Source: Pukyongiella litopenaei
GTDB taxonomy: Bacteria; Pseudomonadota; Alphaproteobacteria; Rhodobacterales; Rhodobacteraceae
Length of the DNA stretch: 64,000 nt
Assembly (NCBI RefSeq): GCF_003008555.2
Contig: NZ_CP027665.1
Coordinates: 744,001 to 808,000, forward strand
Direction of reading: 5' to 3'
Notes under the pieces: generated by a model
Databases searched by the model: none
What the model was told of the DNA's origin: nothing
The model's input: the letters and a program-made list of their open reading frames with translations, nothing else
Shown here: positions 1 to 64,000 of the stretch, piece after piece
How the letters are laid out: the number at the start of each line of letters is the position of its first letter
Position numbering within the stretch: the stretch's first letter is position 1
Made by a program: the position numbers and the translations under genes

Positions 1-638
1 GCGGCGCCGATCACGGCGTTTTCGTCCTGCGGATCGTTCCAGGTCCAGACCGCACCCGACGGGCCGGTCAGGCGGACAAACGGCGCGGGCTGCGGCGCCC
101 CGAGATTGCGATTGGCAAAGGTCCAGCCATAGGTGGACACGCCCAGGTGGCAGATGTTGCGGATGCGGTCGGTTTCCTGCCGGTCGGCGCCCAGCGCGTC
201 GAACACCTCCTGCCCGTGCGCCCAGGTTTCCATCTGCCGCGCGGTGATGCTGGACAGCGCCGACATCTCGGGCCCGGCCCATTTCACCCGCCGTTTCGGG
301 TCGGTCGCGCCATAGGCATCCGCGACCGCGTGGGCGGTGGTGCGCCAGCGGTCGAACAATGCCCGCCCGCGCAGCCCGTCGAGCCAGGGATACTGCGTTT
401 CCAGCAACGTCCGGCCCTGCGCCAGCCCGGCGGCGATGCGGCCAAAGAAACTGGCAAAGGCCGCATCGCTTTGCAGCGTCAGCAGGGCCGCATGGTCGAA
501 CATGTGCAGATGCCCGATCACGTCGTCGATGGTCCAGCCCTTGAACAGGGTGGGCGTGGCAAACCCGTCCTCGGCCAGCGGCTCCAGCAGCGCGGCGAGG
601 GTTTCGACCTCGGCGCGGAAATCCTCGGCCTGCTGCAT
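1..638 (-). CDS. TIGR03084-type (DinB/maleylpyruvate isomerase-like) protein, 3' end outside window
   Basis: The reading frame is open from the ATG at 638 to the window edge, so the C-terminus is missing. The translation begins MQQAEDFRAEVETLAALLEP and contains a helical, His-bearing segment (DDVIGHLHMFDHAALL, about residues 38-53) and a second motif (ARQMETWAHGQEVFDALG). Both are typical of the DinB/mycothiol-dependent isomerase fold and match what I recall of the TIGR03084 metal-binding family. Its start overlaps the stop of the biotin carboxylase gene by one base (TGATG), so it is the last seen gene of the AtuA/carboxylase operon. Its reaction is unknown; a hydratase or isomerase-like step on an acyl-CoA is only a guess from context. 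Confidence 0.75.
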   Translation of the reverse strand, partial: MQQAEDFRAEVETLAALLEPLAEDGFATPTLFKGWTIDDVIGHLHMFDHAALLTLQSDAAFASFFGRIAAGLAQGRTLLETQYPWLDGLRGRALFDRWRTTAHAVADAYGATDPKRRVKWAGPEMSALSSITARQMETWAHGQEVFDALGADRQETDRIRNICHLGVSTYGWTFANRNLGAPQPAPFVRLTGPSGAVWTWNDPQDENAVIGA

Positions 639-2596
639 CACGGGTCCTCCGTTTCGATCTCGACCAGCACATCGCCGGCCTGCACCTGCGCCGGGGCGGC
701 GGCAAACCGCACCCGGCCCGCCACCTCGGCGATCAGTTCATGCTGCATCTTCATCGCTTCGAGCACTGCCAGCCGGTCGCCGGCCTGCACGCTGTCCCCG
801 TCCCTGACCAGGACCTGCAACAGGTTCCCGTGCATCGGCGCGGTCACGGTGCCGCCGCCACCGGCACGGGCGATGTCGCCGGCCCGCTCGATTGCGAACC
901 GCATCGCCCGCGCGCCGGTGGCCAAAAACACGTCATCGCCCTCGCGGTGAAACCCGCGCAGGTCGACGCGACGGCCATCCACCCGCAGCGGATCGGCGGT
1001 GACACGCGCGCTGCGGTCCCCGTCGCCGATCGTCAGAGCACCGTCCGCGCCGCGGGTGATCGTCAGAACGTGACGGGCATCGCCATCGGTCAGGCGCAGG
1101 CGGCTGTGCAGGGCGCCGGGGCTGCCCCAACCGGCCAGTTCGGGCGAAACGATCACCGCCCGGTCCAGCGCGCGGCGCGTGTCGTCGCCGTGGATCATCG
1201 CGGCGACGGCGGCGATATCGGCGAAGTCGGACACGGGCGCGGTCGCCTCTCCGAACGCCTCGCCGACAAAGGCGGTGGTTGCCTCGCCCGCGGCGAAGGC
1301 GGGTTTGCCGAGCGCCTCGATCAGGAAATCGCGGTTCGTCTCCGGGCCGAACAGCACGGTGTCGCGCAGCGCCGCGATCAACCGGCGGCGGGCCTCGTCG
1401 CGGGTCGCGCCATGGGCGACGATCTTGGCCAGCATCGGGTCATAATACGACGACACCGCCTGCCCCTCGGCGATACCCGCATCAACGCGGATGCCAGCGC
1501 CGGTGGCCGGCCGCCAGCGGTGGACCGGCCCGGCGGAGGGCAGGAAGCCGTTGCCGGGGTCCTCGGCATAGAGCCGCGCCTCGATGGCATGGCCGGTCAG
1601 CGACACGTCCTCCTGCGCAAAACCCAAGCGCTCGCCACGCGCCACGGCGAACTGCAGCGCGACCAGGTCGCGGCCCGTGACCATCTCGGTGACGGGATGT
1701 TCCACCTGCAGCCGGGTGTTCATTTCCAGGAAATGAAACGCCCCGCTGTCGTCCAGCAGGAACTCGACCGTTCCGGCGCCGCGATAGCCGATCGCCCCGG
1801 CCGCCGCAACCGCCGCCGCGCCCATCGCCGCGCGCAGATCGGGCGTCATCACCGGACAGGGGGCCTCCTCGATCACCTTCTGGTGGCGGCGCTGCACCGA
1901 ACAGTCGCGTTCGCCCAGATGCACCACCGCGCCATGGGCATCCGCAAAGACCTGTATCTCGACATGGCGGGGGCGGGTCACCGCCTGTTCCAGGATCACC
2001 TCGTCCGAGCCGAAAGCCGCCATCGCCTCGGACCGGGCCAGCGCCAGCGCATCGGCGAAACCGCGCGCCTCGGCCACCAGCCGCATCCCGCGCCCGCCGC
2101 CCCCGGCCGCGGCCTTGATCATCACCGGAAACCCCATCCGGGCGGCTTCCTCGGTCAATGTGGCGACATCCTGATCCGCGCCGTGATAGCCCGGCACGCA
2201 GGGCACGCCGGCGGCGGTCATCGCGCGTTTGGCGGCGGCCTTGTCGCCCATCAGTTCGATCGCGCTGGCGGGTGGCCCGATGAAGACCAGCCCGGCCGCT
2301 TCACAGGCGGCGGCAAAGCCGGCATTCTCGGACAGGAACCCATAGCCGGGGTGGACGGCCTGCGCGCCGGACTGCCGTGCCGCCTGCAGCACCTTGTCCG
2401 CATCCAGATAGCTGTCGGCGACCGGCCCCGCGCCGATATTCACCGCATGATCGGCAAACCGGACATGCGGCGCGGCGGCGTCTGCATCGGTATGGACCGC
2501 GATGCAGGCCAGCCCCTCGGCCCGCGCGGTCCGCATGATCCGCAACGCGATCTCGCCCCGGTTGGCGACGAGGACAGAGGAAAAATCACCGGTCAT
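638..2596 (-). CDS. acyl-CoA carboxylase alpha subunit (biotin carboxylase plus biotin carrier)
   Basis: This 652-residue protein has the N-terminal biotin carboxylase fold (NRGEIALRI, residues 12-20), the glycine-rich ATP-grasp loop (KAAAGGGGRGM, about 161-171) and a C-terminal biotinyl domain with AMKM, so Lys616 is the expected biotin attachment site. Length and layout match the alpha subunits of propionyl-, methylcrotonyl- and geranyl-CoA carboxylases. The start is set by the ATGA overlap with the upstream carboxyltransferase gene. With the neighbouring AtuA-family protein, geranyl-CoA or another branched acyl-CoA is the likely substrate (AtuF-like), but sequence alone cannot separate this from methylcrotonyl-CoA carboxylase. 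Confidence 0.93.
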   Translation of the reverse strand: MTGDFSSVLVANRGEIALRIMRTARAEGLACIAVHTDADAAAPHVRFADHAVNIGAGPVADSYLDADKVLQAARQSGAQAVHPGYGFLSENAGFAAACEAAGLVFIGPPASAIELMGDKAAAKRAMTAAGVPCVPGYHGADQDVATLTEEAARMGFPVMIKAAAGGGGRGMRLVAEARGFADALALARSEAMAAFGSDEVILEQAVTRPRHVEIQVFADAHGAVVHLGERDCSVQRRHQKVIEEAPCPVMTPDLRAAMGAAAVAAAGAIGYRGAGTVEFLLDDSGAFHFLEMNTRLQVEHPVTEMVTGRDLVALQFAVARGERLGFAQEDVSLTGHAIEARLYAEDPGNGFLPSAGPVHRWRPATGAGIRVDAGIAEGQAVSSYYDPMLAKIVAHGATRDEARRRLIAALRDTVLFGPETNRDFLIEALGKPAFAAGEATTAFVGEAFGEATAPVSDFADIAAVAAMIHGDDTRRALDRAVIVSPELAGWGSPGALHSRLRLTDGDARHVLTITRGADGALTIGDGDRSARVTADPLRVDGRRVDLRGFHREGDDVFLATGARAMRFAIERAGDIARAGGGGTVTAPMHGNLLQVLVRDGDSVQAGDRLAVLEAMKMQHELIAEVAGRVRFAAAPAQVQAGDVLVEIETEDP

Positions 2597-4209
2597 GGCC
2601 GCGCCACCCCGAAAGTGTTGGGCCGCAGGCGGCGCGCGCGGGCCTCGGCGCAGGTCTGCAGGCAGAACCCGATCACCCGGCGGCTGTCGCGCGGGTCGAT
2701 CATGCCCTGGTCCATCAGCCGCCCCGAGGTGTGGAAGGCATCCGACTGGCGATCGAAATGGGCGGTGATACGGGCGCGCTGTTCGGCCAGCCGCGCCTCG
2801 TCCACCGGCCGCCCCTTGCGTTCGGCGGTGCGCCGGGCGACCTCTTCCATCGTGGTCGCCGCCTGTTCGCCGCCCATCACCCCGGTCCGGGCATTGGGCC
2901 AGGTGAACAGGAAATCCGGTTCGAACGCATAGCCGCACATGCCGTAATTGCCGGCACCGAAACTAGCCCCGACATAGAGGCTGATCTTGGGGCTGCGCAG
3001 GTTCTGCACCGCCTGGATCATCTTGGAGCCGTGCTTGATCATGCCCGCCTGTTCGTAATCGGCCCCGACCATGAACCCGGTGGTGTTGTTCAGGAACACG
3101 ACCGGGCTGCCGGCCTGGTCCATCAGTTGCAGGAACTGCGTCGCCTTGGTGGCGCCGTCCGGGTTGATCGGGCCGTTGTTGCCGATGATCCCCACCGCCT
3201 GCCCGTAGATCGACGCCTGCAGGCAGACGGTCGCGGCGCCGTAGCCGGGTTTGAAATCCCGCAGCACCGAGCCATCGACGATCCGCGCCGCCAGTTCGCG
3301 CATGTCATAGGGTTTGCGGTAATCGACCGGCACCAGCCCGGCGATCTCGTCGGGCGACAGCACTGGTTCGGCATGGGCGCGGCGCGTCACCTGCGCATGA
3401 TCGTTCCAGTTCAGGCCCGCGATCACCGCGCGGGCGATTTCCAGCCCGTGGGCGTCATCCTCGGCCAGGTATTCCACCAGCCCGGTGGTCGAGGCGTGCA
3501 TCTCGGCCCCGCCCAGAGTGGTGTCGTCGCTGATCTCTCCGGTCGCCGCCTTGACCAGCGCCGCGCCGGCCAGCATCGCCATGCCGTTGCCCTTGACCCC
3601 GATCACATAGTCCGACAGCCCCGGCTGATAAGCCCCGCCCGCGGTCGACGCGCCGTGCAGGACCGTGATCACCGGAATTCCGCGGGCCGACAGTTTGGCC
3701 AGCCCGCCGAACAGCCCGCCGCCCCGCGCCCAGAGTTCGACCGTGTAGGTCATCAGGTTCGCGCCCGCGCTTTCGACACAATGGACAAAGGGCAGTTTCT
3801 GCTTCAGCGCCACCGCCAGCCCGCCCAGCGCCTTTTCCACCGTCATCGCGGTCGAGGACCCGGCATTTATACCGGAATCGTCGATGAAGACGAGACAGCG
3901 CACCCCCGACACGAAGCCGATCCCGATGATGGCCGAGGCACCGGGCACGGTGGTGTCCGGGTCGGGATCATCCACCAGGCAGGACGCCATGTTGTAGAGT
4001 TCGAGAAACGGCATTCCGGGATCGAGCAGCGCCGCCAGCCGTTCGCGCGGCGACAGCTGGCCGCGCCTGTCGAACACCGGCCGGCGTTCTTCCGATTTCG
4101 CGGCGGCACGCGCCTCGAGCGCACGCATCCGGTCGACCAGCGCCAGCATCGCGGCGCGGTCGCCGTCATAGCTTTCGCCGGAGGTGACGAGCTTCGAGCG
4201 GAAGGTCAT
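2593..4209 (-). CDS. acyl-CoA carboxylase beta subunit (carboxyltransferase)
   Basis: This 538-residue carboxyltransferase has the two crotonase-like halves of the family. An N-terminal half carries the oxyanion-hole region (GASTAGGAYQPGLSDYVI), and a C-terminal half carries FLNNTTGFMVG and a Gly-rich GASFGAGNYGMCGYAF segment. It transfers the carboxyl group from biotin to the acyl-CoA. It overlaps both neighbours by 4 bases, so coupled translation with the alpha subunit and AtuA is expected. The operon partner AtuA suggests a geranyl-CoA carboxylase (AtuC-like). A methylcrotonyl-CoA carboxylase beta subunit is the main alternative, because the families are closely related and both are about 535 residues. 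Confidence 0.92.
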   Translation of the reverse strand: MTFRSKLVTSGESYDGDRAAMLALVDRMRALEARAAAKSEERRPVFDRRGQLSPRERLAALLDPGMPFLELYNMASCLVDDPDPDTTVPGASAIIGIGFVSGVRCLVFIDDSGINAGSSTAMTVEKALGGLAVALKQKLPFVHCVESAGANLMTYTVELWARGGGLFGGLAKLSARGIPVITVLHGASTAGGAYQPGLSDYVIGVKGNGMAMLAGAALVKAATGEISDDTTLGGAEMHASTTGLVEYLAEDDAHGLEIARAVIAGLNWNDHAQVTRRAHAEPVLSPDEIAGLVPVDYRKPYDMRELAARIVDGSVLRDFKPGYGAATVCLQASIYGQAVGIIGNNGPINPDGATKATQFLQLMDQAGSPVVFLNNTTGFMVGADYEQAGMIKHGSKMIQAVQNLRSPKISLYVGASFGAGNYGMCGYAFEPDFLFTWPNARTGVMGGEQAATTMEEVARRTAERKGRPVDEARLAEQRARITAHFDRQSDAFHTSGRLMDQGMIDPRDSRRVIGFCLQTCAEARARRLRPNTFGVARP

Positions 4210-5993
4210 CGCGTATCTCCCAGAACCCGCCGGTCGATCCGCACCGGCGCACAGAGCAGCAACTGCGCATATCCCTTGGCCTGCGGATCGTTGCGCAGCG
4301 ACGAGGTGCCGCCGCCGCCCAGCACATTGTGCAGCAGGATATTGATGGAATGACTGCCGGGCAGCAGGAATTTCTCGGACCGCGCAGGGCCGAAATGCCC
4401 GAACACCGCTTGCAGCGCGGCATCGTCCAGCGCCTGCCAGATGAATGGCAGGAATTCCGGGCGGCGCGCGATCACGCCGATATTGGCGTTGTCGCCCTTG
4501 TCCCCCGACCGCGCGAAGGCCAGCCGCAGGAGCGGCACCTCGACGGCATCGTCCGTCACGGCAGGCGCCGGAGGAGGTGGGGGCGGCACCGCCGGGACGC
4601 CCTCGGTGCCGGGCAGCGGGGCCACCACCACGCTGCCGGTCTCGTCGCTGACCGTGGCCGGCACCTCTTCCCGTGGCAACAGGAAGGAATAGAGCGCCAT
4701 GACCGGCGTCGGACGGGGCCGCGTACCGGCAAACCCCGACAGGCCCGGCGCCGCCGCCAGCCCCAGCCCGGTGACCTCTTTCAGGAACACGCCCACGCCG
4801 CGCGGGTCCGGGTGCCTGACCGCGATCTTGGCGGCGACCTCGCGCGCGGGGCCGGAGTGCCGCTGCGCACCGAACTGCGATTCCGCGCCGATGATCTCGA
4901 CGCTGGTTTCGGTGAAATCGGGCTGGTTCATGCCGCGCAGCACGCTGCGGGCGCGGACCAGCGCGGCCTCGGCAAAGGCACCCGCCTTGGCCTCGGCGTC
5001 GATCCCGTAGAAGCTGAACAGCTGCCCGCCGCGATAGCCGTTTTCCCAGGTCACGCAACATTTCAGCGTAGCGGGCGCCCCCCTGCCCCGCGCGCCGCTC
5101 ACACGCACGCGGACCGGGCCGGTTTCGGCAATCTGGACGCCCGAAAAGTCGCAGATCACATCGGGCAGCACATAGGCCTGCGGATCGCCGGTCTCATAGA
5201 GCATCTGTTCGGCCACGGTTCCCCGCGACACCAGCCCGCCGGTCCCGCCGGGCTTGGTCACCTCAAAGGCGCCGTCCGGGCCAATCTCGGCAATCGGGTA
5301 GCCGATCGTGGCGAGGCCGTCGGCGACCTGTTCCCAGTCGGTGAAATTGCCGCCCGTCGCCTGCGGGCCGCATTCCAGGATATGCCCGGCCAGGCTGCCC
5401 CCCGCCAGCGCGTCGAACCCGTCCGGTGTCCAGCCAAAGGCATGAATGCAGGCGCCCAGCGTCACCGCGCTGTCCACGCAGCGCCCGGTGATGACGATAT
5501 CCGCCCCGCGATCCAGCGCCGCCGCGATCGGAAACGCGCCGAGATAGGCGTTGACGCTGCCCACCTTGTCGACCGGCGGAAAGGGGGTGCCCAGAAACAT
5601 CTCGGCCGGCGCGGCGCGCGCCAGTTCGTCCAGCCGCCCCATCAGGTCGTCGCCGGTGACCACCGCCACCTTCAGCGGCAGGCCGCGCTTGCCGATCTCG
5701 GCCCGCAGCGCGGCCGCGCAGCCTTCGGGATTGACGCCGCCCGCGTTGGACACGATCCGCACGCCCTGCCGCGCGATTTCGCCCAGGTTCGGCGCCATCG
5801 CGGCGGTGACGAAATCCCCGGCATAGCCCGCCGCCGCATCCCCGGCCCGTGCCCGCGCCAGGATCGCCATGGTGATTTCGGCGAGGTAGTCATAGACGAT
5901 GAAATCGAGACCGCCCGCCGCCAGCAATTGCGGCGTCGCCAGTGCCGCGTCACCCCAGAAACCGCTCGCTCCGCCGATTCGGACCGTCTTCAT
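4206..5993 (-). CDS. acyclic terpene utilization AtuA-family protein (DUF1446)
   Basis: This 595-residue protein starts MKTVRIGGASGFWGD, the characteristic N-terminus of AtuA/DUF1446 proteins, and keeps the ITGRCVDSAVTLG segment. A Pro-rich linker (PAVPPPPPPAPA, near residue 480) joins the main domain to a C-terminal ferredoxin-like AtuA domain containing ARSGDKGDNANIG. AtuA is required for acyclic terpene (citronellol/geraniol) use in Pseudomonas, with unproven chemistry. This is the first gene of the operon read away from the TetR gene, with a GGAGGAAGG ribosome site just upstream. Related AtuA proteins also occur with other acyl-CoA carboxylases, so the terpene assignment is an inference. 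Confidence 0.88.
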   Translation of the reverse strand: MKTVRIGGASGFWGDAALATPQLLAAGGLDFIVYDYLAEITMAILARARAGDAAAGYAGDFVTAAMAPNLGEIARQGVRIVSNAGGVNPEGCAAALRAEIGKRGLPLKVAVVTGDDLMGRLDELARAAPAEMFLGTPFPPVDKVGSVNAYLGAFPIAAALDRGADIVITGRCVDSAVTLGACIHAFGWTPDGFDALAGGSLAGHILECGPQATGGNFTDWEQVADGLATIGYPIAEIGPDGAFEVTKPGGTGGLVSRGTVAEQMLYETGDPQAYVLPDVICDFSGVQIAETGPVRVRVSGARGRGAPATLKCCVTWENGYRGGQLFSFYGIDAEAKAGAFAEAALVRARSVLRGMNQPDFTETSVEIIGAESQFGAQRHSGPAREVAAKIAVRHPDPRGVGVFLKEVTGLGLAAAPGLSGFAGTRPRPTPVMALYSFLLPREEVPATVSDETGSVVVAPLPGTEGVPAVPPPPPPAPAVTDDAVEVPLLRLAFARSGDKGDNANIGVIARRPEFLPFIWQALDDAALQAVFGHFGPARSEKFLLPGSHSINILLHNVLGGGGTSSLRNDPQAKGYAQLLLCAPVRIDRRVLGDTR

Positions 5994-6295
5994 CCGTCGC
6001 CGCCTTCCTCCTCCGGCCCTCTCCTCCGGCCCTGCGCGGCACCGGAAAGCCCCTGCCGTCTAGGGATACGCGACGAACCGGCTATCACAAACCCCAATCG
6101 CCGCCGCGATGCCGTGACGGAGGGTCACCGATGGCGGGCGGGGCCCGATGATCGCCTCATGCGCGGGCGCGCCATCGGCCAGGCGGCGCACGCAGAATCC
6201 CCTGTTCGCCAGCTGAAAACCACCTGACGGGGAATTCTTTTCCAAAATTCCCCCCAAACGAGAATATTCCGGCAAACCATGCTAATCTGGGCAGG
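5994..6295. promoter_or_regulatory. divergent promoter region between AtuA operon and tetR
   Basis: This 302-base non-coding stretch separates the two divergent units. A perfect inverted repeat, GGGGAATT-N9-AATTCCCC, lies at 6229-6253. The 8-base palindrome GAATATTC follows at 6262-6269. Both lie within 70 bases of the tetR start, where a TetR autorepressor would bind. No RNA gene or small ORF is evident in the rest. Confidence 0.6.
6229..6253. promoter_or_regulatory. probable TetR operator, 8-base inverted repeat
   Basis: GGGGAATT and AATTCCCC are perfectly inverted around a 9-base centre. The element is 43 bases upstream of the first tetR ATG, in a short AT-rich patch of an otherwise GC-rich promoter region. 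TetR-family dimers commonly bind such dyads between divergent genes. The link to this regulator is inferred from position. Confidence 0.55.
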
Positions 6296-6943
6296 ATGAC
6301 GGACAAGGGACCTTCCATGACGACACCGGCCTCTGCGGATGTTCGCTGCGAGATACTTCGGGCGGCGGCCACGTTGTTTGCGGCCGGTGGCGTTTCGGCG
6401 ACCTCGCTCGATCAGATCGCCGCCGAACTCGGCGCCACCAAGGGCAAGATCTATTACCATTTCGGGTCCAAGGCCGAGTTGCAGACCGAGGTCTGCAAAT
6501 ATTCCGTCCGCCTGATGCACATGGCGGTCGCGCCGGGGTTCCATGCTCCCGGCCCGCCCGGCGACCGGCTGCGCAGGATGGCCCGCGCCCATGTGCTGGC
6601 GATGATGTGCAACCGGCCCTATCACCGGGTGGTGGTGCAGACCTATATGGGCGGGTCGACCTCGGGCGCCAGCGGGACCGAACGCGCGTTCCTGGACGAC
6701 CTGATCCAGATGACCGATGCCTATGCCGCCATGTTCCGCGAGGTGCTGGCCCAGGGCATGGAAGACGGGTCCATGCGGCGACAGAACCTGTCGATCACGC
6801 TCAATTCGGTGCTGATGATGCTGAATGCCCCGGTTTTCTGGTATCACCCACGCCCGGACGAAACCGAGGCCGAGCGGAACGGGATCGCCGAGCAGGTCGC
6901 CGACATGGCGCTGGGAGCGGTCCTGTCCCCGGCGCCGGGCTGA
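6296..6943 (+). CDS. TetR/AcrR-family transcriptional regulator
   Basis: This 215-residue protein has an N-terminal helix-turn-helix (SLDQIAAELGATKGKIYYHF, about residues 38-57), the classic TetR recognition segment, followed by a larger ligand-binding domain rich in Met and aromatic residues. It is transcribed divergently from the AtuA/carboxylase operon and probably represses it in response to an acyl-CoA or terpenoid intermediate. Two starts are possible. The ATG at 6296 has a weak GGGCAGG upstream; the in-frame ATG at 6317 has AAGGGA at good spacing and may be the real one, giving 208 residues. Confidence 0.88.
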   Translation: MTDKGPSMTTPASADVRCEILRAAATLFAAGGVSATSLDQIAAELGATKGKIYYHFGSKAELQTEVCKYSVRLMHMAVAPGFHAPGPPGDRLRRMARAHVLAMMCNRPYHRVVVQTYMGGSTSGASGTERAFLDDLIQMTDAYAAMFREVLAQGMEDGSMRRQNLSITLNSVLMMLNAPVFWYHPRPDETEAERNGIAEQVADMALGAVLSPAPG

Positions 6944-6956
6944 TTGCACGGTCCGG

Positions 6957-7847
6957 CTAGCGGCAGTAGGTGCCGTTCCGGTAGCGGGCGGTGTCGACAT
7001 GGATATGGTCGCGGTGATAGCCGTCCGATCCCGGCCCCAGCACGGTGCCGAACGGCCCGCAGGCGGATTTCCACACGTTGCGCAGCGGCTTGAGCGTGGT
7101 GCCCTGCCCCCAGCCCCTGAGCACGGTGATCACCTCGCCATCCATCATCGTGAAGGCGGAAATGTCGATGGCGTTGCCCTTGCCATGCTCCGAAATCCGC
7201 GCGCCCTTGCGGCTGTTTCGGGTGCGGCAGGCATAATGCGCCGCGACCTTCAGTTCGACCACCGGGCCGCGGCGGCGGAAAGCCGGCTTTATCCCGTGGT
7301 CCATCCAATTCTTGAACGCCTGTGCCGTGGTGCAGTTCATCAGCGACGGCTGCGACAGGCGCACGCCCGATACCGACGTGACCTTGACCGCATCCGGGAT
7401 GCCGCAGCCCCTGATCCGCCCCGGAACGCGGCCGACCGCCTCGCCCTGGATGTCGGGGTCGCCGCAGACCGCCCCCTTGGCGCGGGCGCGGCGGCGGGCC
7501 ATGACGCGATGCTCGAGGTCGCCGGGGCGGATATGGGGCCGCAGGCTGTCGGCCGGTCCCAGCAGCGGCGTTGCCGACCGGGCGGCGGCCAGGGTCACCT
7601 GTTCGGATACCGGGCGCGCATGCGGGCGCAGCCGTGCGGGTTGCACCGGCACCGGCACCATCACCGGCCCGGTCATGCCCGGCCGAGCATGGGGCCGCAC
7701 CGGTGCAATCGCTGCCACCACCGCGCGGGCGACCTGCGGCTCGGCTGGCCGGCCCGCCGGGCGAGGCGACCTGTCGGGTGCAGCGGCGGCGGTCAGCCCG
7801 GCCCAGAGCACCAGCACCGCCGTGATCGCCGCCCCGCGCCCGATCAT
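6957..7847 (-). CDS. extensin-family protein (extensin-like C-terminal domain)
   Basis: This 296-residue secreted protein starts with a signal peptide ([20 protein letters not shown]). A long Pro/Arg/Ala-rich low-complexity region follows to about residue 125, then a C-terminal extensin-like domain. That domain has several cysteines and metal-peptidase-like motifs: ISEHGKGNAIDIS and GYHRDHIHVD. The His/Asp pattern resembles the D-Ala-D-Ala carboxypeptidase (VanY/LAS-like) fold, so a peptidoglycan role is plausible but unproven. The start overlaps the tyrA stop by 4 bases, so it is co-transcribed with hisC-tyrA. Confidence 0.85.
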   Translation of the reverse strand: MIGRGAAITAVLVLWAGLTAAAAPDRSPRPAGRPAEPQVARAVVAAIAPVRPHARPGMTGPVMVPVPVQPARLRPHARPVSEQVTLAAARSATPLLGPADSLRPHIRPGDLEHRVMARRRARAKGAVCGDPDIQGEAVGRVPGRIRGCGIPDAVKVTSVSGVRLSQPSLMNCTTAQAFKNWMDHGIKPAFRRRGPVVELKVAAHYACRTRNSRKGARISEHGKGNAIDISAFTMMDGEVITVLRGWGQGTTLKPLRNVWKSACGPFGTVLGPGSDGYHRDHIHVDTARYRNGTYCR

Positions 7848-8767
7848 GATCCGGCCTTGACCCGGCCGAAATCCGGCGCGTCGGTATCCTGCCCCGCCTC
7901 GATGATGCCTCGGCGGATGGCGCGGGTATGGGTGAAATAGTCGAACAGTTGGTCGCCGTCGCCGGTGCGGATCGCCCGTTGCAGGGCAAACAGCTCTTCG
8001 GTGAACCGGCCGAGGATCTCCAGCGTCGCCGCCTTGTTGGTCAGGAACACGTCGCGCCACATGGTCGGGTCCGACGCCGCGATCCGGGTGAAGTCGCGGA
8101 AACCGGCGGCGGAATACTTGATCACCTCGCTGTCGGTGACCCGGCGCAGGTCGTCGGCCACGCCAACCATCGTATAGGCGATCAGGTGCGGCGTGTGGCT
8201 GGTCACCGCCAGCACCAGATCATGGTGGGCCGGGTCCATTTCATCCACATGCGCGCCCATGCCTTCCCACAATCCGCGCAGCCGCGCCACCGGCTCTGGC
8301 GCGGTGTCGGGCAGCGGAACCAGCAGCGTCCAGCGATTGTCGAACAGTTCGGCAAAACCGCTTTCCGGCCCGGAATGTTCGGTCCCGGCCAGCGGGTGGC
8401 CGGGGACAAAGAACACGCCCTCGGGGATATGCGGGCCGACACTGTCGATCACGCTCTGCTTGACCGACCCGACATCGGTCACGGTGGCACCGGGTTTCAG
8501 ATGCGGCGCGATCTCGGCGGCGACCGCCGCCATCGCGCCCACCGGCACCGCCAGCACCACCAGGTCGGCATCGGCGACGGCCTCGGACGCACTGTCGCAG
8601 ACCCGGTCGCACAGGCCGATGCGCCGCGCGGTATCGCGGGTTTCGGCGCTGCGCGCATAGCCGGTCACCTCGCCGGCAAGCCCCGCGCGTTTCATGGCCC
8701 AGAACATCGACGATGCGATCAGGCCCAGCCCGATCAGGGCAACACGGTCATAGATCGGCGCGGTCAT
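7844..8767 (-). CDS. tyrA: prephenate/arogenate dehydrogenase
   Basis: This 307-residue protein has an N-terminal NAD(P) Rossmann fold with GLGLIASSM at about residues 13-21 and the TyrA motif [12 protein letters not shown] near residue 125, which lines the prephenate site. It performs the oxidative decarboxylation step of tyrosine synthesis. There is no fused chorismate mutase or ACT domain, so it is the short monofunctional form. It overlaps hisC by 4 bases. HisC-family aminotransferases often also transaminate aromatic keto acids, which makes the pair functionally coherent. Confidence 0.93.
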
Positions 8768-9849
8768 GCGGCTGCGGCCTTGAACTCGGCCACGGCGGCG
8801 GCAACCCGGCGGCAGGCGGCTTCGTCACCCACGGTGATGCGCAGCGCCGCGGGCAGCCCGTAGCCGGCCACCCGGCGCACGATCAGCCCGCGGGATTGCA
8901 GGTGGGCGTCGCATGCCTCGGCCTCGGCACGCGAGGCGAACCGGGCCAGAATGAAATTGGTGCAGGAGGTATCGGACGGCACGCCCGCCGCCGCCAGCGC
9001 GTCGGCCAGCCAGACCCGCAGCCGGGCATTTTCGGCGCGGCAGCGTCCGGCATGGTCGGTATCGCGGATCGCCGCCTCGGCCGCCGCCAGCGCCGGGGCG
9101 GACAGGTTGAACGGTCCGCGCACCCGGTTCAGCACGTCGATGACGGCAGCGGGGCCATAGCCCCAGCCGATCCGCATCCCGCCCAGCCCGTAGAGCTTGG
9201 AAAAGGTCCGCGTCATCACGACATTGGGCCGGGTTCCGGCCAGCCCCGCGCCACCGTCGAACCCGTCGACGAATTCCGCATAGGCGCCATCCAGCACCAG
9301 GATCACCCGCCCGGGCAGCCCGTCGGCCAGCCGCGCCAGTTCGGCCCCGCCCAGCATGGTGCCGGTGGGGTTGGCGGGGTTGGCGATGAACACCAGCCGC
9401 GTGCGGTCGGTGCATCCTGACAGGATCGCGTCGACGTCCACCACCCGGTCCCGTTCCGGCACCTCGACGGGCGTGGCACCGGCGGCCAGCGTGCTGATGC
9501 GATACATCGAGAACCCGTGTTCGGTGTGGATCACCTCGTCGCCCGGACCGGCATAGGCTTGGCAGAGGAACGTGATGATCTCGTCGCTGCCGACGCCGCA
9601 GATGATCCGCTCCGGGTCCAGCCCATGCGCCGCGCCGATCGCCGCGCGCAGGGCGGCGTGGTCGGTCGGGGGATAGCGGTGCATCCCGGCAAGGGCCGCC
9701 TGTGCCGCCGCAATCGCGTGCGGGCTTGGGCCGAACGGGTTCTCATTCGAGCTCAGCTTGACCACGTTGGCCATGCCCGGCAAATGCGCGGCACCGCCCT
9801 GGTAGAGGGCAATGTCCATGATGCCGGGCTGGGGGGCGATCTGGTTCAT
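8764..9849 (-). CDS. hisC: histidinol-phosphate aminotransferase
   Basis: This is a 361-residue fold-type I PLP enzyme. The start at [10 protein letters not shown] is chosen because GGAG sits just upstream and the alternative upstream in-frame start has no homology-like sequence. Visible motifs are [12 protein letters not shown] (about 32-43), the DGAYAEF segment, and [15 protein letters not shown] with Lys218 as the PLP Schiff-base lysine. Its role is transamination of imidazole acetol phosphate in histidine synthesis, possibly also of aromatic keto acids given the tyrA neighbour. It heads the hisC-tyrA-extensin operon and lies 61 bases downstream of hisG on the same strand. Confidence 0.93.
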
Positions 9850-9910
9850 GCTGGCGGCTCCGTTGGTCCGGCCCCTCATACAGGGGCGCGGGCGCGGTGA
9901 AAAGCGGGCT

Positions 9911-10600
9911 TCACGCCAATCGCGCCTGCAGGGCCTTCAGCACCGCCTTGTCGCCGGTATCCTGCACCGCCACGCGGCTGCGCCACAACGTCGCCTGCGA
10001 CCGCAGGATCAGCCCGTCGCCCAGGATCTTGAGGTGGTTGGCGCGCAGTGTTTCCCCGGTCGAGGTGATGTCGGCGATCGCCTCGGCGGTTTCGTTCTTG
10101 ACGGTACCCTCGGTCGCGCCCTGGCTGTCGACCAGCGCATAATCGGCGACCCCGGCATCGCGCAGGAATTCGCGCACCAGCCGGTGATACTTGGTCGCGA
10201 TCCGCAACGGATGGCCGTGCCGGGCCCGGAACGCCGCCGCCGCGCCGTCGAGATCGTCGAGTGTATCCACGTCGACCCAGGCGCGCGGCACCGCCAGCAC
10301 CAGGTCGGCCCCGCCGAACCCCAGCGGTTCGATCTCTTCTACCTGCGATTGCCAGAGCGGCAGCTTTTCATGCACCAGGTCGGTGCCGGTCACGCCCAGA
10401 TGCAGCCGCCCGGCGGCCAGTTCGCGCGGGATCTCGCCCGCCGACAGCAGCACCAGCGCGATCCCGTCGATCCCGTCGACACGGCCCGCATATTCCCGGT
10501 CGGACCCCACCCGCGACAGCGCGATGCCGCGCTTGTCGAACCACTGGAAGGTCTTGTCCATCAGCCGTCCCTTGGACGGCACGCCCAGTTTCAGGGTCAT
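9911..10600 (-). CDS. hisG: ATP phosphoribosyltransferase, short form
   Basis: This 229-residue protein catalyses the first step of histidine synthesis, joining ATP and PRPP. It starts [18 protein letters not shown] and contains the PRPP loop region [17 protein letters not shown]. It lacks the C-terminal regulatory ACT-like domain of the long form, so it should work only as a hetero-octamer with HisZ. That subunit is encoded immediately upstream with a 4-base overlap. Confidence 0.95.
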
Positions 10601-11685
10601 CGCGCGGCCTCTTCCAGTTCCAGCATCACCCCCGGGCGCAGCACCCCGCCCACTGCCGGGATTTCACCGCCATCGCCCAGCCGCCGGGTCAGCGCGTCAT
10701 AGCGCCCGCCGGTGGCCACCGGCGGCAGATCGGGGCGCGACGTGGCGAGGAACCCGAACACGAAACCGTCGTAATATTCCATCGAACTGCGGCCATGGCT
10801 GGCCTCGAAGCCGAGGTTCCGCACATCGACGCCACGCGCGGCCAGCGCCTCGATCCGCGCCTCGAGCCGGTCCAGCGCGGGCGTGATCGCGGGCAGGTCC
10901 ACCGCCACGTCGCGCAGCTGTTCCAGCGCGAAAGGCAGGGTTTCGCGAACCGACAGCAAGGCTTCGAGCGCGCTCAGCTCGGTTTCGGACAGCGGCGGCA
11001 CCGCGGCGTCCTCGCGCAGGGCGGCGATGCGTTCTGCCACTTCGGACAGGCTGCGCTTGCCGATATCGGGACCGGCCCCGGCGATCGGGTCGGCGGCGGC
11101 CAGCAGGGCGGTGCGGCTGGGCGGCACCGGCGCATGGCCCGCGAACCGGTCGAGCAGCGCCCGGAACCGGCGCGGCCGCCAGATATGGCGGCGCAGCGCC
11201 GCCTTGCGCCGGTCGGTGGTGGACAGGCCGCCCACCGCCGCCATCAGGATGCCGATATCGCCGGTGACCGGCGTCAGCTCCAGCCCGGACAGGGTTTCGG
11301 CGATCAGCGCGAACACCTCGGCATCGGCACCGGCGGGATCGGTGCGGTCGAACACCTCGTAGCCGACCTGGAAATACTCGTTGGCGCGGTCGGGGTCGTG
11401 TTCCTGGCGCCGGAACACCTCGCCCGCATAGGTATAGCGGGCGGGTTCGGCCCCGTTGGCCATGTGCATCTGCACCACCGGCACGGTGAAATCGGGGCGC
11501 AGCATCTGTTCGCCGCGCAGCGCGTCCGAGGTGACATAGGCCCGCGCCCGGATGTCTTCGCCGTAGAGATCCAGCAACGTCTCGGCCGGTTGCAGCACCG
11601 GGGTTTCGACCGGCTGCGCGCCGGCCTTCTCGAACCGGGCCCGCAGCTCGGATGCCCGGGCCATGACATCGGCACGATCCGGCAT
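10597..11685 (-). CDS. hisZ: ATP phosphoribosyltransferase regulatory subunit
   Basis: This 362-residue HisZ is a catalytically inactive relative of histidyl-tRNA synthetase. Class II synthetase-like features are visible: LRPDFTVPVVQMHMAN, the motif-2-like YTYAGEVFRRQ and a C-terminal GGRYDALTRRLG. It pairs with short HisG and confers histidine feedback control. The start overlaps the hisS stop by one base (TGATG), so the paralogous synthetase and regulatory subunit are translated from one message. Confidence 0.94.
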   Translation of the reverse strand: MPDRADVMARASELRARFEKAGAQPVETPVLQPAETLLDLYGEDIRARAYVTSDALRGEQMLRPDFTVPVVQMHMANGAEPARYTYAGEVFRRQEHDPDRANEYFQVGYEVFDRTDPAGADAEVFALIAETLSGLELTPVTGDIGILMAAVGGLSTTDRRKAALRRHIWRPRRFRALLDRFAGHAPVPPSRTALLAAADPIAGAGPDIGKRSLSEVAERIAALREDAAVPPLSETELSALEALLSVRETLPFALEQLRDVAVDLPAITPALDRLEARIEALAARGVDVRNLGFEASHGRSSMEYYDGFVFGFLATSRPDLPPVATGGRYDALTRRLGDGGEIPAVGGVLRPGVMLELEEAAR

Positions 11686-13325
11686 CAGGCCTGGTCCTGG
11701 CTGGCGAGCATCTCTTGCAGCGTCTCGACCAGGTCGCCGCGCGGCACCTCGACCTGGCTCGGGCGTTCCTTCCATTCCTCCAGCGTGGCGTTTTCGGCGA
11801 TCCGGGCGCCCAGCACCAGATCCTTGACCTGCACCACGCCGCGCGCCTTTTCGTCGGCCCCCTCGATCACCGCCGCCGGGCTGCCCCTGCGGTCGGCATA
11901 TTTGAGCTGGTTGCCGAAATTCTTCGGATTGCCCAGATAGACCTCGGCGCGGATGCCGGCATTGCGCAGCTCCGCCACCATCGCCTGGTAATCGGCCATG
12001 CGGTCGCGGTCCATCACCGTGACCACCACCGGGCCGCGTTCGGCCGTCCCCGTGCGGCCCTTTTCACGCAGCGCGGCGAGCAGCCGGTCGACCCCGATCG
12101 ACACACCGGTGGCGGGCACGGCCTGACCGGTGAAGCGTTTGACCAGGTCGTCATAGCGCCCGCCCCCCGCGACCGAGCCGAACTGCCGCTTGCGGCCCTT
12201 GTCGTCGAGGATTTCAAAGGTCAGTTCCGCCTCGTAGACCGGGCCGGTATAATAGCCCAGGCCACGCACCACCGAAGGGTCTATCACGATCCGGTCGGGG
12301 CCATAGCCCTGGGCATCAAGTAGCGTGGCGATCTGTTCCAGTTCGTCCACGCCTTCGGCACCGATGGTCGAGTTATGCACCAGATCTCGCAAATGAACGA
12401 CGACAGCCTTATTCCATCTGCCCATCTCCGCCGAACGGGGTCTAAGATATTCCCACGACCCAGATTCCGCTGCAGTTGACGATGCCAAAGCAGAAACCGC
12501 CCCAATTGGATCATCCCTATCTAGCTCAACGGCTTCGGTGGCAAACTGACGAGCAACGGCATCTTTCGCATTGACGAACTTCATAATTGTTTCGATTTGG
12601 GCGCCACTCAATCTCGCCCCTTCTGTGAAATCGCCGCTGTCATCCTTGCGCCCTTCGCCCAAAAGCAAACGCACGCCATTGGCACCTAGCCGATCGAGTT
12701 TGTCGATCGCGCGCAGGACAATACCGCGTTCACGAGCAAACTCTTCGGGATCGGATGGATTCAGCACCCCAGCAACCTCCAGCACCCCGTTCAGAACCTT
12801 GCGGTTATTGACCCGGATAAGGTAATCGCCGCGCGGGATGCCGACCGCTTCGAGCGTGTCGGCCAGCATCGCGCAGATTTCCGCGTCGGCGGCCATAGAC
12901 GCGCTGCCCACGGTATCGGCATCGCATTGATAGAACTGGCGATACCGCCCCGGACCCGGTTTCTCGTTGCGCCAGACCGGCCCCATGGCGAACCGGCGAT
13001 ACGGCGTCGGCAATTCGTTGCGGTGCTGGGCATAGACGCGCGCCAGCGGCGCGGTCAGGTCATAGCGCAGCGCCAGCCAGCCGCCGTCTTCCTCCTGCCA
13101 GGCAAACACGCCTTCGTTGGGGCGATCCACGTCGGGCAGGAACTTACCCAGCGCCTCGACGGTTTCCACCGCGCTGCTTTCCAGCGCCTCGAACCCGTAC
13201 CGGTGATAGACCCCGGCAATCCGGCCCAGCATGTCGGCGCGCTGACCGACATCGGCGCCGAAATAGTCGCGGAACCCCTTGGGCGTTTCGGCCCTGGGGC
13301 GAGGCTGCTTGCGGGTCTTGGCCAT
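11685..13325 (-). CDS. hisS: histidyl-tRNA synthetase, unusually long, with a low-GC internal tract
   Basis: This 546-residue class II synthetase charges tRNA-His. Motif 2 ([20 protein letters not shown], 112-131), the HisA-type [15 protein letters not shown] segment (354-368) and the [11 protein letters not shown] motif are intact. Residues about 168-321 are encoded by DNA of clearly lower GC than the rest (see 12361-12840). From memory, relatives run near 495-500 residues. The extra length seems to lie at about residues 253-318, between the conserved SGDFT block and the [12 protein letters not shown] block. The frame is open throughout, so the protein is probably functional. It is first in the hisS-hisZ-hisG operon. 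Confidence 0.93.
12361..12840 (-). other. low-GC tract inside hisS
   Basis: By hand count this 480-base stretch is about 55% GC, falling to about 43% in 12541-12600, against 65-72% in much of the flanking hisS. It spans both conserved synthetase sequence ([13 protein letters not shown], residues 171-183) and the unusual extra segment. That pattern fits replacement by a homologous allele from a lower-GC donor better than a simple insertion. No repeats or mobile-element ends are visible at its borders. Confidence 0.65.
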
Positions 13326-13405
13326 CGCGGCGGTCCTTCGCGGTCGTGATCTCGCGGCGGGGTCTAGCCCAAGGGTCGCAGCGGGGCAAGGCGGGGCTTG
13401 GCCGA

Positions 13406-13867
13406 TCAGAGCGGAAGCGGCCGGCCCTCGGCTATTGCCTCCATCGTGAAATACGAGGTCACGCTGTCGAGTTCGACCCCCGCGATCAGCCGCTGATAGA
13501 CCCGGTCATAGCTGGCCATGTCCTGCGTCACCACCTTGAGCTGGTAATCGTAGTCGCCGCCGATCCGATGGAAATCCACCACCTCGGGAATGGTCAGCAC
13601 ATGACGGCGGAAATCGCGCAGCCAGTCGGCCGAATGGTGCCGCGTGCGCAGCATCACGAACACCACGAGGTCGAGCCCAAGCGCACGGCGGTCGATCCGC
13701 GCCGTCGATCCCAGCAGCAGCCCGTTCGCGGTCAGCGCCTTGAGCCGCCGCCAGCAGGCATTCTGGCTCAGCCCCACCTTCTCGGCCAGCTCCCGCTGCG
13801 ACAGCGACGCATCCTGCTGCAACGCTCGCAGGATCAGGCGATCAATTCGATCTACATCTTTCTTCAT
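13406..13867 (-). CDS. Lrp/AsnC-family transcriptional regulator
   Basis: This 153-residue protein has the N-terminal AsnC helix-turn-helix ([20 protein letters not shown], about 22-41) and a C-terminal RAM/ACT ligand domain with [10 protein letters not shown]. It starts at [11 protein letters not shown], the normal N-terminus for the family. The class V aminotransferase gene is divergent 110 bases away, so local control of that gene by an amino-acid effector is likely. Confidence 0.92.
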
Positions 13868-13977
13868 CCTTCGATCATATGACACCCCATCGCAGCAATC
13901 AACGCTGAGAAATGTGAGGCTTCTTGGGGCAGAAGAGGCATAATCGACATACCAGTTTATCCGTGACGAGCCCCCCA
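13868..13977. promoter_or_regulatory. divergent promoter region, Lrp regulator / aminotransferase
   Basis: This 110-base gap is AT-richer than the flanking genes and must hold the promoters of both. Candidate -10-like sequences (CATAAT at 13939-13944 on the + strand and CATATGA near 13876) can be picked out, but no convincing Lrp dyad is visible by eye. Confidence 0.4.
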
Positions 13978-15405
13978 ATGACCTACGATCCCTTTTCTGC
14001 CTTTCGTGACATGCTTTGCCAGCAGGCCCGCGCCGACAGGTTGCGCGACGGGCTGATCGGCGAAGGCGTGATGATCCCCGGCCTGAACGGCGACATCCCG
14101 CTGGTCTATGCCGATTATGTCGCATCGGGCCGGGCGATGCGTCAGGTTGAGGATTTCGTGGCCGAACAGGTGCTGCCCTATTACGCCAACAGCCATACCG
14201 AGGCCTCCTATTGCGGTGCGCAGATGACCCGGCTGCGGCGCGCGGCGCGGGCCGAGATTGCCCGCGCGACCGGTGCGGGCGCACAGGACGCGGTGATCTT
14301 TGCCGGATCGGGCGCAACCGCGGGGCTGAACCGGCTGGTCAGCCTCTTTGGCGTGAACGAGGCCACCGACCCGGTCGTGTTCATCGGCCCCTACGAACAT
14401 CATTCGAACATCCTGCCCTGGCGCGAAAGCCGGGCCCGGATCGTCGAGATCGGCGAAGCGCCCGAAGGCGGCCCCGACCTCGACATGCTGGCCCGCGAAC
14501 TGCGCGCCAATGCCGGCTCGGACCTGTTGATCGGCGCCTTTTCCGCCGCCTCGAACGTCACCGGCATCGTCACCGACACCGACGCCGTGACCCGGCTGCT
14601 GAAGGCCCATGGCGCGCTCGCGGTCTGGGACTATGCCGGCGGCGGCCCCTACCTGCCGATCGATATCGGCCATGGCACCGATGCGCCCAAGGATGCGATC
14701 GTGGTGTCGCCGCACAAGTTTCCCGGCGGGCCCGGAGCCTCGGGCATCCTGATCGTCAACCGGTGCGCCGTCCGCCGCAGCTGCCCGTCCTGGCCGGGCG
14801 GCGGCACCGTGTCCTTCGTGTCGCCCTGGCGGCATGATTATGTGGACGATCTGTCCGCGCGGGAAGAGGCCGGCACCCCGAATGTCGTCGGCGACATCCG
14901 CGCCGCGCTCGCCTTTCTGGTCAAGGAGGCCGTGGGGGCGGAGACCATCGCGCGGCGCGAGGCGCGGTTCAACGCGATGGCGCTGGAGGGCTGGCGCGAC
15001 AATCCGCACCTGACGCTGCTGGGGGCGGACCATCCGCACCGGTTGCCGATCTTTTCCTTTCTCGTGCGCGACGGTGACGGCAACCCGGTGCACCAGCAGC
15101 TGTTCACCCGCATGCTCAGCGATGTCTACGGCATCCAGGCGCGTGGCGGCTGTGCCTGTGCCGGACCCTACGCGCACCGCCTGCTGGGGATCGACCGCAC
15201 GGAATCCGAGGCGCTGCATGCCGACCTGGCCGCCGGTCAGGAAATGCGCAAGCCCGGCTGGGTGCGGCTGAACTTCAGCTATCTGATGGACGAGAACACG
15301 GTGCGGTTCATCATCGACAGCGTGAACGACCTGAGCCGGTCCAGCGGCCTCTATGTGCCGCGCTACGCCGTGGACCCGGCCACCGCGCGTTTTCGGGCGG
15401 CCTGA
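13978..15405 (+). CDS. class V-fold PLP-dependent aminotransferase / cysteine desulfurase-like protein
   Basis: This 475-residue fold-type I PLP protein has the class V pattern: ANSHTEASYCGAQM near the N-terminus, GPYEHHSNILPWRES, and VVSPHKFPGGPGASG with the Schiff-base lysine at about residue 245. A Cys-rich loop (RGGCACAGPYAHRLLG) lies where SufS/CsdA desulfurases keep the catalytic cysteine. This subfamily recurs beside Lrp regulators in related bacteria as far as I recall. Its substrate is unknown; desulfurase, selenocysteine lyase or an amino-acid lyase role are all possible. The start MTYDPFSAF is chosen from the family N-terminus. Confidence 0.82.
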   Translation: MTYDPFSAFRDMLCQQARADRLRDGLIGEGVMIPGLNGDIPLVYADYVASGRAMRQVEDFVAEQVLPYYANSHTEASYCGAQMTRLRRAARAEIARATGAGAQDAVIFAGSGATAGLNRLVSLFGVNEATDPVVFIGPYEHHSNILPWRESRARIVEIGEAPEGGPDLDMLARELRANAGSDLLIGAFSAASNVTGIVTDTDAVTRLLKAHGALAVWDYAGGGPYLPIDIGHGTDAPKDAIVVSPHKFPGGPGASGILIVNRCAVRRSCPSWPGGGTVSFVSPWRHDYVDDLSAREEAGTPNVVGDIRAALAFLVKEAVGAETIARREARFNAMALEGWRDNPHLTLLGADHPHRLPIFSFLVRDGDGNPVHQQLFTRMLSDVYGIQARGGCACAGPYAHRLLGIDRTESEALHADLAAGQEMRKPGWVRLNFSYLMDENTVRFIIDSVNDLSRSSGLYVPRYAVDPATARFRAA

Positions 15406-15457
15406 CCGGGGTCACCGCCCGTTTCCGAGAGATCGCGCGGATCGCCGGACCCGGCGC

Positions 15458-15889
15458 TCAGAGCACGCCGATTTCCGCCAGCGCGCGGTTCATGTCCTCG
15501 GGCAGGTCGTCGTCAGTGCCACGGTCGCGCGGCAGGTCGGGCGGGCTGTCCGCCGGGTCGAGATACCGCCAGCCCTGGAACGGGCGGCGCTGGGCGGTCT
15601 GCGTGCGATGCAGGTCCGGGTCGAGCACGATGGCGCAGCGGCGCACGCCGTCCTCGCCGGTCGCCTCGTCCAGCCGCAGGATGCGCTGGCGGCACTGGAT
15701 CAGCCCCTTGATCACCCAGTAGATCGACCCGCCGTTCAGGATTTCGGCGCCGCGCCGGGGCCACATGCGGGTGACATGGCGCGGCAGGCCGTCCAGCATC
15801 TGCGCCCGCCGGGTCTGCTGCCACGCCTCCAGCGACTCGACGCTTTCCGAGCCGACGGACAGTTTGACGAGATTGACCTGCGCATTCAT
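15458..15889 (-). CDS. DUF1489-family conserved protein
   Basis: This 143-residue soluble protein without a signal peptide begins MNAQVNLVKLSVGSESVESL and has a central WVIKGLIQCRQRIL segment, matching the DUF1489 family as I recall it from alphaproteobacteria. Function is unknown. Its start faces the nrdJ start across 130 bases. Confidence 0.8.
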   Translation of the reverse strand: MNAQVNLVKLSVGSESVESLEAWQQTRRAQMLDGLPRHVTRMWPRRGAEILNGGSIYWVIKGLIQCRQRILRLDEATGEDGVRRCAIVLDPDLHRTQTAQRRPFQGWRYLDPADSPPDLPRDRGTDDDLPEDMNRALAEIGVL

Positions 15890-15909
15890 TGGGAATCGCC
15901 CCTTTCACC

Positions 15910-15924
15910 GCCTATATTGTAGGC
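15910..15924. promoter_or_regulatory. inverted repeat GCCTA-N5-TAGGC in the nrdJ / DUF1489 promoter region
   Basis: A perfect 5-base-arm dyad with an AT-rich centre lies 95 bases upstream of the nrdJ start and 21 bases upstream of the DUF1489 start. The AT-rich symmetric form loosely recalls NrdR boxes but does not match their consensus well. It may be an operator or part of a -10 region. No cobalamin riboswitch is visible in this short leader. Confidence 0.35.
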
Positions 15925-16019
15925 AGGCGGCCGCATGAAGCAAACTGTTGTGGAAAGACCGGTTCAACCGCGCTATCCTGCCGCTCCGCTGTCAGCCCAA
16001 GCCTCAAGAGAATCACGCC

Positions 16020-18503
16020 ATGAGCCGTTTCGCCGCCCCCATTGCCGAGCAGATCTGGGACATGAAGTACCGGTTCAAGCACAGCGACGGCACGCCGATC
16101 GACCAGAGCGTCGAGGATACCTGGCGGCGCATCGCCCGCGATCTCGCCCGGATCGAGGACGATCCCGAGCATTGGGAAAACGCGTTTTATGCGGCGCTCG
16201 AGGATTTCCGGTTCCTGCCCGCCGGGCGGATCACCGCCGGGGCGGGCACCGCGCGGTCGGTGACGCTGTTCAACTGCTTCGTGATGGGCACCGTCCCCGA
16301 CAGCATGGGCGGCATTTTCGACATGCTGAAGGAAGCCGCGCTGACGATGCAGCAGGGCGGCGGCATCGGTTATGATTTCTCGACCATCCGGCCGCGCGGG
16401 GCGGATGTGCACGGGGTCGCGGCCGATGCGTCGGGCCCGCTGTCGTTCATGGATGTCTGGGACGCCATGTGCCGCACCATCATGTCGGCCGGTTCGCGGC
16501 GCGGCGCGATGATGGCCACCATGCGCTGCGACCACCCCGATATCGGCGACTTCATCGACGCCAAATCCGACCCGGCGCGGCTGCGCATGTTCAACATGTC
16601 GGTGCTGGTGAGCGATGCCTTCATGGACGCGGTCAAGGCCGACGCCGCGTGGGAGCTGCATTTCGACGGCAAGATCTATCACACGGTGCAGGCGCGCGAC
16701 CTGTGGAACCGGATCATGCAGGCGACCTATGACTATGCCGAACCGGGCGTGATCTTCATCGACCGGATCAACGCCGCCAACAACCTGGCCTATTGCGAAA
16801 CCATCGCCGCCACCAATCCCTGCGGCGAACAGCCCCTGCCCCCCTATGGCGCCTGCCTGCTGGGCTCGGTCAACCTGGCGCGGCTGGTGGCCGACCCGTT
16901 CGGCCCCGGCGCGCGGCTGGACGAGGACGCGCTGTCCGGACTGGTCGCGACGGCGGTGCGGATGATGGACAACGTGGTCGACATATCGCGGTTTCCGCTG
17001 CCCGAACAGGCGGCCGAGGCACAGGCCAAGCGCCGCATCGGGCTGGGCGTCACCGGACTGGCCGACGCGCTGCTGATGGCCGGGCTGCGCTATGGCTCGG
17101 AGGAAGCGGCGCGTCAGACCGAACGCTGGTTGCGCGCAATCGCCCGCGCCGCCTATCTGGCGTCGGTGCAATTGGCGAAGGAAAAGGGGGCGTTTCCGCT
17201 GTTCGATGCCGGGAAATACCTGGCCAGCGGCACCATGCAGGCGATGGATGACGATGTGCGCGCCGCCGTGGCTGAACACGGCATCCGCAACGCGCTGCTG
17301 ACCTCGATCGCGCCCACCGGGACGATCAGCCTCTATGCGGGCAATGTCAGTTCCGGGATCGAGCCGGTCTTTGCCTATTCCTACACCCGCAAGGTGCTGC
17401 AGAAGGATGGCAGCAGAACCGAGGAAGAGGTGATCGACTACGCGGTGCAGATGTGGCGCGACCGGTTCGGTGACGCGGCCCTGCCCGACCATTTCGTCAA
17501 CGCCCAGACCCTGACCCCGTCCGAGCATGTGCGGATGCAGGCGGCGGCGCAGAAATGGGTGGATTCGAGCATTTCCAAGACCATCAACTGCCCCGAAGAT
17601 ATCTCTTTCGAGGATTTCAAGGATGTCTACATGCAGGCCTGGGACACGGGCTGCAAGGGCTGCACCACCTACCGGCCGAACGAGGTGACGGGGAGCGTGT
17701 TGAGTGTGGCGGAGGACAGCGCAAAAACTGCCGGCGAACGTTTGAGAAAAGCTCGAAAGGCCAAGGGCCTGACGCTTGCAGAGTTGGGTGATCTTGCTGG
17801 CTTTAGCGGCCCATACATCAGCGAAATCGAACGCGATGTTAAGGAAATCAGCTTGCGGGTAGCGGAAGCAGCCGCTGGCCATTTGGGGGTTGCCGCGGAA
17901 TGGATTGTCTTTGGAACTGAAGCACCTGAGATCTTTAATAGTTCAGAGGGCGAACCCCAAACCCCACATGGCGATGTCATCTACATGTCCGAACCGCTGG
18001 ACCGGCCGCAGGCGCTCGAAGGCCATACCTACAAGCTGAAATGGCCCGACAGCGAACATGCCATCTACATCACCATCAACGACATCATCGTCGGCGGGCG
18101 GCGGCGGCCGTTCGAGGTGTTTATCAACTCCAAGAACATGGAGCATTTCGCCTGGACCGTGGCGCTCACCCGGATGATCTCGGCGGTGTTCCGGCGCGGC
18201 GGCGACGTGTCCTTCGTGGTCGAGGAACTCAAGGCGGTGTTCGACCCGCGCGGCGGCGCCTGGATGGGCGGCAAATACGTCCCGTCGATCCTCGCGGCCA
18301 TCGGCGGCGTGATCGAGCGGCACCTGATCTCGATCGGGTTCATCGAAGGTGAGGGCATGGGCCTGAAATCCGACCCCCAGGCACAGGTGGTCAACATGAC
18401 CGGCGGACGCGGCAAACCCTGCCCCGCCTGCGGCCAGTATGAAATGCGCATGATCGAAGGCTGCATGACCTGCGCCAGCTGCGGCCACTCGAAATGCGGC
18501 TGA
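16020..18503 (+). CDS. nrdJ: adenosylcobalamin-dependent (class II) ribonucleotide reductase with an inserted helix-turn-helix domain
   Basis: This 827-residue class II reductase makes deoxyribonucleotides. The catalytic barrel is intact: GTARSVTLFNCFVMG near residue 80, MQQGGGIGYDFS, NPCGEQPLPPYGACLLGSVN with the thiyl-radical cysteine, and IAPTGTISLYAGNVSSGIEP. The C-terminus holds the TSCPD region (EVFINSKNMEHFAWT, VEELKAVFDPRGG) and a zinc-ribbon-like tail with CPACG and CASCGHSKCG. Between these parts, where relatives carry a short linker, residues 571-632 form a complete XRE/Cro-type helix-turn-helix in low-GC DNA. The start MSRFAAPIAEQ is chosen on homology. No class I nrdAB is present here. 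Confidence 0.94.
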   Translation: MSRFAAPIAEQIWDMKYRFKHSDGTPIDQSVEDTWRRIARDLARIEDDPEHWENAFYAALEDFRFLPAGRITAGAGTARSVTLFNCFVMGTVPDSMGGIFDMLKEAALTMQQGGGIGYDFSTIRPRGADVHGVAADASGPLSFMDVWDAMCRTIMSAGSRRGAMMATMRCDHPDIGDFIDAKSDPARLRMFNMSVLVSDAFMDAVKADAAWELHFDGKIYHTVQARDLWNRIMQATYDYAEPGVIFIDRINAANNLAYCETIAATNPCGEQPLPPYGACLLGSVNLARLVADPFGPGARLDEDALSGLVATAVRMMDNVVDISRFPLPEQAAEAQAKRRIGLGVTGLADALLMAGLRYGSEEAARQTERWLRAIARAAYLASVQLAKEKGAFPLFDAGKYLASGTMQAMDDDVRAAVAEHGIRNALLTSIAPTGTISLYAGNVSSGIEPVFAYSYTRKVLQKDGSRTEEEVIDYAVQMWRDRFGDAALPDHFVNAQTLTPSEHVRMQAAAQKWVDSSISKTINCPEDISFEDFKDVYMQAWDTGCKGCTTYRPNEVTGSVLSVAEDSAKTAGERLRKARKAKGLTLAELGDLAGFSGPYISEIERDVKEISLRVAEAAAGHLGVAAEWIVFGTEAPEIFNSSEGEPQTPHGDVIYMSEPLDRPQALEGHTYKLKWPDSEHAIYITINDIIVGGRRRPFEVFINSKNMEHFAWTVALTRMISAVFRRGGDVSFVVEELKAVFDPRGGAWMGGKYVPSILAAIGGVIERHLISIGFIEGEGMGLKSDPQAQVVNMTGGRGKPCPACGQYEMRMIEGCMTCASCGHSKCG
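17730..17915 (+). other. in-frame XRE/Cro-C1 helix-turn-helix domain inside nrdJ
   Basis: Residues 571-632 read as a full five-helix HTH_3 domain. Helix 1 is AGERLRKARKAKG, the turn-helix pair is LTLAELGDLAGFSGPYIS, then comes EIERDVKEISL with the typical post-recognition IER motif, and closing helices end in HLGVAAEWIVFG. It is followed by an acidic/polar linker before normal reductase sequence resumes at GDVIYMSEPLDRP near 17970. Bases 17701-17980 are about 54% GC by hand count, against 65-75% nearby. There is no stop, start signal or frameshift, so it is part of the reductase polypeptide. Confidence 0.85.
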
Positions 18504-18670
18504 AGGATACGGGCGCGCCGGGGAACATGGTCATGTTCCGAGCCCGGATCACCCGGTCGCGATACAACCGTTGGCCTGCGGCCCGGTCGATCATGCCGCC
18601 GATCATGCGGCGGTGCCCGGGGTAACACCCGTGGGCCTGCCGCATTCTCTTCGATCCGGGCCGGGCGGGA
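18504..18670. terminator. convergent intergenic region with two palindromes
   Basis: This gap lies between the convergent nrdJ and RidA genes. GGAACATG-GT-CATGTTCC at 18522-18539 is a perfect 8-base-arm dyad just after the nrdJ stop. CCGCCG-ATCATG-CGGCGG at 18596-18613 is a GC-rich hairpin. No U-tract follows either, so they may be factor-dependent terminators or, for the first one, a protein-binding site. Confidence 0.45.
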
Positions 18671-19021
18671 CTAGGATCTGGCCGCCACGACGATGAACTC
18701 GACCTTGTAGTCCGGCGTCGCCAGGCGTGCTTCGCCGCAGGCGCGCGCGGGGGCCTGTCCTGCCGGCACCCAGGCATCCCAGACCGCGTTCATCTCGGCG
18801 AAATCCGCCATGTCGGCCAGCCAGATGGTGCATTGCAGGATCCGCGACCTGTCCGAGCCGGCCTCGGCCAGCAGCGTGTCTATCTTTTCCAGGCATTCCT
18901 CGGTCTGGCGCGTCACGCTGGCGCCGGCGGTGCCCACCTGCCCGGCCAGATAGATCGTATCGCCATGGGTCACGATCTGGCTCATGCGCGCGCCTGTATG
19001 GCTTCGGGTAATGTCGGTCAT
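18671..19021 (-). CDS. RidA-family (YjgF/Rid) protein
   Basis: This 116-residue RidA-family protein has [11 protein letters not shown] (about 20-30), the subunit-interface pattern [17 protein letters not shown], and a C-terminal VEFIVVAA strand. The catalytic Arg common to RidA is expected near the C-terminus; here [17 protein letters not shown] holds an Arg at the matching place. RidA proteins hydrolyse reactive imines and enamines. As the last gene of an operon with a FAD amine oxidase-like protein and an aminotransferase, it likely clears imine products. The start [10 protein letters not shown] follows a ribosome site after the upstream gene. Confidence 0.88.
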
Positions 19022-19037
19022 TGCTGCTCTCTTTCGG

Positions 19038-20138
19038 TCAGGGGTGGAAACGGTCGGGCGACAGAGCCTCGAGCACGCTGTCGGGAAGGCCCGGCGTGGC
19101 ACCGGTCACGAGCTCCATCGTCAGGCGGGATAGCACCGGCGCAGTCTGGACGCCATATCCGCCCTGCCCGGCCAGCCAGAAGAACCCCTCGCAGCCGGGA
19201 TCGAAGCCGACGGCGGGGCTGCGATCCGGGGTGAAACTGCGCAGCCCGGCCCAGCTGTGTTCGACACGGGTGACGGGCATGGTCACCGCCTGTTCAAACC
19301 GGTGCAGCCCCTCGGCCAGGACCATGTCATCCGCCCAGGCATCCTGTGGCTCGACCGGGTCCTCGTCCGCCGGGCTGACCATCAGCTTGCCGGCCTCGGG
19401 CTTGGCATACCAGCTTTCCGACGCCGAGGAGAACAGCGGCCAGTTTCTCACGTCATGGAGCGCGGGCGCGGGCAGTATCGCCGCCGTACGGCGCAGCGGG
19501 CGCAGCGGAACCGGCCGGGCGCCGGCCAGTTTCGCCACCTCGGTGGCCCAGGCACCGGCGGCATTGACGATCACCGGTGCGCGATAGTCCCGCCCTCCCG
19601 CCGTGACCTGCCACAGCCCCGCCTCGCGTCGGATCGCCGATACCCGCGCGCCGGTTTCGATCTGCCCGCCACGATGTTTCAGCAGCCGGGCATATCCCGC
19701 GAGCATCCGGTCCACGTCGATATCCTGCGCGTCCCATTCGATCGTGGCGGCGGCGATGATCTCGGGCCGCAGGATGGGCACCAGGTCGACAGCCTGCGCG
19801 GCCGTCAGCCATTCCAGCCCCTCGGCACCGGCGCCATAGGTTTCAAGATCGCCCAGTTCCGCCTCGGTCGCCACCAGCAATTCGCCGCGCGGGGTCAGCA
19901 GGCTGCGATCGGATACCCCTTCCGGGGTTTCGAGAAATCCCGCCGAGGCGGCATTGAGCGCGCGCAGCGTCGCGTTGCCGTAATTGCGGATGAAGATCGC
20001 CGCCGAACGGCCGGTGGCGTGATATCCCAGCCGGGGTTCCGCCTCCAGCACGCAGACCGACATCCCCGCCGCCAGTTCCGCGCCCGCGCCGATCCCGGCG
20101 ATACCGCCGCCGATGACGATGACATCCGAAGGGCTCAT
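19038..20138 (-). CDS. FAD-dependent oxidoreductase, DAO family
   Basis: This 366-residue flavoprotein begins with a dinucleotide-binding motif ([17 protein letters not shown], about 6-22). It then has the DAO pattern [11 protein letters not shown], a central [14 protein letters not shown] segment and a C-terminal [26 protein letters not shown]-family enzymes oxidise amino acids or secondary amines to imines (glycine oxidase, sarcosine oxidase, D-amino acid dehydrogenase). Its place between RidA and the acetylpolyamine amidohydrolase gene suggests oxidation of an amine made from a polyamine-like substrate. It overlaps the upstream gene by 4 bases. Confidence 0.87.
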
Positions 20139-21163
20139 GCGCCCTCCTGGAACCCGGTCAGGGTCCGCGTCAGGTTCGCACCCAGCGTGTCCGACAGGTA
20201 TCCGCCCTCCTGGACAAAGAGCACCGGCAGCCCGGTGGCGGCCAGCGCCGCGCCGATGCGGGCAAAGCCGTCCTGCGTCACCGCCAGCCCCTGGAACGGA
20301 TCGTCGACCGAGGCATCGAGCCCGAGCGCGACCACCAGCGCATCCGTCCCGAAGCTGCGCACCCGCGCCAGCGCCGTGGCCAGCGTGGCGAGGTAGTCGG
20401 CATCGCCTGTGCCGCGCGGCAGCGGCAGGTTCAGGTTGCAGCCGAGGCCACGGCCCGCCCCGCGTTCCTGCGCATGGCCCCAGAAGAACGGATAGAACCG
20501 CGCGGGGTCGGCGTGAACCGATACCGTCAGCACGTCATCGCGGTCATAGAACATGCCCTGCGTGCCGTTGCCGTGATGCACGTCCACATCGAGAATGGCC
20601 GGGCGAAACCCTTTGCCGCGCAGCCGTTCGGCGGCGATGCCGGAATTGTTGAGAAAACAGAACCCCCCGGCGAGATCGGCAAAGGCATGATGCCCCGGCG
20701 GCCGCGACAGCGCATAGACGGCGCGGCTGTTCCCTTCCGCGATCAGGTCGGCCCCCGTGATCGCGCTCTGGGCCGACCAATAGGCGGCGTCCCAGGTGCC
20801 CTCGGCGATGGGACAGGCGGTATCGGCCTGATGATACCCCGCCTGGCCGACCGCCGATTTCGGGTAGCCGTCGCCACGGTTGGCCGGGTGGATGTTGGGG
20901 ATCACCTCGTCGCCCGCGCCCTCGATGCGGCGCCAGCGCGGGTAGATGTTTTCCAGGAACGCCAGGTATTCCGGGGTGTGAACCGCGGCAATCGGACCCG
21001 GGCCGGCATCCGCCGGCGGCTGGAACACGCAGCCCGCCGCCTCGGCGGCGGCGCGCAGCACCTCGATCCGGCGCGGCTGTTCCGGGTTGGGCAGTATCGC
21101 CCCGTTGGCCATGAAGTGTTTGGGGTCGTGGCGCCATTGGCGATCGTCGAAAACGGCTTTCAT
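20135..21163 (-). CDS. acetylpolyamine amidohydrolase / class II histone-deacetylase-like hydrolase
   Basis: This 342-residue arginase-deacetylase-fold enzyme shows the zinc-site signatures of the family: SRPPGHHAFADLAGGFCFLN with the catalytic tandem His, AILDVDVHHGNGTQ with metal-binding Asp and His, and LGLDASVDDP with the second metal Asp. It also carries the VFQPP and ANRGDGYP features of acetylpolyamine amidohydrolases. It would deacetylate N-acetylputrescine, N-acetylcadaverine or a similar amide. The start MKAVFDDRQW follows GGAG. It overlaps the GNAT gene by 4 bases, so acetyl transfer and deacetylation are encoded side by side. Confidence 0.88.
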   Translation of the reverse strand: MKAVFDDRQWRHDPKHFMANGAILPNPEQPRRIEVLRAAAEAAGCVFQPPADAGPGPIAAVHTPEYLAFLENIYPRWRRIEGAGDEVIPNIHPANRGDGYPKSAVGQAGYHQADTACPIAEGTWDAAYWSAQSAITGADLIAEGNSRAVYALSRPPGHHAFADLAGGFCFLNNSGIAAERLRGKGFRPAILDVDVHHGNGTQGMFYDRDDVLTVSVHADPARFYPFFWGHAQERGAGRGLGCNLNLPLPRGTGDADYLATLATALARVRSFGTDALVVALGLDASVDDPFQGLAVTQDGFARIGAALAATGLPVLFVQEGGYLSDTLGANLTRTLTGFQEGA

Positions 21164-21639
21164 GTCTCTCCTTTCAAGGCCGCGCATCCGGCCTCGTCCA
21201 AGAACAGGTCGGTGTGGCCGGTGGACGGAACAAAACCCAGCCGGTCATAGAAGCGGCGGGCCGCGGGGGAACGGTCATAGACCTGCAACCGCAGGAAACA
21301 CGCGCCCCAGACATGGGCGGCATCGGCAAAGGCCGCCGCCAGCAGCCGCTGCCCGAGCCCGTCCGACCGGTGCCCCGGCGCAACCCAGAGATCCGAGACA
21401 TAGAGCCCCGGCCCGCCCATGACCGTCGACAGGCCGGGCGAATAGAGCGCCAGCCCTGCCAAGTCTGTCCCGGCCTCGGCGATCTGCGCGCGAAAGGCAG
21501 GCGCCCGCCCCCACCCGGCCCGTTCGAGGCCGGCCGGGGTGGCGCGATAGGGATCGCCGAGATCACCTGCCAGTGCCGCCAGTGCGGCGTCCAGCCGTTC
21601 CGCGTCGGACCGCACCGCCTGCCGGATGCTGGCCGTCAT
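21160..21639 (-). CDS. GNAT-family N-acetyltransferase
   Basis: This 159-residue acetyltransferase has a GNAT core: LYVSDLWVAPGHRSDGLGQRLL (about 78-99) gives strand 4 and the acetyl-CoA pyrophosphate loop (R/Q-x-x-G-x-G/A-like HRSDGLGQ). RLQVYDRSPAARRFYDRLGFVP gives the C-terminal motif B. Substrate cannot be read from sequence; polyamine or amino-acid acetylation is suggested by the operon. It overlaps both neighbours by 4 bases. Confidence 0.85.
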   Translation of the reverse strand: MTASIRQAVRSDAERLDAALAALAGDLGDPYRATPAGLERAGWGRAPAFRAQIAEAGTDLAGLALYSPGLSTVMGGPGLYVSDLWVAPGHRSDGLGQRLLAAAFADAAHVWGACFLRLQVYDRSPAARRFYDRLGFVPSTGHTDLFLDEAGCAALKGET

Positions 21640-22565
21640 CGGATCGCCGTCCCCGCCGCGCCCTTGAGCCCGAGCATGCGGCGGGCGTCTTCCGGCGTCG
21701 CCACCTCGCGACCCAGCGCTTCGACGATGCCGCGGATCCGTGTCACCTGTTCGGCATTGTTCCGGGCCAGCCGGCCACGGGCGATCATCAGGCTGTCCTC
21801 CAGTCCGACGCGCACATGCCCGCCCATGGCCGCCGCCATCGACGCGAACGGCATCTGGTGCCGACCGGCGGCGAGGACCGAGAACAGGTAATCCTGCCCG
21901 AACAGCTTGTCGGCGATGCGTTTCATATGGGCAAGGTTCTCGGGGTCGGGCCCGATCCCGCCGAGAACGCCAAAGACGAACTGGATGAAGAACGGCGGCT
22001 CGACCAGCCCCCGGTCGGCGAAATGCCGCAGCATGTAGAGATGCCCCACGTCATAGCATTCGAACTCGAACCGCGCGCCACGTTCTGCCCCCATCATCCG
22101 CAGGATCGCGGCAATGTCGCGCGGCGTGTTCTTGAACACCAGATCGTCCGAGTTGTCGAGAAAGGGTTTTTCCCAGTCATGTCGCCAATCGCTGATCCGC
22201 GCCGCCGCCGGGTAGAGCGCGAAATTCATCGACCCCATGTTGAGGCTGCACATCTCGGGTTCGGCCCGTTTCGGGGCCGCCAGCCGTTCCTCCAGCGTCA
22301 TCACCGCGCTGCCGCCGGTGGTGATGTTCAGCACGGCATCGGTCGCCCCCGCGATCCGCGGCAGGAAGGCCATGAAATGGGCGGCATCGGCCGAGGGTTG
22401 CCCGGTGTCGGGGTTGCGCGCGTGCAGATGCAGGATCGCCGCCCCGGCCCCGGCCGCCCCGATCGCCTGATCCGCGATGTCATCGGCCGTCACCGGCAGA
22501 TGGGGTGACATCGACGGCGTGTGGATCGAGCCGGTGATCGCGCAGGTGATCAGTATCTTCGACAT
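21636..22565 (-). CDS. beta-keto acid cleavage enzyme (BKACE, DUF849)
   Basis: This 309-residue BKACE-family protein (3-keto-5-aminohexanoate cleavage enzyme family) begins MSKILITCAITGSIHTPSMS and has the zinc-binding AAILHLHARNPDTGQPS segment (about 43-59) and a GSMNF motif. These enzymes react a beta-keto acid with acetyl-CoA to give acetoacetate and a new acyl-CoA. In an operon with an aminotransferase, the expected substrate is a beta-keto acid made by deaminating a beta-amino acid. The stop of the upstream aminotransferase is one base before its start. Confidence 0.9.
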   Translation of the reverse strand: MSKILITCAITGSIHTPSMSPHLPVTADDIADQAIGAAGAGAAILHLHARNPDTGQPSADAAHFMAFLPRIAGATDAVLNITTGGSAVMTLEERLAAPKRAEPEMCSLNMGSMNFALYPAAARISDWRHDWEKPFLDNSDDLVFKNTPRDIAAILRMMGAERGARFEFECYDVGHLYMLRHFADRGLVEPPFFIQFVFGVLGGIGPDPENLAHMKRIADKLFGQDYLFSVLAAGRHQMPFASMAAAMGGHVRVGLEDSLMIARGRLARNNAEQVTRIRGIVEALGREVATPEDARRMLGLKGAAGTAIR

Positions 22566-22566
22566 G

Positions 22567-23904
22567 TCACCCGGCCTTCAGCACCGGCGCGATCTCGGCC
22601 GCGAATTCGGTCAGCGACCCGTCCAGGCCGTCGATGATCTCGTCGATATGGCTCTCGTTCAGGATCAGCGGCGGGCAGACCAGCACATGGTCGCCGTCGA
22701 TCCCGTCCCGCGTCCGCCGGGAATAGACGATCAGCCCGCGATCATAGGCGATGTCGACGAACCGCTGATAGGCGTTCAGCGCCCGGGGCAAGGGCGCCCC
22801 GGTCACCCGGTCCGCCATGAACTCGAAGGCGGTGAGCAGGCCCTTGCCGCGCACGTCGCCGATGATCTCGTGCCGCTGCATCAGCCCGTGCAGCCGCGCC
22901 AGCAGCCTGTCGCCCATCACTGCGGCGTTGCCGCACAGGTCCTGCCGGTCGATCTCTTCCAGCACCGCCAGCCCCGCGGCGCAGGCCAGCGGGTTCCCGG
23001 CATAGGTGAACCCATGTGCAAACCCGCCCGCATCGAGCACCGGGCCGACCAGCCGGTCATCGGCAATCATCGCGCCCAGCGGCGCATAGCCCGACCCGAT
23101 CCCCTTGGACATCACCACGATGTCGGGCCGCACCCCCCAGTGATCGCCGCCCAGAAAGGCACCGGTCCGCCCGGCCCCGGTCATCACCTCGTCCATGATC
23201 ATCAGCACGCCGTAATCGTCGCAGATCGCGCGCACCCGCTCGAGATAGCCTTCGGGCGGCACCAGCGCCCCGGTCGACGCGCCCCCGACCGGTTCGACGA
23301 TGAACCCCAGCACGCTGTCGGCGCCCTCGGCCTCGATCCGCGCCGCCAGCATGTCGGCATAATGCCGCCCCGTTTCGGGGTCGGCCGGGTCCAGCCCGTC
23401 CAGATAGGCCCGCGGCGCGGGGATCTTGGGCATCACCCGCATCAGCGGCTCGAACGGCTCGGTCAGCGGCGCGTAACCGGTGGTGGCCAGCGCGCCCAGC
23501 GTGCAGCCATGATAGGACGGCGCGCGCGAAATGATCTTCCAGCGGCTGCCTTCGCCGATGGCGAGCGCATGTTGCCGCGCCAGCTTGATGGCGGTTTCCA
23601 CCGCCTCGGACCCGCCCGAGACGAAAAAAACGCGGTTCAGCCCGCCGGGCATCTTTCCGGCCAGCCGCGCCGCCAGCCGTTCCGATGCCTCGGTTTCGAA
23701 ATGCAGCCGGTAGCCAAAAGTCGACTTCTCCATCTGCCGCTGCATTGCCGCCAGCACGTTTTCGTTGGAATGGCCGATGTTGCAGACCATGGCACCGGAC
23801 GAGCCGTCGAGATACCGCCGCCCGTTCTTGTCCCACATATAGACGCCGCGCGCTTGGTCCAGCACCCGTTTGCGCCCGCGCCCCTGATAGAACAGGTTGC
23901 TCAT
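22567..23904 (-). CDS. class III aminotransferase (aspartate aminotransferase family)
   Basis: This 445-residue fold-type I PLP enzyme has GSSGAMVCNIGHSN near the N-terminus, FFVSGGSEAVETAIKLAR for cofactor phosphate binding, MIMDEVMTGAGRTG with the PLP-ring Asp, and SKGIGSGYAPLGAMI with Lys267 as the Schiff base. Class III enzymes act on terminal or beta amino groups (putrescine, GABA, beta-alanine, taurine). The flanking ABC importer and BKACE gene suggest that it removes the amino group of an imported diamine or beta-amino acid. Confidence 0.9.
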   Translation of the reverse strand: MSNLFYQGRGRKRVLDQARGVYMWDKNGRRYLDGSSGAMVCNIGHSNENVLAAMQRQMEKSTFGYRLHFETEASERLAARLAGKMPGGLNRVFFVSGGSEAVETAIKLARQHALAIGEGSRWKIISRAPSYHGCTLGALATTGYAPLTEPFEPLMRVMPKIPAPRAYLDGLDPADPETGRHYADMLAARIEAEGADSVLGFIVEPVGGASTGALVPPEGYLERVRAICDDYGVLMIMDEVMTGAGRTGAFLGGDHWGVRPDIVVMSKGIGSGYAPLGAMIADDRLVGPVLDAGGFAHGFTYAGNPLACAAGLAVLEEIDRQDLCGNAAVMGDRLLARLHGLMQRHEIIGDVRGKGLLTAFEFMADRVTGAPLPRALNAYQRFVDIAYDRGLIVYSRRTRDGIDGDHVLVCPPLILNESHIDEIIDGLDGSLTEFAAEIAPVLKAG

Positions 23905-23905
23905 C

Positions 23906-24982
23906 TCAGCCCCCCGGCAGGCCGGCGCAATCCACCGGACGGAACGCGGCCGTTACCGTGCTGCCCTCGGCAAAGGGATGGCCGTCGATCATGTTGATCG
24001 CCTGAAACTGCCTGTCGCCCGCGCGAATGAAATAGCGCACGGTCTGCCCCTGGTAGTCGACGGTTTCGACGACGGCCTCGGCGGTGATCCGGCCGCCGGT
24101 TTCGGCCCCCTGCGGCAGCAGTTGCAGTTTCTCGGCCCGCAGCACCAGCTTGGCCGGGCCGCGGGCGATCCCGGGGGCCTTGTCGGCGGGCACGGACACC
24201 GTGCCGAACACCGGCACCTCGAGCTGCGCCGCGTCGGGTCCTGCCTCGGTGCAGCGGCCTTCGACGATGTTGGACGCGCCGAGGAAATTGGCCACGAATT
24301 CGCTGGCCGGGCTGTTATAGACCTGCTCCGGCGTGCCGACCTGTTCGACCCGCCCCGCGCTCATCACCACGATCTGGTCGGACATGGCCAGCGCCTCGGA
24401 CTGGTCATGGGTCACGAAGACCGTGGTCACGCCGATCTGGTCCTGGATGCGCTTGAGTTCGACGCGCATGTCTTCGCGCAGGTTGGCGTCGAGCGCCGAC
24501 AGCGGTTCGTCCAGCAGCAGCACATCCGGCTCGATCACGATGGCGCGAGCCAGCGCGATACGCTGCTGCTGACCGCCCGACAGTTCCCTGGGAAAACGTG
24601 ATCCGACATCGGGCAGCTGCACCAGGTCCAGCGCCGCCTGCACCCGGCCGGCAACCTCGGATTTCGGCACATCGCGGTATTTCAGGCCAAAGGCGACGTT
24701 ATCGGCCACGCTCTTGTGCGGGAACAGCGCGTAGTTCTGGAACACGATACCGAGATTGCGCCTGTGGATCGGCACGTCGTTCATCCGCTTGCCGCCGATG
24801 CGTATCTCGCCTTCGGTCGGGTCCAGCAGCCCCGCGATCATCCGCAGATTGGTGGTCTTGCCGCATCCCGAAGGGCCAAGAAGCGTCAGGAACGTGCCCT
24901 CGGGTATCTCCAGGCTGGTCGGATGCACGGCGGTGAACGTGCCGAACCGCTTGACGACATTGTCCAGGATGACGGTGCTCAA
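23906..24982 (-). CDS. ABC transporter ATP-binding protein, spermidine/putrescine (PotA) type, TTG start
   Basis: This 358-residue ATPase has Walker A GPSGCGKTT at about 36-44, the signature ELSGGQQQRIALARA, Walker B VLLLDEPLSALD and a C-terminal TOBE-like regulatory domain, as in PotA/FbpC. The start codon is TTG, supported by GGAGG eight bases upstream and a normal N-terminus (STVILDNVVKRFG). It is separated from the binding-protein gene by a strong hairpin, which may lower its expression relative to that gene. It energises the polyamine-like importer. Confidence 0.92.
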   Translation of the reverse strand: MSTVILDNVVKRFGTFTAVHPTSLEIPEGTFLTLLGPSGCGKTTNLRMIAGLLDPTEGEIRIGGKRMNDVPIHRRNLGIVFQNYALFPHKSVADNVAFGLKYRDVPKSEVAGRVQAALDLVQLPDVGSRFPRELSGGQQQRIALARAIVIEPDVLLLDEPLSALDANLREDMRVELKRIQDQIGVTTVFVTHDQSEALAMSDQIVVMSAGRVEQVGTPEQVYNSPASEFVANFLGASNIVEGRCTEAGPDAAQLEVPVFGTVSVPADKAPGIARGPAKLVLRAEKLQLLPQGAETGGRITAEAVVETVDYQGQTVRYFIRAGDRQFQAINMIDGHPFAEGSTVTAAFRPVDCAGLPGG

Positions 24983-25004
24983 TGGGGTATCCTCCGGCTG
25001 AGCG

Positions 25005-25029
25005 GCCCCCTCCCGCGACGGGAGGGGGC
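25005..25029 (-). terminator. strong hairpin between binding-protein and ATPase genes
   Basis: A perfect 11-base stem (GCCCCCTCCCG / CGGGAGGGGGC on the + strand) has a 3-base loop. It follows the binding-protein stop directly on the transcribed strand. There is no U-tract, so it is more likely an mRNA-stabilising or partial-termination element than a full terminator. Confidence 0.6.
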
Positions 25030-25036
25030 GTTGGCA

Positions 25037-26185
25037 TCAATAGCCCTTCTGCACGCGGCCATAGGTCTTCGACCATTCGGCCTCGTGCCCGTTCCAATAG
25101 GCCGGATCGGCAAAGGTCAGCCCGTCGAGCGTGCCGGTCGGGTCGAAGGCCGGCAGGGTCGGGATCTTGGCGCCCAGGTCGACCTTCTGCGGATCGAGCG
25201 CGGGCGGATAGTTCTGCCCCTCGGCCACGGCGATCGCGGTTTCCGGCGCCAGCATGAAGTTCAGCAGCTCCTCGCAGGCCTCCATCGGCGACCCCTTGAT
25301 GACGAACATGCATTCCTGCCAGCCGAACCCGTTGGGCGGATCCATGTAACCGATGTCATGGCCCTGTTCCTGCAAGGCGTAGATGCGGCCCGACCAGCCC
25401 TCGGTGACGTGGATTTCCTCTTCCGCCAGCAGGCTCATCAGTTCGGCGCCCGAGGTCCAGTATTTCAGCGCCAGGTCGCGATGCTGGCGCACCGCGTCCC
25501 AGCAGGCCTCTTCGTCGGTGACGCCGTTGGGGTCCTGCCCGGTCTGCAGCGATGCATACCACATCCGCGTGCGCCAGTCGGACCAGCCGCCGATCTTGCC
25601 CTTGTGGGCCTCGTCGATGAGGATCTTGGCGCCCTTTTCCTTCATCTCGTCATCCGAGATATGCTTGCGGTTATAGGCCAGCCCGGTGGTGCCGTAGTCA
25701 TAGGGCACGCAACTCAGCTTGCCGTCGGTCACCTTGCGGAACACGTCGATCAGCTTCGGGATGATATATTGCAGGTTGGGTATGTTGTCTTCGTTCAGCT
25801 CGTCGGTCAGCCCCAGCCCGTGATAACGGGCATAGTCGAACACACCCGACAGATGGGCGATGTTGTATTCGCCGGGCTGGCTGGCCTTGACCCGCGACAG
25901 GTATTCGTCGCCGCCGCCAAAGGTGCCATCCACGACCTCGATCCCGGTGGCCGCGGTGAAAGGGTCGAAGGCATTGGCGCGCAACGCTTCCGATACCACG
26001 CCGCCCCAGCCGTCGAACCGCACCTGTTTCACGTCCTGGGCCATCGCCCGGAACGGCGTCACGAGACCGTAGGCCGCGCCCGCCGCGCCAACCAGCCCGA
26101 GAAAGCTGCGGCGATCCAGATCGCCGTTCATGTAGCGGTCGCGCAACCTCTCGTAGCGCGTGGTGTTGTCGATCTTGCGTGTCAT
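25037..26185 (-). CDS. polyamine-type ABC transporter substrate-binding protein, Tat-exported
   Basis: This 382-residue periplasmic binding protein is PotD-like. The N-terminus carries a twin-arginine signal (DRRSFLGLVGAAGAA, Arg25-Arg26) and likely cleavage after AMA at residue 49. The mature part shows the PotD-type region VPYDYGTTGLAYNRK and a late EACEELLNFMLAPE segment. It captures the substrate for the adjacent permeases. Tat export suggests folding before translocation. GGAGA precedes the start at 26185. Confidence 0.9.
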   Translation of the reverse strand: MTRKIDNTTRYERLRDRYMNGDLDRRSFLGLVGAAGAAYGLVTPFRAMAQDVKQVRFDGWGGVVSEALRANAFDPFTAATGIEVVDGTFGGGDEYLSRVKASQPGEYNIAHLSGVFDYARYHGLGLTDELNEDNIPNLQYIIPKLIDVFRKVTDGKLSCVPYDYGTTGLAYNRKHISDDEMKEKGAKILIDEAHKGKIGGWSDWRTRMWYASLQTGQDPNGVTDEEACWDAVRQHRDLALKYWTSGAELMSLLAEEEIHVTEGWSGRIYALQEQGHDIGYMDPPNGFGWQECMFVIKGSPMEACEELLNFMLAPETAIAVAEGQNYPPALDPQKVDLGAKIPTLPAFDPTGTLDGLTFADPAYWNGHEAEWSKTYGRVQKGY

Positions 26186-26223
26186 TTCCTGGTCTCCTTG
26201 TTGAGTGGTGTATGCCGGCGGTT

Positions 26224-27015
26224 CTAGCTGCCGCTCTTGCGGGCGAGTTGCCGTGCGATCGCCGCCCCAAGCAGAGGCAGGCCCACGGTCATGACGATCA
26301 TCACGGTGCCAAGCGCATTGATCTCGGGGCTGATCGAATTGCGCAGCATCGCGAAAATCTGGGTGGGAACGGTTTCGACCCCGCCGGGTTTCCAGAACAG
26401 CGTGCCGGTGATGTCATCGAAGCTGATGGTAAAGGCGAACAGCGCCCCGGCCAGCACCGCCGGCAGCATCAGCGGCAGGGTGATCTGGAAAAAGGTCTGG
26501 ACCGGGCTCGCGCCGAGGCTCATCGCCGCCTCCTCGACATCGCGCCGGATCGCGATCAGCCGTGCCTGGACCACCAGGATCACGAAGGGCAGGGTAAAGA
26601 TCACATGGCCGAACAGCAGCAGCGCAAAGCTTTTGTGCAGCCCGAGGAAGTTGAGGAACAGCAACAGCGCCACCGCCAGCACCACCTCTGGCACCAGGAT
26701 CGGCGCGATCAGCAGGGTCGAGATCGCGTTGGCCCCCGGCACCCGGTAGCGCACCAGCGCAAGGCTCGCCAATACACCGAGCGTCGTCGAGATCAGCGCG
26801 GTCAGCAGCCCCAGCACGATCGAGGTGCGAAACGCCCGCATGATGGCATCGTTTTGCGCCAGTTCCACGAACCAGCGGAACGAAAAGCCGGTCATCGGGA
26901 AGCTGCCGAACTGGCTGGCGTTGAAGCTGAGCAACACCACCACCGCCACCGGCAGGAACATGAACCCATAGACCAGCACGGTCCAGAGGCGGATCAGCGG
27001 CCAGCCCCAGCCCAT
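26224..27015 (-). CDS. ABC transporter permease, PotC type
   Basis: This 263-residue inner-membrane permease has six predicted hydrophobic helices and the cytoplasmic coupling (EAA) motif EEAAMSLGASPVQTFFQITLP at about 165. The start at MGWGWPLIRLW is set by the one-base overlap (TCAT) with the stop of the partner permease. With PotB-type permease, ATPase and Tat-exported binding protein it forms one importer. Confidence 0.9.
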   Translation of the reverse strand: MGWGWPLIRLWTVLVYGFMFLPVAVVVLLSFNASQFGSFPMTGFSFRWFVELAQNDAIMRAFRTSIVLGLLTALISTTLGVLASLALVRYRVPGANAISTLLIAPILVPEVVLAVALLLFLNFLGLHKSFALLLFGHVIFTLPFVILVVQARLIAIRRDVEEAAMSLGASPVQTFFQITLPLMLPAVLAGALFAFTISFDDITGTLFWKPGGVETVPTQIFAMLRNSISPEINALGTVMIVMTVGLPLLGAAIARQLARKSGS

Positions 27016-27881
27016 CAGCCCAGCCCCTTCATCAGTTGCGCCATGCCGAGATAGCGGTTGTAGATCATCACCAGCACGCCGAGAACGAACAGCAGCATCA
27101 GGCTCAGCGCCGATCCGAGCGGCCAGTTCAGCTGGGTGATGATCGCCTCGAACACCAGGTTGGCGAACATCGCGTCGGTTGGCCCGCCCAGCACGAGCGG
27201 GGTGATATAGGTCCCCGCGCCCAGCACGAAACACAAGAGCCCGCCCGCGGCCAGGCCGGGCAGCGACAGCGGCAGCGTCACCTGCAGAAACGCCTGCCAC
27301 CTGGTGGCGCCAAGCGAATTGGCCGCATCCTCGAGATTGGTGTCGATGCCGTCGAGGCTGACAAAGACGTTGAGCACCATGAACGGCAGCAGGAAATGAA
27401 CCAGCCCGAGGATCACCGTGGTTTCGTTGTAGAGCATGTTCAGCGGCTCGCCGATCACGCCGATCGACATCAGAAACGTGTTGAACGCGCCGGAAACGCC
27501 GAGAATGTTGATCCAGCTCATCGTGCGGATGATGTAGCTGATCCAGAACGGCAGCATCAGCAACAGCAGCAGGATCACCTTGTTGCCGCTTGATCTGGCG
27601 ATGAAATAGGCGGCAGGATACCCCATCAGCGCACAGACCACCGTCGTGATCGCGGCGATCCGCAGCGTGCTGAACAGGATGTCGCGATAGAACCGGTCGG
27701 TCAGCGCCTCGTGCCAGTTGTCGAGATAGAACCCGATCTGGTCCGCCCCGGTCGCCGTGCGCAGCCAGAAGCTGTAGACCACGATGAAGAGCAGCGGCAC
27801 GAAAAGCAGCAGTATCACCGCACCCAGCGCCGGGGACAGCAGGATCCAGGGCTGGCGTGCCTCTCTGGCCTCGACGGACAT
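27015..27881 (-). CDS. ABC transporter permease, PotB type
   Basis: This 288-residue permease has multiple hydrophobic segments and the coupling motif EDAANSLGATRWQAFLQVTLP at about 198. It is the first gene of the ten-gene operon running down to RidA. GAGGAAA lies just upstream of the chosen ATG (MSVEAREARQPW). The promoter is shared with the divergent LysR gene. Confidence 0.9.
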   Translation of the reverse strand: MSVEAREARQPWILLSPALGAVILLLFVPLLFIVVYSFWLRTATGADQIGFYLDNWHEALTDRFYRDILFSTLRIAAITTVVCALMGYPAAYFIARSSGNKVILLLLLMLPFWISYIIRTMSWINILGVSGAFNTFLMSIGVIGEPLNMLYNETTVILGLVHFLLPFMVLNVFVSLDGIDTNLEDAANSLGATRWQAFLQVTLPLSLPGLAAGGLLCFVLGAGTYITPLVLGGPTDAMFANLVFEAIITQLNWPLGSALSLMLLFVLGVLVMIYNRYLGMAQLMKGLG

Positions 27882-27967
27882 GTGTTTCCTCGCGTTGACG
27901 GGACTTGCGCGCACAATGCGAAGCGGTCCATCATAGATCAAATAGATAATGAGAATTACGACTATAG
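27882..27967. promoter_or_regulatory. AT-rich divergent promoter, polyamine-like operon / lysR
   Basis: These 86 bases are markedly AT-rich at 27930-27967. The hexamer ATAGAT occurs three times in the same orientation, starting at 27933, 27942 and 27964. A LysR regulator normally binds near its own start in such a gap. A clean T-N11-A dyad is not obvious. Confidence 0.5.
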
Positions 27968-28957
27968 ATGACAGCTATGGACGGACGTGACCCCGATTTC
28001 GACCCGATCTACGAACCCGAACGCATCGCGCGCGAGCTCGACTGGAACCTCCTGCGCACCTTCGTGGTGCTCGCCGACAGCCGGTCGATCACCGAAGCGG
28101 CAGAGCGGTTGCGGCTGAAACAGCCCTCGGTCTCGGCGGCCCTGCAACGGCTGGAGGACCGGGTCGGCCGCAAGCTGGTCAACCGGTCGCCGGGGCATTT
28201 CGCCCTGACCGATGCCGGGCGCCTGCTGTATCGCGAGGCGGTCGAGATCAACGGGTCGGTGCTGCGGCTGTCGACCCTGATGCGCGAACTGACCGACGAG
28301 GTTCAGGGGCTGGTCAAGATCGAACTGGCCAGCCATGTGGTCTGCCCGCTGTTCGACCGGGCTCTGGCCGATTTTCACCGTGCACATCCGCGCGCGCGCC
28401 TGTCGCTCGAGGTGCGTTCCAGCGCCGATGCGATTGCCGAGGTCATGGCCAAGCGGGCATCATTCGCCGTCTGCCTGGTGCGCGACCACAATCCCAAGCT
28501 CGAATACCGCCGCCTCTACCGCGAATATTTCGGTCTGTTCTGCGGCCCCGAGCATCCGCTGTTCGGGCGCGACGACCTGACGCTCGCGGATCTTGCCGGG
28601 CACGGCTCGGTCAGTTTCGAAACCGACCGCCTTCAGGACGTGCTCAGGCCGGTGACCCTGATGCGCGCTCAGGCGGAGCTGGGACAGCGGATCACCGGCC
28701 TGTCCACCCATCTCGAAGAGGTCAGGCGCATGATCATCGCCGGGCTCGGCATCGGCCCGCTGCCGGTGCATGTGGCCGCCCGCGAACTGCGTGACGGCCT
28801 GCTCTGGCAGCTCCCGCCCTATGACGACCTGCCCGCCATCGATGTCCATGTCGTCTGGAACAGCAAGGCGGTCAAGAACCGGGCCGAGGACCTGCTGCTG
28901 ACGGCGCTGCTAGAGGCAATCGAGACAACGCCGATGGAGGACCGCACCTATCGCTGA
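27968..28957 (+). CDS. LysR-family transcriptional regulator
   Basis: This 329-residue LysR protein has the N-terminal winged helix-turn-helix with RSITEAAERLRLKQPSVSAA (about 40-59) followed by LQRLEDRVGRKLVNRS. The inducer domain runs to the end. About 27 residues precede the usual LysR start, and an in-frame ATG at 27977 is an alternative. It is divergent from the polyamine-like transport and catabolic operon and is probably its activator. Confidence 0.9.
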   Translation: MTAMDGRDPDFDPIYEPERIARELDWNLLRTFVVLADSRSITEAAERLRLKQPSVSAALQRLEDRVGRKLVNRSPGHFALTDAGRLLYREAVEINGSVLRLSTLMRELTDEVQGLVKIELASHVVCPLFDRALADFHRAHPRARLSLEVRSSADAIAEVMAKRASFAVCLVRDHNPKLEYRRLYREYFGLFCGPEHPLFGRDDLTLADLAGHGSVSFETDRLQDVLRPVTLMRAQAELGQRITGLSTHLEEVRRMIIAGLGIGPLPVHVAARELRDGLLWQLPPYDDLPAIDVHVVWNSKAVKNRAEDLLLTALLEAIETTPMEDRTYR

Positions 28958-28981
28958 CCGGCGCCGGACCAGGCGCGGTCC

Positions 28982-29989
28982 TTACGGGTCGGCTGTCACC
29001 TCGTCCCGCAAGGGGAAGTGGCAGGCCACGCCCCGGCCATCGGCACCGGTGGTCAATGCTGGCCGCTCCGCGGCGCATTTCGGCTGCGCGAAGGCGCATC
29101 TGGTGCGATAGGGGCAGCCCGACGGCAGGGCGAACGGGCTTGGCAGGTCGCCCGCGATACCGGTGCGGGCACGCCGGGGCGGATACAGGCTGGGCCGGGG
29201 CATGGCGTCGCGCAGGACACGGGTATAGGGATGGCGCGGCCGCGAAAATACATCGTCGGCATCGCCGATTTCGACAATCGCGCCGAGGTACATGACGGCC
29301 ACGCGATTGGAAATCTGGCGGACGACGGCCAGATCGTGGGCGACGAAGATATAGGTCAGCCCAAGCTCTTCACGCAGGTCGGCAAGCAGGTTGATGATCT
29401 GGGCCTGGATCGAGACATCGAGTGCCGAAACCGGTTCATCCGCCACCAGCAGCCGTGGATTGAGCGCGAGCGCCCGCGCGATGCCGATACGCTGTTTCTG
29501 GCCGCCCGAGAATTCATGCGGAAAGCGCAACGCATGTTCGGGACGCAGGCCGACCCGGCGCAGCAATTCGCTCACCCTATCGTCGATGTCCGATCCCGAG
29601 CCGATACCGTGAATCCGGTAGGGTTCGGCCAGAAGATCGCCCACCCGCCGCCGCGCGTTGAGCGATGCGGCAGGATCCTGAAACACCATCTGCATCTCGC
29701 GCCGGAGCGGGCGAATGCGCCGCGGGCTCAGATGGGTAATGTCGCGACCGTCGAATTCCAGCTGCCCCGAAGTGATGTCCTGCAACCGCATCAGACATCG
29801 TCCAAGCGAGGATTTGCCACAGCCGGATTCACCCACGATGCCGAGCGTCTCGCCCGGCATGACCTCGAGCGAAACCTCGTTGACCGCATGGACCTGCTGC
29901 CGACGCGATGGCAGCAGCGAGCGGCCGATCCGGTAGACCTTGGACAGTTTCGTCGCCTTCAGCAGCGGGGTGGCGGCAATATCTGTCAT
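28982..29989 (-). CDS. oligopeptide ABC transporter ATP-binding protein, DppF/OppF type
   Basis: This 335-residue ATPase has Walker [10 protein letters not shown] near residue 53, the [17 protein letters not shown] signature and [12 protein letters not shown] Walker B. The C-terminal oligopeptide-transporter extension has the Cys-containing [15 protein letters not shown] motif. It is the last gene of a five-gene peptide importer operon and overlaps DppD by 4 bases. Peptides delivered by it could feed the proline iminopeptidase encoded beyond the LuxR gene. Confidence 0.92.
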
Positions 29990-30985
29990 CCTCGTTCAAC
30001 CTCCCGGGCGGGCATCAGGGTGGCGCGGGTTTCCTCCGGCAGGACACAGGCGCTGCGGTGACCGGCGCGACCTGATAGCCCCGGTTCGATCAGGCAGGCT
30101 TCATGCGCATGGGGACAACGCGGTCGAAAGGCGCAGCCCTCGGGCAGCGCCGACAGCTTCGGCGGCGCCCCGGGAATGGCCTGCAACCGGGCCGGGCGCG
30201 GCCCGTCAAAGGGCGGGATCGATCCGAAGAGCCCCCAGGCATACGGATGCGCCGGCCGGCGAAACACGGCCGCCTTCGGCCCCTCCTCGACGATCCGGCC
30301 GGCATACATCACGTTCACCCGGTCCGATGTCTCAGCCACCACGCCGAGATCGTGGGTCACGAGGATAACCGACGATCCGAAATCCTCTCTCAGACGGCCG
30401 ATCAGATCGAGGATCTGCGCCTGTATGGTCACATCGAGCGCCGTCGTGGGCTCATCGGCCAGCAGCAGCGCCGGGTTGCAGGCCACCGCCATGGCGATCA
30501 CCGCCCGCTGCCGCATCCCGCCCGAGAGCTGGTGCGGGTACCGGTCGGCCACGGCGCGCGGGACCGGAATGCCGACCGCGTCGATCAGTTCCACCGCACG
30601 GTCATGCGCGGCACGGCGCGACAGCGGCTCATGGGCGCGCAGCGTCTCGACGATCTGCGCGCCGACGGTGTGAACCGGCGTCAACGAAGTCATCGGGTCC
30701 TGAAAGATCATTCCGATCTTCTTGCCACGGATGCGGTCCAGCGCGCGCCGGGACAGGCCCATGAGCTCCTGCCCCTGGAACCGTATCGACCCGCTCAGGA
30801 CCGCGTTGGGACTGTCGACCAGGCCCATGATCGCCAGCAGCGTCTGGCTCTTGCCCGAGCCGCTCTCGCCGACCAGCCCAAGAATCTCCTTGCGGCCAAC
30901 GGAGAAGGAGACCCCGCGCACAGCTTCGACCAGCCCCTCTTCGGAACGGAATTGCACGGTCAGGTCCGTGACCTCGAGCAGCGGT

Positions 30986-30996
<11 letters not shown>
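29986..30996 (-). CDS. oligopeptide ABC transporter ATP-binding protein, DppD/OppD type
   Basis: This 336-residue ATPase has Walker A GESGSGKSQT near residue 40, the HQLSGGMRQRAVIAMA signature characteristic of DppD/OppD, LLADEPTTALDV Walker B, and the C-terminal GCAFRPRCPHAHEAC cluster. It pairs with the DppF-type subunit to drive one importer. Its start lies inside the end of the upstream permease gene (11-base overlap). Confidence 0.92.
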
Positions 30997-31959
<963 letters not shown>

Positions 31960-31960
<1 letters not shown>

Positions 31961-32994
31961 CAGCCGATCCTCACGGTCGATTTCGGGTCGAGCGCGTCAC
32001 GCACCCCGTCGCCGAAGATGTTGAGCGCCAGCACCGTCACCGCGATGGCGATACCCGGGGCCAGCGCGACCACGGGACGGGAATAGAGCAATCCCTGACC
32101 GTCCTGAATGATCGTGCCCCAGCTCGCATCCGGCGGCTGAACGCCGATCGAGAGGAAGGACAGCGCCGATTCGATGATCATCGACAGCGCCAGGATCAAC
32201 GGCAGGAAAACGACGATCCGGGGCACCACATTGGGCAGGATGTCCTTGATGAGGATGCGCCAGGGCGAGGCCCCCAGCCCGACCGCGGCGGTGACGAACT
32301 CGGCGCCCATGAGGGTCTGGACATGACCGCGAATGGGTCGGGCGACATAGGGGACGTAGACGATGCCGATGATGAAGATCGGCAGCGCCAGCGAGCCCGA
32401 TGTGACCCGCAACGGCCCTATGGACAGCGTCTGGTTGAGCAGCACGATGGAAAGGGAAATGGCCAGCAGGAAGATCGGAAACGCCCAGAGCACATCGAGG
32501 ATGCGCGACAGGATCGTGTCGGGTACGCCTCCGAAGAACCCCGCCGTCGTGCCCACGATCGTCGCCAGCACGAGGCACAGCGTAGTCGAGGCGGCCGCAA
32601 TGAAGAGCGAGTTCCGTCCGCCATAGAGCATCCGCGCCGCGACATCGCGCCCCTGGTTGTCAGCCCCCAGCATGAACGGACCAAAGCGCCATGTCGGCCC
32701 GATGGGCGTGAGGCCCAGGCCCAGGCCGGTGGTCGACGGCTCCAGGACCGGACGTTCCTCGCCATCGATGACGACGGTTCCGTTGAGATTGGTCACGAAG
32801 GGATCGGTCACGGCGACATGGCGGGCATAGAACGGGGCCAGCAGACAGACCGCGACGATCAGAACCAGCACCACCAGCGCCGTCATCGCCGCCCGGTCGC
32901 ACCGCAGTTTGCGCAGCGCCGTGGCCCAGGGACCTTCCGTCGCATTCGCCTGTCCCGTCCGGGCCTCGGGCCTGCCGGTTTCGGTGGAGTTCAT
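31960..32994 (-). CDS. peptide ABC transporter permease, DppC type
   Basis: This 344-residue permease has a long hydrophilic N-terminus before the first helix (ALVVLVLIVAVCLLAPF), the DppC segment GADNQGRDVAARMLYGGRNS, and the coupling motif TAAVGLGASPWRILIKDILP at about 237. It lies 68 bases after the binding-protein gene. That gap holds a 9-base-pair hairpin. Confidence 0.91.
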
Positions 32995-33012
32995 CTATCT
33001 CTGCCTCAAGGG

Positions 33013-33044
33013 GAACGGCGGCACCCTGCCGGGAACCGCCGTTC
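33013..33044 (-). terminator. hairpin between peptide-binding-protein and permease genes
   Basis: GAACGGCGG and CCGCCGTTC form a perfect 9-base stem around a 14-base loop, immediately after the binding-protein stop on the transcribed strand. No U-tract follows. It is a candidate attenuating or stabilising element that would favour the binding protein over the membrane subunits. Confidence 0.55.
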
Positions 33045-33062
33045 AACGGATCTGCGTGGCGC

Positions 33063-34724
33063 CTATTCGACCCAGGACTGGTTGATAATCCAGTAGAACT
33101 GGGGTGAGAACATGAAATTCTTCACCCGGGACGAAACAAAATCCACCCGTTTCGGCGTGAACAGCACCGCGGCAGGCGCCGCGTCGGTCACGTCACGGTC
33201 CACTTCGGTCCACAGCGCCGCCGAGGCCTCGGGATCGGACAGGGTCAACGATACCGCCTCGGCCATCTTCGCATCGATCGCCTCGTCGCAGAACCCGGAG
33301 ATGTTCACCGATGCATCGGAGCCCGGCGTGAAAGAGGCGCAACCAAACAGCACTTGCAGGAAGTTCGAGGGCGACGGGTAGTCCTGGAACCACTGGGATA
33401 TCGAGATCTGCACGTTGTTGTTGGTGTTCTGGATGTAGGTGAACTGGATATTCTGCGAGATCGCCTGGACCTTCGCCTTGTAGCCCAGCTCGGTCAGCAC
33501 GTCCTGCAGATAGACCCCGATCGCACGCGAGACGGTGTTGTCCTCGGCGATGATCGTGACTTCCTGGCCGGCGGTGCCGGATTCCTCGACCAGTGCCCGC
33601 GCCTTCGCCATGTCAGGAGCGGACCAGCTGCCACCTTCCCCCACGGTATAGGGGCAGTATGGTTCGTAGGAAGGGAAGCCGGGCGGCAGGATCTGGCAAG
33701 CCGGTTGCGCAAGGCTCGAACCGCCAAAGAGCTTGACGATGGCCGAACGGTCGATGGCGTAGTTCACGGCCTGGCGCACCCTCACATCGTCAAACGGAGC
33801 GAGATTGGTGTTCATCGGCGCATACCACATGGCCGTCAGCGGGTGCACGAATGCCTGGTCGGCATATTTGGTGCCGATCTCGGCCAGACGGTCCGGCGGC
33901 GGCGGATCGAACATCCAGTCGGCCTGGCCGTTCTGGATCGCGGTGACCGCGGCCTCTTCGGTCAGGCCGAAATCATAGTCGATCTCGTCGGGGAAACCGG
34001 CGGGCTGGGCCTCGGCGCTCCATTCCTCGAAATGGGGGTTGCGCACCATCTTGAGCCGCTCGTTCGGATTGTAGCTCTCGATCATGTATGGGCCGCTGCC
34101 GGGAACCGGATCGGTGCCCATGTCCTTGATCGGCGTCTCGGCAGGCAGGATCGCTGCATGGGGAATGGCGATCTTCTGCAGAAACTCGCCATCGGGTGCG
34201 GTCAGGTTGATGGTGACGGTCCCGGCCGCCTCATCGATTACGACACCCCCGTCCAGCGTGCAGTCGGCAGGTGCAGCGATACACGCATCAGCACCGACGA
34301 TCCCGTTGTAGAACGTACCGGCGGTGGGTCCGGACACCTTGAATATCCGCTGGAACGACGCGAGCACGTCGGCGGCCGTCAGATCCGACCCGTCCGAGAA
34401 CTTGATCCCGTCGCGAAGCTTGAAGGTATAGGTCCTGCCGTCGTTTTCCGGCTCCGGCAGCGCCTCGGCCAGATCCGCGACCACGTCAAACCCGGTTTCG
34501 TCGCCGGCTTTTCTGAAAGTCACCAGACCGTCATAGAGCATGTAGTTGATCTGGAAATACTGCAGCGTGTAGTTGATATGCGGGTCGATCGTGCCCGCGG
34601 CCGCCTTGGCCAGAAGGCGCAGCGTGCCACCGGGCGACCCCTGAGCCGCGGCGGGGGTGGCAGCCGTGACAGCGGCCAGCGCAATGCCGGACATCAGGGC
34701 GGCAAGTGAGGATCTGTACGTCAT
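33063..34724 (-). CDS. peptide ABC transporter substrate-binding protein (DppA/OppA family, SBP_bac_5)
   Basis: This 553-residue periplasmic binding protein has a Sec signal peptide ending AAATPAAAQG (about residue 29) and the SBP_bac_5 pattern: YTFKLRDGIKFSDGSDLTAADV, GSGPYMIESYNPNERLKMVRN and FDDVRVRQAVNYAIDR. The start at 34724 is preferred because AAGGGA lies 6 bases upstream; the ATG at 34730 touches that sequence. It heads the peptide importer operon and is divergent from the luxR gene. Substrate specificity within peptides is unknown. Confidence 0.92.
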   Translation of the reverse strand: MTYRSSLAALMSGIALAAVTAATPAAAQGSPGGTLRLLAKAAAGTIDPHINYTLQYFQINYMLYDGLVTFRKAGDETGFDVVADLAEALPEPENDGRTYTFKLRDGIKFSDGSDLTAADVLASFQRIFKVSGPTAGTFYNGIVGADACIAAPADCTLDGGVVIDEAAGTVTINLTAPDGEFLQKIAIPHAAILPAETPIKDMGTDPVPGSGPYMIESYNPNERLKMVRNPHFEEWSAEAQPAGFPDEIDYDFGLTEEAAVTAIQNGQADWMFDPPPPDRLAEIGTKYADQAFVHPLTAMWYAPMNTNLAPFDDVRVRQAVNYAIDRSAIVKLFGGSSLAQPACQILPPGFPSYEPYCPYTVGEGGSWSAPDMAKARALVEESGTAGQEVTIIAEDNTVSRAIGVYLQDVLTELGYKAKVQAISQNIQFTYIQNTNNNVQISISQWFQDYPSPSNFLQVLFGCASFTPGSDASVNISGFCDEAIDAKMAEAVSLTLSDPEASAALWTEVDRDVTDAAPAAVLFTPKRVDFVSSRVKNFMFSPQFYWIINQSWVE

Positions 34725-34774
34725 TACCATTCCCTTGTTGATTTGCGCGATTGCGCGCGATTGGCTTTGTCATT

Positions 34775-34794
34775 GCGGGACGGAAACATCCCGC
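34775..34794. promoter_or_regulatory. 20-base dyad GCGGGA-N8-TCCCGC upstream of the peptide-binding-protein gene
   Basis: A perfect 6-base-arm inverted repeat lies 51-70 bases before the binding-protein start. Its size is like a lux-type box, but it could equally be a hairpin in the 5' leader. Confidence 0.4.
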
Positions 34795-34880
34795 CGACAG
34801 ACGATTCCGGCAAGGACAGCAAGCGCCCCCGGAAATCGCGTGACATATGGAAGCGTAGCGGTGGGACTTTCGGCCTGTAT

Positions 34881-34898
34881 AGCTATTGATTGTTATAG
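34881..34898 (-). promoter_or_regulatory. candidate LuxR-solo site, copy 1 (CTATAACAATCAATAGCT)
   Basis: This 18-mer on the minus strand matches the site at 35820-35837 at 14 of 18 positions without gaps. It lies in the 309-base gap between the divergent peptide transporter operon and the luxR gene. Its ends give a partial dyad, CTAT-N8-ATAG. Function is inferred from recurrence and location only. Confidence 0.45.
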
Positions 34899-35033
34899 GT
34901 CTGAGCGGATTCGGGATCGAAACACGGCACTGGCGCCGGTTTTCCGGTCGGCAGACACGCAGGGACGCACCGGGAACGCCCCATTCCGACGGCCAGAATT
35001 GACATGCACCGCAGGTGTGCAATCATCATCTTC

Positions 35034-35798
35034 ATGTTGCAGACTCTGGCTGAAAAGAAAGGCGCGTTCTATCCGGGCCTCGACCTCGACGACGCGATGG
35101 ATCTCGCGCGCGAGATCCTGCAGCCCGCCGGGTTCGATATCGTCACCTACGATTTCTCGCCCGTTCCGCTGACCCATGACGGCCAATTCATCCTGCCCAC
35201 GGTTCTCAGCATGCGCGGCACGCCGGGCGACATGGAACATCTGTGGTGCGCGAACGGCTATTACAGCCGCGATCCGGTGATGGATGCCGCGCGGCAGGTG
35301 ACCCGGCCCTTCGCGTGGTCGCATCACGGCCGGCAGAGCCTGGTCATGCGCAACATCCTGGGAGACAGGCACCGGCCCGTCGTGGAATATCTCCTGGACA
35401 GCGGGATGCGCAGCGGCATCACCGTCCCGGTCCGGGGGCCGGGCGGCGCGTTGGCGACATTCAGCGCGATTCGGATCGGCAATGCCGACGACGCGGACCT
35501 GGAGGAGCATCTCTCGACCGTCGGCCACCTAGGATATGTCCTGCATGACGCGGTGCGCGCCGGTTTCTCGGGCGATGATCTTCGCACCTCTCACGTCCGG
35601 TTCACGCCGCGGGAACGGCAATGCATGATGCTCTGCGCCCAAGGACTGACGACCAAGCAGATCGCACATGAAATCGATCGCTCTATCCCGACGGTCACGC
35701 TGCACCTGACCTCTGCCGCGAACAAGCTGGGCGCGCGGAACCGGGCCCATGCGCTGGCGCTCGCCGCGCATTATCGCCTGCTTGAACCCGACGCCTGA
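35034..35798 (+). CDS. LuxR-family solo regulator with plant-signal-type ligand pocket
   Basis: This 254-residue protein has an N-terminal autoinducer-binding domain and a C-terminal LuxR helix-turn-helix (FTPRERQCMMLCAQGLTTKQ then IAHEIDRSIPTV). Aligned by the invariant DP (80-81) and Trp95, the positions matching TraR/LuxR Trp57 and Tyr61 are Met67 and Trp71. That M/W pair marks the plant-associated LuxR solos (OryR, XccR, PsoR, PipR type), which respond to plant compounds and not to acyl-homoserine lactones. There is no luxI in the window. Neighbours are a peptide importer and pip. An alternative ATG lies at 35004. Confidence 0.9.
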   Translation: MLQTLAEKKGAFYPGLDLDDAMDLAREILQPAGFDIVTYDFSPVPLTHDGQFILPTVLSMRGTPGDMEHLWCANGYYSRDPVMDAARQVTRPFAWSHHGRQSLVMRNILGDRHRPVVEYLLDSGMRSGITVPVRGPGGALATFSAIRIGNADDADLEEHLSTVGHLGYVLHDAVRAGFSGDDLRTSHVRFTPRERQCMMLCAQGLTTKQIAHEIDRSIPTVTLHLTSAANKLGARNRAHALALAAHYRLLEPDA

Positions 35799-35819
35799 GC
35801 CGTGGCCCGGGCTGGTACC

Positions 35820-35837
35820 CTATAAGATTCCCTAGCT
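35820..35837 (+). promoter_or_regulatory. candidate LuxR-solo site, copy 2 (CTATAAGATTCCCTAGCT)
   Basis: This 18-mer lies 69 bases upstream of the pip start and resembles the minus-strand element at 34881-34898 (14/18 identities). Position and pairing suggest activation of pip and of the peptide transporter by the same regulator. It does not obviously match lux-box consensus sequences I know. Confidence 0.45.
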
Positions 35838-35905
35838 GTCACCGACCGGCGCGCCGCTGCTAGCCTCTTGCTGACAAGCCATGAGACAGGGACCGGGAGA
35901 TCAAC

Positions 35906-36805
35906 ATGTGCGCCTATGACGTCACGACAGGGGTTTCACCGTATCAGGGATACGAAACCTGGTACCGCATCTGCGGTTCGCTCGACTCCGACAAGCTGCC
36001 GCTGGTCGTGGCGCATGGCGGACCCGGATGCACCCATGACTATGTGGACAGTTTCAAGGACTTGGCGGAAACCGGCCGCCCGGTGATCCATTACGACCAG
36101 ATCGGCAATGGAAAATCGACCCACCTGCCCGACAAGGGGGCCGATTTCTGGACGGTCGACTTCTTCCTCGGCGAGCTTGACGCGTTGCTCGACCATCTGG
36201 GCATCCGCAACCGCTATGCCTATCTCGGCCAGAGCTGGGGCGGGATGCTGGGTGCGGAACACGGGGTGCGCCGTCCGGCCGGGCTCAAGGCCCTGGTGAT
36301 CGCCAATTCACCCGCCTCGATGGAACTGTGGCTGGCCGGAGCCGCCAAGCTCCGGGCGGAGCTGCCGCCCGAGGTGCAGGCTGCGCTCGACACGCACGAG
36401 GCCAACGGCACGACCGATCACCCGGACTACAAGGCCGCCGAGAAGGTCTTCAACGAAAGGCATGTCTGCCGTGTGGTTCCGATGCCGCCCGAGGTGCAGC
36501 GCACCTTTGACGCCATGGAAGAGGACCCCACAGTGTATCACACCATGAACGGGCCGAACGAATTCCACGTTGTCGGGACGATGAAAACATGGTCCGTTAT
36601 CAACCGCCTGCCGAACATCGCCGCCCCCACGCTCGCGTTCCGCGGCTTCCATGACGAAGCGACGGAAGAATGTGTGCAGCCGTTCCTCGACCTGATCCCC
36701 GACGTGGTCGGCCATGTCTTTCCCGATTCCAGCCATATGCCGCATGTCGAGGAGAAGGAAAGCTGCCTGGCCGTCACCGAGGCCTTCCTCGCCAAGTTCG
36801 ATTGA
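35906..36805 (+). CDS. pip: proline iminopeptidase-family alpha/beta hydrolase (S33)
   Basis: This 299-residue alpha/beta hydrolase has the oxyanion motif HGGPG (37-41), the nucleophile elbow GQSWGG with Ser110, an Asp in FRGFHDEAT and the catalytic His in DSSHMPH near the end. This is the S33 proline iminopeptidase / amino-acid amidase pattern, with no signal peptide, so it acts in the cytoplasm on N-terminal prolyl peptides or amides. GGGAGA precedes the start. It is downstream of the LuxR solo, as pip genes are in plant-associated LuxR-solo loci. Confidence 0.9.
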   Translation: MCAYDVTTGVSPYQGYETWYRICGSLDSDKLPLVVAHGGPGCTHDYVDSFKDLAETGRPVIHYDQIGNGKSTHLPDKGADFWTVDFFLGELDALLDHLGIRNRYAYLGQSWGGMLGAEHGVRRPAGLKALVIANSPASMELWLAGAAKLRAELPPEVQAALDTHEANGTTDHPDYKAAEKVFNERHVCRVVPMPPEVQRTFDAMEEDPTVYHTMNGPNEFHVVGTMKTWSVINRLPNIAAPTLAFRGFHDEATEECVQPFLDLIPDVVGHVFPDSSHMPHVEEKESCLAVTEAFLAKFD

Positions 36806-36859
36806 ACCACCGCCAACAGGCGACGGCGTGACCGGTGTCGCAAGGACATGACGCGCCGG

Positions 36860-38788
36860 TCAGCGCCCGGCGTCCGCCGCGCACAGCAGGACGCCGTCGA
36901 AGAATTCGGACAGTTCCCGCCAGGCATCGAGCGGCAGGACGTTGGCGACATACTGGTCGGGGCGGACGACGATCATGCAGCCCCGGTCGCGGTCGATTCC
37001 ACGCATGTCGTAGATGTCGCCGGCGCCCTTGTGATCGACGCAGAAGACCTTTTCGTGATCCATGAGCCCCAGCTTGCCGGTGCAGGGTTTCAGCAGCGAC
37101 GGGATGTGTTCATAGTCCAGCCGGTCAAAGGTCTGCTGAAATATCGCGCGGACATCGATCACGGCGTCGATATCCTCGGCCCTGCCGGTGTGTTTGACCA
37201 CGGGCGATTCCGGGTCGCGTTCCAGCCAGTCGGCGAGCCGGTGGATTGCCGAACCCGCATGTGAACCGTCGCCCGCCCCGGCAAAGGCATAGATGCGCCA
37301 GCGCCCGTCCGCCCCGGCCGCGTGACCCAGCTGCATCTGCCGGGCATCCGACAGGCGCACGACCGGGGCCGAATGGAACCGGCGGCCGATTTCCTCGCCG
37401 GTGGCCAGCGCCTGATGGGTCGGGGCCGCGACCAGCGCGGATCTGTCGTATTTGACCGCCAGCCCGCCGGTAAACTCCAGGTTCTCCTTGAACGCGCGAA
37501 CGAAACGCGGCTCTGCGCCACCGTCGAGCTCGGATGTTCCCGGCGGGGCCGACATGATCCGGGCCCATGCGTGATCGGTGTCGATCAGCCGCCGGGCCTC
37601 GGCCCGGCGTTCGCCGGAATAGCTGCGCAACAGGGTCGCATCGGCACGCCCCATCAGCACATGCGCCAGTTTCCAGCCCAGGTTGAACGTGTCCTGCATC
37701 GAAACGTTCATGCCCTGGCCGGCCTTGGGGCTGTGGGTGTGGCAGGCATCGCCCGCGGTGAAGATGCGGGGATTGCGGTCTTCACCCGCCGGCACGTCAT
37801 CGAACCGGTCGGTCAGGCGGTGCCCGATCTCGTAGATCGACCACCAGACGACCTCTTTGACGTCGATGGCATAGGGCCGCATGATCCGGTTCGCCGCCGC
37901 GATCAGGTCATCCCGGGTGAAGTTTCGCTCGGCCACACGCTCGTCTTCGCCGAGCGTGTCGAGCTCCACATACATCCGGAACAGATAGCCGCCTTCGCGC
38001 GGCAGGATCAGGATGTTGCCGTCGCGGGCCGACGCGATCAGGCATTTCTGGCGGACATCCGGAAAATCGGTATTGGCCAGGATGTCCATCACCCCCCAGG
38101 CCTTGTGCGCCGCGTCACCATGCAGTTCGCCGCCGATCGCCTTGCGCACGGTCGAGCGCGCGCCGTCGCAACCGACCACATACCTGGCGCGGATGGTGGC
38201 GAGATCGCCCCGGTTCACACCGGTGTCTTCCAGCGTCACGGTCACCGGGTGATCATCGGCCCCGGTGTCGATCGAAAGGTCTTTCAGCGCCAGTCCGTAA
38301 TCGGGCGCAAGCCGGGATGGCGAGTTTCGCATCACCTCGAGGAAAAGCTCGTGCATCCGGGCCTGGTTGATCAGGACATGGGGCATTTCCGAGCTGTCAT
38401 CGGCGACATCCTGCACCCGGCCGATACGCCTGATCGCATCCGGGTTGTCGGGATCGGGCATCCAGAAACTGGTCTGGTTGACCCAATAGGTTTCGCGCTT
38501 GACCTTTTCGGCAAATCCGAAGGCCTGGAACATCTCCATCGTGCGGACGCTGATGCCATCGGCCTTGCCCTTCACGATGTTGGACGGGCTCGCCTCGACG
38601 ATCATGGTGTCGATCTGCGGAAACTGCGCAAGCTGGGCGGCCAGGCACAGCCCTGCCGGGCCGGATCCGACGATCAGCACGTCCACCTTTTCCGGCAGCG
38701 GCGCGTTCGGCGACCGGTCACGCCGGTTCGGCGCGGCATCCCTGATGTCGGGATTTCCGCCGCGAAATCCATCCTTGTAGAATTGCAT
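36860..38788 (-). CDS. FAD-dependent aromatic monooxygenase, 3-hydroxybenzoate 4-monooxygenase / phenol 2-monooxygenase type
   Basis: This 642-residue class A flavin hydroxylase has the GSGPAGLCLA ADP-binding motif (41-50), the DG motif GCDGARSTVRKAIGG, the GD motif FTAGDACHTHSPKAGQGMN and a C-terminal thioredoxin-like domain. Length and motifs match MobA (3-hydroxybenzoate 4-monooxygenase, giving protocatechuate) and phenol 2-monooxygenases. GGAGAAAG precedes the chosen ATG (MQFYKDGFRGGNP). It is a single-gene unit convergent with pip. The exact phenolic substrate cannot be fixed from sequence. Confidence 0.87.
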   Translation of the reverse strand: MQFYKDGFRGGNPDIRDAAPNRRDRSPNAPLPEKVDVLIVGSGPAGLCLAAQLAQFPQIDTMIVEASPSNIVKGKADGISVRTMEMFQAFGFAEKVKRETYWVNQTSFWMPDPDNPDAIRRIGRVQDVADDSSEMPHVLINQARMHELFLEVMRNSPSRLAPDYGLALKDLSIDTGADDHPVTVTLEDTGVNRGDLATIRARYVVGCDGARSTVRKAIGGELHGDAAHKAWGVMDILANTDFPDVRQKCLIASARDGNILILPREGGYLFRMYVELDTLGEDERVAERNFTRDDLIAAANRIMRPYAIDVKEVVWWSIYEIGHRLTDRFDDVPAGEDRNPRIFTAGDACHTHSPKAGQGMNVSMQDTFNLGWKLAHVLMGRADATLLRSYSGERRAEARRLIDTDHAWARIMSAPPGTSELDGGAEPRFVRAFKENLEFTGGLAVKYDRSALVAAPTHQALATGEEIGRRFHSAPVVRLSDARQMQLGHAAGADGRWRIYAFAGAGDGSHAGSAIHRLADWLERDPESPVVKHTGRAEDIDAVIDVRAIFQQTFDRLDYEHIPSLLKPCTGKLGLMDHEKVFCVDHKGAGDIYDMRGIDRDRGCMIVVRPDQYVANVLPLDAWRELSEFFDGVLLCAADAGR

Positions 38789-39008
38789 CACTTTCTCCCG
38801 GGCCTGGCAGAGCGGCTGGCGCGGATCGCCTGCGCCAGTTCTATCCATGCCGGCATAGGCCGGGCAAGTGTCGCGGCAAGGATCGCCCAGGACCGCGCAG
38901 GCACCGGCGGGGTGATCGACGCCCCTGCGCGGGGACCGCGACGCAGGCACAGGTCGCGGCCTTCTGATGGCATATCTGCCAGTCCCGGCGCCGGTGTCAT
39001 GCCCCGGA

Positions 39009-39584
39009 TCAGCCGTTGTGCAGGACGACCCGCGTGCCGAGCGGAACCTCGGAGAAGAGTTGAATCACATGATCGTTGGCCATGCGGATGCAGCCGTTGG
39101 ATATCTGCCGTCCCAACCCGCGAACATCGCGCGTGCCGTGAATGCGCAACAGGCTGTCCGACCCGTTCGACCGGTAGAGATAGAGCGCCCGGGCCCCGAG
39201 CGGATTGTCGATGCCGCCGGGCATCCCTGCCGCGTGCGGCCCATACAGTTCAGGATCGCGCCGGATCATCGCCTTGGTCGGTGTCCAGGACGGCCATTCG
39301 CGTTTGTCCCCGACACGGAAACGGCCGCTGTAATACCGGCCCGGTTCACCGATCCCGACCACATAGCGCGTGGCCTGGCCGCCGGGACGCGTCCAGAGCA
39401 GCGTGAACGTATCCGGGAAGACATGGATCTCGCCGGGCGCGAGATTGGGCGCGTCAACGAGGCGTGGCTCGTATTCTTCCGGGATCGGCAACTCGCTCGG
39501 ATGGATCGGTTCCGTCACTTCGGGTGTCGGGGCACAGGCCGGCAGGGCGGCCAGCAGTCCCATCAGAAAGGCGCGACGTTTCAT
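39009..39584 (-). CDS. L,D-transpeptidase (YkuD), lipoprotein
   Basis: This 191-residue protein has a lipoprotein signal (MKRRAFLMGLLAALPAC, lipobox Cys17) and a YkuD domain with the catalytic pattern HGT...SNGCIRM. It would form or rework 3-3 peptidoglycan cross-links or attach proteins to the wall, anchored to a membrane facing the periplasm. The start at 39584 is preferred because GGGGA is nine bases upstream; the ATG at 39593 abuts it. Confidence 0.9.
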   Translation of the reverse strand: MKRRAFLMGLLAALPACAPTPEVTEPIHPSELPIPEEYEPRLVDAPNLAPGEIHVFPDTFTLLWTRPGGQATRYVVGIGEPGRYYSGRFRVGDKREWPSWTPTKAMIRRDPELYGPHAAGMPGGIDNPLGARALYLYRSNGSDSLLRIHGTRDVRGLGRQISNGCIRMANDHVIQLFSEVPLGTRVVLHNG

Positions 39585-39914
39585 TCCCGGCATTCCCCTA
39601 CGGCAACTTTGTCCGGGTAGGATGCGATTTCAGGCCGCTGTCGGCAAGGTTTTCCGCCTGCCACCCGAAAATGACGGTTCTGCCCAGCGTCGTAACGGGC
39701 ACCTCATGCGACCGCGCGAGCCTGCCAAAACACCGCCCGGACAGCCGCCCGATGCCGGCAAAAGCGCTGTTTCGGCGGGTCCGCCGCAACATCATCTTGA
39801 TTTCGCGTGGCGATCCGGCCCAAGTTTGACCTGTCGCGGTTGCGCGGGCGCCGAAACCGGACCGGGGCCGGGAGCGACCGGGGCGCGAACAACATTGCCG
39901 GGATGGGGACCGTC
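39585..39914. other. intergenic region, no feature recognised
   Basis: This 330-base gap separates the divergent L,D-transpeptidase and membrane-protein genes. I see no convincing coding sequence, RNA or strong dyad in it; the two promoters presumably lie here. Confidence 0.5.
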
Positions 39915-40253
39915 ATGGACAAGACCGAGTCACAGACCGCCGCGCTGGACCCGGCGCCCCTGTCATGGACCGCGCCCGGAGCGACCGACACCTTTGCCAT
40001 CTACGGGCTTATCACCCTCCTGCTGGTCGTTTTCCTCGTCATCTATCTCTACGCGGTGTTCGACCGCTATGCCGAGCGCAAGGGCGAAGGCAGCCCGCTG
40101 CGCACGACCATTCCGACGATGCTGACGGTCGGCCTGGCCTATGACCTGCTGCCGCCGCTGGAAGGGGTGAGCGTGTTGCTGCCCTTGTCGCTGATCGCGG
40201 CGGCCGTCGCACGGGATGCGGTGTTATGGGTCAACGAGAACAGGGGGCGGTGA
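39915..40253 (+). CDS. small inner-membrane protein paired with a HlyD-family protein
   Basis: This 112-residue protein has a hydrophobic segment AIYGLITLLLVVFLVIYLY at about 26-44 and a second in LLPLSLIAAAVARDAVL near the C-terminus. The start at 39915 is chosen for the GGGGA six bases upstream; in-frame ATGs at 39903 and 39807 exist. It ends one base before the HlyD gene start region, so the pair is co-transcribed. It resembles in arrangement the E. coli YiaW-YiaV pair, but I do not see firm sequence similarity. Function unknown. Confidence 0.72.
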   Translation: MDKTESQTAALDPAPLSWTAPGATDTFAIYGLITLLLVVFLVIYLYAVFDRYAERKGEGSPLRTTIPTMLTVGLAYDLLPPLEGVSVLLPLSLIAAAVARDAVLWVNENRGR

Positions 40254-40254
40254 C

Positions 40255-41466
40255 ATGATCGAACTGATCCTGACCAGTTTCCCGCTGCTGTTCCGCATCG
40301 TCTATCTGCGGTTCCGCAAGAAGGCGATCACCGTCTACAATATCCACCGCGCCGTCTTTGTCTGGTTCCTGCTGTTTCTCGCGCTGGTCTTCACCATCGA
40401 GTATTACCACCCCGAAACCCATTCCGGCATCGTGCCGTTTCGGATCGTTCCCGTCGTGGCCGAGAATGGCGGCACCGTGACCAGCCTGCACGTCAAGGCG
40501 GGCCAGGACGTGGAACCCGGCGATCTGCTGTTCACGGTCGACGATTCGAGCGAGGCCGCCGCCGTCGGGGTCGCCGAAAGCCAGGTCGAGCAGGCCCGCG
40601 AACAGATCACCGTGGCCAGGTCGCAGGTGCGCGAAGCCCGGGCCGCCGTGGACTCGGCACAGGCGGCGCTCGATATCGCCAATGTCCAACTTTCGAACCA
40701 GGAAAAGCTGCGCGAGGAGAAATCGCCCGCCTTCGCCCTCGACCGCTACCTGCGGGCGCAGGACGACCAGAAGGAACGCACCGCAGCCGTGGCGCAGGCC
40801 CAGGCCAACCTGGAAACGGCCAGCCTGCAGGCCGACAAACTGGCGCCAACGGCGCTCGCCACCGCCGAGGCATCGCTCGGGCAGGCGCAGGTGGAACTGG
40901 ACAAGACCCGCATCAAGGCATCGGTCGCCGGCCGGATCGAACAACTGACGCTGAATGTCGGCGACCGCGCCGCCGAGGTCGCCATCAACCCCGCGATGGT
41001 CATCGTGCCCCACCGGACCGCCGACGACCCGGCCGAGATCGTGGCCGGGTTCACCCAGGTCAATCGCTCGGTGATACGCATCGGCATGCCCGCCGAGGTC
41101 GCCTGCGCGAGCAACATCAACAACGGGATGCACGATTCGGTCCTGCCGGCGCGGATCGTCCGCATCCAGGAGTCAATCGCGACCGGACAGATCGTCCCGA
41201 CCGGCAAGCTGTTGCAGCCGTCCGAGCGCATGGGCCGGGGCGAGGTCGTCGTGCATCTGAAGCTCGAACATCCCGAACATCAGAGCCTGCTGGTCAACGG
41301 CAGCAGATGTCTCGTCCAGGCCTATACCACACGCATCTCGGGATCCCTTGCCGATACCGCGCTGGGCGAGATCATCGAGGCCTGGGCGTTGGAAAAGGCG
41401 ATCATCATGCGCATGAAGGTCTGGGTCATGCTGGCCACGGGGGCCGGTCTGGGCGGGGCGGGCTGA
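40255..41466 (+). CDS. HlyD-family membrane-fusion/secretion protein
   Basis: This 403-residue periplasmic adaptor has a membrane anchor (VWFLLFLALVFTIEYY, about 36-51), a biotinyl-lipoyl-like segment VAENGGTVTSLHVKAGQDVEPGDLLF, and a long coiled-coil hairpin rich in Ala, Gln and Glu (about 105-220). The lipoyl half VAGRIEQLTLNVGD then closes the domain. It normally links an inner-membrane pump to an outer-membrane channel, but no pump or TolC gene is adjacent, only the small membrane protein. A GGGGGCGG stretch provides the ribosome site. Confidence 0.86.
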   Translation: MIELILTSFPLLFRIVYLRFRKKAITVYNIHRAVFVWFLLFLALVFTIEYYHPETHSGIVPFRIVPVVAENGGTVTSLHVKAGQDVEPGDLLFTVDDSSEAAAVGVAESQVEQAREQITVARSQVREARAAVDSAQAALDIANVQLSNQEKLREEKSPAFALDRYLRAQDDQKERTAAVAQAQANLETASLQADKLAPTALATAEASLGQAQVELDKTRIKASVAGRIEQLTLNVGDRAAEVAINPAMVIVPHRTADDPAEIVAGFTQVNRSVIRIGMPAEVACASNINNGMHDSVLPARIVRIQESIATGQIVPTGKLLQPSERMGRGEVVVHLKLEHPEHQSLLVNGSRCLVQAYTTRISGSLADTALGEIIEAWALEKAIIMRMKVWVMLATGAGLGGAG

Positions 41467-41599
41467 GCCGCCGGGATAGGCGGGATCCCGCGCCGCCACG
41501 GCACCTGCAGGCCGCGTTGATCCGGGCAACGCCCGCCGGGAAACGGGACCACCGCCGACGGGGGTCGATCCCGGTGATGCCGGCGGCGCATGCCGCGCC

Positions 41600-42736
41600 T
41601 CAGCCGAGCCGCATCAGCAGCCCCGCCATGAGCCGCGCCCGTTCGGTCAGGCTGTCGACGCGGATATGTTCGGTCAGCGTATGGAGCCCGGCGCCCCGCA
41701 CACCCAGCGAATCCAGTGTCGGGATACCCATCGCCCCGGTGAAATTCCCATCGGAGCCGCCGCCCTGGCTGCGCCCTTCCAGTTCGAACCCCAACTCGCC
41801 GGCAATGCCTTTCGCCACCTCGAAAATCCGTGCCGTTCCGGGCGTGTCCGGCCGCCAGACCGGCCGAGTGACGCCGCGCGTGACGCTGAATTCGACACCG
41901 TTCACATCCCCCTGAAGCGCCATCATGCGGGCAATGCCGTCGTCGAGATCCTGCTGTTTCTTGGCCATGCTCAGCGCCTCGGCATCGCAGACGGACGACA
42001 CGCAGTTCACCCATTGGCCCGCATGGATCACGCCCACGCTGAACGTGCAGTCGGGCCCGGTCATGGCCTCGATCTCTTCGATCTTGTGCGCCATCGCGGC
42101 GATGGCGGATCTGCCGTCCTGCAGCCGCGCGCCGGCGTGGCTGGGCTGGCCGGCGGTGCGCAGGTTGAACCGCGCGATGGCATAGCGGCCGATGGTCACG
42201 CCGCCATCGTCATGCCCCGGCTCGGGCACCAGCACATAGGCGTGCCGCGCGGCCTCGGCCTCGATCAGGTCGCGCGTGCTGGGGGTGCCGACCTCCTCGT
42301 CGGGGGTGAACAACACGGTGACCGGCAGCGGTGTCTCCAGCCCCGCCTGCGCCAGCTTGCGGATCGCCTCGAGGCTGACGAAATTGCCGCCTTTCATGTC
42401 CATGATGCCGGGGCCATAGCAGATCCCGCCCTCACGCCGGAACGGCAGCGCATCGAGCGTGCCGACGGGGTGCACCGTGTCCATGTGGCCCAGGATCAGG
42501 ATGCCGGGCTTGCGGCCCCGGTCCGGATGCGGGAACCGGGCCCGCACCGAGCCGCCATAGCCCATGCGGCCGGGAATGCGTTCGATCACGGCCCCCATCA
42601 CCGCCATGTCACAGGCGGCGAGATCCATCATCCGGTCGACGGCGGCGGCGTCGAATGTGGGACTTTCGCATTCGATCCACGGGCGCAGGTCCGCCAGCAT
42701 CGCGTCGGCATCGAAGGGCAGTTCGAGCGGGTTCAT
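41600..42736 (-). CDS. M20-family metallopeptidase, carboxypeptidase G2 type
   Basis: This 378-residue zinc hydrolase has the M20 ligands and catalytic residues: GHMDTVHP (His84, Asp86), MDMKGG (Asp113), TPDEEVG (Glu147-Glu148) and a dimerisation domain after residue 180. A conserved late Gly/His region contains GGGSDGNFTG. It resembles glutamate carboxypeptidase (CPG2), which removes C-terminal glutamate from acyl or folate-like conjugates. It has no signal peptide. It is the last gene of the peptide/amide scavenging operon, 11 bases after the second M20 gene. Confidence 0.9.
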   Translation of the reverse strand: MNPLELPFDADAMLADLRPWIECESPTFDAAAVDRMMDLAACDMAVMGAVIERIPGRMGYGGSVRARFPHPDRGRKPGILILGHMDTVHPVGTLDALPFRREGGICYGPGIMDMKGGNFVSLEAIRKLAQAGLETPLPVTVLFTPDEEVGTPSTRDLIEAEAARHAYVLVPEPGHDDGGVTIGRYAIARFNLRTAGQPSHAGARLQDGRSAIAAMAHKIEEIEAMTGPDCTFSVGVIHAGQWVNCVSSVCDAEALSMAKKQQDLDDGIARMMALQGDVNGVEFSVTRGVTRPVWRPDTPGTARIFEVAKGIAGELGFELEGRSQGGGSDGNFTGAMGIPTLDSLGVRGAGLHTLTEHIRVDSLTERARLMAGLLMRLG

Positions 42737-42747
42737 CCGGCACCCTT

Positions 42748-43911
42748 TCAGCTGGCCAGCCGGCGTTCGACGATCCGTGCCATCACGGACGCCCCCACCG
42801 GCAGCAGGTCGGGATCGAGAAAGAAGCTCGGATTGTGCAGGCCGGTGGTGCCGGAATGGCCGATCCGGCAATAGGCGCCGGGAACCACCTTGAGCATGTC
42901 GGCGAAATCCTCGGAGCCGGTGGCCGGTTCGTCGGCGTTGCTGACGTTTTCCTCGCCAACGATATCGGCCGCCGCCTCGAGATAGGCCTCGGACAGGTCG
43001 GCATCGTTCATCAGCACGTCGAAGATGTTGCGCAGGTCGATGGTGATCTCGACGCCATAGGCGGTGGCAAACCCGGCGCAGAGCTCGCGCATCCGGGTTT
43101 CGGCCAGGTCGCGGACCCCGTCCTTGAAATAGCGGATCGTGCCCGCCAGCGTCGCCACGTCCGGCACCACGTTATAGGCCGATCCGGCATGCAGCTGCGT
43201 CACCGACAGCACACAGGCGTCCAGCGGAGCCACGTTGCGCGACAGGATCGTCTGCAGGCTGCCCACCAGCGCCGAGGCGATGACCAGCGGATCGCGCGAC
43301 TGCTGCGGCATGGCGGCATGGCTGCCCTTGCCCTGCACCCTGATGTCAAAGAACGAGGCCCCCGCCATCGCCGGCCCCTTGCAGATGCCGACCCGGTTCG
43401 GCTCGCCGCTGGGGGAATTGTGCATTCCAAAAACCTCGTCGCAGGGGAACCGCTCGAACAGGCCGTCGGCCAGCATCCCGCGCGCACCGCCCAGGCCTTC
43501 CTCGGCGGGCTGAAAGATCACGATCGCCGTGCCCGCGAAATCGCGGGTTGCGGCCAGGTGCTTGGCCGCGCCCAGCAGCATGGTGGTATGCGCGTCATGG
43601 CCGCAGGCATGCATCACGCCGGGATTGGTCGACCGGTATGGCAGGTTGGTTTCCTCCTCGATCGGCAGCGCGTCCATGTCGGCCCGCAGCCCGACACGCC
43701 GCGCGCCGTCGCGATTGCCCCGGATGACGCCGACGACGCCGGTGCCGCCGATGCCCGTATGGATCTCGTCGACGCCATAGGCCTTCAGCCTGTCGGCGAC
43801 CACGCCGGCGGTGCGATGCTCGGTAAAGCCGATTTCGGGATGGGCGTGCAGGTCCTTGAAGATGTCGGTCAGTTCTTCGGTGCTTGCGGCGATGATGGGC
43901 AAAACGCTCAT
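42748..43911 (-). CDS. M20-family aminoacylase (N-acyl-L-amino acid amidohydrolase type)
   Basis: This 387-residue M20D-type hydrolase has LHAHPEIGFTEHRTA near residue 21, GLRADMDALPIEE, the metal-binding HACGHDAHTTMLLGAA (about 101-116) and QPAEEGLGGARGM with the catalytic Glu. These amidohydrolases cleave N-acyl amino acids or peptides. GAGGAGA precedes the start. It lies 15 bases after the fused ABC ATPase gene, so imported N-acyl amides or short peptides are the likely substrates. Confidence 0.91.
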   Translation of the reverse strand: MSVLPIIAASTEELTDIFKDLHAHPEIGFTEHRTAGVVADRLKAYGVDEIHTGIGGTGVVGVIRGNRDGARRVGLRADMDALPIEEETNLPYRSTNPGVMHACGHDAHTTMLLGAAKHLAATRDFAGTAIVIFQPAEEGLGGARGMLADGLFERFPCDEVFGMHNSPSGEPNRVGICKGPAMAGASFFDIRVQGKGSHAAMPQQSRDPLVIASALVGSLQTILSRNVAPLDACVLSVTQLHAGSAYNVVPDVATLAGTIRYFKDGVRDLAETRMRELCAGFATAYGVEITIDLRNIFDVLMNDADLSEAYLEAAADIVGEENVSNADEPATGSEDFADMLKVVPGAYCRIGHSGTTGLHNPSFFLDPDLLPVGASVMARIVERRLAS

Positions 43912-43926
43912 GGTGTCTCCTCGGGT

Positions 43927-45555
43927 TTACTCGGCCGCTTCGGTGAAGGGGCGGAAATTTGCGAAATCCCAGTGGCGGCCGGGGGCGGCCGTGATCAGGG
44001 CCTTGGTATAGTCCTCGCGCGGAGATCCGAGCACCTGCCCCGCGGGTCCGTATTCGACCACCCGGCCGTTCTGCATCACCAGCACGTCGTCGCAGATCTG
44101 CGCGGCCACGCCCAGGTCATGGGTGATGAACAAGATGCCGAGCCCGAGCCGGTCCTGCAGCTCGTCCAGCAGTTTCAGAACCTGCGCCTGAACGCTCACG
44201 TCAAGCGCCGACACGGCCTCGTCGGCGACCAGCACATCCGGGTCCATCGCCAGCGCGCGGGCAATGGCGATGCGCTGGCGCTGACCGCCCGAGAACTGGT
44301 GCGGAAAGCGATCGACGGCACTGGCCGGCAGGCCCACCAGTTCCAGCAGTTCCCGCGCCCGCGCCATCGCCTCTGATTTCGGCGTGCCGAAATTCAGCGG
44401 CCCCTCGATGATCGACTGCCCGATCTCGATGCGCGGGTTGAGCGACCGCATCGGGTCCTGGAACACGATCTGGATGTTCTTGCGCTGCGGTTTCAGGTCC
44501 TTCTGCGACAGCGACGCAATGTCGGTGTCGCTGACCATGATCTGCCCCGAGGTCGGGTCGATCAGGCGCATGATGCAGCGCGCCACGGTGGTCTTGCCCG
44601 AACCGCTTTCGCCGACGATGCCCAACGTGCGCCCCTTGGGCAGGCTGAAACCGACATCGTCCGCCGCCCGGACCTCGCGGCCCCGGGCGAACCAGCCGCC
44701 GCCGCCATAGACCTTGCACAGCCCCCTGGTCTCCAGCACCACGTCCTGCGATGTGGGCGGCCGTTCCGGCCGTGGCACCTGGCTGGGCACCGAGCGCAGC
44801 AGATCGCGGGTATAGTCGGTTTTCGGATGCCGCAGCAGGTTGTCCAGGTCCTGCGCCTCCATCACCTCGCCCAGTTTCAGCACCGTGACCTCGTCGGCGA
44901 TCTCGGAAACCACGCCCATGTCATGGGTGATGAACAGGACCGCCGAGCCCTGTTCCTCGCGCAGTTCGCGGATCAGGCTGAGGATCTGCGCCTGCGTCGT
45001 CACATCCAGCGCCGTCGTCGGTTCATCCGCGATCAGCAGCTGCGGGCGCATCACCAAAGCCATCGCGATCATGATCCGCTGGCGCTGCCCGCCCGACAGC
45101 TGGTGCGGGAAACTGCGATACATCTTGTCCACGTCGGGCAGATGCACCGCCTCCATCATTTCGCGGGCGCGGGCGCGGCGCGCCGATTGCGACATGTTCG
45201 AATGGAACTCCAGCACCTCCTCGATCTGCTGGCCCACCCGCGCGACCGGGTTCAGAGCCGTCATCGGTTCCTGGAAGATCATCGACATCGACGTGGCCCG
45301 CAGGTCGCGCAGCCGCGACGGGCGCGCGCCCAGCAGTTCCTCGCCCTTGAGCCTGATCGAGCCCGCGACCGGTTGCAGCACCGACGGCAACAGCCCCATC
45401 GTGGCCAGCGCCGTGAGCGACTTGCCCGAGCCGCTCTCGCCCACGAGGCACATGGTCTGCCCCGGCTCGATGCTCAGGTCCAGCCCCTTGACCACCTGGA
45501 AATCGGCATTGCCGTTCAGCGCGATCCGCAGGTCGGAAATATCGAGAAGGCTCAT
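43927..45555 (-). CDS. peptide ABC transporter, fused double ATP-binding protein (GsiA/DppD-DppF type)
   Basis: This 542-residue protein is two ATPase domains in tandem. Domain 1 has GESGSGKSLT at about 39, HQLSGGQRQRIMIAMA and LIADEPTTALDV. Domain 2 has GESGSGKTTVARC at about 316, HQFSGGQRQRIAIARAL and VADEAVSALDVS. It replaces the separate DppD and DppF subunits of the other peptide importer in this window. The Walker B of domain 2 reads ADEAVSALD, with Ala where Pro is usual, also common in this group. It overlaps the upstream permease by 4 bases. Confidence 0.92.
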   Translation of the reverse strand: MSLLDISDLRIALNGNADFQVVKGLDLSIEPGQTMCLVGESGSGKSLTALATMGLLPSVLQPVAGSIRLKGEELLGARPSRLRDLRATSMSMIFQEPMTALNPVARVGQQIEEVLEFHSNMSQSARRARAREMMEAVHLPDVDKMYRSFPHQLSGGQRQRIMIAMALVMRPQLLIADEPTTALDVTTQAQILSLIRELREEQGSAVLFITHDMGVVSEIADEVTVLKLGEVMEAQDLDNLLRHPKTDYTRDLLRSVPSQVPRPERPPTSQDVVLETRGLCKVYGGGGWFARGREVRAADDVGFSLPKGRTLGIVGESGSGKTTVARCIMRLIDPTSGQIMVSDTDIASLSQKDLKPQRKNIQIVFQDPMRSLNPRIEIGQSIIEGPLNFGTPKSEAMARARELLELVGLPASAVDRFPHQFSGGQRQRIAIARALAMDPDVLVADEAVSALDVSVQAQVLKLLDELQDRLGLGILFITHDLGVAAQICDDVLVMQNGRVVEYGPAGQVLGSPREDYTKALITAAPGRHWDFANFRPFTEAAE

Positions 45556-46442
45556 CTGTCGATCCCCCGTTTTGCCATGCGCGGATCGAGCGCGTCGCGC
45601 ACCGCATCCCCCACCAGGTTGATCGTCAGGATGGTGACCGACACCACCAGTCCGGGCCAGAGCACGATGCCGGGGTTGATCTGGAAATAGATCCGCCCCT
45701 CGGCCATGATGTTGCCCCAGCTCGGCGTCTCGGGGTTGATGCCGGCGCCGAGGAAACTCAGGATGGCCTCGGTCAGGATGGCGCTGGCGCAGATATAGGT
45801 GCCCTGGATGATCAGCGGGGCGATGGTGTTGGGCAGCAGGTGCCGCTGCATGATCCGCCAGGTCGGGGTTCCCGCCGCGATCGCCGCCTCGACATAGGGT
45901 TCTTCCCGCGCCGACAGCACCAGCGACCGGACCAGCCGGACCACACGCGGCACTTCGGGAATGGTGATCGCCACGAGAACCGTCCACAGGCTGGCCCCCC
46001 ACAGCGACACGATGGCAATCGCCAGCAGGATGCTGGGGATCGCCATCATCCCGTCCACCATGCGCATCAGTATCGCGTCGAGCCAGCGCAGGTAGCCCGC
46101 CACCAGGCCCAGGAACAGTCCCACCAGGACCGCGAAGATCGCCGCGGCAACGCCTACCACGAGCGAGACGCGCCCGCCGTAGACGATGCGCGAAAACAGG
46201 TCGCGCCCATAGGCATCGGTGCCCAGCCAGTAATCGGCGCTTGGCGGCTTCAGGCGCACCGCCGGCGCCAGCCGCACCGGGTCATGCGGCGCGACCAGGG
46301 GCGCCAGGATGGCCGACAGCACGATCAGCGCGAGGATCACCGTCGCGCCGGTCACGATCGGCCCGGACAGCACGATTTCCCGCGTTCTGGCCAGCGCCGA
46401 CACGCGGCCCGGTGCGGCGGCGGGAACAGTTTGATCGGTCAT
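45552..46442 (-). CDS. peptide ABC transporter permease, DppC type
   Basis: This 296-residue permease has the DppC segment GTDAYGRDLFSRIVYGGRVS near residue 74, six hydrophobic helices and the coupling motif EAAIAAGTPTWRIMQRHLLP at about 190. The gene overlaps the other permease and the ATPase gene by 4 bases each. Confidence 0.91.
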   Translation of the reverse strand: MTDQTVPAAAPGRVSALARTREIVLSGPIVTGATVILALIVLSAILAPLVAPHDPVRLAPAVRLKPPSADYWLGTDAYGRDLFSRIVYGGRVSLVVGVAAAIFAVLVGLFLGLVAGYLRWLDAILMRMVDGMMAIPSILLAIAIVSLWGASLWTVLVAITIPEVPRVVRLVRSLVLSAREEPYVEAAIAAGTPTWRIMQRHLLPNTIAPLIIQGTYICASAILTEAILSFLGAGINPETPSWGNIMAEGRIYFQINPGIVLWPGLVVSVTILTINLVGDAVRDALDPRMAKRGIDR

Positions 46443-47383
46443 GCGTAGCGGATCCTCGGGTCAAGCAGCACATAGGCGATGTCGATCAGCAGGTTGATCA
46501 CGACATAGATGAGAGAGGCGAGCAGGATCACCGCCTGGATCACCGGATAGTCCCGGCTCAGAACCGCATCGACGGTCAGGCGGCCCAGGCCCGGCAGGTT
46601 GAACACCGATTCGGTGACCACCACGCCGGAGATGATCAGCGCAAAACCGATCCCGATCACGGTGATGATCGGCACCGAGCAGTTGCGCAGGGCGTGGCGC
46701 ATCAGGACCTTGTGCTCGGGCAACCCCTTGGCCCGTGCCGTCCGCACATAGTCGTCGCCCAGGATCTCCAGCATCGAGGTGCGGGTGATCCGCGCGATCA
46801 GCGCGATGTAGAGCAGGGTCAGCGTGAAGGTCGGCAGCGCGATCCGGTGCAGGAACGGTCCCAGACCGTCGCCGATGGACTTGAACCCCTGCACAGGGAA
46901 CCAGCCGAGCTGCATCGCGAAGAGCGAAATCATCAGGTAGCCGATCACGAAGACCGGGATCGAGAAGCCCAGCACCGACAGCAGCATCACGAAACGGTCG
47001 ATCAGCGTGCCCTGTTTCCACGCAGCGATGACCCCCAGCGGCACCGCGATCACCACCGACAGGATGATCGTGGTCAGCGCGAGGCTGATGGTCGGTTCCA
47101 TCCGGTCCGCGATCAGGTCCAGCACCGGCTTGCCCGACAGCACGGAGGTGCCGAAATCGCCGCGCAGCAGGTCGCCGATCCAGGTGACGAACTGCACCAG
47201 CAGCGGTTCGTTCAGACCCAGCGAGGTCCGGATCGCGTCGAGCTGCTCGGGCGTCGCCGTATCCCCGGCGATGATCGCCGCCGGATCGCCGGGTGTCAGC
47301 CGCAGCAGCAGAAAGACGAACAGGGCGACGAACCCCATCACGGGGATCGCTGCCAGCACGCGTTTCAGGATGTAGAAGACCAT
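46439..47383 (-). CDS. peptide ABC transporter permease, DppB type
   Basis: This 314-residue permease has an N-terminal helix (ILKRVLAAIPVMGFVALFVF), a periplasmic loop and the coupling region RTARAKGLPEHKVLMRHALR at about 214. It is separated from its binding-protein gene by a terminator-like hairpin. It forms the channel with the DppC-type subunit. Confidence 0.91.
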   Translation of the reverse strand: MVFYILKRVLAAIPVMGFVALFVFLLLRLTPGDPAAIIAGDTATPEQLDAIRTSLGLNEPLLVQFVTWIGDLLRGDFGTSVLSGKPVLDLIADRMEPTISLALTTIILSVVIAVPLGVIAAWKQGTLIDRFVMLLSVLGFSIPVFVIGYLMISLFAMQLGWFPVQGFKSIGDGLGPFLHRIALPTFTLTLLYIALIARITRTSMLEILGDDYVRTARAKGLPEHKVLMRHALRNCSVPIITVIGIGFALIISGVVVTESVFNLPGLGRLTVDAVLSRDYPVIQAVILLASLIYVVINLLIDIAYVLLDPRIRYA

Positions 47384-47421
47384 CGGCCAGACCTTTCCGG
47401 GTGTGAAACCTCAGCGTCGGA

Positions 47422-47457
47422 AAACCCGGCCCCGCAGGTGGCCGCGGGACCGGGTTT
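47422..47457 (-). terminator. terminator-like hairpin between binding-protein and permease genes
   Basis: AAACCCGGCCCCGC pairs with GCGGGACCGGGTTT (13 of 14 positions complementary, 8-base loop), starting 5 bases after the binding-protein stop. On the transcribed strand the stem ends in TTTT. It is probably a partial intrinsic terminator that keeps the binding protein in excess. Confidence 0.65.
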
Positions 47458-47461
47458 CATG

Positions 47462-49084
47462 TCAGTTCTTGGAAATGTTCCAGAACAGCGGCGCGGGCGC
47501 ATCCAGCACGCCGTCCAGGCTGTTGGACCACGCGGACGGCACGAAATACTGGCCGATCGGTGCATAGATGCCCTCTTCGTAGGCCAGTTTCTGGATTTCC
47601 TCGGCGAGCTTTTTCTGCTCGTCCAGCGAGGTCGCGGTGGCATAGGCGATCCGCAGTTCCTCGATCTTCGGGATATCGGGCCAGCCGAACCAGCCGCCTT
47701 CGGGGCCCTTGCCGTTGACCATGTTGTTGACCAGCGGGTTGAACACGTCGGCCCCGACCCAGTTGGTCATGAACATGTGCCAGCCGCCTTCGGCGATCGG
47801 CGCCTGGCTCGCGCGGCGACCGACCAGCGTTTGCCAGTCCATCGCCTGCAGGTCGACGGTAAAGCCCGCGTCCCGCATCGCCTGGGCAACCACGACAGGC
47901 TGCGTGCGCAGGGTGCCCACATCGGTCGGGTGCATGATGACGATGGGCGTGCCGTCATAGCCGGCCTCTTTCAGCAGCGCCTTGGCCTGGTCCATGCCGT
48001 TGCCCTCGACCAGCGTTTCGGACCCGGCATCGCTGGCCAGCGGGGTGCCGCAGACGAACATCGCGCCGCACAGGTTGTAGAGATCGGGATTGCCCACCAG
48101 CGCGTCGAGCACGTCCTGTTGCCTGACCGAGGCGATGGCCGCCTTGCGGATGCGCGCGTCGTCCATCGGCGCGTTCAGCGCGTTGGGCCGCATGATCGTC
48201 TGATAACCGAGCGCGTTCAGGTTCCTGACCGTGACATCCGGGTTGGCGTCCAGGATCGGCAGCAGGTCGGATGGCGGGCTTTCCCAGTAATCGATCTCGC
48301 CGGCCTGCAACGCGTTCAGCGCGGTCTGGTCGTCGGGCATCACCACCCATTCGACGCGGTCGACCTTGACCACCTTGCCGCCGGCGGCAAAGCTCGCCGG
48401 TTCGTCGCGCGGCACATAATCCTCGTTCTTCTCGTAGACCGCGATCACGCCGGGCTGGTATTCATCCGCCACCCATTTGAACGGGCCCGATCCGATCTGT
48501 TCGGGGATCGCCTCGGTCGAAGGCGTCTCGGCCAGGCGTTTGGGCATGATGAACGGCACGTTCGACGACGGCTTGGCCAGGCTGTCGATCACCAGGCCAT
48601 AGGGTTCCTTCAACTGGATGACGAACGTGTTGGGCGCGTCACCCTGCGCCATGCTCTCGACGAAATCCATCAGCACCTGACCCATGCCGTCGCGTTCGCC
48701 CCAGCGTTTGATCGAGGCCGCGACATCTTCGCCGGTGACATCGGCCCCGTCGTGGAACTTCAGCCCGCCGCGCAGGGTAAAGGTGTAGGTCAGCCCGTCA
48801 TCCGACACCTCGTGCGACTCGACCATCTGCGGCTGCGGCACGAAATCGGCATCCAGCGCGTAGAGCGTGTCAAAGATCATGTAGCCGTGGTTGCGGCTCA
48901 TGTAGGCGGTGGTCAGGATCGGGTCGAGAACACGCAGGTCCGAGTGCTTCACCGCCCGCAGCGTCTGCGCGTCGACGGCCCCCGTTGCCATTGCCAGCCC
49001 GGCCAGCGTGGCGCCGAACAGGGTCGTGCGCAGCAGGCCGCGCAGCCCCCTGGGCGCGGGATCGAATGTGGTCATGTCAGTCAT
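47462..49084 (-). CDS. peptide ABC transporter substrate-binding protein (SBP_bac_5 family)
   Basis: This 540-residue periplasmic protein has an N-terminal export signal (LLRTTLFGATLAGLAMATGAV, ending near ADAQT at about residue 40), the family pattern YTFTLRGGLKFHDGADVTGEDV, IGSGPFKWVADEYQPG and MDDARIRKAAIASV. AGGAG lies seven bases before the ATG at 49084. It heads the second peptide importer operon, which ends in two M20 hydrolases. The M81 peptidase gene lies 59 bases upstream on the same strand. Confidence 0.91.
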   Translation of the reverse strand: MTDMTTFDPAPRGLRGLLRTTLFGATLAGLAMATGAVDAQTLRAVKHSDLRVLDPILTTAYMSRNHGYMIFDTLYALDADFVPQPQMVESHEVSDDGLTYTFTLRGGLKFHDGADVTGEDVAASIKRWGERDGMGQVLMDFVESMAQGDAPNTFVIQLKEPYGLVIDSLAKPSSNVPFIMPKRLAETPSTEAIPEQIGSGPFKWVADEYQPGVIAVYEKNEDYVPRDEPASFAAGGKVVKVDRVEWVVMPDDQTALNALQAGEIDYWESPPSDLLPILDANPDVTVRNLNALGYQTIMRPNALNAPMDDARIRKAAIASVRQQDVLDALVGNPDLYNLCGAMFVCGTPLASDAGSETLVEGNGMDQAKALLKEAGYDGTPIVIMHPTDVGTLRTQPVVVAQAMRDAGFTVDLQAMDWQTLVGRRASQAPIAEGGWHMFMTNWVGADVFNPLVNNMVNGKGPEGGWFGWPDIPKIEELRIAYATATSLDEQKKLAEEIQKLAYEEGIYAPIGQYFVPSAWSNSLDGVLDAPAPLFWNISKN

Positions 49085-49143
49085 GGGATACTCCTGTTGG
49101 TTGAAGTCGTTGCGCCGGGCTTTGCCGCCCTTGTCGCCTGAAA

Positions 49144-50718
49144 CTATGTTATGGCCTCCTCCCTTTTCCTTTCGGACCGCGCCGGTTCGAATGCCCGGCC
49201 CAGCGGCTCCAGCCGGATACCGGGCGCGAGATTGGTGAATGGCAGGCTGGCCGGGCTCACCGGCATCGGGCCCGGCGCGATACAGGTCAGGATGGTTTCG
49301 GCGATCGGGTCGAAATCGGCCCGGAAATGCACCGAGCTCTTGTTGACGAGGATCGCCTGTTGCTCGGGTTCGATGCCGACGAAACGATACATCTCGCGGT
49401 CTGCCATCTGCGCCTTGTTACTGGTCACGACCACGCGAACCCCGCCGATCCGCAGACAGGCGGACGGCCCCATGTCCAGCGGCGCTCCGCCGTAGAACGG
49501 CCCGGTCGCGACCAGCCGGCCATCCGACAGTTTTTCGACCATGAACCGGCCCTGAAAGGGCGCGTCCCCGGAGATGCCCGAAAACCCGCCCAGCGCGATG
49601 TCGATCTCGACCCCTTCACCGGCGTCATGCGCGGCGGCGGCGGCGGCGGGGTCGACCATGTTTCCCAGCGCGGCCCGCTGCGCGTTCTGGCGCACCAGCG
49701 CACGCAACATGCCGGTGGTGTTGGAATCGCCGCCCGCACCGGGATTGTCCTGCGTGTCCGCGATCACCACCGGGCGGGTCGCGGTCGCGGCGATGCGCAT
49801 CGCCTCGATCACACCCGCATCCGGGTCATGGGATGTGCCGGCAAAGGCCGGCTCGGCGTCCAGCACGGCCTGTTCGATGGCATCCGCCGCTCCATCGGCG
49901 GCGGCCGCGGTATCGCCATAGCAGATCACCGTCGGCCCGCAGCCCGGAAAATCCGCTGCCGGAAACCCGAAGAAGAAAGAGGTGCTGGCCACCGGGCCGG
50001 ATTCTGGGCCGAATTCTGGGCCAGTTTCCGGGCCGGTTTCCAGGCCGGCCACGAGATCATAGAGCCCCCGTGCCGGCTCGGCCCGCGTGCTTTGCCAGGC
50101 AATCGGGATCAGGAACGGCAACCGCCGGAACGCCTTGGCAAACGGGGCGCCGCGCGCCATCAGCGCCTGCAACTGCCGCGCCGCGCGATGGCCGGTCTCG
50201 GCCATGTCCACATGCGGATAGGTGCGAAAGCCCACCACCACATCGGCCGCATCCACCATCTGCTGCGTGATGTTGCCATGCAGGTCCAGCGCTGCGGCGA
50301 TCGGCACGTCCGGCCCCACCGCCGCGCGCAGGTCAGCCAGCAACCGGCCCTCGCCGTCATCCTCGTGCTCGGCCACCATCGCGCCATGCAGGTCCAGGAA
50401 TATCCCGTCCAGGTGGCCCGCGCCCGCAATGCCCGAAATTATCTCGGCGGTGATGCTTTCATAGGCATCCTGGCACACATGCGCGGACGGGATCGCCCCG
50501 GCCCAGAGGATCGGGACCATGTCCCAGCCGGCCGATTCGCCAAACTCCACCGCGCCGCCGATCCCCAGATTGATGTCGCGCCCGCGTTCGATCACCGCGC
50601 GCCCGCGGGATATGGGCATGTATCCTCCGCCCTGAACGAAATCGGCCATGCGTGCCCTGGTCGGTGCAAAAGTGTTGGTTTCATGCAGGAAACCGGCAAG
50701 CGCCACGCGCCTTGGCAT
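49144..50718 (-). CDS. M81-family metallopeptidase (microcystinase MlrC-like)
   Basis: This 524-residue protein begins MPRRVALAGFLHETNTFAPT, the MlrC N-terminus, with FLDLHGAMVAEHEDDGEGR (about 107-125), ALDLHGNIT and ADTQDNPGAGGDSNTTG, which supply the expected zinc His/Asp ligands. MlrC-type enzymes cleave linearised cyclic peptides such as microcystin and other N-modified peptides or amides in the cytoplasm. A variable TGPETGPEFGPESGP stretch near residue 230 is encoded by 12-base tandem repeats. The start follows the family N-terminus. The gene is divergent from iclR across a palindromic promoter. Confidence 0.9.
   Translation of the reverse strand: MPRRVALAGFLHETNTFAPTRARMADFVQGGGYMPISRGRAVIERGRDINLGIGGAVEFGESAGWDMVPILWAGAIPSAHVCQDAYESITAEIISGIAGAGHLDGIFLDLHGAMVAEHEDDGEGRLLADLRAAVGPDVPIAAALDLHGNITQQMVDAADVVVGFRTYPHVDMAETGHRAARQLQALMARGAPFAKAFRRLPFLIPIAWQSTRAEPARGLYDLVAGLETGPETGPEFGPESGPVASTSFFFGFPAADFPGCGPTVICYGDTAAAADGAADAIEQAVLDAEPAFAGTSHDPDAGVIEAMRIAATATRPVVIADTQDNPGAGGDSNTTGMLRALVRQNAQRAALGNMVDPAAAAAAHDAGEGVEIDIALGGFSGISGDAPFQGRFMVEKLSDGRLVATGPFYGGAPLDMGPSACLRIGGVRVVVTSNKAQMADREMYRFVGIEPEQQAILVNKSSVHFRADFDPIAETILTCIAPGPMPVSPASLPFTNLAPGIRLEPLGRAFEPARSERKREEAIT
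49994..50041 (-). repeat. 12-base tandem repeat inside the M81 peptidase gene
   Basis: Four imperfect copies of a GGGCC(G/A)(G/A)(T/A)TT(C)(T/C)-like 12-mer give the repeating tetrapeptide (E/F/S)(T/E)GP in the protein. The unit is a multiple of three, so copy-number change would lengthen or shorten a linker without frameshift. Confidence 0.8.
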
Positions 50719-50772
50719 TGTTTTCCCCCAGATGCGGCACCGGTATCGGCACCATGCCCCTCGTCGCCGCAA

Positions 50773-50791
50773 TGTATTGCAAGGCAATACA
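50773..50791. promoter_or_regulatory. probable IclR operator, TGTATTGC-AAG-GCAATACA
   Basis: A perfect 8-base-arm inverted repeat with a 3-base centre lies between the divergent M81 peptidase and iclR genes, 55 bases upstream of the peptidase start and 71 bases upstream of iclR. IclR-family dimers often bind short-spaced dyads of this kind. Assignment is by position and symmetry. Confidence 0.6.
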
Positions 50792-50861
50792 GCTGCATCG
50801 TATAGAAATCGTAGGGCATCACATGACCATAGGTCAATGCAACACCGAACAGGAGAAACGG

Positions 50862-51674
50862 ATGTTCAGGAACACGACCCGGTCGGAACCGGGCAAACGT
50901 ATCCCGACCGCCGAGGATCGTGCCGAGCCCCTGTTTGTCCAGTCCGTCGAACGGGCCATGGCGGTGCTGTCGGCCTTTCACCACGCCGATGGCCCGCTGA
51001 CCCTGACCGAGATCACCACCCATGCCGGGCTCGACCGCAGCGCGACGCAGCGGATGGTGCATACCCTGCGGGCGCTCAACTACATCCGGCGTGACGCGGG
51101 CGGGCACGGATTCGTGCCCGGCGTGCGCATCCTCGATCACACGCTCGACTATCTCCGGCTGCACCCGCTGGTCCGGCAGGCCACGCCGGTTCTGCAGGAA
51201 CTGCGCACTTCGGTCCGCGAACGGGTCGACCTGTCGCTGGTCGACGATACCCGCATGATCTATGCCGTTCGCCTGCAGACCAAGCGCCAGACCTTCAATG
51301 CCTCGCTGCTCGGTCACAGCGTGCCGGCCTTCTGCACCTCGGGCGGCTGGGCGATGCTGTCACGCCTGCCCGAAGCCGACGCCCGCGACATCATCGAACG
51401 TTCCGACCGCCGCCCGTTTACGCCGCACACCCTGACCGATCCCGACGAGATCATGCAGGCGGTCGGCGAGACCCGCCGCAACGGCTATGCGCTCGCGCTC
51501 AACCAGTTGCTGAGCGGCGAGATCGCGCTCGGATTTCCGGTGCTCGACAACCATGGCAGGCCGGTGGCGGCGATCCACATCGCCGGATCGCTCTCTGAAT
51601 GGACCCCCGGGGACTATGTCGCCCGGTTCGCGCCGCTTGGCCAGCAGACCGCCCGCGCGCTCAGCAAATACTGA
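50862..51674 (+). CDS. IclR-family transcriptional regulator
   Basis: This 270-residue protein has the IclR N-terminal winged helix-turn-helix (SVERAMAVLSAFHHADGPLT then EITTHAGLDRSATQRMVHTL) and a C-terminal GAF-like effector domain ending FPVLDNHGRPVAAIHIAG. The ATG at 50862 is chosen for AGGAG six bases upstream; an ATG at 50823 is in frame. It is co-directional with the acylase gene 19 bases later and divergent from the M81/peptide-transporter operon, so it probably controls both. Confidence 0.92.
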   Translation: MFRNTTRSEPGKRIPTAEDRAEPLFVQSVERAMAVLSAFHHADGPLTLTEITTHAGLDRSATQRMVHTLRALNYIRRDAGGHGFVPGVRILDHTLDYLRLHPLVRQATPVLQELRTSVRERVDLSLVDDTRMIYAVRLQTKRQTFNASLLGHSVPAFCTSGGWAMLSRLPEADARDIIERSDRRPFTPHTLTDPDEIMQAVGETRRNGYALALNQLLSGEIALGFPVLDNHGRPVAAIHIAGSLSEWTPGDYVARFAPLGQQTARALSKY

Positions 51675-51693
51675 CCCGTCACAGGAGACCCCG

Positions 51694-54021
51694 ATGACCA
51701 CGCTCACCCTGCCCGGTCTGTCCGCCCCCGCCAGCATATCCGTCGATGAATGGGGCATGGCGCATATCCGTGCCGGGACCGCGCGGGACCTGTTCTTTCT
51801 GCAGGGGTTCAATGCGGCGCGGGACCGGCTGTGGCAGATCGACCTCTGGCGCAAGCGGGGGCTGGGCCTGCTGGCCGCCGATTTCGGCCCCGGCTACCTG
51901 ATGCAGGACCGTGCCGCGCGGCTGTTCCTCTATCGCGGCGACATGGCCGCCGAATGGGCCGCCTATGGCGAGGATGCCGAGGACATCTGCACCGCCTTTG
52001 CCACCGGCATCAACGCGGGCGTCGACCTGGTGCTGGACGGCAGCTGGCCCCTGCCCCCGGAATTTGCCGAGCTTGGCACCCGGCCCGCCCATTGGGCGCC
52101 CGAGGACGTGGTGCGCATCCGCACCCATTGCCTGTCGCGCAACGCGGCCTCGGAGTTTGCCCGGATGCAGGTTCATGCCCTCGCCGATCCCGAGACCGAC
52201 CTGCTGCGGGTGCCGCTCTCACCGCCGGTGCCGGACAGCGAATGGCAGACCATGGCCGACATCCGCCTGCCGCCGGATGCGCTCGATGTCTATGCGCTGG
52301 CCACCGCCCCCGTCACCTTCCAGCGCGAACGGCTCGACGCGACGCTGGAGGAGGCCGCGCAATGGTCCACGGTCGATGCGAGCATGACCGTGCAGCGCGC
52401 CGCCGCCCCGATGGAAGGCTCGAACAACTGGGCCATCTCGGCCGGCCTCACCGACACCGGCCGCCCGATCATGGCCAGCGACCCGCACCGCCAGCATGCC
52501 GCGCCCTCGCTGCGCTACATGGTCCACCTGACCGCGCCGGGCCTGGACCTGATCGGCGCAGGCGAGCCGTCATCGCCCGGCATCATGGCCGGCCATAACG
52601 GCACCGCCGCCTTCAGCCTGACCATCTTCTGCGCCGATCAGGAAGACGTGATGGTCTATGAAACCACCGATGACGGCGACGCCTATCGGTATGGCGACAG
52701 CACGGAACCCTTTGTCCGGCTGACCGAGACCTTTGCGGTCAAGGGCGCGGCGGACCAGACCCTGACCCTGACATTTTCCCGCCACGGGCCCGTGGTCCAT
52801 GCCGGGGACGGCATTGCCGTGGCGCTGCGCACCGTCTTTACCGATCCGGGCACCGCCCCCTACATGGCCAGCCTGAAATCCATGCGGACGACCAGCGTGC
52901 CCGCGTTCCGGGCGGCATTGACCACATGGGGCGCCCCGTCGGTCAACATGGTCTATGCCGACATGGCGGGCGACATCTGCTGGCAATCCGCCGCCTATGT
53001 GCCGCGGCGCACCGGCTGGCGCGGGCTGGCGCCGGTGATGGGGGACGGACGCCATGAATGGCAGGGCTACATGACCGCCGCCGACCTGCCGGCGATAGTG
53101 AACCCCGACAAGGGCTTCGTTCACTCCGCCAACGAGATGAACCTGCCCGAGGGATGGGACCATGCGGCCAGCCCGATCGGCTTTGAATGGTTCGAGGACG
53201 GGCGCGCCGACCGCATCGCCGAGGTGGTCGGCGCCGGTGGCGCGCGCGATGTCGCGGGCAGCTGCGCCTTGCAGACCGACACGGTCTCGGCCCGGGCGCT
53301 GGAGCTCTGCGCGCTGGTCCCGGACACCGCGCCCGGGGCCGCCCGCGACCTGCTGCGAGGCTGGGACGGGGATGCCCGCGCGGGCTCGGCCGCCGCCCTG
53401 CTGTTCGAGACCTGGCTCTCCGGCCACCTGCGCCCTGCCCTGCTGTCCCGCATCGCCCCCGACAGCACCCTGCGCGGCTATCTCGCTCCCGGCAATGTTC
53501 CGACGGTTGTCCGCCTGCTGCGCGGCGACCTTCCCGGCCTTGCGGCCCGCGCCGACATCGACCATGACAGGCTGATCGCCGATACGCTTGCGGCGGCCTG
53601 GGATGACTTGGTTGCGCGGTTCGGCACCGATCCCGCCGCATGGCGCTGGGGCAATCTGCACAAGAGCTATTTCAACCACGCGCTGACACCGCTGGGCAGC
53701 TCGCGCGATGTCGGGCCGCTGGCCAAGGGCGGCAGCGGCACCACCGTCATGCTGGCCCATTACGAGGCCTCGGACTATCGCGTCCGGATCGGCGCCTCGG
53801 TGCGCATGGTGGTCGATGTGGGGGCCTGGGACAACAGCGTCTGGATCAACGCGCCGGGCCAGTCCGGCATACCCGGCACGCCCCATTACGACGATCTCGC
53901 CCCGCTCTGGGCCGAAGGCCGCTATGTGCCGATGCTCTATTCGCAAGAGGCCGTGGACAAGGCCACCGCCAGCCGGCTCAACCTGCGCCCTGGGGGGGTG
54001 TCTGCCGACGCCGCGGACTGA
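51694..54021 (+). CDS. penicillin acylase-family Ntn hydrolase, no signal peptide
   Basis: This 775-residue precursor has the alpha domain, then the autocleavage site before Ser243 (EGSNNWAIS), the N-terminal nucleophile of the beta chain. Later motifs are SDPHRQHAAPSLRYMVHL and GHNGTAAFSLTIF. Such enzymes hydrolyse N-acyl bonds in beta-lactams, acyl-homoserine lactones or N-acyl peptides. The N-terminus (MTTLTLPGLSAPAS) is not a signal peptide, which is unusual because well-known members are periplasmic; a cytoplasmic role on imported amides is suggested. AGGAGA lies upstream. It forms an operon with iclR. Confidence 0.9.
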   Translation: MTTLTLPGLSAPASISVDEWGMAHIRAGTARDLFFLQGFNAARDRLWQIDLWRKRGLGLLAADFGPGYLMQDRAARLFLYRGDMAAEWAAYGEDAEDICTAFATGINAGVDLVLDGSWPLPPEFAELGTRPAHWAPEDVVRIRTHCLSRNAASEFARMQVHALADPETDLLRVPLSPPVPDSEWQTMADIRLPPDALDVYALATAPVTFQRERLDATLEEAAQWSTVDASMTVQRAAAPMEGSNNWAISAGLTDTGRPIMASDPHRQHAAPSLRYMVHLTAPGLDLIGAGEPSSPGIMAGHNGTAAFSLTIFCADQEDVMVYETTDDGDAYRYGDSTEPFVRLTETFAVKGAADQTLTLTFSRHGPVVHAGDGIAVALRTVFTDPGTAPYMASLKSMRTTSVPAFRAALTTWGAPSVNMVYADMAGDICWQSAAYVPRRTGWRGLAPVMGDGRHEWQGYMTAADLPAIVNPDKGFVHSANEMNLPEGWDHAASPIGFEWFEDGRADRIAEVVGAGGARDVAGSCALQTDTVSARALELCALVPDTAPGAARDLLRGWDGDARAGSAAALLFETWLSGHLRPALLSRIAPDSTLRGYLAPGNVPTVVRLLRGDLPGLAARADIDHDRLIADTLAAAWDDLVARFGTDPAAWRWGNLHKSYFNHALTPLGSSRDVGPLAKGGSGTTVMLAHYEASDYRVRIGASVRMVVDVGAWDNSVWINAPGQSGIPGTPHYDDLAPLWAEGRYVPMLYSQEAVDKATASRLNLRPGGVSADAAD

Positions 54022-54057
54022 GGCACCCATTGCGCGCAGCAGCCAGTTCCGGTGCCG

Positions 54058-55116
54058 TCACCGCAGTTGCGGAAACGCGTCGCGCCAGCGCCGGATGAAC
54101 AGTTCGCGCTTGTCCGCATCCATCGCCACGATGAGCCTTGGATCAAGACCGACCGGGCGTTCCAGCGTTTCGACGGAACCGGACACTTCGATCTGGGCAC
54201 CGTCCCCGCCATCCAGCCTCACGATCAGGTCCTGCGCCTCCAGCCGCGCCCGGCCATCGTCGGAAAGCAGGTAGTCGAGCAGATCCCGCGCGGTCCCGGT
54301 GTCGGCCGCCCCGGCCGGGATCATCGCCGCCCGCGACAGGATCAGCGTGTAATCCTCCGGCGCGACGACGGCGAGCCGCGCCTCCTGCCCGGCCCGCTGC
54401 AGGGCATAGGACCCGAGAACGTTGTAGGCGATCAGGAACCGGCCCGAGATCACCGCGTCGATGATCTCGGCCGAACAACAGGTGGCCACCGAACCGCTGC
54501 GCCCGAACGCCTCCATCAGGCCGCCAAAGGTCGTCGCCTCGAGCGAATCGCTGAAGGCCAGCAGAAACCCCAGGCCGGATTGCTCGATATCATAGGTCGC
54601 CACCCGCCCGGCGAACCGGCTGCCGGTCGGCCGCAGCAGGTCGAGCAGGTCGAACCGCGATCGCGGCACCTCGTGGGGCCCGACCAGGTCCCGGTTGTAA
54701 ACCATCACGACAGGTTCGCGGGTGATCCCCCACAGCTGATCGCGCCATCTGAGCTGGGGCGCAAGCGCGCCGGTGCCGTCCGACACATGGGTCGTGGCGC
54801 ATCCCTGGTTGACGAGATCGACCATGTGATGAACGGCCGAGCTGATGACGAGATCGGCACCGGTCCGCCCGCTGGCGCAGTCGCCGGCGGTCAGTCGGTA
54901 GAGATCGTTCGACCCCCACTGCTCATAGACGACACGGGTATCGGGGCGGGTTACCAGATAGGCCTCGATCACGGGGCCCAGCGCCGCCAGATCGGTGGTG
55001 CTGCGCAACAGCGCGACATGCGCGGCATCGGCGGGGCCGAGTCTGGCGGTCAGCTCGGGCGTCTGGGCGGCAAGCGGCTGCCAGAGGCAGATCAGCAGGG
55101 CCGCCAGACGGATCAT
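54058..55116 (-). CDS. periplasmic substrate-binding protein co-encoded with the TctDE sensor
   Basis: This 352-residue protein has a signal peptide (MIRLAALLICLWQPLAAQ) and an iron/ABC-type extracellular binding-protein fold. Visible features are YEQWGSNDLYRL, GADLVISSAVHHMVDLVNQG, WGITREPVVMVYNRDLV and an AYNVLGSYAL segment. Its start overlaps the kinase stop by 4 bases, and no permease or ATPase follows. It is therefore more likely a co-sensor for the kinase than part of an ABC importer, although that is an inference. It is convergent with the acylase gene. Confidence 0.82.
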   Translation of the reverse strand: MIRLAALLICLWQPLAAQTPELTARLGPADAAHVALLRSTTDLAALGPVIEAYLVTRPDTRVVYEQWGSNDLYRLTAGDCASGRTGADLVISSAVHHMVDLVNQGCATTHVSDGTGALAPQLRWRDQLWGITREPVVMVYNRDLVGPHEVPRSRFDLLDLLRPTGSRFAGRVATYDIEQSGLGFLLAFSDSLEATTFGGLMEAFGRSGSVATCCSAEIIDAVISGRFLIAYNVLGSYALQRAGQEARLAVVAPEDYTLILSRAAMIPAGAADTGTARDLLDYLLSDDGRARLEAQDLIVRLDGGDGAQIEVSGSVETLERPVGLDPRLIVAMDADKRELFIRRWRDAFPQLR

Positions 55117-56489
55117 GGCGCGCGCCTCGGCAGTTCGAGGGCAACGGCGTGCCGCCCGTCATCACGGGTCATCCGGATCCGGCCCCCATGCCCTTCGGCC
55201 ACCTCGCGCGCGATGGCCAGACCGATGCCGGTGCCGCCGGAACTGCCGGATTTCGCGAACCGCCTGCCCGCCGACTGCAGGATCCCCGGCGCCGGTCCGT
55301 CGCCGCGATCGCTCACCCACAGCGCGGCCATGTCGCCGTCGGTCACACCCAGCCGGATCGGCGGTTTTCCATGGTAGAGGGCGTTGGTCAGCAGGTTCTT
55401 GCCCGCCTCGGTCAGCGACAGGCCATCGCCCCGCACCGGCACCGGATCGTCGGGCAGCGCCAGTTCCACCTCGATGCCCGCGTCCAGGAACAGATCGTCG
55501 GTGGCCTCGACGATATCGACCGCCACATCGCGCAGGTCCAGCGGTGTCGCGGGTTCGGTATCGGCGCGGTGGATGATCATCGCCCGGCTGAGCAGCTGAT
55601 CCAGCAACCGGCCCAGCCCCGCGGTGCGATCCTCGATCCGGGCCACGATGCGGGCGCGGCGGTCGGGGTCGGTCTCGCTGGCGGCCAGCTGGGCCTGCGC
55701 CCGGATCGCGGCGACAGGCGTGCGCAACTGGTGGGCGGCATCGGCAATCAGCTTGCCGGTCGCCACGCTCTGCCGTTCCAGCCGCGCCATGAACGTGTTG
55801 AGCGCGACGAGCATGCCCGCCACCTCTTTCGGCGCCGACAGCGACAGCGGCGTGAGGTCCGTCGGCTCACGCGCGGCCAGCGCATCGCTGAGCCGCGGCA
55901 GCGGTTCGAGCGCCCGGCTGACCACCAGCCAGGCGAACAGCGCCATCACCGCCCCTGCCGCGCCGAGCACCAGCATCGCGTTCCGCGCGATGTCCCGCGC
56001 GAGATCCCGCCGGGCCAGCAGCGTGTGACCGACAACCACCTGCACCGGCCCGGAAAACCGGCGTTCGGCAAACCGGCGGGTCACGGCCACATACCGCGCC
56101 GGTTCGGCGCCGAACGTGCCGTCATAGAATACGCTTTCGCCCGTCGCCGCCCCCTCCGGCAGCGGGGCGGCGCCGTCGCCGGTCAGGGTTGCCCCGTCCG
56201 GGCCGACGACGCGATAGCGGATGCGGTCATCGGGGGCGAGCGACATCAACTCGAAGGCCGAGACCGGCAGATCGACAATCGCGGCCCCGTCGCGGATCGA
56301 GATCGCGGTGGCAATGTCGGACGCGGCCCCCAGCAGCAGCCGGTCATAGGCTTCGCGCGCGGCCTGCCTGCCATAGGCCAGCGCCGCGACCAGCACCACC
56401 GCGCCGCCCAGCACCAGCACCGATCCCACGGCGAGCGCCACGCGGCTCTTGAGCGACAATGTCGCGCGAACCACGGCGCGGTCAGCCAT
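55113..56489 (-). CDS. tctE: sensor histidine kinase, TctE family
   Basis: This 458-residue membrane kinase has a first transmembrane helix at about 17-39, a periplasmic sensor (TctE N-terminal type), a second helix at about 185-205 (LVLGAAGAVMALFAWLVV), and a HisKA H-box DAAHQLRTPVAAIRAQ. The catalytic domain has NLLTNALYHG, DRGDGPAPG and GGTGIGLAIA. It should sense a tricarboxylate or similar acid and phosphorylate TctD. It overlaps the regulator gene by 8 bases. Confidence 0.92.
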   Translation of the reverse strand: MADRAVVRATLSLKSRVALAVGSVLVLGGAVVLVAALAYGRQAAREAYDRLLLGAASDIATAISIRDGAAIVDLPVSAFELMSLAPDDRIRYRVVGPDGATLTGDGAAPLPEGAATGESVFYDGTFGAEPARYVAVTRRFAERRFSGPVQVVVGHTLLARRDLARDIARNAMLVLGAAGAVMALFAWLVVSRALEPLPRLSDALAAREPTDLTPLSLSAPKEVAGMLVALNTFMARLERQSVATGKLIADAAHQLRTPVAAIRAQAQLAASETDPDRRARIVARIEDRTAGLGRLLDQLLSRAMIIHRADTEPATPLDLRDVAVDIVEATDDLFLDAGIEVELALPDDPVPVRGDGLSLTEAGKNLLTNALYHGKPPIRLGVTDGDMAALWVSDRGDGPAPGILQSAGRRFAKSGSSGGTGIGLAIAREVAEGHGGRIRMTRDDGRHAVALELPRRAP

Positions 56490-57156
56490 CGTCGGCAACC
56501 AGTCGGTAGCCGAGCCCGCGATGGGTTTCGATCCGCGCCCGCGACCCGGCAAGTTTCTTGCGCAGCCGTGCGACATAGAGTTCGATCGCGTTGGCGCCGA
56601 CATCCGCCCGGTCGAACGAGAATATCCCGTCGAACAGCTGGTCCTTGGACAGGATCTGTCCGCGATGCGACATCATCAGGTTCAGCAGGGTCATTTCGCG
56701 CCGCGTCATCGGCACCGGGGCATCGGCGACATGCACGGTGCGGGCCGCGGGATCGAAGACCAGATCGGCCAGCCGCATCAGGTTGCTGACCTGCCCCTTT
56801 TCGCGGCGGATCAACACCCGCAGCCGCGCCTCGAGTTCGCGCAGGTCGAACGGTTTCACCAGGTAGTCGTCGGCACCGGAATCGAGCGCCGCCACCCGCG
56901 CGGTGACCTCGAACTCGGCCGTGAGCATCAGGACCGGCGTGCTGTCGCCGCGCGCGCGCAGCCATTTCAGCAGGAGCCGCCCGTCACCATCGGGCAGGTT
57001 AATGTCCAGAACGATGGCGTCATAGGCCTGAACCGCCACGCAATCCTCGGCATCCCCCAGCCTCGGCGCGAGATCGCAGGCAAAGCCCGCCGCTTCGAGG
57101 CTGGCAACGACGGCCTCCCCGACATCGGCGGTGTCTTCGACGATCAGAATGCGCAT
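56482..57156 (-). CDS. tctD: response regulator, OmpR/PhoB type, TctD family
   Basis: This 224-residue regulator has a receiver domain (MRILIVEDTADVGE; phosphoacceptor Asp51 in VLDINLPDGDG; Thr in LMLTAE; Lys in YLVKPFDLREL) and a C-terminal OmpR-type winged helix (LTRREMTLL-like MTRREMTLLNLMM, and RADVGANAIELYVARLRKKL). It is divergent from tctCBA. The gap between them carries three 7-base direct repeats at 11-base spacing, the layout OmpR/PhoB-type regulators bind. Confidence 0.94.
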   Translation of the reverse strand: MRILIVEDTADVGEAVVASLEAAGFACDLAPRLGDAEDCVAVQAYDAIVLDINLPDGDGRLLLKWLRARGDSTPVLMLTAEFEVTARVAALDSGADDYLVKPFDLRELEARLRVLIRREKGQVSNLMRLADLVFDPAARTVHVADAPVPMTRREMTLLNLMMSHRGQILSKDQLFDGIFSFDRADVGANAIELYVARLRKKLAGSRARIETHRGLGYRLVADDG

Positions 57157-57226
57157 ATGCGATCCCCCCGGTTGCCGAGCTTACCGCGCCGATCACGAGC
57201 CGGAAAGCGCGCGGTTCCGCGCCATT

Positions 57227-57255
57227 ACAGGTTGGTGACAGGTTGGTGACAGGTT
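57227..57255 (+). promoter_or_regulatory. TctD-type direct repeats, three ACAGGTT at 11-base period
   Basis: ACAGGTT begins at 57227, 57238 and 57249, with identical 4-base spacers GGTG between the copies. A 7-base repeat with 4-base spacing is the PhoB-box architecture of OmpR-family regulators. The cluster lies 69-97 bases upstream of tctC and 71-99 bases upstream of tctD. Confidence 0.7.
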
Positions 57256-57323
57256 CCGGCCCTATGGTCGCCCCACCCCGGATCGCCACATGCGCGGTCC
57301 GTGACATGATGTGGAGGAGACCC

Positions 57324-58316
57324 ATGCAATTCACGACCATCCGGCGCGGCCTCGCCGCCGCCGCAATTCTGGCCTGTGCGCCCTTCGCGGCCGCCGCGCA
57401 GGATTTCACCCCCGAGACCCCCGAATGTATCGCGCCGGCCAACCCCGGCGGCGGCTGGGATTTCACCTGCCGCCAGGTCGGCAAGACGCTGCAGGATCTC
57501 GGCCTGATCCCCTCGACCATGCAGGTGGTCAACCTGTCGGGTGGCGGTGGCGGCGTGGCTTTTGCCGAGGTCGTCAACAAGCGCAGCGACGACAACGACC
57601 TGATCGTCGCGGCCTCGTCGGCCACGGCAACGCGGCTGGCGCAGAACGCGTTTCCGGGCAACACGATGGACGAGGTTCGCTGGGTCGGCGCGATCGGCGC
57701 GGATTACGGCGTGATCGCGGTGGCCGCGGACAGCGGGATCGCGACGCTGCCGGACCTGATGGAGCAGATCAAGGCGGACCCGACCTCAATCTCGATCGGC
57801 GGCGGTTCGGCCGTCGGCGGCTGGGATCACCTGAAGGTGCTGATCGCCGCGCAGCGGGCCGGCGTCGAGGATGTGCGCAAGGTGAAATACATCGCGTTCG
57901 CGGGCGGCGGCGAGGCGGTGACCCAGCTTCTGGCCGGGTCGCTGCAGGCCTTTACCGGCGATCTGTCCGAGGCGCAGGGATTCGTCGAATCGGGCGATAT
58001 CAAGGTGATCGCGCTGCTGGCCCCGGACCGGCTGGACGGCGACTTCGCCGACCTGCCGACCGCCCGCGAACAGGGGATCGACGCCATCGGCGCGAACTGG
58101 CGCGGGTTCTACGCGCCGGGCAACATGAGCGACGCGGCCTATGACTACTGGGTCAGCCGGATCGACACGCTCTATGACAGCGACGAATGGAAAACGATCA
58201 TGGCCAGTAACGGCCTCGCCCCGCTCGACCTGCAGGGCGCCGAGTTCCAGGCCTTTGTCACCGAGTCGGTGCAGAGCATCCAGGATCTCTCGCGCGAGAT
58301 CGGCATCCTGCAGTAG
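57324..58316 (+). CDS. tctC: tripartite tricarboxylate transporter substrate-binding protein
   Basis: This 330-residue periplasmic protein has a signal peptide (LAAAAILACAPFAAAAQ, cleavage near residue 25) and the TctC pattern CIAPANPGGGWDFTCRQVG for ligand carboxylate binding, then VVNLSGGGGGVAFAEVV and IAVAADSGIATLPDL. It delivers citrate or a related acid to TctAB. GGAGGAGA sits just before the ATG. Regulation by TctDE is expected from the divergent arrangement. Confidence 0.93.
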   Translation: MQFTTIRRGLAAAAILACAPFAAAAQDFTPETPECIAPANPGGGWDFTCRQVGKTLQDLGLIPSTMQVVNLSGGGGGVAFAEVVNKRSDDNDLIVAASSATATRLAQNAFPGNTMDEVRWVGAIGADYGVIAVAADSGIATLPDLMEQIKADPTSISIGGGSAVGGWDHLKVLIAAQRAGVEDVRKVKYIAFAGGGEAVTQLLAGSLQAFTGDLSEAQGFVESGDIKVIALLAPDRLDGDFADLPTAREQGIDAIGANWRGFYAPGNMSDAAYDYWVSRIDTLYDSDEWKTIMASNGLAPLDLQGAEFQAFVTESVQSIQDLSREIGILQ

Positions 58317-58392
58317 CGGCGCCCCGGCGCCACGGCATCTCCGGTCGTCATCGGGGATGCCTTTCCATCATCCGCAACCGGGAGGAGTTCGC

Positions 58393-58824
58393 ATGAGCGA
58401 CCGCGTCTTCGGTGGGATCGGTCTGGTCCTCGCCCTCTTTTTCGGCTGGCAGGCATCCATCATCCAGGAGAGTTTCCTGTCCGATGTCGTCGGCCCCAAG
58501 ATGTTTCCCTACATCATCGCCACGGTCATGGGCATCGCGTCGATCTATTTCCTGCTCAAGCCCGATCCCGAACCGGACTGGCCAAACGCCGGCCGCCTGG
58601 CCGAGATCGGTTTCGCCGCGCTGGTGATGCTGGCCTATGCGCTGGCATTGCCGCAGCTGGGGTTCGTCATCGCAACCGCATTGGCGGCCACCTACCTGAC
58701 CTGGCGACTCGGTTCGCGGCCGCTGGAAAGCGTGATCATCGGCGTCGCCACGTCGGTCGGCATCTATGTGGTTTTCCGGCTGCTGCTCGGGCTGAGCCTC
58801 GCCCGCGGCCCTTTCGGTTTCTGA
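58393..58824 (+). CDS. tctB: tripartite tricarboxylate transporter small membrane subunit
   Basis: This 143-residue membrane protein has four hydrophobic segments (about 5-20, 40-56, 72-90 and 103-135), including VFGGIGLVLALFFGWQAS and VGPKMFPYIIATVMGIASIY, typical of TctB. GGAGGAG lies upstream. It lies between tctC and tctA, ten bases before tctA. Confidence 0.92.
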   Translation: MSDRVFGGIGLVLALFFGWQASIIQESFLSDVVGPKMFPYIIATVMGIASIYFLLKPDPEPDWPNAGRLAEIGFAALVMLAYALALPQLGFVIATALAATYLTWRLGSRPLESVIIGVATSVGIYVVFRLLLGLSLARGPFGF

Positions 58825-58834
58825 GGAGCACCCC

Positions 58835-60376
58835 ATGGACCTGATGTCCCAACTCGCCGACGGGTTTGCCGTCGCGCTCACCTGGCAGAACCTCGCGCTG
58901 GCGCTGATGGGCTGCTTTCTCGGCACGATCATGGGCGCGCTGCCGGGGCTCGGCCCGTCAAACGGCGTCGCGATCCTGATCCCGCTGGCCTTTACCCTCG
59001 GCCTCGGCGCGACGCCGTCGCTGATCCTGCTGACCAGCGTCTATTACGGGGCGATGTATGGCGGGCGCATCTCGTCGATCCTGCTCAATATCCCCGGCGA
59101 CGAACCGGCGATGATGACCTGCCTCGACGGCTATCCGATGGCGCAGCAGGGCCGTGCGGGCGAGGCGCTGGCGCTTTCGGGCGTCGCCTCTTTCGTCGGC
59201 GCCTTCTTCGCCACATGGGGGCTGGTTCTGCTGGCGCCGCAGCTGGTCAAGGTCGCGCTGCTGTTCGGTCCGGCCGAATATTTCGCGCTCTTCGCGCTGG
59301 CCTTCGCCACGCTCGGCGGCATTTCATCGACCAACCAGGCGAAATCGGCCTTTGCCGCGGCGCTCGGGCTGGGGCTGGCGATGATCGGCGTCGACACCCA
59401 GACCGGCGTTCCGCGCTTCACCTTCGGCGAGGTGCATCTCTATGACGGGATAGATTTTCTCGTCGCCATCGTCGGCCTGTTCGCGCTGTCCGAGGTGTTT
59501 GTCTTTCTCGAGCACCGGGGCACGGAACGCGACATTTCCCGCCAGCCCCGGATGCAGATCGGCCGCATCGTGCCGTCCTGGAGCCTGATCCGGTCCTGCA
59601 TCCCGACCATGGGCCGCACCACGATCCTGGGGTTCATCGCGGGCGTGCTGCCCGGTGCGGGTGCCTCGCTCGGCTCGTTCATCTCGTATTCGATGGAAAA
59701 GCGTATCGTCGACCGCGACAACACCTTCGGCACCGGCGACCCGCGCGGTGTCGCGGCGCCCGAGGCGGGCAACAACGCGGCGGCGGGCGGCGCGCTGGTT
59801 CCCATGCTCGCGCTGGGCGTGCCGGGCTCGGGCACCACGGCGGTTCTGCTTGCCGTTCTGCTGGCGCTCAACATCACGCCGGGGCCGCTGCTGTTCACCC
59901 AGAACCCGGACGTGGTCTGGGGCCTGATCGCGGCGCTGTTCATCGGCAACGTCATGCTGCTGGCGATGAACATCCCGATGGTCGGCCTGTTCACCCGCGT
60001 CCTGCTGGTGCCGCCGCGCATCCTGATGCCGATCGTGGCGATGATTTCATTTGTCGGGATCTACGGCATCTCGGGGTCGAGCTTCGACCTGATGGTCATG
60101 GTCGGCTTTGGCGTCATGGGCTGGGTGCTGCGCAAGCTCGACGTGCCGCTGGTGCCGATCATCCTCGGCACGCTTCTGGGCAACGAGATGGAGGTCAATT
60201 TCCGGCGCGCGGTGAATATCGCGGATGGCGATTATTCGGTGCTGATCTCCTCGCCGCTCACCATCCTGCTATGGTCCATCGCCATCATCGGCTTTGTCCT
60301 GCCGATCCTCGTCGGTGGCGTGCTGCGCCGCCGGATGCGCATGGCGCATGATGCCGAAGGCGCCATCGAGGACTGA
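58835..60376 (+). CDS. tctA: tripartite tricarboxylate transporter large membrane subunit
   Basis: This 513-residue permease has about ten or more hydrophobic helices. The conserved N-terminal region is GTIMGALPGLGPSNGVAILI (about 29-48), followed by YYGAMYGGRISSILLNIPGD (about 70-89). A repeat-like second half has GVLPGAGASLGSFISYSMEK and AAPEAGNNAAAGGALVPMLALG. GAGGAG precedes the start. With TctB and TctC it forms a proton- or sodium-driven acid importer. Confidence 0.94.
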   Translation: MDLMSQLADGFAVALTWQNLALALMGCFLGTIMGALPGLGPSNGVAILIPLAFTLGLGATPSLILLTSVYYGAMYGGRISSILLNIPGDEPAMMTCLDGYPMAQQGRAGEALALSGVASFVGAFFATWGLVLLAPQLVKVALLFGPAEYFALFALAFATLGGISSTNQAKSAFAAALGLGLAMIGVDTQTGVPRFTFGEVHLYDGIDFLVAIVGLFALSEVFVFLEHRGTERDISRQPRMQIGRIVPSWSLIRSCIPTMGRTTILGFIAGVLPGAGASLGSFISYSMEKRIVDRDNTFGTGDPRGVAAPEAGNNAAAGGALVPMLALGVPGSGTTAVLLAVLLALNITPGPLLFTQNPDVVWGLIAALFIGNVMLLAMNIPMVGLFTRVLLVPPRILMPIVAMISFVGIYGISGSSFDLMVMVGFGVMGWVLRKLDVPLVPIILGTLLGNEMEVNFRRAVNIADGDYSVLISSPLTILLWSIAIIGFVLPILVGGVLRRRMRMAHDAEGAIED

Positions 60377-60387
60377 CGCCATCCCGG

Positions 60388-60422
60388 CGCCCGCGGCTGC
60401 CGATACTAGGCCGCCGCGGGCG
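60388..60422. terminator. bidirectional hairpin between tctA and a convergent gene
   Basis: CGCCCGCGGC and GCCGCGGGCG form a perfect 10-base stem with a 15-base loop in the 51-base gap between convergent genes. No clear U-tract follows on either strand. Confidence 0.5.
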
Positions 60423-60427
60423 TCGGA

Positions 60428-60955
60428 TCACTCGCCTGCCGGGCGCGGCGGGCAGGCCTCGCCGGTCACGGTGCCGTCATAGGCCTTTTTCCCGCAATCG
60501 TTGAGGTCGTGCCAGGCCCAGCCGCGCCCGTCACGCGCCACCGCCACGATCCGGTCGACACCATAGGCGATGTTCTTGGTGCCCAGGAACACCTGCACCG
60601 ATCCATCGGCGATGCCGGCGGCGATCTCGCCGGCGTCAAAACAGTCGAACCAGCCCGGCGCGTTGCGCGGATCGTGGCCCGGTGCCGCCTTGTAGGCGGC
60701 CCCCAGCGCAGCCGGGTCCGCCGAGGTGGTGAAACAGGCGCGGTAGCGGATCGGCGAACTGTCGGCGGTGATGGCGCGGAAATCGCCATAGGCTATGGGT
60801 TCGGGATCGCCGCCGTCCTGCGCGACCAGCATCACGTCGCGACCCGGTTGGGGGTCGGGTTCGTAGTAGAACGCATAGACCTGCAGATAATAGAGCACCG
60901 CCCCGGCCAGTGCGGCGCTGGCGACGATAACCCCACCGATGAGCTTTCCGTTCAT
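60428..60955 (-). CDS. membrane-anchored conserved protein (probably DUF6446)
   Basis: This 175-residue protein has a single N-terminal helix (LIGGVIVASAALAGAVLYYLQ, about 5-24) and a periplasmic domain with four cysteines, including RYRACFTTSAD, GWFDCFDA, DLNDCGKKAYDG and EACPPRP near the end. I recall this layout as DUF6446 of Rhodobacteraceae, near glyQ/glyS. Function unknown; the cysteines could form disulfides. Confidence 0.7.
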   Translation of the reverse strand: MNGKLIGGVIVASAALAGAVLYYLQVYAFYYEPDPQPGRDVMLVAQDGGDPEPIAYGDFRAITADSSPIRYRACFTTSADPAALGAAYKAAPGHDPRNAPGWFDCFDAGEIAAGIADGSVQVFLGTKNIAYGVDRIVAVARDGRGWAWHDLNDCGKKAYDGTVTGEACPPRPAGE

Positions 60956-61050
60956 TTCCGTCTCCTGATCCGTCCAATGCCAAGACCGGGCTTTCGTTCC
61001 GCGCCTCTATCGCCCATTCTGCCCCTGAACCGCCAGAGAGGAATGAACGT

Positions 61051-61683
61051 ATGGATGCCGGATTTGCCGTTTCGTTCTTTGGCGCCTTGTTCGCGATCAT
61101 GAACCCGGTCACCAACCTGCCGATATTCCTGAGCGTGACCGAAGGCGCGCCCGCCGAGACCCAGCGGCGGATCGCGCTGAAATGCGCGATCTACAGCCTC
61201 GGTCTCGGCGCCGGGTTCGCGCTGGCGGGCACGCAGCTGCTGAACCTGTTCGGAATCAGTGTCGACGATTTCCGGGTTGCCGGCGGCCTGGTCGTGCTGC
61301 TGATCGCGCTGAACATGCTGAGCGGCGACGAAAGCAGTTCGCATCACGGCACCGACGAGGAAAAATCGGCCTATCCCGACCCTGACACGGTTGCCTTCTA
61401 CCCGCTGACCTTTCCGATCATCGTCGGCCCCGGCACCATCACCACGCTGATCCTGTTTGCGCACAAGATCGAGGGCCCGGTGCAGATGATCGCCTATGGC
61501 GCGGTTTTCGCCGCCGTGGTGGCGCTGCTGGCGCTGACCTTCTGGAACGCGCCGATGCTGGCAAGGCACCTGTCCGGCACCGCCCGCGTCATCATGTCCC
61601 GCCTGATGGGCATGATCCTTGCCGCGATCGCGGTCGGCATGATCGTCGAGGGGCTGAAGGCCCTGCTGCCGGGACTGGCCTGA
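61051..61683 (+). CDS. MarC-family integral membrane protein
   Basis: This 210-residue protein has six hydrophobic helices and the MarC signature FFGALFAIMNPVTNLPIFL near the N-terminus plus the repeat-related FYPLTFPIIVGPGTITTLI in the middle. Despite its name, MarC is not proven to give drug resistance and its transport role is unknown. GAGAGGAA lies upstream. It ends nine bases from the convergent glyQ. Confidence 0.9.
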   Translation: MDAGFAVSFFGALFAIMNPVTNLPIFLSVTEGAPAETQRRIALKCAIYSLGLGAGFALAGTQLLNLFGISVDDFRVAGGLVVLLIALNMLSGDESSSHHGTDEEKSAYPDPDTVAFYPLTFPIIVGPGTITTLILFAHKIEGPVQMIAYGAVFAAVVALLALTFWNAPMLARHLSGTARVIMSRLMGMILAAIAVGMIVEGLKALLPGLA

Positions 61684-61692
61684 CGCCGACGC

Positions 61693-62619
61693 TCAGGCGG
61701 GGTTATGGCCGCCGGCCGCGGTCTGCACGAAAGCGTCGGCGCATTGCTTGGCCAGCGCCCGCACCCGTCCGATATATTCCTGCCGCTGGGTCACCGAGAT
61801 CACCCCGCGCGCATCCAGCAGGTTGAAGATATGGGACGCCTTGATGCACTGGTCATAGGCCGGGTGGGCCATGACGATGCGCTTGCCGGTCTTGGGGTCG
61901 TCATGTTCCTGCGCGAGGATCAGCGCGCATTCGGCCTCGGCCTCCTTGAAGTGATCCTTCAGAACCTCGGTGTCGGCGACATCGAAATTCCAGCGCGCGT
62001 ATTCCTCTTCGGTCTGGCGGAACACGTCGCCATAGCTCAGCGGGATCGGCGCATCGGGATCGTTGAACGGCATGTCCATCACATGATCGACACCCAGCAC
62101 ATACATCGCCAGCCGTTCCAGCCCATAGGTGAGTTCGCCGGATACCGGCGCGCAGTCATGGCCGCCGACCTGCTGGAAATAGGTGAACTGCGACACTTCC
62201 ATACCGTCACACCAGACCTCCCAGCCCAGCCCCCAGGCGCCCAGCGTGGGGCTTTCCCAGTCATCCTCGACGAAGCGGATGTCATGCAGGTCCATGTCGA
62301 TGCCGATGGCTTCGAGGCTGCCCAGATAGAGGTCCTGCAGGTTGGGCGGGCTGGGTTTGATCAGCACCTGGTACTGGTAGTAATGCTGCAGCCGATTCGG
62401 GTTTTCGCCATAACGGCCGTCAGTGGGCCGGCGCGACGGCTGCACATAGGCCGCGGCCCAGGGATTGCCGCCCAGCGCCCGCAGCGTGGTGGCGGGGTGG
62501 AACGTGCCGGCGCCGACCTCCATGTCATAGGGTTGCAGGATCGCGCAGCCCTGTTCGGCCCAGTAGGTCTGCAACCGCAGGATGATTTCCTGAAACGAAC
62601 GCGGGGCGGTGCTGGTCAT
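61693..62619 (-). CDS. glyQ: glycyl-tRNA synthetase alpha subunit
   Basis: This 308-residue protein is the class II-type alpha subunit of the bacterial alpha2beta2 glycyl-tRNA synthetase. Visible signatures are [55 protein letters not shown], and [20 protein letters not shown]. It charges tRNA-Gly together with GlyS, which is not in the window; glyS would be expected beyond the convergent genes or elsewhere. Confidence 0.96.
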
Positions 62620-62789
62620 CGGGATATGTCCTCTGTTCGCCCGGGCTGGGGCGCGCCTTTCCTATGCCCGTGCGAAAGCCGGGTCAACGGCGCAACACCT
62701 GCGCCGCGGAACGTTGCGCGGGCATGGTAATGATTCATAGTTGGTGATTATTACCTGCAGGGCAGCAACTGGGCATGAAAGGTCCGACA
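62620..62789. promoter_or_regulatory. divergent promoter region, glyQ / serine protease
   Basis: The 170-base gap contains an AT-rich patch at 62726-62757 with a loose inverted repeat (GGTAAT at one end, ATTACC at the other, 18 bases apart). This is the likely promoter area of the protease gene. No RNA element is recognised. Confidence 0.35.
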
Positions 62790-64000
62790 ATGAAGGCAGT
62801 ATTGGTTTCGCTGGTGATCGCGGTGTTCGTTCTGGTCCGCCCGGCGGTGGCACAACAATCGCAGCCCGAGGTGGTCTGGGTGCAGATCGAAGCGCATCCC
62901 AGCCTGCGGGTGGCACAATTGCGGGCGCAGGATTTCGCTGCCACACTGCCGGACGTGAACGGCTTTTCGCTGGGCGGCAACTGGTATGGCATCCTGCTGG
63001 GCCCCTACCGGCGCACCGACGCGGACCGGGTGCTGCAGGCCTACAAGGCGGGCCGGACCATCCCGGCCGACAGTTTCATCACCTTCTCGTCCCGGCTGGG
63101 GCAGCAGTTCTGGCCGGTGGGCGCCGATCTCCTGGGCCGGGGGGCCGTGGCCGCGCCCGCCCTGCCCGGCGCGGTGGCAGAGCCGCCGCAGCAGGTGGCG
63201 CAGGCAGAGCCGCAGCCCTCAGACGAGACCCCTGCCGACGCCCGGCGCAGCGAAAGCCTGCTGAGCCGCGCCGAACGCGAGGGGCTGCAGATCGCCCTGC
63301 GCGCGGCCGGTTTCTACAGCTCCGCCATCGACGGCGCCTTTGGCCACGGGACGCGGCGGTCGATGGCCGACTGGCAGGCGGCGAACGGCTTTGAGGCCAC
63401 CGGCGTGCTGACCACCGCGCAGCGCAAGCAGCTGATGGACGATTACAACGCACCGCTGATCAGCGCCGGCATGGCCCCGCATCTGGATGCCAGCGCCGGG
63501 ATCGAGATGCAGATCCCCGCCGGGCTGGTGCGCTTTTCCCGCTATGAACCGCCCTTTGCCCATTTCGAGGCCAGCGGCGATGTTCCCGTGCGCCTGTTGC
63601 TGATCAGCCAGCCCGGCACCCGGGCCACGCTGCACGGGCTCTTCGACATCATGCAGACGCTGGAAATCGTGCCGCTGAACGGCCCCCGCGAGAAACGCCG
63701 GGACAGTTTCACGCTCGAGGGGCGCGGCAACGGGATGGTCTCCTATACCGAGGCGGCGTTGCAGGACGGGCAGATCAAGGGGTTCACGCTGGTCTGGCCC
63801 GAGGGCGACGAGGCGCGCCGCGCCCGCGTGCTGGCCGCGATGAAATCCAGCTTCCGCCGCATCGACGGGGTGCTGGACCCCGCCACGGGCAGCGATATCG
63901 ACCAGCATATCGACCTCGTATCAGGGCTCGAAGTGCGCAGGCCGCGCCTGTCCCGGTCCGGGTTCTTCGTCGACCGCCGCGGCGCCGTGGTCACCACCGC
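62790..64000 (+). CDS. secreted serine protease with SPOR-like and peptidoglycan-binding regions, 3' end outside window
   Basis: The visible 403 residues begin with a signal peptide (MKAVLVSLVIAVFVLVRPAVA). An SPOR-like repeat region follows (VWVQIEAHPSLRVAQLRAQD, WYGILLGPYRRTDADRVLQ), then a peptidoglycan-binding-1 domain (LQIALRAAGFYSSAIDGAFG, residues about 173-192). The end, LVSGLEVRRPRLSRSGFF, matches the run-in to a trypsin-like domain in Rhodobacterales proteins I recall. The catalytic triad would lie beyond position 64000, so the protease call rests on family memory. AAAGG supports the ATG at 62790; 62775 is an alternative. Confidence 0.75.
   Translation, partial: MKAVLVSLVIAVFVLVRPAVAQQSQPEVVWVQIEAHPSLRVAQLRAQDFAATLPDVNGFSLGGNWYGILLGPYRRTDADRVLQAYKAGRTIPADSFITFSSRLGQQFWPVGADLLGRGAVAAPALPGAVAEPPQQVAQAEPQPSDETPADARRSESLLSRAEREGLQIALRAAGFYSSAIDGAFGHGTRRSMADWQAANGFEATGVLTTAQRKQLMDDYNAPLISAGMAPHLDASAGIEMQIPAGLVRFSRYEPPFAHFEASGDVPVRLLLISQPGTRATLHGLFDIMQTLEIVPLNGPREKRRDSFTLEGRGNGMVSYTEAALQDGQIKGFTLVWPEGDEARRARVLAAMKSSFRRIDGVLDPATGSDIDQHIDLVSGLEVRRPRLSRSGFFVDRRGAVVTT

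Follow-up and report, generated by a model that had tools for sequence, protein, structure and literature searches.

Two 20-bp elements flank the gene of a LuxR solo in the 64-kb stretch of DNA analyzed here (to be referred to as the window), and they are very probably the operators of this protein. They would be lux boxes of the pip-box type, through which the LuxR solo located between them drives a peptide-type importer on one side and the pip gene on the other. At the level of sequence, this reading is based on the dyad, its conservation, its spacing to the -10 region, its orientation, its co-occurrence with LuxR, and a protein signature typical of LuxR solos from plant-associated bacteria (PAB). 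The PipR system of Pseudomonas sp. GM79 is the basis for the binding, activation, ligand, and feedback loop that are proposed below.

The genes of the locus are:

About 28985-29974, minus strand: second importer ATPase (sequence match)
29986-30996, minus strand: importer ATPase, OppD type (domain match)
30986-31960, minus strand: importer permease, OppB/DppB type (domain match)
31960-32994, minus strand: importer permease, OppC/DppC type (domain match)
33063-34730, minus strand: substrate-binding protein (SBP; SBP_bac_5) of an Opp/Dpp-type peptide importer (domain match)
35034-35798, plus strand: LuxR solo, autoinducer-binding and GerE/HTH domains, with an alternative upstream start (ATG) at 35004
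35906-36805, plus strand: pip, proline iminopeptidase-family hydrolase (TIGR01250 at 241.6 bits; cut-off 167.65)
36860-38800, minus strand: phenol 2-monooxygenase-family FAD hydroxylase (NF006144, 958.9 bits), convergent with pip

The importer operon lies to the left of luxR and is divergent from it, and pip lies to the right. In the gene neighborhood, luxR has the importer, pip, and the phenol 2-monooxygenase-like gene as its neighbors, and no luxI was found beside it. The gap between pip and the FAD hydroxylase gene has no box of the CTA-N10-TAG type.

The two domains of the LuxR solo are recognized in Pfam (PF03472, 6e-25; PF00196, 4.9e-14). Residues M68, W72, D81, P82, and W96 correspond to W57, Y61, D70, P71, and W85 of TraR, with the first two replaced by M and W and the last three kept. 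The signature of PAB LuxR solos (PMC3909224) is the replacement of W57, Y61, or both, usually by M and W, with D70, P71, and W85 retained. A PAB LuxR solo is further defined by its response to a plant compound instead of AHLs. Judged from genes and sequence, the protein can be assigned as a putative PAB (OryR/PipR-type) LuxR solo. In a tree of LuxR proteins, it groups with those of three other loci (L015, L101, and L100) and adjoins homologs from Mesorhizobium and Aureimonas, among a wider set of loci to which GM79 PipR also belongs. A search of a literature library found no paper on such a locus in Rhodobacteraceae.

The elements have the following positions:

34881-34900, minus strand, facing the SBP gene: pip/lux box of the transporter promoter, ACCTATAACAATCAATAGCT
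35818-35837, plus strand, facing pip: pip/lux box of the pip promoter, CCCTATAAGATTCCCTAGCT

A preliminary description of this DNA had placed two related 18-mers at 34881-34898 (minus strand) and 35820-35837 (plus strand), one in the SBP/luxR gap and the other in the luxR/pip gap, and these assignments are correct. The identity at 14 of the 18 positions is also borne out, with mismatches at positions 7, 9, 12, and 13. The shared motif is real, but the 18 bases did not cover its full extent, as the true element is a 20-mer that contains the 18-mer at each site. The second 18-mer is indeed upstream of pip, although it ends 68 bp before the ATG (35906) rather than 69. The 20-mer is lux-box-like, with the CT-N12-AG dyad of lux-type boxes present at both sites, and its 16-bp core forms an imperfect inverted repeat (CTAT-N8-ATAG; CTA-N10-TAG). 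The right half of the pip box is imperfect (CCCTAG). The G+C contents of the SBP/luxR and luxR/pip gaps are 57.8% and 63.6%, respectively, compared to 66.9% for the 64-kb window.

Plasmid records, scanned genome contigs (which gave 80 loci), and whole same-family genomes supplied the related loci, in which the genes were located by tblastn. A scan of viral contigs found no relatives. An EM motif search with random seeds covered 177 upstream regions, from which the window and its nearest relatives (L100, L101, and L015) were held out. The motif from these related luxR-pip loci converged on ACCTATcAnTTTTGATAGCT. When both strands of the 64-kb window are scored with this held-out motif, the box at 34881-34900 ranks first (27.7 bits) and that at 35818-35837 second (23.3 bits), where 5.7e-5 and 1.2e-3 chance matches, respectively, are expected per 64-kb window. 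The next-best site elsewhere in the window has 12.3 bits.

With a site of at least 15 bits called a box, 83 of 93 other luxR-pip loci have a box in both gaps and another 7 have one in a single gap. Among 4,438 control pieces taken from these loci, 5 reach this score. The conservation in orthologous loci is therefore strong, and the motif is recovered de novo. In two loci of the same family (L100 and L101), the boxes are kept and the rest of the gaps diverges; 19 of the 20 bases at 35818-35837 are identical in L100, and the box at 34881-34900 is the longest conserved block of the SBP/luxR gap among the three same-family loci compared.

The genome (4.26 Mb) contains the strict pattern CTATN9TAGCT at the two boxes and nowhere else, compared to 37 occurrences of the reversed control. 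Looser pattern searches gave no convincing third site in the genome. Their one-mismatch matches, considered as further genomic targets, reach at most 17.2 bits, at or below the genome-wide chance level, and the best of these matches falls inside a coding frame; they were rejected as boxes. A site of 20.1 bits, GCCTATATTTTTCAATAGGT, is found away from the pip locus in another genome of the family (L113; G314:C1:1172856-1172874). It is a weaker, possible third target in that genome.

The promoter regions contain these further elements:

34852-34857, minus strand: -10-like hexamer TACGCT on the transporter side, bases 24-29 after the box
35861-35866, plus strand: -10-like hexamer TAGCCT on the pip side, bases 24-29 after the box
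34999-35026, plus strand: sigma70-like promoter of luxR, TTGACA-16-AATCAT, about 100 bp from the box

In both window promoters, the -10-like hexamer begins exactly 24 bases past the 20-mer. Across the related loci, 68 of 84 non-redundant promoters have TAnnnT at 22-24 bases past the box, and it is almost never seen at other distances. The box is thus tied by a fixed spacing to the core promoter, as would be the case for the site of an activator that binds beside RNA polymerase. If the hexamers are true -10 elements, the boxes are centered near -45.5 in a class II-like layout, and the sequence places the predicted transcription starts near 34845 (transporter) and 35873 (pip). A position near -45 is typical of activator sites. 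Moreover, the box is asymmetric. Its forward orientation, towards the transporter or pip, outscores the reverse in 159 of 182 regions, and the box at 34881-34900 has 27.7 bits when read towards the transporter and 18.8 bits when reversed. No -10-like hexamer is found at the set spacing from the box on the luxR side of the SBP/luxR gap. The promoter-like site of luxR itself is a single occurrence, against 0.3 expected from shuffles. About 8 bases separate its end from the ATG at 35034, and luxR may therefore have a leaderless transcript or one that begins within a few bases of this codon.

The distribution of the box follows that of the LuxR protein. From Alpha- to Gammaproteobacteria, the box was found wherever the linked LuxR is close kin. 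Four genomes of the same family (G077, G241, G358, and G439) have orthologous pip-SBP-permease genes and no LuxR match at E 1e-15, although this absence is less sure for G241, as its genome is only 71% complete. The corresponding loci have no box, the best sites being 9.3 (L121), 3.6 (L122), 11.0 (L123), and 1.0 bits (L125). The SBP paralog of the source genome itself also has no box (4.1 bits). The LuxR protein is sporadic within the family: 8 of 394 genomes have a match at E 1e-30, and some of the remaining genomes have the pip-importer genes but no such LuxR, which suggests that the regulator was gained or lost, or moved by horizontal transfer.

Three other same-family loci (L104, L105, and L106, from G002, G377, and G286) have a divergent LuxR near pip, and the box is absent from them. 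The LuxR proteins of this subgroup are 35-39% identical and have L at position 57. A different dyad, TGCAAGATCTTGCA, is located upstream of pip in L104 and L105, with a degraded form in L106, at 68-87 bases before pip. The recognition helix is also different (SESMVVKHLQ compared to SxPTVTLHLx). Together, the different helix and the different dyad suggest that DNA specificity was switched along with the box. A further locus (L103, in G046) has the same synteny and a LuxR that is only about 32% identical; its SBP/luxR gap contains a near-perfect palindrome, CTATCAAAAATGATAG, and a TGA was flagged within the reading span of its luxR match in the whole-genome search.

The simplest alternative is that two unrelated AT-rich stretches in GC-rich DNA happen to agree at 14 of 18 positions. 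The preliminary description had argued against chance from this match, but the match is not significant by itself (P 0.12 to 0.48). Two such gaps give a best 18-mer match of at least 14 in 12% of cases when resampled by a Markov model, and for paired real pieces of the window the figure is 48%. This is the chance level for a best-of-all-pairs comparison, and the bare gap-to-gap match is therefore not used as evidence here. However, a motif learned from other species places exactly these two positions first and second in the window, same-family orthologs keep the boxes in place while the remaining gap sequence diverges, and the spacing to the -10 hexamer is fixed. A coincidental resemblance is already refuted by the cross-species conservation, and its probability is practically nil.

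A real operator could also belong to another regulator, and the genome does encode other HTH proteins of the LuxR/NarL superfamily. It is quite improbable, however, that one of them is the cognate protein, as the box accompanies a close-kin linked LuxR from Alpha- to Gammaproteobacteria, it is absent where the pip-SBP genes occur without a detected LuxR, and activation in GM79 depends on PipR and on the same box. Only marginally more credit can be given to a LuxR that represses through the box, or to a box in the SBP/luxR gap that serves mainly for luxR autoregulation rather than the transporter. Some LuxR proteins are repressors, and this box does sit in a gap common to SBP and luxR. On the other hand, it reads best towards the transporter or pip, is followed at the set spacing by a -10-like hexamer towards the transporter but not towards luxR, and lies near -45, the position of an activator site; luxR has a separate promoter-like site about 100 bp away. 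The earlier proposal that the motif may be the binding site of the LuxR solo is thus supported by the held-out motif, the 83 of 93 loci, the absence of the box without LuxR, and the coincidence with the PipR site of GM79, and by analogy the LuxR solo very likely activates the peptide-type importer and pip.

In the proposed circuit, LuxR would be made from its own box-free promoter and would bind a small molecule imported by the neighboring peptide-type ABC importer. The LuxR dimer would then bind the CTA-N10-TAG dyad, whose center is about 45 bp before the transcription start, and activate two promoters of shared design, that of the importer operon leftwards and that of pip rightwards. Induction of the importer would give positive feedback on signal uptake, and the Pip peptidase would probably trim or destroy the signal, closing a negative loop. 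More tentatively, and with some doubt, this could be a private two-promoter circuit, limited to the importer and the signal-cleaving peptidase, and its ligand could differ from the ethanolamine derivative of GM79, given the distant relationship between the two importers.

With these results, a visual hunch has become a well-supported operator, and the PipR-type signaling module with its importer is extended to this alphaproteobacterium. The locus is well supported as a new example of an already known type of plant-signal-sensing system. The consensus ACCTATcAnTTTTGATAGCT with a -10 at 22-24 bases is a tool for predicting targets of PAB LuxR solos. For the genome of the window, the predicted regulon consists of the importer and pip only, which offers a simple system for identifying the natural signal.

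Canonical LuxR/TraR boxes are also 20-bp dyads of the CT-N12-AG type, located upstream of the core promoter and recognized by a LuxR-type activator. Their half-site is of the CTG type, whereas that of the window is CTAT(A/C)A. The two systems differ in residues 57 and 61 of the regulator as well, and the window has no luxI in the gene neighborhood.

The pip promoters of PAB LuxR solos have been reported to contain a 20-bp lux or pip box (PMC7683790, PMC7301841). OryR, XccR, PsrR, NesR, and PsaR2 share with the window the non-canonical residues of the AHL pocket, the adjacent pip, and the inverted-repeat box upstream of it (PMC7683790, PMC3909224, PMC7301841). The Kosakonia box, CCCTGAAAGCCAGTTCACTT (PMC7301841), has CTG where the window branch has CTA, and the Xanthomonas loci have an APC-type transporter (PMC4981722) in place of the ABC importer of the window.

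The PipR-pipA-aap locus of Pseudomonas sp. GM79 has the same organization as the window, with a LuxR solo between pip and a peptide-type ABC importer. There are differences between the two. In GM79 an extra peptidase gene, aapA, heads the transporter operon, whereas the window operon starts with the SBP gene. PipR keeps W at position 57, compared to M57/W61 in the window LuxR, and the two proteins have 38% identity. The GM79 transporter is only a distant relative of the window importer, with permeases that are about 31-32% identical. In GM79, the ABC transporter is required for the response, and the box on the side of the transporter operon had only a small effect (PMC4981722), so strong control of the importer in the window locus is not assured. 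An inverted repeat centered at -71.5 from pipA is needed for PipR-dependent expression, and a change of CT to TA in it abolished PipR-dependent activation (PMC4981722). Our motif identifies ACCTATCTGTTTCTCTAGTT at -71 of pipA (locus L065), coinciding with this tested PipR site. GM79 has the same box at pip and on the transporter-operon side, with the same class of -10 spacing, and its transporter box, ACCTATAACAAATACTAGCT, is nearly identical to ACCTATAACAATCAATAGCT of the window.
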